A stretch of 25,594 nt of DNA from a virus: IMG/VR virus record IMGVR_UViG_3300007346_000199, positions 1-25,594 of that record; one strand, 5' to 3'. The notes beneath the pieces are model-generated. The model did no database searches, was not told the DNA's origin, and saw nothing but the letters and a program-made list of their open reading frames with translations. Position 1 is the first letter of the stretch. Every line of letters begins with the position of its first letter. Below, piece by piece: positions 1-25,594 of this stretch. Position numbers and translations under genes: made by a program.

Positions 1-21
1 CCACAAACAAAGGAAAACACC

Positions 22-192
22 ATGACAACATTTATTGCATATTCACCGCGCCTTTCCCGCAGTCATTCAATCAAGGCTGATTATTATGTTGAAGGGAATA
101 ACTCTCACGGCATACCGACATTTACATTCTATCGTAATGATAAAAAAATATCACAGGTAGAAACTGAGTATTTTAAGGTGAGGGAAGTTTAA
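22..192 (+). CDS. Small hypothetical protein, 56 aa
   Basis: I do not recognise this gene. It starts MTTFIAYSPRLSRSH and has a basic, aromatic-rich composition with beta-strand-like stretches (for example GIPTFTFYRNDKKIS). It has no membrane segment and no cysteine. The ATG is chosen because an AAAGGA Shine-Dalgarno lies at normal spacing, and the same leader style (CCACAAAC followed by AAGGA) precedes the next two small genes. It is the first of three small genes each apparently preceded by a hairpin-plus-RBS cassette; here the hairpin would lie just outside the window. Its place on the replication side, upstream of ssb, suggests a small accessory or host-takeover protein, but that is inference from position only. 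Confidence 0.6.
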   Translation: MTTFIAYSPRLSRSHSIKADYYVEGNNSHGIPTFTFYRNDKKISQVETEYFKVREV

Positions 193-210
193 TCAAACTA
201 TAAACCAACA

Positions 211-228
211 GGGGAGCTCCGGCTCCCC
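211..228 (+). promoter_or_regulatory. UNCG-loop RNA hairpin between small genes (copy 1)
   Basis: A perfect inverted repeat: GGGGAGC (211-217), loop TCCG (218-221), GCTCCCC (222-228). The loop fits the very stable cUNCGg tetraloop class. It lies 18 bases after one small ORF and about 25 bases before the next start codon. No T-run follows, so a simple intrinsic terminator is unlikely. Partial termination, RNA-end protection or insulation of the next ribosome-binding site fit better. A near-identical copy lies at 416-433. Confidence 0.6.
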
Positions 229-253
229 GCCAACAAGCACAAAGGAAACGACA

Positions 254-409
254 ATGACACCAATTACGCTTCAAGAAGTACGGGTCGCCGCCCATAACGC
301 AGCATTTATCGCAAACTGCCAATGCCCTATGCGCTACCGCAATACCAAATGGGAGCAGGTATGGCGAGAACTTCGGGCAGAGGCTTTTGATCGCCTCAGA
401 GCGGCATAA
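254..409 (+). CDS. Small hypothetical protein, 51 aa
   Basis: I do not recognise this gene. The predicted protein begins MTPITLQEVRVAAHNAAFIA, looks mostly helical and is basic, with a CQC pair near the middle and an Arg/Ala-rich helix at the C-terminus (WRELRAEAFDRLRAA). The ATG follows AAAGGAAACGACA, a normal Shine-Dalgarno. It sits between two copies of a GC-rich UNCG-loop hairpin, so it may be a separately regulated or separately acquired cassette. The short length leaves some doubt. The spacing, the RBS and the matching architecture of its neighbours support it. Confidence 0.6.
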   Translation: MTPITLQEVRVAAHNAAFIANCQCPMRYRNTKWEQVWRELRAEAFDRLRAA

Positions 410-415
410 TCAACC

Positions 416-433
416 GGGGAGCTTCGGCTCCCC
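416..433 (+). promoter_or_regulatory. UUCG-loop RNA hairpin between small genes (copy 2)
   Basis: A perfect inverted repeat: GGGGAGC (416-422), loop TTCG (423-426), GCTCCCC (427-433). It starts 6 bases after the stop codon at 407-409. It has the same stem as the hairpin at 211-228, with one loop base changed, and is followed by CCACAAACGGAGGA just before the next ATG. There is no T-tract. The repetition of stem, spacer and RBS before successive small genes is what makes it notable. Confidence 0.6.
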
Positions 434-452
434 ACCACAAACGGAGGAAAAA

Positions 453-671
453 ATGAACAAGTATTTCACATCAAAAGCAAACGCATCTTTCATCATTGGT
501 GACACAGATCAAACAATCACTGTTGAGGGTGTTGAGTTTACTTATCCATACGGTGCGGATCGTGACACATATGCAATTTCTGCTGTTGCAATGTATATTA
601 AAGAAAACATTGAAGAATTGGCGGATCAGATGCTTAGGCTCGTTTGGGTTGAGGCTGGAAAAGCTGCATGA
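453..671 (+). CDS. Small hypothetical protein, 72 aa
   Basis: I do not recognise this gene. The reading frame is open from 387, but ATG 453 is chosen because GGAGGAAAAA stands directly before it and the upstream extension would overlap the preceding gene and the 416-433 hairpin. The protein is acidic, with a beta-like front half (FIIGDTDQTITVEGVEFTY) and a helical back half (YIKENIEELADQMLRLVW). There is no signal peptide or membrane segment. Its stop overlaps the start of the next ORF as ATGA at 668-671, which suggests translational coupling. Confidence 0.65.
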   Translation: MNKYFTSKANASFIIGDTDQTITVEGVEFTYPYGADRDTYAISAVAMYIKENIEELADQMLRLVWVEAGKAA

Positions 672-877
672 ACTGCGCTGGGCTGACGGATGAACTTGTT
701 CGCTGCATCATTAAAGACCTGTCAGAAGGTTACGGTGTGGAAGACATAGGTCATCGCGGCCCAGCAACAGAAGAACAGGCGAGGCACGTTGTCGAGTTCA
801 TGCGCAAGCACGGGATGATCGACAAGTTCTATCGCAAAGCAAAACGGAAGTGGAAAAGACAATGCAAGTTACAATGA
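668..877 (+). CDS. Small hypothetical protein, 69 aa
   Basis: I do not recognise a family. The start overlaps the previous stop (ATGA), and the end overlaps the probable ssb start at 862 by 16 bases, as expected in a coupled phage operon. The protein is helical, with an acidic to neutral front half containing an EEQARHVVEFMRKHG segment and a strongly basic tail (FYRKAKRKWKRQ). A small helical protein with a basic end could bind nucleic acid, and it lies directly before ssb, but no specific motif shows this. Confidence 0.6.
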   Translation: MNCAGLTDELVRCIIKDLSEGYGVEDIGHRGPATEEQARHVVEFMRKHGMIDKFYRKAKRKWKRQCKLQ

Positions 878-1233
878 TAGCAGGGAACGTAGGCAAAGAC
901 GCTGTTCTGCGCCGCACACAAGGTGGTGACCCTGTTCTGGGTTTCTCAGTGGCTGTGGACAACGGCAAAGACAAGAACGGCAACAAGCGCGATAGCACAT
1001 GGTATTCGTGTTCGATCTGGGGCAAGCGCGCCGAAAGCCTTGAGAACTACATCAAGAAAGGCACAAAGCTGGCCCTGACAGGCCGCGTTGGTGTCGATGT
1101 TTACGAAGGGCGCGGATCACTGACGCTGAACGTGAACGAACTGACGTTCCAAAGTGGTAGCCAGCAGGGTGAACAGCGTGGCTATGATGCACCGCCTGCA
1201 AGCGATGATTTAGATGACGATATTCCATTTTGA
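862..1233 (+). CDS. ssb: Single-stranded DNA-binding protein
   Basis: An OB-fold SSB of 123 aa that coats single-stranded DNA during phage replication and recombination. Family signatures are visible: the N-terminal VTMIAGNVGKDAVLR strand pattern, FSVAVDN, the TWYSCSIWGKRAE core, KGTKLALTGRVGV, and an acidic C-terminal tip ending DDDIPF, the conserved partner-binding tail of bacterial SSBs. The linker (SQQGEQRGYDAPPAS) is short. I chose ATG 862, preceded by GGAAAAGACA, rather than the GTG at 850 that adds four residues. It overlaps the previous small gene, and its stop overlaps the TTG start of the next ORF. It is the only clear replication gene here, so the rest of that module should lie upstream of the window. 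Confidence 0.93.
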   Translation: MQVTMIAGNVGKDAVLRRTQGGDPVLGFSVAVDNGKDKNGNKRDSTWYSCSIWGKRAESLENYIKKGTKLALTGRVGVDVYEGRGSLTLNVNELTFQSGSQQGEQRGYDAPPASDDLDDDIPF

Positions 1234-1460
1234 GGTCATGGCGCGAGGGTGATCCAGTCGGTGCAGGTGAAGTCTATCTGCCCGACACCAAGACCAAGCA
1301 GGCATATGCAAAAGCCTGCAAGGATCAGATGATCGAAAGCGCTGCACGGCACGTTCTGAGCCTGCCAAGTCTGGAACAGCGCCGCGCCTTCATAGCAAAG
1401 CACCCCGCACAAGAAGAACTAAAGCACAGGGTTCGAAAACTCTGGGAGGAAAAGAAATGA
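1230..1460 (+). CDS. Small helical phage protein, 76 aa
   Basis: A hypothetical protein whose C-terminal half, LPSLEQRRAFIAKHPAQEEL followed by a Lys/Arg-rich helix ending LWEEKK, resembles a short helical domain I associate with small proteins of unknown role in other phage genomes. I cannot give a family name with certainty. The start is TTG at 1230, overlapping the ssb stop. No in-frame ATG exists before the MIESAARHV segment, so a shorter form would lose the N-terminal third. The 3' end overlaps the next gene (start at 1457). Its place between ssb and a lysin gives no clear functional clue. Confidence 0.6.
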   Translation: MRSWREGDPVGAGEVYLPDTKTKQAYAKACKDQMIESAARHVLSLPSLEQRRAFIAKHPAQEELKHRVRKLWEEKK

Positions 1461-1909
1461 TTACAGCAGCAACATGTTTAGCAATGTCGCTATATTACGA
1501 AGCAAGAGGCGAAGGCCCAGACGGGATGCTCGCGGTCGGTGAAGTCATTGTAAACCGTGTGGCACATCCGGACTTTCCAAGCACCGTATGTGAGGTGGTA
1601 AAAGAAGATCGTGGCGAAAAGTCATACGATTGCCAGTTCAGCTTTTACTGTGATGGCAAAGCGGAAGACCCCAAAGACATCGTTGCATGGTCAACCGCAA
1701 AAGATATTGCGCACGATGTTCTTGATGGCGATGTTCTGGGCCACGGCGCAACATACTTCCACGCCACAAATGTCAGCCCGTTCTGGGCAAGTGAGTTTAA
1801 TCGCGTTGGAAGCATTGGGAACCACGTCTTCTACAGCGATGGAAAGTGCCTGTTAGCGCTGGGCTGTTCACTGCGCCCTAAAATGCGTCCAGAGGGATTA
1901 GGATCATGA
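1457..1909 (+). CDS. SleB-type cell wall hydrolase (endolysin-like)
   Basis: A 150-aa peptidoglycan hydrolase of the SleB / hydrolase_2 family (spore-cortex-lytic-enzyme-like lytic transglycosylase fold). Signatures: LYYEARGEG at residues 12-20, containing the conserved Glu region; GEVIVNRV; a CQFSFYCDG segment; and the C-terminal ATYFHATNVSPFWA...IGNHVFY block. There is no signal peptide or transmembrane segment, so it is essentially a bare catalytic domain that would need a holin or another route to the periplasm. It sits beside ssb and the terminase genes, about 23 kb from the lysis cassette, which has its own M15 endolysin. It could act in lysis or in another wall-remodelling step. The stop overlaps the next start (ATGA at 1906-1909). 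Confidence 0.88.
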   Translation: MITAATCLAMSLYYEARGEGPDGMLAVGEVIVNRVAHPDFPSTVCEVVKEDRGEKSYDCQFSFYCDGKAEDPKDIVAWSTAKDIAHDVLDGDVLGHGATYFHATNVSPFWASEFNRVGSIGNHVFYSDGKCLLALGCSLRPKMRPEGLGS

Positions 1910-2238
1910 GCCAGTTTCAGATCAATAAATACCAAGACGCCTATTGCAAGGCATGGGAAGCGCAGAACAAGATCGACGCTAAGATCAACAAGATGGTGAT
2001 TGTTCCAAGTCATCGTTCAGCACCCGCCATTCGAGACCTACAAGTTGCCAAGAAAAATGGTAGTCTGGGTGGGCGCCCAAGGACAGGCAACAACGCGCCG
2101 CTGTCAGAAAGAGCAAAGGTCATCAACAACATGATCAAGTATGATCTGACAACCGCATCTATTGCAGGCATGTTAGAACTGACAGAGAAATCAGTTAAAG
2201 GCATTATAACTCGCTATGGCCTACCACGCGATGAGTGA
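1906..2238 (+). CDS. Putative HTH DNA-binding protein
   Basis: A 110-aa protein with a helical, charged N-terminus (residues 1-35), a basic flexible linker (KKNGSLGGRPRTGNN) and a C-terminal helix-turn-helix: IKYDLTTASIAGMLELTEKS followed by VKGIITRYGLP. That last part resembles the HTH of GcrA-like and sigma region 4-like proteins. It probably binds DNA and could regulate late genes or assist packaging-site recognition, since it directly precedes the leader with a candidate promoter and the small terminase gene. Function is inferred from the HTH pattern and position. The start overlaps the lysin stop. Confidence 0.65.
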   Translation: MSQFQINKYQDAYCKAWEAQNKIDAKINKMVIVPSHRSAPAIRDLQVAKKNGSLGGRPRTGNNAPLSERAKVINNMIKYDLTTASIAGMLELTEKSVKGIITRYGLPRDE

Positions 2239-2305
2239 AGACTTCGACATCACGCTTGAATTTGAACGAATAACTCAAACGCTCGGAGAAATATCGACCG
2301 ATTGA
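2231..2305 (+). CDS. Possible mini-ORF, 24 aa
   Basis: An ATG overlaps the end of the HTH gene (GATGAGTGA) and opens a 24-codon acidic peptide, MSEDFDITLEFERITQTLGE followed by four more residues. It ends just before the candidate promoter at 2294-2324 (overlapping its -35). Translational coupling is plausible from the overlap, and the sequence has an amphipathic pattern. It is too short to be sure and may be leader noise or the stub of a decayed gene. Confidence 0.25.
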   Translation: MSEDFDITLEFERITQTLGEISTD

Positions 2306-2324
2306 AGCGCGTAATTGATATAAT
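2294..2324 (+). promoter_or_regulatory. Candidate extended -10 promoter before terminase genes
   Basis: A perfect TATAAT lies at 2319-2324 and is preceded by TG plus one base (TGATATAAT), the extended -10 form. The best -35 is weak: TCGACC at 2294-2299 with a 19-base spacer. The start point would be near 2331, leaving a leader of about 57 bases before the small terminase ATG at 2388. The position after a run of overlapping genes and before the packaging genes fits a late promoter. Confidence 0.45.
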
Positions 2325-2387
2325 GCCAACATTGCTTTATATTGCAGCCATGCGACCAGTCCGCTTGGCTGAGATATGAGGTGTAAA

Positions 2388-2786
2388 ATGGCAGCGAAGA
2401 AGAAAGTTGGAAGACCGACAAAATACGAACCCAAGATGTGCGAGATTGTGATTAAGTGCGGTAAAGAGGGAATGAGCAAATGCGAAATGGCTCTGGAACT
2501 TGATATTGCATACGATACTTTCGACAGATGGCAGAACCAAAACAAACAGTTTTCGGAGGCCGTAAAGGAAGCAATGCGTCACTCGCAGGCATGGTGGGAA
2601 CGAAATGGCCGCATGGCTACGTTTGGCGGGATCGATGGCTTCAACGCAACAAGCTACATCTTCAACATGAAAAACAGGTTCCGCGACGATTGGAACGACA
2701 CGGTGAAAAATGAACACTCAGGACCAGAAGGCGGTCCCATCGTGCAGAAGATTGAGCGGGTGATTGTAGATCCGAAGGAAGCATAA
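2388..2786 (+). CDS. Terminase small subunit
   Basis: The 132-aa DNA-recognition subunit of the packaging motor. After a basic KKKVGRPTKYEP start it has an HTH-type region (MSKCEMALELDIAYDTFDRW) and then a helical segment (FSEAVKEAMRHSQAWWERNG) and the block FNATSYIFNMKNRFRDDWND, a pattern typical of small terminase subunits that also names the oligomerisation region. The acidic or flexible end (GPEGGPIVQKIERVIVD) would contact the large subunit. ATG 2388 is preferred over ATG 2376 because GAGGTG stands just upstream. Unusually, the large subunit gene does not follow directly; an 842-codon gene lies between. Confidence 0.88.
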   Translation: MAAKKKVGRPTKYEPKMCEIVIKCGKEGMSKCEMALELDIAYDTFDRWQNQNKQFSEAVKEAMRHSQAWWERNGRMATFGGIDGFNATSYIFNMKNRFRDDWNDTVKNEHSGPEGGPIVQKIERVIVDPKEA

Positions 2787-5314
2787 TGGACAGACTGGCT
2801 GAATTAGCAGAATACGATCGATCAATAGCAGGTCTGATCGATGACGATTTTCTCGCTGCTGGTTTCACGCCAGACGAAATTGCTTCCTATCGCGGCACGT
2901 TCACGCCTCCAAGCCTAACACCGCAAGACCGATCAGAAATGCTTGAGACATACGGCACACTGCAAGCGCCAGATTACACGATGCGCGAAACATCCACGCA
3001 GCGCGTTCAAGATGCACTGATTAACCAGCTTGGCCTAGATCCATATCTCGCTGGCCGATACGCACGCGACATCATGGGCGACACAAGCCCGACATCTCAG
3101 AACATCCTTGATGGTCTTGGCTTGGCAGATCTCACGCCTCTGGGCGCAGTGTTTGCTGTCGAGGAAGGCGGAGGAACCGCTGTCGAGGGCTATCAAGAGG
3201 GTGACTACCTCAAGATGGGCTTGGGTGTAGCAGAGGCTGGTCTTGGCGTTGCAGAGGCTTTCCCACTGACGCGACCCATTGCTGAAGGCGCAGGCGTTCT
3301 TGCCCGTGAGATCTACAGCAGCCCATACATGGCTGACGCTATCGGCACGCTGCGTGGCATCCGTGACTTTGATGCTGACTTCCTGCTTGGCCGTGGTGAT
3401 CCAGCAATGGCGCAAGGTGTGGGTGCTGATGTTGTTGGCGGTGCGCCTGATATTCCAGACCAGACACCTGTCGATGCACCGCGCATCACGCCTAAAGACC
3501 TAGAGCGCGCACGCATCATCCCGACAGTAGCAGACCTGACCCGTGCAGGTGGTTTCTACAAAGGCATCGACAGTTCGGTGGTTGATATTCCAGAGGTGAT
3601 GATGGGTGGGCCAGGTTTCCCGCTGTTGCCATCTAGCCAAGAGAATGATTTGATCTGGGCTGTTCAGGGAAAAGGTATCGGCACCAAGAAAGCCGGCAAA
3701 GGTGCGGATCTGATTGCTGTCACAGCGATGAACCCGACAAGTCACAAGTCAAACATCAGCTTTATCAACTCGCTGATTAAAACGACTGACGCATATGTCA
3801 GAGATGGGCGCATTGGCGACAACGTCATCAGAGCACTTGATGATGCAATCCGCCAAGCTGGAGCGGGTGGAGATCAGGCTTTGGTTGGTCTAGCTAAGTT
3901 CCCAGGCTTCAAAAGCCCCAACGCGCAAGAATTCATCAACAACGCAAGTTTCCAAGAGCGCAGTCGCATCGCCTCTGTCATTGGAACCAAAGAGATGCAG
4001 GAAGCCGGTGTGCCTAACGTCAACCGCGTTCTGCAAGAGACTGTCGATCCCAAGTATGCTGGTGCAAACCCGCGCGACACATTGCTGTTCATTGAGCCTG
4101 ACTTCAGCTTGCCTCCAGTGGATCTTGCCGCAGAGGGATTGCCGGTGCATCCAAGCTATCGGTATGGCATCCGTGGTCGCGTGTTTGGTGCGCTTGATCA
4201 GAACATTTCGACGTTTGAGATGTTCCCTGACTTCTGGGGCGAAAAGAACATCAACGCATTTGGCGAGGGCTTCAACAAAGGCGGTCGCCGCGCCTTCGAT
4301 ATGTCGCTGCCAATCCAAGAGGTGACCGGAGAGCAGGTTCAGAACCTTGAGCGCATCATGACAATGGAAGCAGCCAAGAAAACAAACCTGTCTGCTATCG
4401 ATACTCGCCTATTGGTTAACTCTTTGACGGACAACTGGAAGCCAACGACAACATCGGTCAAGGCTGGTGGAGCGTCTCCACAGGCGTTCGTCGATGCAAT
4501 AAACAACAACAAATACAAACCGGCATTGACCAACTACTCGCCGCAAGAGGTTAAGGCCGGCGCGCGCTCTGGCGATTTGGTGGCATATCAGCTTGGCGAC
4601 GATGACGTTTTCTTTGCTCTCGACAGCAAGCCAGATTATTCTTGGGCTGGTGTTGATATGCAGGAAGGTGACAAGGCGCTTGTGGGTGTTGTCAGCAACG
4701 CACCAGGATCAAAAGGAACCGCTGCGCCCAGCGTAATAGCAAAGGCACTTGACGAGGGCGCAAATATACTTGATGCTTTTGCTGTTCCTTCGGAGAGTTT
4801 CCCTGAAGGCTTCTTGCCGCAATATTACGGTGAGTTTGGATTTGAGGAAGTTGGGCGGGTTCCGTTCGACAAAGATATGTATGTGGCCGATCATGGAGAA
4901 CTTGCTTACGAGGATCTGCTCGAAGCCTGGCGCTCTGATGGTTGGGATGAAAGTCAGGGCATGCCGCCCGTGATTGTAATGAGATGGAATGGATCAGATG
5001 CAGACAGAAGAGCAACGGTTGCAGGAATTCGCGGGGCAGGTGCGCCAAGCCATCGGGCCGAAACTAAAGGAATTGTCGCAACGGCAGAAGGATCTGCTGG
5101 ACGCGTCTCTGACCAAACTGTTCAACCTCGACCGACCAGTGACGGACGCGGAGATACGGGGCAGGCTGGAACTGGTGACGGACTTCGTCTCTCCGGCAGG
5201 GCAAGAAGAGGTGCAGAAGGTATATTGGGACTTACGCCAGAACAACTCCGCAACCAAGGCATCCCAGCCGACCAAATCGAGCAACTGATGGCGATGCGTA
5301 ACATCGAACAATGA
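2786..5314 (+). CDS. Large polyvalent-type protein with C-terminal GNAT-like domain, inserted between terminase genes
   Basis: An 842-aa protein coupled to its neighbours (TAATG at its start, ATGA at its end). Regions seen: a helical N-terminus (1-100); a Gly/Ala-rich amphipathic stretch, LADLTPLGAVFAVEEGG onward (112-172), of the kind found in ejected virion proteins; a middle part of unknown fold (240-550); and a segment at about 595-735 with LVGVVSNAPGSKG, a DAFAVP...GFLPQYYGEFGFEEVGR block, VPFDKDMY and PPVIVMRW. That last pattern recalls a GNAT-like domain I know from large phage and mobile-element polyvalent proteins. Acetyltransferase activity is not shown. The final 100 residues (735-835) are low-complexity, rich in G, R, A, T and P, exactly where a second protein-like ORF lies in another frame. 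Possible roles are a virion-carried effector or a host-modifying enzyme. Confidence 0.75.
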   Translation: MDRLAELAEYDRSIAGLIDDDFLAAGFTPDEIASYRGTFTPPSLTPQDRSEMLETYGTLQAPDYTMRETSTQRVQDALINQLGLDPYLAGRYARDIMGDTSPTSQNILDGLGLADLTPLGAVFAVEEGGGTAVEGYQEGDYLKMGLGVAEAGLGVAEAFPLTRPIAEGAGVLAREIYSSPYMADAIGTLRGIRDFDADFLLGRGDPAMAQGVGADVVGGAPDIPDQTPVDAPRITPKDLERARIIPTVADLTRAGGFYKGIDSSVVDIPEVMMGGPGFPLLPSSQENDLIWAVQGKGIGTKKAGKGADLIAVTAMNPTSHKSNISFINSLIKTTDAYVRDGRIGDNVIRALDDAIRQAGAGGDQALVGLAKFPGFKSPNAQEFINNASFQERSRIASVIGTKEMQEAGVPNVNRVLQETVDPKYAGANPRDTLLFIEPDFSLPPVDLAAEGLPVHPSYRYGIRGRVFGALDQNISTFEMFPDFWGEKNINAFGEGFNKGGRRAFDMSLPIQEVTGEQVQNLERIMTMEAAKKTNLSAIDTRLLVNSLTDNWKPTTTSVKAGGASPQAFVDAINNNKYKPALTNYSPQEVKAGARSGDLVAYQLGDDDVFFALDSKPDYSWAGVDMQEGDKALVGVVSNAPGSKGTAAPSVIAKALDEGANILDAFAVPSESFPEGFLPQYYGEFGFEEVGRVPFDKDMYVADHGELAYEDLLEAWRSDGWDESQGMPPVIVMRWNGSDADRRATVAGIRGAGAPSHRAETKGIVATAEGSAGRVSDQTVQPRPTSDGRGDTGQAGTGDGLRLSGRARRGAEGILGLTPEQLRNQGIPADQIEQLMAMRNIEQ
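4989..5288 (+). CDS. Overprinted ORF in alternative frame, 99 aa helical protein
   Basis: This ORF lies wholly inside the 3' end of the 842-codon gene, in the +1 frame. Its product looks like a natural soluble helical protein: MDQMQTEEQRLQEFAGQVRQ, then PKLKELSQRQKDLLDASLTK, LFNLDRPVTDAEIRGRLEL and VTDFVSPAGQEEVQKVYWDL. By my count 72 of 99 codons end in G or C. In the host frame the same DNA gives a biased, low-complexity G/R/A/T/P-rich tail, the usual mark of overprinting. An internal ATG at 4998 is an alternative start. The Shine-Dalgarno is weak for both (GAG five bases before 4989). It ends 22 bases before the large terminase start. It may be the ancestral gene of this position, with the long gene having extended over it. 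Confidence 0.6.
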   Translation: MDQMQTEEQRLQEFAGQVRQAIGPKLKELSQRQKDLLDASLTKLFNLDRPVTDAEIRGRLELVTDFVSPAGQEEVQKVYWDLRQNNSATKASQPTKSSN

Positions 5315-6537
5315 ACCTCCAGATCAAAACCCCGCGCTGGGCGCTCCCGATACTGAGTGACCCAGATGCACGCTACCTTGGCGCGCATGGTGGTCGTGGC
5401 TCTGGTAAGTCTCACATGTTTGCAGAGATGCTGATTGAGCGCAGCATCATGGAGCGTGTGGACGCTGTGTGCGTTCGTGAAGTGCAGAAGTCTCTGGCTC
5501 AGTCTGTCAAGAAGCTGCTGGAAAACAAAATTGAAGAACTTGGCGTTGCGCACATGTTCACGATCAAAGAGTTCGAGATCAGATCCGTTCATGGCGGTAT
5601 CATCATATTCCAAGGTTTGCAGAACCACACAGCAGACAGCATCAAGTCGCTTGAAGGTTATGACATTGCCTGGGTTGAGGAAGCGCAGAGCCTGAGCCAG
5701 TTCTCGCTGGACATCTTGCGTCCGACCATTCGTAAACTAGGTTCGCAGCTATGGTTCACATGGAACCCGCGTTACGACACCGATCCGATCGAGGGATTGC
5801 TGCGTGGTCCAGACATCCCAGAGAAAAGCAAGGTTGTTGAGGTAAACTTCGAAGACAACCCGTGGTTCCCTGACGTTCTGCGCGACGAAATGGAATACGA
5901 CAAGCGCCGCGATCCAGACAAATACATGCACGTCTGGAAAGGCGAGTATGTTCGCAACAGCGAAACGCGGGTGTTTAAAAACTGGACAATTGAAGACTTT
6001 GAGACACCACCAGACGCGATCCATCGGCTTGGCGCCGACTGGGGCTTTGCGACAGACCCGACAGTTGCTATTCGTAGCCACATCATTGGCCGTAAGCTGT
6101 ATATTGACTATGAGGCTTATCAGGTGGGCTGTGAGATTGTTGACACCCCATCGTTGATTATGTCCATCCCAGAGGCTGAGAAATGGCCCATGGTGGCAGA
6201 CAGCGCGCGTCCTGAGACCATCAGCCATATGCGTAAGAATGGCTTTCCCAAGATACAGCCAGCGGTCAAGGGGCCGAAGTCTGTCGAGGAAGGCGTTGAA
6301 TGGCTCAAGTCGTTTGACATCATCGTTCACCCGCGCTGCAAGCACACGATTGATGAACTGACGCTTTACAGCTATAAGACAGACAGGGACACTGGTGCTG
6401 TTCTTCCCGTCTTGGAAGACAAAGACAATCACGTTATTGACGCTCTGCGATACGCCTGCGAAGGTTCTCGAAGGGCCAATGGTCAGAAGAAGGCAAAGGC
6501 CAAGCCAATAGCGAATGTTATGCCTATTGCACGGTGA
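5311..6537 (+). CDS. Terminase large subunit
   Basis: The 408-aa packaging ATPase and nuclease, of the terminase_3 / PBSX-like type. ATPase part: Walker A HGGRGSGKS (residues 26-34), Walker B region GYDIAWVEEA (117-126), and coupling motif WFTWNP (148-153). Nuclease part (RNase H fold): GADWGF at 241-246 with D243, ADSARPE near 296, and EDKDNHVIDALRY at 369-381 with D377. Length is slightly short of the usual 420-500 aa but all motifs are present. The start overlaps the stop of the preceding gene (ATGA), with no good Shine-Dalgarno of its own, so it probably depends on coupled translation. A Lys/Ala-rich tail ends the protein. Confidence 0.95.
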   Translation: MNLQIKTPRWALPILSDPDARYLGAHGGRGSGKSHMFAEMLIERSIMERVDAVCVREVQKSLAQSVKKLLENKIEELGVAHMFTIKEFEIRSVHGGIIIFQGLQNHTADSIKSLEGYDIAWVEEAQSLSQFSLDILRPTIRKLGSQLWFTWNPRYDTDPIEGLLRGPDIPEKSKVVEVNFEDNPWFPDVLRDEMEYDKRRDPDKYMHVWKGEYVRNSETRVFKNWTIEDFETPPDAIHRLGADWGFATDPTVAIRSHIIGRKLYIDYEAYQVGCEIVDTPSLIMSIPEAEKWPMVADSARPETISHMRKNGFPKIQPAVKGPKSVEEGVEWLKSFDIIVHPRCKHTIDELTLYSYKTDRDTGAVLPVLEDKDNHVIDALRYACEGSRRANGQKKAKAKPIANVMPIAR

Positions 6538-6566
6538 TTGTTTTTTCTGTCAATCTATCTTATAAT
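6538..6566 (+). promoter_or_regulatory. Sigma70-type promoter before portal gene
   Basis: TTGTTT (6538-6543), a 17-base spacer, and a perfect TATAAT (6561-6566), directly after the large terminase stop. Transcription would start near 6573, about 23 bases before the GTG start of the portal gene. The downstream bases ATACAGGT resemble ATATAGGT after the -10 at 15440. The spacer length and exact -10 make this the best promoter candidate in the window. Confidence 0.65.
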
Positions 6567-6595
6567 ACAGGTAAATTTTATTGCGAGGCTATGTC

Positions 6596-8671
6596 GTGGC
6601 AAGAATGACCAAAAAAGAACGTCTGGCAAATGTCCACGAAGAAGCGCTTCTGGAGTTTGACAGCATCCAAGGATCAATGCGCGAAGAGCGTTTGCAGTGC
6701 CTTGAGGATCGTCGCTTTTACTCCATTGCTGGTGCGCAGTGGGAAGGCAACCTTGCAGAACAGTTCAACAACAAGCCGCGCTTCGAGGTCAACAAGATCC
6801 ATCTGAGCGTCATGCGGATCATCAATGAATACCGCAACAACCGCATCACTGTTGATTTTGTCAGCAAGGATGGCGACGAAGACGATAAGCTGGCCGATAC
6901 ATGTGACAGCCTGTTCCGTGCAGACGAAGAAGACAGCGCCGCAGATGAAGCGTATGACAACGCGTTTGAGGAAGCTGTTGGTGGTGGCTTTGGTGCGTTC
7001 CGCCTGCGTTCTGTTTACGAAGATGAATACGATGAAGACAACGACAATCAGCGCATCCGTATAGAGCCGATCTATGACGCTGACAGCACCGTGTTCTTCG
7101 ATATGGACGCCAAGCGCCAAGACAAGTCAGATGCACGCCTGTGCTACGTTCTGACAGCCATGACGCGCGATGCTTACATTTCTGAGTATGACGATGACCC
7201 AGCTTCGTGGCCAAAAGAGATCCACCAATATGAATTTGATTGGGCAACGCCTGACATGGTTTATGTTGCGGAGGTTTACCGCGTTGAAGAAGCCTCTGAA
7301 CTGATCCGCATCTTCCAAACCATCGACGGTGAAGAAGAGCGCTACAGCGAGACCGACTTCGATCAAGATGAAAGCCTTGAGGAAACACTTGAGGCCATTG
7401 GCACGATTGAGGTTCGCCAGAAGCGCGTCAAGCGCCGCAAGGTTCGCAAATACATCATGTCTGGATCTGGCATCTTGGATGATGCTGGCTACATCGCAGG
7501 CACGGAAATCCCGATCGTTCCTGTCTATGGCAAGCGCTGGTTCATTGATAACGTAGAGCGCTGCATGGGCCACGTTCGCATGGCCAAGGATGCACAGCGC
7601 CTGAAGAACATGCAGCTTTCCAAACTGGGCGAAATCTCTGCGCTTTCCACAGTAGAAAAGCCAATGTTCACACCAGAGCAAGTTGCTGGCTTTGAAATGA
7701 TGTGGGCAGAAGACAACCTGAAGAACTATCCATATCTTCTGCTGAACACAGTGACTGACGCCAATGGGCAAGAAGTCATGGCTGGTCCAATCGGCTACAC
7801 CAAGCCGCCACAAGTTCCGCCTGCGCTTGCTGGTCTATTGCAGATCACAGAGCAAGACATCTCTGACCTTCTGGGCAACCAAGAAGCTGGCGAAGAAATG
7901 CAATCCAACATTTCTGGCAAAGCTGTTGAGTTGATCCAGAACCGCTTGGATATGCAGTCGTTCATCTACATGAGCAACATGGCCAAGGCGATCAAGCGCG
8001 CTGGTGAAATCTGGCTGTCTATGTCCCGCGAAATCATGGTTGAGCCTGGTCGAAAGATGAAGGGCATGGGTTCACAGGGCGAACTGCACCGCATCGAACT
8101 TGGCAAGCCTGTTCTGAACCAAGAGACAGGCGAAGTCGAATATGAGAACGATCTGAGCCAAGCCAAGTTTGACGTTTCTGTTGAGGTCGGTCCGTCATCG
8201 TCTTCTAAGCGTGCCGCAACTGTTCGCTCGCTGATGGGCATGATGCAGTTGGCCACTGACCCAGAGACGCAGCAGGTTCTTGGCTCTATGGCCATGATGA
8301 ACATGGAAGGCGAGGGCATTGGTGAGGTGCGTAAATACTTCCGCAAGAAGCTGATCCGCATGGGCGTTGTTGAGCCAACAGATCAAGAGAACGAAGAGCT
8401 GATGGCAGAACTTCAGCAGCTTCAAGGCCAGCCAGATCCGCAGTCCATGTATCTTGAAGCGGAGGCTGCGAAGTCTCAGGCTCAGGCACAGAAGGCAATG
8501 GCCGATACAGAATACACGGCAGCGCGAACAGAAGAGACGCGCGCCAAGACGATTGAGACGCTCGCTGGCATTGAACAGAAAGAGCGCTCGAACGTAGTAG
8601 ACACAGCCCAGAAACTACAGAACGTAGTCACTGGGCCAGGAATGCGTCAGCCACCCAGACGCACACAATGA
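6596..8671 (+). CDS. Portal protein (P22 gp1-like)
   Basis: A 691-aa subunit of the dodecameric portal through which DNA enters and leaves the capsid; P22 gp1 is about 725 aa. Typical pattern: a helical N-terminus with RFYSIAGAQWEGNLAEQF and PRFEVNKIHLSVMRIINEYR, the acidic segment near FRADEEDSAADEAYDNAFEE, AVGGGFGAFRLRSVYED, and IEPIYDADSTVFFDMDAKR. The C-terminal 90 residues form an Ala/Gln/Glu-rich helix (AKSQAQAQKAMADTEYTAAR), matching the barrel of P22-type portals. The start is set at GTG 6596 because GCGAGG lies at ideal spacing; TTG 6581 and ATG 6605 are in frame but have poor spacing. It has its own promoter directly upstream and is followed by the scaffold gene. Confidence 0.93.
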   Translation: MARMTKKERLANVHEEALLEFDSIQGSMREERLQCLEDRRFYSIAGAQWEGNLAEQFNNKPRFEVNKIHLSVMRIINEYRNNRITVDFVSKDGDEDDKLADTCDSLFRADEEDSAADEAYDNAFEEAVGGGFGAFRLRSVYEDEYDEDNDNQRIRIEPIYDADSTVFFDMDAKRQDKSDARLCYVLTAMTRDAYISEYDDDPASWPKEIHQYEFDWATPDMVYVAEVYRVEEASELIRIFQTIDGEEERYSETDFDQDESLEETLEAIGTIEVRQKRVKRRKVRKYIMSGSGILDDAGYIAGTEIPIVPVYGKRWFIDNVERCMGHVRMAKDAQRLKNMQLSKLGEISALSTVEKPMFTPEQVAGFEMMWAEDNLKNYPYLLLNTVTDANGQEVMAGPIGYTKPPQVPPALAGLLQITEQDISDLLGNQEAGEEMQSNISGKAVELIQNRLDMQSFIYMSNMAKAIKRAGEIWLSMSREIMVEPGRKMKGMGSQGELHRIELGKPVLNQETGEVEYENDLSQAKFDVSVEVGPSSSSKRAATVRSLMGMMQLATDPETQQVLGSMAMMNMEGEGIGEVRKYFRKKLIRMGVVEPTDQENEELMAELQQLQGQPDPQSMYLEAEAAKSQAQAQKAMADTEYTAARTEETRAKTIETLAGIEQKERSNVVDTAQKLQNVVTGPGMRQPPRRTQ

Positions 8672-8696
8672 TGGGTGAGAATTGAACGAGGATCTA

Positions 8697-9608
8697 ATGG
8701 AACTTAATAAGGCAGAAATAGACGAACACATCGAACTTGATGAAACTGAAGTTGAGGAGCCAGAGGCTGAACTTGACGAAGACATTGATGAAGGTGAGGC
8801 TGAAGAAGCTGAACTGGATGATGACTTTGAAGAGGGCGAACCTACTGAGGCCGAAGCTGAAGATGAAGCCGATGTTATGGTCGTTATTGATGGGGAAGCG
8901 CCTGACCCAGAAGACGAAGAAGAAGCACGCGCTCCTGAATGGGTTCGTGACCTTCGCAAGCAGTATCGTGAGGAAAAGCGCCGCGCAAAAGAGTTGGAAC
9001 AGAAGCTGGAGAGAATGGAGCAAGGGCAAGCGCCTGCGCGTCAACCTCTTGGCCAGAAGCCCACACTTGAAGGCACGGATTACGACACCGAGCGATATGA
9101 GACGGAACTTGCTGCGTGGTATGAAAAGAAGCGCCAGCATGACGAACAACAAGCCTCAGTCCAAGCAGAGCAAAAAGCTGTGCAGAAGGAATGGGAAAGC
9201 AAGTTGGAGAGTTATCACTCTTCTAAGGCAGGCTTAAAAGTCAGAGACTATGAGCATGCCGAAGATGTGGTGCAAGATACTCTTAGCGTTATGCAGCAAG
9301 GCATGATTGTTCAAGGTGCGGAAAACCCTGCCTTGGTCGTTTATGCTCTTGGCAAGAACCCGAAGAAAGCGAAGGAAATTTCGTCAATTACAGATCCCGT
9401 AAAGTTCGCCTTTGCGGTGGCAAAATTGGAGACCAATTTGAAAGTCACAAAACGTAAGGCACAATCTAAGCCAGAAAAGAAGATCAGCGGCACAGGTCGT
9501 CCTTCTGGATCGGTTGACAACACCCTTGAACGTCTGAGAGCGGAAGCGGAAAGAACTGGAGACTATTCTAAGGTTTTCAGTTATAAGAAGCAGAAGCGAT
9601 CAGCTTAA
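8697..9608 (+). CDS. Scaffolding protein (P22 gp8-like)
   Basis: A 303-aa internal scaffold that directs coat assembly and is then released; P22 gp8 is also 303 aa. The first 70 residues are extremely acidic (Glu/Asp runs such as ELDETEVEEPEAELDEDIDE). A long charged coiled-coil region follows (YREEKRRAKELEQKLERMEQ). The C-terminus is basic and helical (TLERLRAEAERTGDYSKVFS then YKKQKRSA), like the coat-binding end of P22 scaffold. ATG 8697 with GAGGA upstream is chosen over the TTG at 8682. It lies between portal and coat, the standard position. Identification rests on composition, size and order, since scaffold sequences diverge fast. Confidence 0.88.
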   Translation: MELNKAEIDEHIELDETEVEEPEAELDEDIDEGEAEEAELDDDFEEGEPTEAEAEDEADVMVVIDGEAPDPEDEEEARAPEWVRDLRKQYREEKRRAKELEQKLERMEQGQAPARQPLGQKPTLEGTDYDTERYETELAAWYEKKRQHDEQQASVQAEQKAVQKEWESKLESYHSSKAGLKVRDYEHAEDVVQDTLSVMQQGMIVQGAENPALVVYALGKNPKKAKEISSITDPVKFAFAVAKLETNLKVTKRKAQSKPEKKISGTGRPSGSVDNTLERLRAEAERTGDYSKVFSYKKQKRSA

Positions 9609-9625
9609 ACTTTATGGAGTAGAAA

Positions 9626-10894
9626 ATGGCTAACTCATTTTCCAAAGAAGAACGCGTAGCGTTCGAAGACATCTTGGCAGGCTTCAACGATGCACTTGTG
9701 CTTTCGTCGCTTGTCAACAAATACAGCACCAATGGTCAGCAAATGGAGCGTTCAAGCGACACCATTTGGCGTCCAATGCCTTACATCGCTCAGTCTTATG
9801 ACGGTTCCGATGCAACTTCTAACTTCGCTGACAACACACAGTTGGCTGTTCCTGCAACTATTGGCTACCAGAAGCACAGCACAGCGCTCCTGACAGCCAA
9901 AGAGATGCGCGACCAGTTGCAAGAGAACCGTCTTGGTTCTTCTGCGGCACAGAAGCTGGCATCTGACATCAACGTGTCTGTTTTGTCTGTTGCATCGAAC
10001 CAAGGCACAATCGTTGCTGCACGCAGCACTGCTGCTGGCGGTTACGCTGACGTTGCTGAAGCTGATGCGCTGATGAACGAGCAAGGCGTCATGATGGACA
10101 ACCGCCAGTTTGCGCTTTCCAGCCGCGACTATAACGGCATGGCGTCTGATTTGGCGGCACGCGAAACCATGAACAACATCCCGACCGAAGCCTATCGTCG
10201 TTCGTATGTTGGTGAAGTTGCTGGCTTCCAGACCTTCAAAATGGACTACGCAAACCGTCTCACAGCGGCTGCTGGCACAACCGTTACTGTAAACGGCGCA
10301 AACCAGTATCACACACCTGCGGCAACATCGACTGCCTCAACTGGTGAAACTGCAAACGTAGACAACCGCACACAGTCTCTGACAATCGCGGTTACAAGCG
10401 GCGCAGTTAAAGTTGGTGACGCGTTCACCATCGCTGGCGTAAACGCTGTTCACCACATCACGAAGCAAGACACAGGCCAACTAAAGACGTTCCGCGTCAC
10501 AGGCATCGTGTCTGGTTCTGGTGGTTCAGGTGTTGTGACAATTTCGCCTGCGATCGTTTCCAACGGTGGCTCAACTGATGCAGAAGCACAGTATCAGAAC
10601 GTGACTGCAACGCCTGCTAATGGCGCGGCGATCACATTCCTGAACATTGCTGACGCACCAGTGAACTGCTTCTGGCACCGTGACGCGATTGAACTGCTTC
10701 CTGCTTCGTTGGCTGTTCCAACAGACGCAGGTGCGGACATCATGCGCGCCACAACAGATCAGGGCGTTGAGCTTGTCATGCAGAAACAGTTCGACATCAA
10801 CACACAGAAAACAAAGTATCGTTGGGATACACTGTTTGGTGTGGCGATGGTTCAGCCTGAAATGGCTGGCATCATGCTGTTCTCGCAGACTTAA
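9626..10894 (+). CDS. Major capsid protein (P22 coat gp5-like)
   Basis: A 422-aa HK97-fold coat protein of the P22 family (P22 gp5 is 430 aa). Recognisable segments: an N-terminal helical arm (FSKEERVAFEDILAGFNDAL), WRPMPYIAQSYDGSDATSNF, the LAVPATIGYQKHSTALLTAK block, and the inserted beta-barrel region VGDAFTIAGVNAVHHITKQD followed by LKTFRVTGIVSG, corresponding to the P22 I-domain. The end GVAMVQPEMAGIMLF is typical. It has a GGAG Shine-Dalgarno. It lies 17 bases after the scaffold gene, and a strong hairpin (10903-10924) follows the stop, as expected for the most highly expressed structural gene. Confidence 0.93.
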   Translation: MANSFSKEERVAFEDILAGFNDALVLSSLVNKYSTNGQQMERSSDTIWRPMPYIAQSYDGSDATSNFADNTQLAVPATIGYQKHSTALLTAKEMRDQLQENRLGSSAAQKLASDINVSVLSVASNQGTIVAARSTAAGGYADVAEADALMNEQGVMMDNRQFALSSRDYNGMASDLAARETMNNIPTEAYRRSYVGEVAGFQTFKMDYANRLTAAAGTTVTVNGANQYHTPAATSTASTGETANVDNRTQSLTIAVTSGAVKVGDAFTIAGVNAVHHITKQDTGQLKTFRVTGIVSGSGGSGVVTISPAIVSNGGSTDAEAQYQNVTATPANGAAITFLNIADAPVNCFWHRDAIELLPASLAVPTDAGADIMRATTDQGVELVMQKQFDINTQKTKYRWDTLFGVAMVQPEMAGIMLFSQT

Positions 10895-10902
10895 TGATCT
10901 TT

Positions 10903-10924
10903 GGGTGGGGCTTCGGTCCCACCC
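10903..10924 (+). terminator. UUCG-loop hairpin after coat gene (attenuator or RNA stabiliser)
   Basis: Inverted repeat with stem GGGTGGG / CCCACCC (10903-10909 and 10918-10924), extended by a G-T wobble and a C-G pair around a TTCG loop, giving nine pairs closed by a cUUCGg tetraloop. It starts 9 bases after the coat stop codon. The following bases (TATTCTC) are only moderately T-rich, so it is more likely a partial terminator or a 3'-end stabiliser that raises coat mRNA relative to downstream genes. Confidence 0.5.
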
Positions 10925-10945
10925 TATTCTCTAAAGGAGATACAC

Positions 10946-11134
10946 ATGAGCGTGATGCTTTATAAACACCCAGGTAAGCACAAGATGCACGGCGACATGT
11001 TTGATTACATCGTTGTTGATGAAGGTGACGTTGAAGCCAAAGTGAAAGAGGGCTGGGCTAAATCTACAGACGAAGCCAAGGAGCCTGCGAAAAAGCCTGC
11101 AAAGAAACGTGTGGCGAAAGCCAAAGAGGAGTAA
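10946..11134 (+). CDS. Small Lys-rich phage protein, 62 aa
   Basis: A hypothetical protein with two parts. The N-terminal 43 residues form a small compact-looking domain (LYKHPGKHKMHGDMFDYIVV then DEGDVEAKVKEGWAKS). The C-terminal 20 residues are a Lys/Ala/Pro tail (KEPAKKPAKKRVAKAKEE) resembling histone H1-type or DNA-contacting tails. ATG 10946 is chosen because AAAGGAGAT lies at ideal spacing; the open frame upstream would run through the hairpin. It lies between coat and the gp4-like gene. Proteins of this size and position occur in many podoviruses, perhaps as minor head proteins; the function here is unknown. Confidence 0.75.
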   Translation: MSVMLYKHPGKHKMHGDMFDYIVVDEGDVEAKVKEGWAKSTDEAKEPAKKPAKKRVAKAKEE

Positions 11135-11137
11135 GCG

Positions 11138-11623
11138 ATGGCATATACGAAGCGTGATATTGTCGAACAAGCATTCGAAGAAATCGGTCTTGCTTCGTAT
11201 GTCTTTGACTTGCAACCGCAGCAGCTTGATAGCGCATTGCGGCGCTTAGATAACATGATGGCGACATGGAACGCCAAAGGTATTCGCCTTGGGTATCCAT
11301 TGCCTTCTTCGCCTGCTGATAGCGACTTGGATCAAGAGATTGGCGTGCCTGACAGTGCGATCGAAGCCATGTATCTCAACTTGGCTATTCGCATCTCTGC
11401 TGGCTTTGGCAAAACTGTCAGCCCTGATACGAGATCCTCTGCAAAGCGCGCATATAACGAGGTGGTTGCAAACTCTGCACTGCCTGTTGAGATGCAGCTT
11501 GGCAACGAGACAATCCCTGCTGGTGCTGGCAACAAAGGCTGGCGTTATTACAACAACCCGTTCCTGCGTGAACCGCAAGACCCTATTACCGTTGGTTCTG
11601 ACGGTATCCTTGATCTGGAGTAA
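11138..11623 (+). CDS. Head completion / DNA stabilisation protein (P22 gp4-like)
   Basis: A 161-aa adaptor of the P22 gp4 family (P22 gp4 is 166 aa), which assembles as a ring under the portal and seals packaged DNA. The pattern is clear: YTKRDIVEQAFEEIGLASYV, PQQLDSALRRLDNMMATWNA, the IRLGYPLP turn, and the helical segment SAIEAMYLNLAIRISAGFGK. The C-terminal part (GNKGWRYYNNPFLREPQD) is also common in the family. GAGGAGTAAGCG precedes the ATG, only three bases after the upstream stop. It precedes the gp10-like gene with one extra gene between, otherwise the P22 order. Confidence 0.88.
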   Translation: MAYTKRDIVEQAFEEIGLASYVFDLQPQQLDSALRRLDNMMATWNAKGIRLGYPLPSSPADSDLDQEIGVPDSAIEAMYLNLAIRISAGFGKTVSPDTRSSAKRAYNEVVANSALPVEMQLGNETIPAGAGNKGWRYYNNPFLREPQDPITVGSDGILDLE

Positions 11624-11626
11624 GAC

Positions 11627-12064
11627 ATGGCAAACATTAACCAACTTTCATCTGTGAGTTCAGTGCAGGGCGGCGATCAGCTTGCTGTCTGGGCCACAAA
11701 CAACGGTGACAGCCGCAAGGCATCAATCACAACCCTGATGGACTATGTGAACGCAAACGTCACAACGGTCACTAAGAACACACAGTATGCTTCACCTGCT
11801 GCCACTGGTTTTAGTGTCACAGTAAACACTGGCGATGTATGGCTGATCCTTACACCTGTCAGCACATACGCCGCAGGAACCATTGTGCTGCCCACTGGTG
11901 CGTCTGACAAAGACACCGTGACCGTGAACTGCACACAGATCGTTACATCGCTCACAGTTTTTTCTGGCGCGACTGTAGTTGGCGCACCGACCACGCTGGC
12001 GGCAAATGATTTCTTCACCATGAAATATGATGGTGCAACATCGTCTTGGTATCGTGTAGGATAA
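11627..12064 (+). CDS. Virion-associated beta-protein, 145 aa
   Basis: The N-terminus (MANINQLSSVSSVQGGDQLA then VWATNNGDSRKASITTLMDY) is a recurrent start of small tail or head-decoration proteins in podoviruses. The C-terminal 90 residues form a beta-rich domain (GTIVLPTGASDKDTVTVNC onward, ending YDGATSSWYRVG). The same kind of ending appears in the tailspike (DGTDDYGKVL) and in the protein at 22400, so a shared beta-sandwich tip module is likely. It sits between the gp4-like and gp10-like genes, where P22 has no gene. I infer a structural or fibre role. No enzymatic motif is seen. Confidence 0.7.
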   Translation: MANINQLSSVSSVQGGDQLAVWATNNGDSRKASITTLMDYVNANVTTVTKNTQYASPAATGFSVTVNTGDVWLILTPVSTYAAGTIVLPTGASDKDTVTVNCTQIVTSLTVFSGATVVGAPTTLAANDFFTMKYDGATSSWYRVG

Positions 12065-12068
12065 ATAC

Positions 12069-13469
12069 ATGCAGATCCCCATTCTCAGCGGCATATTCGC
12101 AGATGGATCACCGAATTTTCGGACATCCTACCCAAAGAACATGATCCCCGTTCCAAAAGGCACGGGGATTTCTGAGGGTTATTTGCGCCCTGGTGAGGGG
12201 ATTGTTGAGACCGGCACTGGCCCAGGCGTCAATCGTGGGGGCATCAACTGGAACGGGTCAATCTATCGCGTGATGGGAACCAAGCTGGTTGAGATTGCGC
12301 AGGATAACACCGTCACAGAGATTGGCGATGTTGGTGGCACAACAAGAGTGACGTTTGACTATGGTTTTACTTATCTTGCGATTGCGTCAAACAACAATCT
12401 ATTTCTATATGATGGCGCCACGCTGACGCAGGTCACAGACCCTGATCTTGGCACTGTCTTGGATGTTGTCTGGGTCGATGGGTATTACATGACCACAGAT
12501 GGCGAGTTCTTGGTTGTCACCGATCTTGATGACCCGTTTGCTGTGAACCCGTTAAAGTATGGTTCATCTGAAGCTGACCCAGATCCAGTGAAGGCTTTGC
12601 TGAAGCTGCGAAACGAGGTCTATGCACTGAACCGCCACACGATAGAGGTCTTCGACAACGTAGGTTCTACAGGCTTTCCATTCCAGCGCATTACTGGAGC
12701 GCAGATCCAGAAGGGAACAGTTGGCACGCACGCAAACTGCGTCTTCATGGACAACATTGCGTTCTTGGGTGGTGGATTTAACGAGGCACCATCGATCTAC
12801 ATGGGTGCAAACGGTTCAGCGCAAAAGATTGCCACACGCGAGATCGAAGAGATCTTGCAGGAATACACGGAAGCAGAACTTGCAACCGCGTTCTTGGAAG
12901 AGCGGGTTGATAAGGCTCACACGTTCCTGATCGTTCACCTGCCACGCCACACGCTTGTCTTTGACGGTGCTGGGTCTCAGGCGACAAGTCAGGCTGTTTG
13001 GTTCACGCTATCTTCGACGCTTGTTGGTAATGGCATCTGGAACGCATGCACCTGCATCTGGGCTTACGACCGATGGAACGTATGCCACCCGACAACAAAC
13101 CAGTTTGGCTATTTGGATGACACTGTTTCGACGCACTGGGGCGAGACGATCGGCTGGGAATTTGGCACGCTGATTGTCTACAACAATGGTCAGGGCGCTA
13201 TCTTCCATGACATCGAACTGGTCAGCCTGACGGGATCGACAGCTTTTGGCGTAGATCCAACAATCTGGACGCAGTATTCCAACGATGGCGTCACTTGGAG
13301 CGCTGAGAAGCCAATTCGTGCAGGCAAGACAGGAGAGCGCAACAAGCGCCTGATGTGGTTGCAGCAGGGTCATATGCGGAACATGCGGATGCAGCGCTTC
13401 CGTGGCACCTCAGACGCTCATGTGGCTGTCGCAGCACTGGAGGCGCGGGTTGAGCCGCTGGCGTTCTAA
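12069..13469 (+). CDS. Packaged DNA stabilisation protein (P22 gp10-like)
   Basis: A 466-aa tail hub protein of the P22 gp10 family (P22 gp10 is 472 aa), forming the hexameric hub between the gp4 ring and the needle. The start IPILSGIFADGSPNFRTSYP and NMIPVPKGTGISEGYLRPGEG is characteristic, followed by repeated beta-propeller-like strands (VTFDYGFTYLAIASNNNLFL, LDVVWVDGYYMTTDGEFLVV), NEVYALNRHTIEVFDNVGST and the late GERNKRLMWLQQGHMRNMRM block. The ATG lies 4 bases after the preceding stop. The stop overlaps the next gene (TAATG). Length, motif order and position agree. Confidence 0.9.
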   Translation: MQIPILSGIFADGSPNFRTSYPKNMIPVPKGTGISEGYLRPGEGIVETGTGPGVNRGGINWNGSIYRVMGTKLVEIAQDNTVTEIGDVGGTTRVTFDYGFTYLAIASNNNLFLYDGATLTQVTDPDLGTVLDVVWVDGYYMTTDGEFLVVTDLDDPFAVNPLKYGSSEADPDPVKALLKLRNEVYALNRHTIEVFDNVGSTGFPFQRITGAQIQKGTVGTHANCVFMDNIAFLGGGFNEAPSIYMGANGSAQKIATREIEEILQEYTEAELATAFLEERVDKAHTFLIVHLPRHTLVFDGAGSQATSQAVWFTLSSTLVGNGIWNACTCIWAYDRWNVCHPTTNQFGYLDDTVSTHWGETIGWEFGTLIVYNNGQGAIFHDIELVSLTGSTAFGVDPTIWTQYSNDGVTWSAEKPIRAGKTGERNKRLMWLQQGHMRNMRMQRFRGTSDAHVAVAALEARVEPLAF

Positions 13470-14359
13470 TGGCAGATCCCAATGTCCCAACACGAAATCA
13501 AATTGCGCGAATTGCTGGTAACGACCCTGAAATGGTCAAGGCGCTTGAACGCCTTTTCATCGTTGCGGGTGATCTTACGCCTGCTGACATCGCGGCGCTA
13601 ACGATCCTGATTGAAGACGCGCAGTATAATGCTGGCGCTGCGCAGAACAAAGCAGAAAGCTATCAGCAGAACTTTCAGAAGCTGGATTACATCGACTTCA
13701 ACCGTGTTGGGCCGCACGTTGCTGCGGCGCGACGTATGCAATGGAACGAAGACGATGGGACGATTGACATTGGCATGAACGCTGACGTTATGCTGCAAGT
13801 CGGTCAGGAAACTCAGTATTACGCTAAGAACACATCTGGCGGTCAGATCGACAACGGAACGCCAGTCATGTTCACAGGCACGCTTGGCGCTTCTGGTAAG
13901 CTGACGTTTGCAGAGGCTGTTGCTGATGGTTCCCAGCCTGCGATCTATATGATGGGCGTGGCAACCGAAGACATCCCGAACAACGGTTTTGGCTATATCA
14001 CCAGCTTCGGCAAGGTGCGCGGGTTCAATACTAGCGGCACGCCATATGGCGAAACGTGGAACGATGGAGACATCATCTATTTCAGCCCTGCTGCGGCTGG
14101 TTCATGGACAAATGTTCGACCTACTGCGCCGAGCCTTGATCTTCCTGTTGCTGTTGTGCTGAACGCTGCGACTGGTGGTTCTGGCGAAATCTTTGTGCGG
14201 ATGAAGACAGGTGAAACTGTTGATGAATTGCATGACGTTCAAGCACCTTCGCCTTCGGACGGAGATATTTTGGAATATGACAGCGGAAACGCTCGGTGGG
14301 AAAATGTGGCAAACCCAGGTCGCACATCTAACACTCTGATTTGGCTGGAGGCTTACTAA
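13469..14359 (+). CDS. Virion protein in tail-needle position, 296 aa
   Basis: Regions in order: a helical N-terminus (QIARIAGNDPEMVKALERLF), a short coiled-coil stretch (YNAGAAQNKAESYQQNFQK), then a beta-rich domain of about 150 residues (RRMQWNEDDGTIDIGMNADV, FGYITSFGKVRGFNTSGTPY, GDIIYFSPAAAGSWTNVRP), and an end with DGDILEYDSGNARWENV, common in fibre-type proteins. The domain style is seen in phage fibre and tail-tip proteins. Directly after the gp10-like gene is where P22 carries its needle gene gp26, which also starts MADP. This protein lacks gp26's long trimeric coiled coil, so it is only a positional candidate for needle, knob or head fibre. Confidence 0.6.
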   Translation: MADPNVPTRNQIARIAGNDPEMVKALERLFIVAGDLTPADIAALTILIEDAQYNAGAAQNKAESYQQNFQKLDYIDFNRVGPHVAAARRMQWNEDDGTIDIGMNADVMLQVGQETQYYAKNTSGGQIDNGTPVMFTGTLGASGKLTFAEAVADGSQPAIYMMGVATEDIPNNGFGYITSFGKVRGFNTSGTPYGETWNDGDIIYFSPAAAGSWTNVRPTAPSLDLPVAVVLNAATGGSGEIFVRMKTGETVDELHDVQAPSPSDGDILEYDSGNARWENVANPGRTSNTLIWLEAY

Positions 14360-14695
14360 ATGGCATATAACGACATCACGCCAGTCAAACTTGGGCAAGC
14401 GGCTATCACTGCAAGCGTCACCACGCTTTACACGGTGCCAGCTTCAACGCGTGCCTTTGTGAAGAACTTGGACATTGTGAACACCTCTGCGGGTGCTTTG
14501 ACGTATCGCATTTACTTGGTGCCTTCTGCGGGAACTGCTGGCACAGCCAATGCGATCTTCTATGACTTCCCGATTGACAGCAAAGAAAACATCCAGTGGA
14601 CAGGCACGCAGATTTTGAACGCTGGTGACACGATCCAGATCGAAGCGTCTGGCACTGGCATCACAATCACAGCAAGCGGGGCAGAAGCAGTATGA
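14360..14695 (+). CDS. Beta-rich structural protein, first of a tandem pair, 111 aa
   Basis: A small beta-sandwich-like protein: VTTLYTVPASTRAFVKNLDI, VNTSAGALTYRIYLVPSAG, and an end with GDTIQIEASGTGITITASG. It aligns with the next gene along its length (see 14692-15030), so the two are probably tandem duplicates. The alternating hydrophobic pattern and lack of charge clusters fit a capsid decoration or tail-surface protein. It begins one base after the preceding stop. I cannot name a family with certainty. Confidence 0.7.
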   Translation: MAYNDITPVKLGQAAITASVTTLYTVPASTRAFVKNLDIVNTSAGALTYRIYLVPSAGTAGTANAIFYDFPIDSKENIQWTGTQILNAGDTIQIEASGTGITITASGAEAV

Positions 14696-15030
14696 CCATC
14701 ACACCCACAGTTCTGATTGAACCCAAGCTGGCTGAAGCCACAAACACCGTGCAATACACTGCGGATGGTGTGAACGCTATCGTGGACAAGTTCACAGTGA
14801 CCAACAACGGGGCTGCGCCTGCGACCATCACGATCAACGTGGTGACGAACCTTGGCGCGGCTGACGCATCAAACCGCATTGTGAACGCGCGCAACATCGA
14901 AGTGGGGGAGTGTTATACCTGCCCAGAACTGGTGGGGCAGGTGCTTGTCGATGCGGATTACATTTCAACGACTGCCAGCGCAGCAACAACACTGACCATT
15001 CGTGCTTCAGGGCGCGAGATTACGCTTTAA
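14692..15030 (+). CDS. Beta-rich structural protein, second of a tandem pair, 112 aa
   Basis: A paralogue-like partner of the preceding gene, overlapping its stop (ATGA). Matching segments: TNTVQYTADGVNAIVDKFTV against TTLYTVPASTRAFVKNLDI, VTNNGAAPATITINVV against VNTSAGALTYRIYLV, and a shared ending with VLVDADYISTTASAATTLTI and RASGREI. It carries one CYTC pair that its partner lacks. Two adjacent similar subunits suggest a hetero-oligomeric decoration or tail component. Function is inferred from composition and context only. Confidence 0.7.
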   Translation: MTITPTVLIEPKLAEATNTVQYTADGVNAIVDKFTVTNNGAAPATITINVVTNLGAADASNRIVNARNIEVGECYTCPELVGQVLVDADYISTTASAATTLTIRASGREITL

Positions 15031-15040
15031 GGAGATCGAC

Positions 15041-15412
15041 ATGGATGAAATGATGATTGAGTTCGGACTTCCAAAGATGAAGATTGTTTCGACATCTGAG
15101 AACAAGAAGAACCGCAAGATGGTCATTGAAGAGTGGCGTCTTGGACCAGAGAACCCGTCGATTGATCCAAAGGCGAACAAAGAATACTGGAAAGATCTAG
15201 GCAAGGCGCTGGGCTGCGATGAAAAAGAAGCGCGCCGCCGCCTTTGCGCAAACTGCGAGTATTTCTGCAATGGCCCAATGAAACAGGCTATGATGGAAGC
15301 CATTCCTCTGGACGATTACGACACAGATGCTGGTGGCCGTGGCTACTGCAAGAAGTTCGATTTCGTCTGCCACAACCTGCGTTCATGTCAGGCTTGGGAA
15401 GAAGACGACTGA
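15041..15412 (+). CDS. Cysteine-rich protein, possible metal or Fe-S site, 123 aa
   Basis: A 123-aa protein with seven cysteines: C59, C69, C72, C76, C103, C110 and C116. The ordered part is LCANCEYFCNG (68-78), then about 25 acidic residues (AIPLDDYDTDAGGR), then GYCKKFDFVCHNLRSCQAW (101-119). CxxC followed later by spaced cysteines beside aromatic residues recalls Zn-ribbon-like sites or HiPIP-type [4Fe-4S] proteins, but I cannot decide which. The N-terminus is Lys/Glu-rich and helical. AAGGAGATCGAC stands before ATG 15041, making this start clear. Its location among virion genes suggests a structural or ejected metalloprotein of unknown role. Confidence 0.75.
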   Translation: MDEMMIEFGLPKMKIVSTSENKKNRKMVIEEWRLGPENPSIDPKANKEYWKDLGKALGCDEKEARRRLCANCEYFCNGPMKQAMMEAIPLDDYDTDAGGRGYCKKFDFVCHNLRSCQAWEEDD

Positions 15413-15416
15413 GGGG

Positions 15417-15445
15417 TTGGCAAAATGACAATTTTCTGTGATAAT
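15417..15445 (+). promoter_or_regulatory. Candidate internal promoter before ejection genes
   Basis: TTGGCA (15417-15422), a 17-base spacer, and GATAAT (15440-15445), with TG one base before the -10 (extended form). The bases ATAATATAGGT resemble ATAATACAGGT at the portal promoter. It overlaps the first codons of the cupin-like gene if that starts at 15425. If active, transcripts would begin near 15452 and serve the ejection-protein genes. Confidence 0.4.
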
Positions 15446-15970
15446 ATAGGTGCTGAGACGATGGCCCACCAGCAGGCGGTTCCCCAAGAGGATAACATCG
15501 TGCAGTTATCAACGGACATTCAGGAGGCTTCATCGGTTAGCTTAGACGCTATCGAAGAACTTATGCTTTCTGAAGAGCAAGTTGATTGTCCTGTTCAGCA
15601 TCACTTTGGCCCAGGGATTTACCTTCGTGAAGTGTTCTTCCCTGCTGGCATTTATGTGATGGGACATGCTCACAAAAAACCGACCATGAACATTCTGCTG
15701 AAGGGCAAGATGGCTGTCATGGTAAATGGTGAGGCGCGTGTTATTGAAGGCCCATATATTTTCAATAGTGAGCCTGGTCGTAAATTTGCTTACGTCATAG
15801 AAGATTGCGTTTTCCAAAATCTTCACGCCACAGAAGAGACGGATTTGGAAAAGATTGAAGAAATCTTTATTGATAAAAGTGACGCTTGGAAAAGCAAGCA
15901 AGTCGAAATGAAGAACTTGCAGGCTATTGACCAAGCTGTCAGCCAGCACTTTGAAGGGAAAAGATCATGA
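15425..15970 (+). CDS. Cupin-like virion-region protein, 181 aa
   Basis: The central region (about residues 60-145) has a cupin-type double-stranded beta-helix pattern: YLREVFFPAGIYVMGHAHKK, MNILLKGKMAVMVNGEARVI and EGPYIFNSEPGRKFAYVIED, followed by QNLHATEETDLEKIEEIF. Cupin-like proteins with this H-x-H/KGK/N-G-E layout recur in phage structural regions; their role is not established. The start at 15425 is supported by GAGGGG eight bases upstream. ATG 15461 is an alternative, compatible with the promoter at 15417-15445. It lies directly before the gp7-like gene, where P22 has gp14 (172 aa), but I see no sequence evidence that it is a gp14 relative. Confidence 0.75.
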   Translation: MTIFCDNIGAETMAHQQAVPQEDNIVQLSTDIQEASSVSLDAIEELMLSEEQVDCPVQHHFGPGIYLREVFFPAGIYVMGHAHKKPTMNILLKGKMAVMVNGEARVIEGPYIFNSEPGRKFAYVIEDCVFQNLHATEETDLEKIEEIFIDKSDAWKSKQVEMKNLQAIDQAVSQHFEGKRS

Positions 15971-16659
15971 GTTGGATGGCCGCAGCAATAGTTGGTTCCG
16001 CCGTTGTCGGTGGTGTGGCTCAAAGTAAGTCAGCATCAAAAGCAGCAGATGCACAAACGAAGGCTGCTGATCAGGGCATTAAAGAACAGCGCCGTCAGTT
16101 TGATGCAATTCGTGAACTTCTTTCGCCTTATGTGGAAGCTGGTGATGTTGCTTTGGAACAACAGATGGCTTTGGGCGGCATGTCGGGCCGTGAAGCGCAA
16201 CGCAAAGCAATTTCAGCTATTGAGAGCGGTCAAGAGTTCCAAGCCTTAACCCAGCAGGGTGAAGAGGCGATCTTGCAAAGTGCAGCGGCAACGGGCGGTC
16301 TGCGCGGTGGTAACACGCAAGCAGCTTTGGCTCAGTTCCGTCCACAGGTTTTGTCCAGCCTTATTAATCAGCAGTATTCACGGCTTGGGGGCGTGACTGC
16401 TTTGGGTCAGCAATCTGCTGCTGGTGTTGGGACCGCTGGAATGCAAACAGGTCAAAACATTGCAAACCTTTATGGGCAACAAGGTGCTGCTGCTGCTGGA
16501 TCCGCACTGGCTACAGGTCAGGCGTTTGGAAATGTCATGGGCAGCATTGGTCAATACGCTGGTGGCGTTGCTTCTGGCGTTTTCCCTAATCCGTTTGGTT
16601 CTCAGCTTAATAATCAAGCTGTAACGTCATCCCTTAGACCGCAAGCGAGGCCGTTCTGA
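15967..16659 (+). CDS. Ejection (DNA transfer) protein, P22 gp7-like
   Basis: A 230-aa protein (P22 gp7 is 229 aa) of the DNA-transfer type: a hydrophobic Ala/Gly N-terminus (WMAAAIVGSAVVGGVAQSKS), a helical stretch (AADQGIKEQRRQFDAIRELL), SPYVEAGDVALEQQMALGG, and Gln/Ala/Gly-rich helices to the end. These proteins are packaged in the virion and released into the envelope to help form the DNA conduit. The start overlaps the cupin stop (ATGA), and its stop overlaps the next ejection gene (TGATG). Sequence type, size and position agree, although composition bias limits confidence in exact homology. Confidence 0.82.
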   Translation: MSWMAAAIVGSAVVGGVAQSKSASKAADAQTKAADQGIKEQRRQFDAIRELLSPYVEAGDVALEQQMALGGMSGREAQRKAISAIESGQEFQALTQQGEEAILQSAAATGGLRGGNTQAALAQFRPQVLSSLINQQYSRLGGVTALGQQSAAGVGTAGMQTGQNIANLYGQQGAAAAGSALATGQAFGNVMGSIGQYAGGVASGVFPNPFGSQLNNQAVTSSLRPQARPF

Positions 16660-18059
16660 TGGTTAGTCCTATTGATTATACAATGAACGTCCTGAACCCT
16701 CTTGAGGGTTATATGCAGGGCTTGAAGTTTGGCGAAGGCATTCTGACTGCGCGTCAGGGACGTGAACTTGCTCAAAGCCAAGAGAGCCGCGCCCAAGAAA
16801 AATTTGCGCTGGCCAAGGAAGATCGTGCCAGAGCAATTCAGCAACAGCAAGCCGCAGCAGCACAGGCTCAAGCACAGCGTGAGCAAGCTGAACGCGGCCA
16901 ACAAGCGTTGCTTGAATACTTAGACAATCTTGAGGCTGGCACAGCAACAGCTTCGGACTTACGCCGTGCAATGGTTCAGTTTCCTCAAGTGTCTGAGCGC
17001 TTCCAAGCTGTTGCGAGTAGTTTTAGCCAAGAGAAACTTGCGAACGAAACACAATTTGGTCAGCAACTTGCTTTTGCTCTTGGTCGCGGCAACACTGATG
17101 CAGCGCAGAGCCTTATTCAAGAGCGCCTAGATGCTGCTACAGCTTCAGGTGATGAGCGTGGTGCTGCGGCATATCAGTCTCAGCTTAAAATGCTTGAGAC
17201 AAGCCCAGAGGCTTTGTTGACAGAAACGCTTATGCCTTTGATCTCAACAATGCCGGTTGATGACTTTGACAAGTTCTATGACTTAGCTGTTGGTGGCAAA
17301 GCGCCAGATCAACCCGCTGAAGTTCGTGAATTGCAATTCCGCGCAGAGCAAGGCGGTCTTGTTCCTGGGACGCCAGAATACCAAGAGTTCATGCGCACTG
17401 GCGGTGCATCTCTTGGGGGAAACTTCCGAGTGGCATCTCCTGAAGAGGCTGCGCAGTATGGAGCAACGGCAGGTCAGATTGACACAAGTTCTGGGCGCTT
17501 TTATCCAATCCAGCCTCCAAGCGGTATGTCGATTGAAACTGGACCAGACGGAACAACTAGAATTGTTCAAGGTCCAGGTGTTACATCAAAGCCGTTTACA
17601 GAGGGTCAAAGTAAAGACGTTGTTTATGCTACAAGAGCGCGGGGTGCTTTGGACGAATTTGAGCCCGTTGCAAATAAGCTAACAAGCAGAGGTGAGCGCC
17701 TTTTGGAAATTGTTCCTCTTGGTTTTGGGCGTGATTATCAAGATCCTGATTACCAAGTTGCACAGCGCGCTGGGACAGAGTTCTTGCAGGCGATCCTGCG
17801 TAAAGATACAGGCGCAACTATCACTGAGGCTGAACAGATGGAATACGGCAGAGTTTACCTTCCGCAGCCTGGCGACAGCCAAGAAGTTCTGAAATCACGC
17901 GCAGCAGCCCGTAAGCGCGCAGTAGCAGCTTTGCAGGTTGGCATGTCACCTGAGCAAATGCTGGCAGTGGAACGCGCCTTTGGTCTTGCTCCTGAAACAA
18001 CAGCCACAAGTTCGGCACCACGGTTGCAATTTGATGCAGACGGGAACCTTATTCCATGA
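16659..18059 (+). CDS. Ejection protein, P22 gp20-like
   Basis: A 466-aa protein in the position and size of P22 gp20 (471 aa). After NPLEGYMQGLKFGEGILTAR comes a Gln/Ala coiled coil (residues 35-85, with IQQQQAAAAQAQAQREQAER), then predominantly helical sequence with PQVSERFQAVASSFSQEKL and ALGRGNTDAAQSLIQERLD. The C-terminal 130 residues include VVYATRARGALDEFEPVANK, ILRKDTGATITEAEQMEYG and YLPQPGDSQEVLKSRAAARK, a recurring pattern in phage injection proteins. It is coupled on both sides (TGATG and ATGA). It is expected to leave the virion with the DNA. Confidence 0.8.
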   Translation: MVSPIDYTMNVLNPLEGYMQGLKFGEGILTARQGRELAQSQESRAQEKFALAKEDRARAIQQQQAAAAQAQAQREQAERGQQALLEYLDNLEAGTATASDLRRAMVQFPQVSERFQAVASSFSQEKLANETQFGQQLAFALGRGNTDAAQSLIQERLDAATASGDERGAAAYQSQLKMLETSPEALLTETLMPLISTMPVDDFDKFYDLAVGGKAPDQPAEVRELQFRAEQGGLVPGTPEYQEFMRTGGASLGGNFRVASPEEAAQYGATAGQIDTSSGRFYPIQPPSGMSIETGPDGTTRIVQGPGVTSKPFTEGQSKDVVYATRARGALDEFEPVANKLTSRGERLLEIVPLGFGRDYQDPDYQVAQRAGTEFLQAILRKDTGATITEAEQMEYGRVYLPQPGDSQEVLKSRAAARKRAVAALQVGMSPEQMLAVERAFGLAPETTATSSAPRLQFDADGNLIP

Positions 18060-20308
18060 TTGAGATTGAACTTTTCGACGGAACAATTCTTGAGTTTCCA
18101 GAGGGAACCAGCCAAGACGTTATTGAGCGCGTTGCCAAGCAAGAAACTATGGCGCGCCGCGAACAAGCGCCTGAGGGCAGGCCCAGCGCTATGGAGCAAC
18201 TTCGGAGTTCTGGCTTCACTGATTTCGTCGCGGATTACAATGATGGTCAAATCATACAGAACCCACAGACAGGTGAGAGCGCCTTCGTTTCACCTGGCTA
18301 TGTAACGCAAGATCAAGAAATTGTTTCTGGCATGATGGAAGGCATTACACCTGCTGAAACGCGGCGTGGCCGTATGCAGGAACAGATTATTGAGCAACGT
18401 CCTGTTGCTTCACGCGCAGCTACGGCGCTTCAGGGCGTTCCGTTTGTTGGATCTTATACCGATGAAGCTGTTGGTATGTTTGATCCACGGGCGGCTGAAG
18501 CTATGCGCCAATCTGTTGAGGCGGTTCGAGAGCGCCGCCCAGGTCAGGCTGCGGCTCTTGAGGTTGCTGGTGCATTGGCTGCAACGCCTGCGCTTGTCGC
18601 TGCAGCCCCTGCGGCTGTAGGCGGTTTCGTTGGTGGTGCAACATCACTTGGCGGTCAGATGCTTCGTGGTGGCGCTGTTGGCGTTGGCGCTGGTGCTATT
18701 GAGGGCGCTGTGTCTGGCTTTGGTCGTGGCGAAGAAGGAACGCGAGGAACTGAGGCTGCTCGTGGCGCTGCACTTGGGGCGGCATTAGGTGGTGGTGCTG
18801 GTGTTGCTATTCCTGCGGTATCTGCTGGCATTCGATCAGCGTTTGAGAACATCAAGGGCCGATCAGTTGGCCAAATTGCAAAGACACTGGGCATTTCTAC
18901 GGACGCCGCAAAGGTCGTTCGCACAGCGCTTGAGAATGATGACTTGGCTGCTGCTTCAGTCGCATTGGAGCGTGCAGGTTCATCTTCAATGCTGGCGGAC
19001 GCGGGGCCAGCCACAGGGCAACTTTTAGATGCTTCCGTAGCATTTGGAGGATCAGCACCTAGAATTGCTAGGCAGGCCGTTGAGGGGCGCACAGAAGAAG
19101 CTGCTGAGAAAATGACATTTGTTCTTGATGATGTTCTTGGCGCGCCAGAAGGTGTTGGCGCGGCCCAGCGTGGCATTCGTCAGGGAACACAAGAGGCTCG
19201 CAACCGCGCGTATCGTGTGGCCTATGCCCAGCCGATCAACTACGCGTCTGGCCGTGGCCGTTTCTTGGAAAACATCCTTGGCCGCGTTCCTCAGTCAGCG
19301 GTCAACCGTGCAAACGAACTGATGCGCCTTGAGGGTGTTAAAAGCGCACAGGTTATGGCGCGCGTTGGTGAAGACGGAAACGTGGTCTTTCAAACCATGC
19401 CTGATGTTCGACAGCTTGATTACATCACTCGCGCATTGGGTGACGTTGCAGAACAGCAAAACGCTGCTGGCAAACTTGGCGGAACAACTCAGCTTGGTCG
19501 TGCTACGCAAAACTTGCAGCGCCAAATTCGTGATGTGTTGAAGCGTGAGGTGCCAGAATACGGCGAAGCGCTTGATGTGGCGTCAGATGCAATCAGCAGA
19601 TCTAACGCTGTTGAGGCTGGCGCGGATATAGTCAACAAGCCCAGCAAAACGATGGAAGAAGTTAATGACTTCTTTAAAAATGCAAGCAAAGCCGAAATTA
19701 GTGCCGCAAAGTCTGGTTTTAGAAGCTCTCTTGATGAGAGGTTGGCCAGAGTTAAAGCGGTCGCTTCTGATCCAAACACAGATATTAGGGAATTTAGAGT
19801 TTTAGCTCAAGATCTCAGCAGTAGGGCCATGAAGTCTAAGCTAACTGCAATGTTAGGTGAAGATGGGGCCAACAGACTTATTAAAGAGCTTGATGAAAAT
19901 TTAACGTCTCTTGAGCTTCGAGCGGTAATAGCTCGAAACTCCGCCACAGCCCAGCGTTTAGCAACCAAATCTGCTGTTGAGGATGTAACTTCGCCTGGAG
20001 CTTTGGAAATGCTGGTAAGTGAAGGCCCAGAGGCTGGCCCTATCAATGCCACAAAGCGTGTTGTGTCAGTAATCACCGGAACGACTAAAGAAGCACGCAC
20101 GCTGCGCCAGATGGGTATCTATGATGAAATTGCAGAAGCGCTTGTTGGGCTTCGTGGGCAGCAGGCAAAAGACGCGTTAAAGCTGGTCGAGCGCGCTATG
20201 GCGGGTGACGCACTGAACCAAACACAGGCGCGGATCATTGCAAAGGCTCTTACATCTCCAGCGGCTGCGGCTGCATACGGATGGGGAACTGCGGAGGCGC
20301 AACAATGA
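18056..20308 (+). CDS. Large ejection protein, P22 gp16 position, 750 aa
   Basis: The start IEIELFDGTILEFPEGTSQD followed by VIERVAKQE is a short motif often found at the front of phage ejection and virion-internal proteins. Residues 166-258 are Ala/Gly-rich and membrane-compatible (AGALAATPALVAAAPAAVGG, GGAVGVGAGAIEGAVSGFG), suited to insertion into the host envelope. The remaining 490 residues are helical and charged (SVGQIAKTLGISTDAAKVV, EEAAEKMTFVLDDVLGA, LQRQIRDVLKREVPEYGEAL). P22 gp16 is 609 aa, so this form is longer. It overlaps the preceding gene (ATGA) and closes the ejection cassette. No lysozyme or transglycosylase motif is visible. Confidence 0.78.
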   Translation: MIEIELFDGTILEFPEGTSQDVIERVAKQETMARREQAPEGRPSAMEQLRSSGFTDFVADYNDGQIIQNPQTGESAFVSPGYVTQDQEIVSGMMEGITPAETRRGRMQEQIIEQRPVASRAATALQGVPFVGSYTDEAVGMFDPRAAEAMRQSVEAVRERRPGQAAALEVAGALAATPALVAAAPAAVGGFVGGATSLGGQMLRGGAVGVGAGAIEGAVSGFGRGEEGTRGTEAARGAALGAALGGGAGVAIPAVSAGIRSAFENIKGRSVGQIAKTLGISTDAAKVVRTALENDDLAAASVALERAGSSSMLADAGPATGQLLDASVAFGGSAPRIARQAVEGRTEEAAEKMTFVLDDVLGAPEGVGAAQRGIRQGTQEARNRAYRVAYAQPINYASGRGRFLENILGRVPQSAVNRANELMRLEGVKSAQVMARVGEDGNVVFQTMPDVRQLDYITRALGDVAEQQNAAGKLGGTTQLGRATQNLQRQIRDVLKREVPEYGEALDVASDAISRSNAVEAGADIVNKPSKTMEEVNDFFKNASKAEISAAKSGFRSSLDERLARVKAVASDPNTDIREFRVLAQDLSSRAMKSKLTAMLGEDGANRLIKELDENLTSLELRAVIARNSATAQRLATKSAVEDVTSPGALEMLVSEGPEAGPINATKRVVSVITGTTKEARTLRQMGIYDEIAEALVGLRGQQAKDALKLVERAMAGDALNQTQARIIAKALTSPAAAAAYGWGTAEAQQ

Positions 20309-20342
20309 ACCTATCCAAAGCACCCGTTTTTATGATAAAAGA

Positions 20343-20355
20343 CTTGCATAGCAAG
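20343..20355 (+). promoter_or_regulatory. Small hairpin over tailspike ribosome-binding region
   Basis: CTTGC, loop ATA, GCAAG: a five-pair stem whose 3' arm runs into the AAGGGG Shine-Dalgarno about 10 bases before the tailspike ATG. A TATGAT at 20331-20336 could be a -10 but no good -35 stands at the right distance. The hairpin may lower or tune translation. It is short, so this is tentative. Confidence 0.3.
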
Positions 20356-20366
20356 GGGAAACAATA

Positions 20367-22400
20367 ATGGCACTTACGCAACTTGCACCACCGTATCCTA
20401 TCTTCACCGACAAAAGCGGTGATCCCCTTGATAATGGGTATCTGTATTTCGGCGAGGTGAACAAAAACCCAGAAACGAACCCGATCCAGGTTTATTACGA
20501 CAGCGCGTTTACGCAGCCTGCGGCCCAGCCTCTGCGCACGTCGAACGGCTATGTTATGCGGAACGGTTCCCCTGCTGCGGTTTACGCTGGAAGCCAGTTC
20601 TCTGTGACTGTGCGCGACAAGAACAGCGCTCTGGTGATTTACAGCCCTGTTGGATATGGTGTTGACCCTGATTCAATTAGCGGTTCCGTGACTGTGCAAG
20701 ATTACACTGGTGATGGCTCGACGACGACATACGGCATGGGCGCATCGCCCAGCACAATCAACGCAACGAATGTTTACGTCGATGGCGTTTATCAAGAAAA
20801 AGACACCTACACGATCAGTGGATCAAGCCTGACGTTTTTAGAAGCACCATCTTTGAACGCTAGCATTGAGATCGTTGTCCAAGAAAGTTCTATTCTTGGT
20901 GGCGCATCGGCGCAGCAAATTTCATACAACGAAGGTTCTGTTGGCGCGGTAACCCGAACTGTCAAAGCCAAGCTGCAAGAGACTGTATCTGTCAAAGACT
21001 TCGGTGCTGTCGGTGATGGCTCTACAGACGATACAGCAGCTATTCAAGCAGCTATGGATGCTATGTCAGATGGCAGTGCTTTGTATTTTCCAAGGGGTCG
21101 TTATGTAGTCTCATCTACACTTGATTGCACTCGTGAACACTTCCGTATGTTTGGTGAAAGTTCTCCGTCTCAAACTGGAGAGAACCAACAAGAAGGTTCA
21201 GTGCTTGAGTTTTCTCAGACTGCTACGCAAGGCATTATCTTTGATGACGATCAGGCTGCATCAACAAACTCAACTCGCCGCATTGGTATTGAGAACATGG
21301 GCTTTGTTGGTAGCACTACTTCTTCAATCTTGCAGTTTAACGATGCGCCTCAAATCAACATTGAAAATGTATTTGTAGACAACCAGACAACAGGGTCAGG
21401 CCGTGGCATTAACTTTATTCGTTGCTTTCTAATTAGCACAAAGAACTTGTTTGTCTTTAAGAGTGCAAACGAACGAGCAACAGACAGCATTGGTATTCGC
21501 CTTACACTGGACAACCCCCAGCTTGCTGGCATCTATAACTTCCAGAGCACTACCGTCCGTGGCTGGGGAACTGGCTTGAAGGTTGAAGGTTCTTACACAT
21601 CTGGCGGGGATCAACGGTGGCAAGCATTTAACTGGCACGGGTCGCAAACCAAATCCAACTCGATTGGTATGGACTTGGTCGGCAACATCCAGTCAGGCAC
21701 AATCACAGGCAATTACTTTGAGGGTGATGTTACTTCGTCACTTCGTATGTCTCAGGGTGTTGAGAACTTCCTTGTTGCTGGCAACTTCTTTAACTCAGAA
21801 ACAACCTCTGGTCAGATTAATGTTGGACTAAGCACTTCAACAAATGAGGGCTATGTTCGCAACATTACAATGTTGAGTAACAATCATACAAACATTGATG
21901 ATCGTGGCGTTTACATCCGTGCTGATGATACGTTTGCATCTGGTATTAAAGTTGAGAACTGCTACTTCGAGGAGAAATCAGGTGCTACTTCGACGATTGG
22001 TATTTCTGTAGGCGGAAACCCAACTACGACACGCATCCAAAGCTGTTCGTTTGGCACGATTGATACCAAGATCAGCAACGATGAAAATGCTCTTTATATT
22101 GATGATGTAGACGGACACTTTATTCGTTCTGTTAATGTTGAGACCATTACTGGCCCATTAACATTAACTGCTGACAGCCCTCGCATCCAAAGCATTGACT
22201 GTGATCCAACAAACAGAACGGTTGTGTTGCCAGCTAAGTCTGTATCTCAGGGCAAAGAGTTTCTGATTACAAACACTGGCTCTTCTAATGATCTAATCGT
22301 TAAGGACAGCACAGAAACAACAACCGTTGTAACAATTACTGGTGGCAACTCAGCCCTAGTTTGGAACGATGGCACGGATGACTACGGAAAGGTTCTATAA
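20367..22400 (+). CDS. Tailspike with P22-type head-binding domain and right-handed beta-helix
   Basis: A 677-aa receptor-binding spike (P22 gp9 is 667 aa). Domain 1 (1-100) is the P22 tailspike head-binding type: PIFTDKSGDPLDNGYLYFGE, NPETNPIQVYYDS, QPLRTSNGYVMRNGSPAAVY. Domain 2 (about 107-175) is a fibre adaptor repeat: YTGDGSTTTYGMG, VYVDGVYQEKDTYTISGSSL. Domain 3 (from 205) opens with VSVKDFGAVGDGSTDDTAAI, the pectate-lyase-3 signature, and continues as a long beta-helix with Asn/Gly-rich turns. The end (RTVVLPAKSVSQGKEFLITN then TGSSNDLIVKDST) is a beta-module also seen in nearby proteins. It probably binds and may cleave surface polysaccharide; catalytic residues cannot be assigned by eye. 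Its stop overlaps the next start (TAATG). Confidence 0.9.
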   Translation: MALTQLAPPYPIFTDKSGDPLDNGYLYFGEVNKNPETNPIQVYYDSAFTQPAAQPLRTSNGYVMRNGSPAAVYAGSQFSVTVRDKNSALVIYSPVGYGVDPDSISGSVTVQDYTGDGSTTTYGMGASPSTINATNVYVDGVYQEKDTYTISGSSLTFLEAPSLNASIEIVVQESSILGGASAQQISYNEGSVGAVTRTVKAKLQETVSVKDFGAVGDGSTDDTAAIQAAMDAMSDGSALYFPRGRYVVSSTLDCTREHFRMFGESSPSQTGENQQEGSVLEFSQTATQGIIFDDDQAASTNSTRRIGIENMGFVGSTTSSILQFNDAPQINIENVFVDNQTTGSGRGINFIRCFLISTKNLFVFKSANERATDSIGIRLTLDNPQLAGIYNFQSTTVRGWGTGLKVEGSYTSGGDQRWQAFNWHGSQTKSNSIGMDLVGNIQSGTITGNYFEGDVTSSLRMSQGVENFLVAGNFFNSETTSGQINVGLSTSTNEGYVRNITMLSNNHTNIDDRGVYIRADDTFASGIKVENCYFEEKSGATSTIGISVGGNPTTTRIQSCSFGTIDTKISNDENALYIDDVDGHFIRSVNVETITGPLTLTADSPRIQSIDCDPTNRTVVLPAKSVSQGKEFLITNTGSSNDLIVKDSTETTTVVTITGGNSALVWNDGTDDYGKVL

Positions 22401-22786
22401 TGACCATTAAGCAGCAAGGCGGTATCTTTGGCCGCAACCCAACATTCAAAACGGTTTCGGCAGATCGCATTGAAATGTCAAATGCAACTACTGTTACAAT
22501 AGCTTCTGGGGCTGTTGAAATTACTCAAGCATATCACAAAGTCGATACTGAGGCTGGTGCATCTACTGACGATTTAGATACAATTAATGGCGGCTTAATT
22601 GGTCAGCTACTTATTTTGAGATCGGACAACACGGCGCGAGACGTTACAGTTAAAGATGGCACAGGAAATCTAAACATTGCTGGTGATTTCACTCTTACAA
22701 ATAACAGAGATGCAATCGTTTTACTTTGCATCAATACGGGAACATCAAACGACTGGATTGAGATTTCTCGTTCCGACAACAACTAA
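22400..22786 (+). CDS. Tailspike-associated beta-protein, 128 aa
   Basis: It starts MTIKQQGGIFGRNPTFKTVS, a recurrent opening of small phage tail proteins, and continues with a beta-rich domain: GGLIGQLLILRSDNTARDVT, VKDGTGNLNIAGDFTLTNNR, ending TSNDWIEISRSDNN. The strand pattern resembles the C-terminal module of the tailspike just upstream, so it may be a second tip, chaperone or fibre subunit. It is translationally coupled to the tailspike through TAATG. There are no enzymatic motifs. Structural role is inferred from resemblance and position. Confidence 0.7.
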   Translation: MTIKQQGGIFGRNPTFKTVSADRIEMSNATTVTIASGAVEITQAYHKVDTEAGASTDDLDTINGGLIGQLLILRSDNTARDVTVKDGTGNLNIAGDFTLTNNRDAIVLLCINTGTSNDWIEISRSDNN

Positions 22787-22824
22787 ACTTAATGTTTAGT
22801 ATATTGCAGCATAAGGATTAACCA

Positions 22825-22911
22825 ATGGCACTTACCAAAGCAACAAACCGAATGATTAACGGTGCTGTTATCAACGTGCTTGATTATGGTGCTGCACAGG
22901 TAGAAGAATAA
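22825..22911 (+). CDS. 28-aa peptide resembling a tailspike N-terminal segment (relic or mini-gene)
   Basis: The peptide starts MALTKATNRMINGAVINVLD and ends YGAAQVEE. This is the short linker that in many phage spikes leads into the pectate-lyase-3 signature (NVLDYGAVGDG), but here the frame stops directly after DYGA. An AAGGA Shine-Dalgarno lies upstream at good spacing, and the stop overlaps the next mini-ORF (TAATG). It may be the relic of a lost second tailspike or a functional stub. The resemblance to the family motif is seen in the sequence; the relic interpretation is inference. Confidence 0.5.
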   Translation: MALTKATNRMINGAVINVLDYGAAQVEE

Positions 22912-22994
22912 TGGAACGCGAGCCGATCCAGCCATTTAGCACCGTATTCGGCACCGTGTTTGGATCGGTGTTCCGTCCAGTAACCTTGAAATAA
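22911..22994 (+). CDS. 27-aa mini-ORF with VFG repeats
   Basis: A coupled mini-ORF (TAATG) encoding MEREPIQPFSTVFGTVFGSV plus FRPVTLK. The middle repeats a TVFG / TVFG / SVF unit, matched by an imperfect 12-base DNA repeat. It ends 10 bases before the next gene, whose Shine-Dalgarno AAGGAGG overlaps its stop region. I do not recognise it. Coupling and spacing are in favour; length is against. Confidence 0.4.
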   Translation: MEREPIQPFSTVFGTVFGSVFRPVTLK

Positions 22995-23004
22995 GGAGGC
23001 AATC

Positions 23005-23298
23005 ATGCCCAAAACTTCAGTTTCAGCAGGCGCAGCAGATACTTGGTCAGACGCGATCCAAGTTGTTGGCAGCTTCAACCTTTCCATCAGCGGCACATTC
23101 TCAGCCACTGTGACCGTCCAGCGTTCCGAAGATGGCACAACCTGGCACGATGTGGACACGTTCACAGCACCGTCCGAAGATGTGGGCTATGACCCGATCC
23201 TGAACTATTACCGCGTTGGCATTGATACAGGCAACTACACGTCAGGCACCGCTGTCGCATACATCAATGGCTACAACGTCTGGCCACCACGCGTTTAA
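23005..23298 (+). CDS. Small beta-rich phage protein, 97 aa
   Basis: A protein with the sequence SVSAGAADTWSDAIQVVGSF, NLSISGTFSATVTVQRSEDG, TTWHDVDTFTAPSEDVGYD, ending YINGYNVWPPRV. The pattern (a strand, an S-I-S-G-T-F-S-A-T-V-x-V-Q-R-S-x-D-G-x-x-W core, a Y-R-V-G strand) is a small beta-sandwich I know from tail or head-surface proteins of several podoviruses and siphoviruses. Strong AAGGAGG Shine-Dalgarno. It is the last clearly structural gene before the membrane-protein cassette. No catalytic motif. Confidence 0.75.
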   Translation: MPKTSVSAGAADTWSDAIQVVGSFNLSISGTFSATVTVQRSEDGTTWHDVDTFTAPSEDVGYDPILNYYRVGIDTGNYTSGTAVAYINGYNVWPPRV

Positions 23299-23314
23299 TT
23301 TTATAGGGATTGCA

Positions 23315-23548
23315 ATGGAAATGACAATCCTCTGGAATGTCGGATTGACAGCCGCGCTGGGCCTTATTGGTTGGCTTGCGCGGCTTGTCTGGTCTGAGCA
23401 GCAACGCTTGCAAATCCTGCTCAACAGAACCCGCGAAGAGATAGCTAAAGAATACGTCACTAAGTCTGACAGTTCTGAAGTTCTCTCGCAAATTATAAAT
23501 AAGTTTGACCGCCTAGAGGAAAAGATAGATCGCTTAATGGAGAGGTAA
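23315..23548 (+). CDS. Small membrane protein with coiled coil, 77 aa
   Basis: One N-terminal membrane segment (residues 4-25, TILWNVGLTAALGLIGWLA) followed by a charged helical coiled coil (EEIAKEYVTKSDSSEVLSQI, INKFDRLEEKIDRLMER). ATG 23315 is chosen with AGGGATTGCA upstream; the longer open frame to 23216 would overlap the preceding gene. This topology is typical of phage lysis-region accessory or spanin-like proteins, but a second coiled-coil membrane protein lies at 24963. Its stop is immediately followed by the next start. Confidence 0.7.
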   Translation: MEMTILWNVGLTAALGLIGWLARLVWSEQQRLQILLNRTREEIAKEYVTKSDSSEVLSQIINKFDRLEEKIDRLMER

Positions 23549-24022
23549 ATGATAGACCCCATTACCGCGGTCGGTCTCGCCACCTCTGCTTTTAATATTT
23601 TAAAGCAGGGCCTTAGCGCGGGAAAGGACATCCAAGAAATGTCTGGCACTCTAGCAAAGTGGGGTGCCGCGTTTTCTGATTTCCAGTACGCCGAACATCA
23701 AGCCAAAAACCCTCCTTGGTATAATTTTAAAGGCTCTGATGCTGAAAGCGCGATTGAAATATTTGCGCAGCGCAAGAAGATGGAGGCCATGCGCAAGGAG
23801 ATCAAGGAATATATTTCGTGGAATTACGGTCCTTCTGCTTGGGATGAGGTTCTTCAGATCGAGGGAGAAATGCGCAAACAGCGCAAGCAAGACCTTTACC
23901 GTAAAGAGGAGTTCAAACGTGCGGTTATTGAGTGGACTCTAGGCATACTTATTGCCACTTCTGCTGCCGCTGCTGTAACTTTCATACTTTATCATTGGGG
24001 TAGATATCAGGGGCGTTGGTAA
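23549..24022 (+). CDS. Membrane-anchored phage protein of unknown function, 157 aa
   Basis: The N-terminal region is mostly helical and soluble (MIDPITAVGLATSAFNILKQ, LSAGKDIQEMSGTLAKWGAA), followed by AIEIFAQRKKMEAMRKEIKE and YISWNYGPSAWDEVLQIEGE, then a basic stretch and one C-terminal membrane segment (127-149, LGILIATSAAAAVTFILYHW). I recall similar sequences in marine phage genomes, without a known role. The start follows GAGAGGTAA and directly abuts the previous stop. The topology (soluble head, C-terminal anchor) suggests a cytoplasmic domain tethered to the inner membrane within the lysis cassette. Confidence 0.7.
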   Translation: MIDPITAVGLATSAFNILKQGLSAGKDIQEMSGTLAKWGAAFSDFQYAEHQAKNPPWYNFKGSDAESAIEIFAQRKKMEAMRKEIKEYISWNYGPSAWDEVLQIEGEMRKQRKQDLYRKEEFKRAVIEWTLGILIATSAAAAVTFILYHWGRYQGRW

Positions 24023-24186
24023 TGTGGTTCTTAGTCTGGTTCATGTTTACAAATAACAAGCTAGAGCACTATCAGCTTGCTCAGTTGCCGACAGAGATGG
24101 AGTGCAACGAGGCGCTTGAAGACGCCAAGGTTCTAATAACTAACAGCACAACGGTAGTATATTGTTTTGAGGTTATACCAGAATAA
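24022..24186 (+). CDS. Small hydrophobic-start protein, 54 aa
   Basis: A coupled ORF (TAATG) encoding MWFLVWFMFTNNKLEHYQLA and then PTEMECNEALEDAKVLITNS and VVYCFEVIPE. It has a short hydrophobic N-terminus (residues 1-9) and two cysteines (C28 and C48) that could form a disulphide if the protein is exported. The pattern suggests a small secreted or membrane-attached protein. I do not recognise a named family. Its place in the membrane-protein run before the holin-like gene suggests a lysis-related or envelope role. Confidence 0.6.
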   Translation: MWFLVWFMFTNNKLEHYQLAQLPTEMECNEALEDAKVLITNSTTVVYCFEVIPE

Positions 24187-24292
24187 GAAGGGTGATTACG
24201 TTGTGTATGACAAAAACGGAAAAGTTGTTATAATAACCCACCACAAAAGCCATGCACTTGAGTATGCAAGGAGTATAGAAGATGCCGAATGA
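24167..24292 (+). CDS. Small hypothetical protein, about 41 aa (start uncertain)
   Basis: The frame is open from 24158 to the TGA at 24290-24292. Its product contains a convincing beta-hairpin, KKGDYVVYDKNGKVVIITHH, then a helix KSHALEYARSIEDAE. The best-supported RBS (AAGAAGGG) points to GTG 24203, giving 29 aa, but that would cut off the first strand of the hairpin. TTG 24167 keeps it and is preferred for that reason. It overlaps the preceding ORF by 20 bases and the next by 11. A candidate promoter lies inside it. Confidence 0.4.
   Translation: MRLYQNKKGDYVVYDKNGKVVIITHHKSHALEYARSIEDAE
24207..24234 (+). promoter_or_regulatory. Candidate promoter before EF-hand/holin genes
   Basis: ATGACA (24207-24212), a 16-base spacer, and a perfect TATAAT (24229-24234) preceded by TG plus one base (extended -10). 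The start point would be near 24241, about 40 bases before ATG 24282. It overlaps a small possible coding sequence, so it could be chance. A separate lysis promoter here would make sense. Confidence 0.35.
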
Positions 24293-24611
24293 GTATGATC
24301 TGAACGGGAACGGAAAGATTGATCCAGTTGAGCATGAAATCATGCTAGAAGATCGTCGTCGCCGAATGGAAGACGCAGACGCCAAGAGAGACGCACAGAG
24401 GCGCATGACGTGGTTTGCGTTGTCTGGTATGATCCTTTACCCTTTGGTCATCCTAGTGGCTTCTGTGGTGGGTTTAGACACCGCTGCAAAACTGATGGCT
24501 GAAATCGCAGCTGTGTATGTAATTGGCGCTTCAGGCATTGCTGCAGCGTATTTTGGTTTTAACGCAATGGAGAGTAAAAATGCTTCAAGCTCTGATCGGT
24601 CCAGTAGCTAA
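24282..24611 (+). CDS. EF-hand-type membrane protein in lysis region, 109 aa
   Basis: The N-terminus contains a complete EF-hand-like loop, DLNGNGKIDPVE at residues 6-17, with ligand positions D6, N8, N10, K12 (backbone), D14 and E17, the calcium-binding pattern also used in dockerin-type loops. It continues into a charged helix (MLEDRRRRMEDADAKRDAQR) and two membrane helices (44-64, WFALSGMILYPLVILVASVV, and 72-93). A Ser-rich tail follows. AAGGAG lies 7 bases before the ATG. Topology resembles small holins or pinholins with an added Ca-binding head. Whether it binds calcium is untested. It overlaps the following holin-like gene by 32 bases. Confidence 0.75.
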   Translation: MPNEYDLNGNGKIDPVEHEIMLEDRRRRMEDADAKRDAQRRMTWFALSGMILYPLVILVASVVGLDTAAKLMAEIAAVYVIGASGIAAAYFGFNAMESKNASSSDRSSS

Positions 24612-24963
24612 CCTTGCGGGGTCTTGGCTTCAAGGCAAAGCTGACAAGAACGCTGCCGCTGCCGAGTTAAAGTTAACCGAGGCTAAAGCCAAGGCACAGA
24701 TACTTCTTTCTGAAAAGACTAGCGTTGCTGATTGGGAGCGCATTATGGCCGAGGGCGCCAAGTCCTCATGGAAAGACGAGTGGTTCGTAATTGTGCTGTC
24801 AATCCCGTTGATTTTAGCTTTCATCCCCGGTGCAGAAGGCTGGGTAGATCGTGGGTTTGAACAGCTTTCCAAAGCGCCGGACTGGTATTTTTATTCGTTA
24901 GGTATCGCGATAAGCGCCAGCTTCGGTGTGCGGGGTGCGCAGGCTTTGTTTAAGAGGAAGTGA
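24580..24963 (+). CDS. Holin-like membrane protein, 127 aa
   Basis: A helical, Ala/Lys-rich cytoplasmic N-terminus (residues 1-60, KADKNAAAAELKLTEAKAKA) is followed by DEWFVIVLSIPLILAFIPG (67-84) and a second membrane helix (103-120, WYFYSLGIAISASFGVRGA) with a basic tail (LFKRK). Two membrane segments, small size, a basic C-terminus and adjacency to an endolysin match phage holins, and this DEWFVIVL-type sequence is often labelled a holin in marine phages. ATG 24580 is chosen; the longer open frame from 24523 lies inside the preceding gene. Its stop overlaps the next gene (TGATG). Confidence 0.75.
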   Translation: MLQALIGPVANLAGSWLQGKADKNAAAAELKLTEAKAKAQILLSEKTSVADWERIMAEGAKSSWKDEWFVIVLSIPLILAFIPGAEGWVDRGFEQLSKAPDWYFYSLGIAISASFGVRGAQALFKRK

Positions 24964-25328
24964 TGGAAAACCTCAAGTTACCTGTGGCCCTTGTGGCAGC
25001 TATGGCCGTGCAGCTAGCGGCGGGTGTTTGGTGGGTCAGCCAGCAGGCGGCTACCATTGCCAGTCTTGAGGAGACTGTAGGTCAGATCGGTTCCAAGATG
25101 GCGATTGAAGACAACGTGAACCTGAAGCGGGACGTTCAGGACAACGCCATGGAATTGAAATATGCTTTCGATGAGATTGAAGAAATTTGGGATGAGTTGG
25201 CTAACTTAGCTAATTCGATTGGTCAGGTGACGCAGTTGCAGAAACGAGTGGCTCTGATCGAAAACGATTTGAAATACATTAACCGTGACCACAATGGGAT
25301 CATGGACATGAAAGGCGGAATGGAATGA
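24963..25328 (+). CDS. Spanin-like coiled-coil membrane protein, 121 aa
   Basis: One N-terminal membrane segment (7-25, PVALVAAMAVQLAAGVWWV) and then a long coiled-coil periplasmic region (ATIASLEETVGQIGSKMAIE, LKYAFDEIEEIWDELANLAN, LQKRVALIENDLKYINRDHN). This is the topology of an inner-membrane spanin (Rz-like), though no Rz sequence signature is visible and no o-spanin lipoprotein lipobox was found nearby. It is flanked by the holin-like gene and the endolysin gene and overlaps both (TGATG, ATGA). Spanin function is inferred from topology and position. Confidence 0.6.
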   Translation: MENLKLPVALVAAMAVQLAAGVWWVSQQAATIASLEETVGQIGSKMAIEDNVNLKRDVQDNAMELKYAFDEIEEIWDELANLANSIGQVTQLQKRVALIENDLKYINRDHNGIMDMKGGME

Positions 25329-25594
25329 CTTTTAAACTATCACAACGCAGCCTTGACCGGATGGAAGGCGTAGACGAGCGGTTAGTAGCCGTCGCAAAAG
25401 CAGCTATCGGGCACACAAAAACCGACTTTGGTGTAATTTGTGGACTAAGAACCATCGGAGAGCAGCGTGAACTTGTCAAAAAGGGCGCATCGAAAACGAT
25501 GAAGTCCAAACACATTGAGGGCCGCGCTCTTGACCTTTTAGCCTATGTTGGCTCGCGTGGATCGTGGGAATTGAATTTGTACGATGACCTTGCG
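25325..25594 (+). CDS. Peptidase M15 endolysin (3' truncated by window end)
   Basis: Ninety codons of an M15-type peptidase, the zinc D,D-carboxypeptidase / L-alanyl-D-glutamate peptidase fold used by phage T5-like endolysins. Visible motifs: LVAVAKAAIGHTKTDFGVI, CGLRTIGEQRELVKKGASKT with R42, and the zinc motif SKHIEGRALDLLAYV with H63 and D70. The third ligand (a C-terminal His) and the catalytic Glu lie past the window end. There is no signal peptide, as expected for a holin-dependent endolysin. The start overlaps the preceding stop (ATGA). This is the likely main lysis enzyme, distinct from the SleB-type hydrolase at 1457-1909. Confidence 0.85.
   Translation, partial: MTFKLSQRSLDRMEGVDERLVAVAKAAIGHTKTDFGVICGLRTIGEQRELVKKGASKTMKSKHIEGRALDLLAYVGSRGSWELNLYDDLA

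Follow-up and report, generated by a model that had tools for sequence, protein, structure and literature searches.

The EF-loop gene and its neighbours in the window

The window, that is, the whole stretch of DNA analysed, is a virus record of 25,594 bases. On its plus strand, positions 24282 to 24611 encode a protein of 109 amino acids, here called the EF protein, with an ATG start and the sequence AGGAG 8 bases upstream of it. Residues 6 to 17 (24297 to 24332, plus strand) form a canonical EF-hand loop, DLNGNGKIDPVE, assigned from family conservation, codon comparison and profile matches in the PDB; its key residues D1, N3, N5, G6, I8, D9 and E12 are each permitted at their EF-hand positions. 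A charged exit helix follows (residues 18 to 43; 24333 to 24410, plus strand), in which basic and acidic residues are both abundant, and it runs unbroken into the first membrane helix within a predicted helix of residues 15 to 63. The membrane hairpin was placed by hydropathy and a structure model at 24411 to 24569 (plus strand), with helices at about residues 44 to 63 and 66 to 96. The first observation of a preliminary description of this DNA, a complete 12-residue EF-hand loop ahead of two predicted membrane helices, was thereby confirmed. Because only MPNEY precedes the loop, the window protein consists of a loop and an exit helix and not of a full helix-loop-helix, and with 14.1 bits it lies under the curated cut-off of 25.4 bits for the Pfam EF-hand.

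A scan of all six frames found the strict loop pattern once in the window, at DLNGNGKIDPVE. Among the other distinct ORFs at the first 253 related loci, the pattern occurred in none of 1319 with 60 to 200 amino acids and in one of 2654 of any length. Pattern rarity in the neighbouring ORFs and uniqueness across the six frames rule out a chance origin of the loop. Its preservation by an overlapping gene is ruled out on the upstream side, where a 41-codon ORF stops at 24292 and the loop starts at 24297.

This 41-codon ORF (24167 to 24292, plus strand) has a TTG start, overlaps the start of the EF gene by 11 bases and is kept beside it in 81 of the first 253 loci. The ORF before it (24022 to 24186), with 54 amino acids and without a match in PHROGs or Pfam, is kept at a length of 54 to 56 residues in 63 of those loci. 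Further upstream, a phrog_32327 protein of 157 amino acids with one C-terminal membrane segment (23549 to 24022, plus strand) is repeatedly found upstream of the EF gene; 18 phage records match it at E up to 1, and its recurrent places are beside the EF gene or close to terminase genes. At one locus (L216), a phrog_32327 relative follows the EF gene. An obligatory partnership of phrog_32327 with the EF protein was not supported, since in CRP-345 and CRP-9 the two genes are separated, and since it also occurs in phages such as CRP-2 and CRP-5 that are without an EF match by tblastn.

The stop codon of the EF gene falls inside the next gene (24580 to 24963, plus strand), with an overlap of 32 bases, in agreement with the overlapping gene run described earlier. 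The product of that gene, 127 amino acids long, belongs to phrog_2524 (E 4.8e-32), and we label it a candidate 3TM-type holin. The adjacent holin-like gene of the preliminary description thus exists as a candidate, but phrog_2524 carries no holin or other functional label in PHROGs, Pfam or NCBIfam. It occupies the holin position at many related loci and in HMO-2011 (gp58), and may be regarded as a candidate holin family. Next comes a protein of 121 amino acids with an N-terminal membrane segment and a helical tail (24963 to 25328, plus strand), a candidate inner-membrane spanin by our own label, with no spanin label in the libraries searched. The M15-type endolysin that follows (25325 to 25594, plus strand; phrog_465 endolysin, E 3.2e-33) is cut by the window end.

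Family members and their distribution

Of 50,697 phage records searched by tblastn, ten were matched at E up to 10, and in eight of these the match spans at least 80% of the query. We also scanned viral contigs and genomes with patterns, taking the best 80 loci per scan, and added annotated phage regions. At least 421 loci were collected and the family ORF was present in at least 417 of them, although these counts are not counts of independent events because some contigs were fetched twice (for example L001 and L088) and many are near-identical. By nearest profile, the 417 loci fell into clade A (window-type, 252, including the T4-like marine members), clade C (CRP-9 type, 82), clade D (82, with Limnohabitans phage DC31) and clade E, which is phiN3. 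Carriers of the family are tailed phages, T4-like ones among them, whose hosts are marine and freshwater bacteria and Sinorhizobium. In the loop-bearing isolate copies checked, the protein is annotated as hypothetical.

The 417 loci hold at least 308 distinct family ORFs, and 303 of the 308 contain the strict loop. Two of the remaining five are cut by contig ends and one is masked at D1. The fourth, from phiN3, has the loop DLDGDGKIAENE with alanine at position 9, and the fifth is DC33, a weak relative (tblastn E 0.7) with a hairpin and no loop.

Conservation of the loop and similarity to EF-hands

Conservation was measured on 305 intact distinct ORFs with no filter for the loop, leaving out L039 and L246 (contig ends) and L248 (masked at D1). 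The loop was present in 304 of the 305. The conservation of its ligand residues, whose absence would have refuted the claim according to the preliminary description, came out in favour of that claim: position 1 was D and position 12 was E in all 304 aligned sequences. Position 3 was N or D, position 5 was D or N with one S, position 6 was G in 303 of 304 with one N, position 8 was always V, I or L, and position 9 was T, D or S apart from one E, one G and the A of phiN3. Substitutions at these key positions are thus almost all between ligand-type residues, and positions 2, 7, 10 and 11 are highly variable. The 20 columns with the best conservation all showed substitutions except D6 and E17, which are loop positions 1 and 12. 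In alignment A2, which took only loop-bearing sequences and served as input for the structure model and the PDB profile, the invariance of these two residues is partly by construction. Relative entropy averaged 3.07 over the seven key positions, compared to 2.09 over columns 6 to 95, and 0.3% of 20,000 random draws were as high. W44 and Q39, outside the loop, outrank loop positions by this measure, though with substitutions.

Some of the back-translated scan patterns cover part of the loop, and one pattern sufficed to collect a locus. Among the loci found by loop-free patterns, the loop occurs in 88 of 90 distinct ORFs and the other two are cut or masked. The closest group comprised 79 sequences in 60 nucleotide haplotypes; its seven key codons showed synonymous variants and zero amino acid changes, and the other 81 sites averaged 1.69 amino acids.

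A profile built from loop-bearing members matched PDB entries with a best E of 3e-8 and calmodulins at about 1e-7. There were 401 distinct sequences at E up to 1, and the 60 matches listed comprised calcium-binding proteins, calmodulins and one calmodulin-based sensor. Pfam EF-hand_1 was weakly matched, at E up to 1, by all 14 members of set A1 and EF-hand_5 by 12 of the 14. One family member (L122) clears the PF13202 cut-off as a single sequence, with 29.7 against 25.9 bits.

Structure model and membrane topology

Hydropathy gave two membrane segments in the window protein, at about residues 41 to 64 and 66 to 96, and 303 of the 305 aligned family members passed a lenient two-segment test. 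The structure model, of moderate confidence (pLDDT 75, pTM 0.40), has helices at residues 15 to 63 and 66 to 106. The first of them begins at the end of the loop and continues as membrane helix 1, and an entering helix is absent. The low-confidence model of clade D has, in addition, a short entering helix (residues 10 to 14) and, within the loop, a bridge residue. A fold search of the PDB returned two matches, the best with E 8.3, and one of a viral library returned a single match below 0.001 (A0A516M8G9, E 6.5e-5).

The mean number of lysine plus arginine residues, by clade, was 3.9 to 6.3 before helix 1, 0.7 to 1.0 between the helices and 2.0 to 2.4 after helix 2. By the positive-inside rule, these counts predict that both ends of the hairpin, and hence the loop, lie in the cytosol. 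Because acidic residues ahead of helix 1 are as numerous as basic ones in clades A, C and D, this predicted orientation follows from the lysine and arginine counts by themselves. A loop placed as predicted would meet outside calcium only once the membrane leaks; calcium is about 10 mM in seawater and about a micromolar or less in the bacterial cytosol. The rationale given in the preliminary description, lysis timing in calcium-rich seawater, is weakened both by this predicted cytosolic location and by the presence of the loop in a freshwater Limnohabitans phage and in phages of Sinorhizobium.

Gene neighbourhood across the family

The context was scored within 2.5 kb at the 345 of 417 loci with more than 1.5 kb downstream. 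As lysis-type we counted relatives of phrog_2524 or PF11351, M15, GH19 or GH108 endolysins, and u-spanin-like and Rz-like genes. Such a gene lay near the EF gene at 248 of the 345 loci, relatives of tail-hub, gp51 or tape-measure genes lay near it at 62 (none of these three at the other 283), and 35 loci showed neither context. The two contexts never occurred together (0 of 345). Removal of identical copies left 302 loci, with 212 in a lysis context, 57 in a tail context and 33 in neither. The location in a lysis cassette proposed earlier therefore stands for most loci, but T4-like relatives lie between tail-hub and tape-measure genes instead. At a few loci (L137, L151, L155, L247 and L216, 5001 to 5811), the EF gene sits amid unrelated genes.

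Individual phages illustrate the lysis context. CRP-1 has the order phrog_32327, a basic protein of 85 amino acids, EF gene, M15 endolysin and u-spanin-like gene, and CRP-345 the order 85-residue basic protein, EF gene, spanin2 family and endolysin. In HMO-2011, a phrog_32327 relative is followed by a basic protein of 79 amino acids, phrog_2524 (gp58), a small ORF and a lysozyme, and the EF loop is absent from the genes checked in that region. The basic gene of 79 to 85 amino acids was judged by eye to be common to these three phages, and the slot after it holds phrog_2524 in HMO-2011 and the EF gene in CRP-1 and CRP-345. This swap is the best hint that the two proteins may have a common function. 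CRP-810 has the EF gene, then PF11351 (GTA_holin_3TM, E 2.5e-20) in the place of phrog_2524, then GH108. The alignment between phrog_2524 and PF11351 covers only 30 N-terminal columns, with a probability of 47. In Limnohabitans phage DC31, the order is phrog_32327 relative, EF gene, Rz-like gene and peptidase, and in DC33 the loop-less hairpin, which is unannotated, overlaps the Rz-like gene, with the peptidase after it. Two loop-less membrane proteins were seen beside or just after phrog_2524, one of 69 amino acids in CRP-6 (L427, 2971 to 3180) and one of 37 in HMO-2011 (L426, 3720 to 3833). Their C-terminal segments are alike by eye, and the longer one matches phrog_10198.

The tail context is represented by HTVC008M, Melnitz and phiN3, with the order gp26, gp51, EF gene and a large gene in the tape-measure position, annotated as tape measure in HTVC008M. 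Cyanophages were compared through the hub protein, since the tape-measure query missed them. In S-SM2 and S-RIM14, no EF gene is annotated there and the small post-hub gene, labelled hypothetical and not gp51 in S-RIM14, directly precedes the large gene. These two phages, and the 283 loci without hub-type neighbours, indicate that the EF gene is not an obligatory member of the hub cluster. In S-H35 (L258, 4888 to 7377), gp51 is followed by 2.5 kb with no annotated genes, which may contain a tape-measure gene that escaped annotation.

Possible function of the EF protein

We consider it about an even chance (probability roughly 0.5) that the EF protein is a class-II-holin-like lysis protein, with a two-helix hairpin and a half-EF-hand, metal-binding head at its N-terminus. 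This reading starts from features evident in the sequences themselves, namely the loop, its strict conservation and its usual place beside lysis-type genes, and it takes the hairpin and its orientation as predicted. The protein would either make the membrane lesion or be required as a partner by the adjacent 3TM-type holin where one is present, and the loop would bind Ca2+ or possibly Mg2+. The loop-less hairpin of DC33, ahead of an Rz-like gene and a peptidase, was counted in favour of a lysis role. Searches of holin families gave the EF protein no significant match: the best in PHROGs was phrog_9284 (E 0.03, one of 14 members), Pfam Phage_holin_3_6 stayed below its cut-off in two members (L085 and L252), and NCBIfam assigned no holin to the window protein or to proteins P0006, P0008 and P0001. 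The calcium-responsive holin or antiholin envisaged in the preliminary description is thus partly supported, as far as sequence comparisons can indicate.

The main evidence against the holin-like reading, which leaves it unexplained, is the tail-cluster location in T4-like phages. A lysis role in these phages is possible for two reasons. T4-like phages do not always keep their lysis genes together. In addition, the portion of the Melnitz paper drawn on here names no holin for this phage, which carries the EF gene, and in that portion its authors propose that a curli pore might serve as a pinholin analogue (PMC9004378). The EF gene in the Melnitz genome may be a candidate alternative to the curli pore.

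How a holin-like EF protein might work can be outlined tentatively. Because the loop is conserved, predicted to be cytosolic and predicted to be directly coupled to a membrane helix, we suggest a calcium-gated holin, a somewhat doubtful proposal at present, in which a cytosolic EF loop wired to membrane helix 1 would turn the first leak into a cooperative, all-at-once opening. As long as the membrane is tight, cytosolic free calcium would be low, the loop would be empty or filled with magnesium, and the head would be held in a non-assembling state. The first leak would admit calcium, and the filled loop would cap the long helix and pair with the loops of neighbouring copies. The hairpins would then switch jointly to an open assembly, and the calcium step would make lysis abrupt and self-reinforcing.

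A loop that always holds Ca2+ or Mg2+ as a structural site, stabilising an oligomer without sensing, would be compatible with any role of the protein, and we regard it as plausible, if short of an even chance. An EF loop that lacks a paired partner is often a weak binder or has a structural role, which favours such a site, as does the retention of the loop in freshwater and Sinorhizobium phages, where outside calcium is different. However, the predicted cytosolic place of the loop, with its low free calcium before lysis, is unlike that of the constitutive calcium sites typical of secreted proteins; the direct connection predicted between the loop and the membrane helix would also suit a switch.

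Where a 3TM-type protein adjoins (phrog_2524 or GTA_holin_3TM), the EF protein could instead be its antiholin or timing partner, with the state of the loop setting the release of the hairpin. The two genes overlap in the window, the EF gene of CRP-810 directly precedes the PF11351 gene, and a phrog_2524 or PF11351 relative accompanies the EF gene in 100 of the 104 clade A loci with a lysis context; because of this frequent candidate, the holin in clade A is not necessarily the EF protein. Yet the libraries searched give phrog_2524 itself no established function, and clade C (0 of 76) and clade D (0 of 77) showed no 3TM-holin relative within 2.5 kb, so that an antiholin would be without a recognisable target in its neighbourhood. 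We judge this alternative unlikely. On the holin-like reading, the EF protein may suffice by itself in clades C and D and work beside the 3TM-type protein in clade A.

Other ORFs with two hydrophobic segments were sought at the 120 loci of clades C and D with 1.5 kb on both sides, and 67 of these loci had none. The exceptions in clade C were 27 loci with a u-spanin-like lipoprotein gene only, five with that gene and another ORF, and five with other ORFs, some of the other ORFs in this clade resembling further u-spanins. Those in clade D were six loci with a different two-helix protein of 80 amino acids, two with a lipoprotein gene and another ORF, and eight with other ORFs. The unassigned ORFs, at 20 of the 120 loci, look like chance frames for the most part. 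The 80-residue two-helix protein, which is holin-like, lies near the EF gene in six of 64 clade D loci checked, including L288, L289, L338 and L340; it and the unassigned ORFs count against the holin-like reading of the EF protein.

Least probable, and in our view distinctly so, is the reading that the EF protein, bound to the membrane, assists tail or baseplate-hub assembly or genome entry, and that it has the same role where it stands beside lysis genes: the gp26-gp51-EF-large gene order in HTVC008M, Melnitz and phiN3 and the tail context at 62 of 345 loci would fit it, but relatives of hub, gp51 or tape-measure genes are absent within 2.5 kb at all 248 lysis-context loci, S-SM2 and S-RIM14 lack an annotated EF gene between the small post-hub gene and the large gene, and in L137, L151, L216 and L247 the EF gene lies amid unrelated genes.

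How holins are triggered, so that numerous small membrane proteins breach the membrane together at a fixed time, is a long-standing problem, and a strictly conserved ion-binding head on a holin-like family would offer a defined and mutable trigger. If calcium gating is true, the EF protein would be a candidate for the missing holin of the T4-like pelagimyophages and methylophages.

Comparison with known systems

Class II holins of the S21 type, from lambdoid phage 21, have two membrane helices in an N-in/C-in arrangement and charged ends. The EF protein resembles them in its two helices, its predicted N-in/C-in topology, its charged ends and its usual place beside endolysin or spanin genes, but it differs in having an N-terminal EF-hand loop and no significant holin-family match, and it is known here from its sequence. 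It shares its cassettes with GTA_holin_3TM (PF11351, in CRP-810) and phrog_2524 (in the window), neither of which has an EF loop.

With calmodulin and the proteins of the Dx[DN]xDG motif, the EF protein shares a 12-residue loop and an exit helix; the words "phage" and "holin" are absent from the text on this motif (PMC3123361). As in paired EF-hands, loop position 8 is always V, I or L. Unlike calmodulin-type sensors, the EF protein has a single loop with no or a short entering helix, is fused to a membrane hairpin and occurs in phages. Among the matches listed in one open-access library, titles and abstract openings called no phage holin or hairpin protein an EF-hand, an absence that is not proof. 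PHROG 27150 (phiN3 gp119 and its relatives) likewise has an EF loop, a helix and a two-helix hairpin and is matched by the CRP-9 protein (E 5.2e-11); its member in phiN3 is set between gp51 and the large gene in the tape-measure position.
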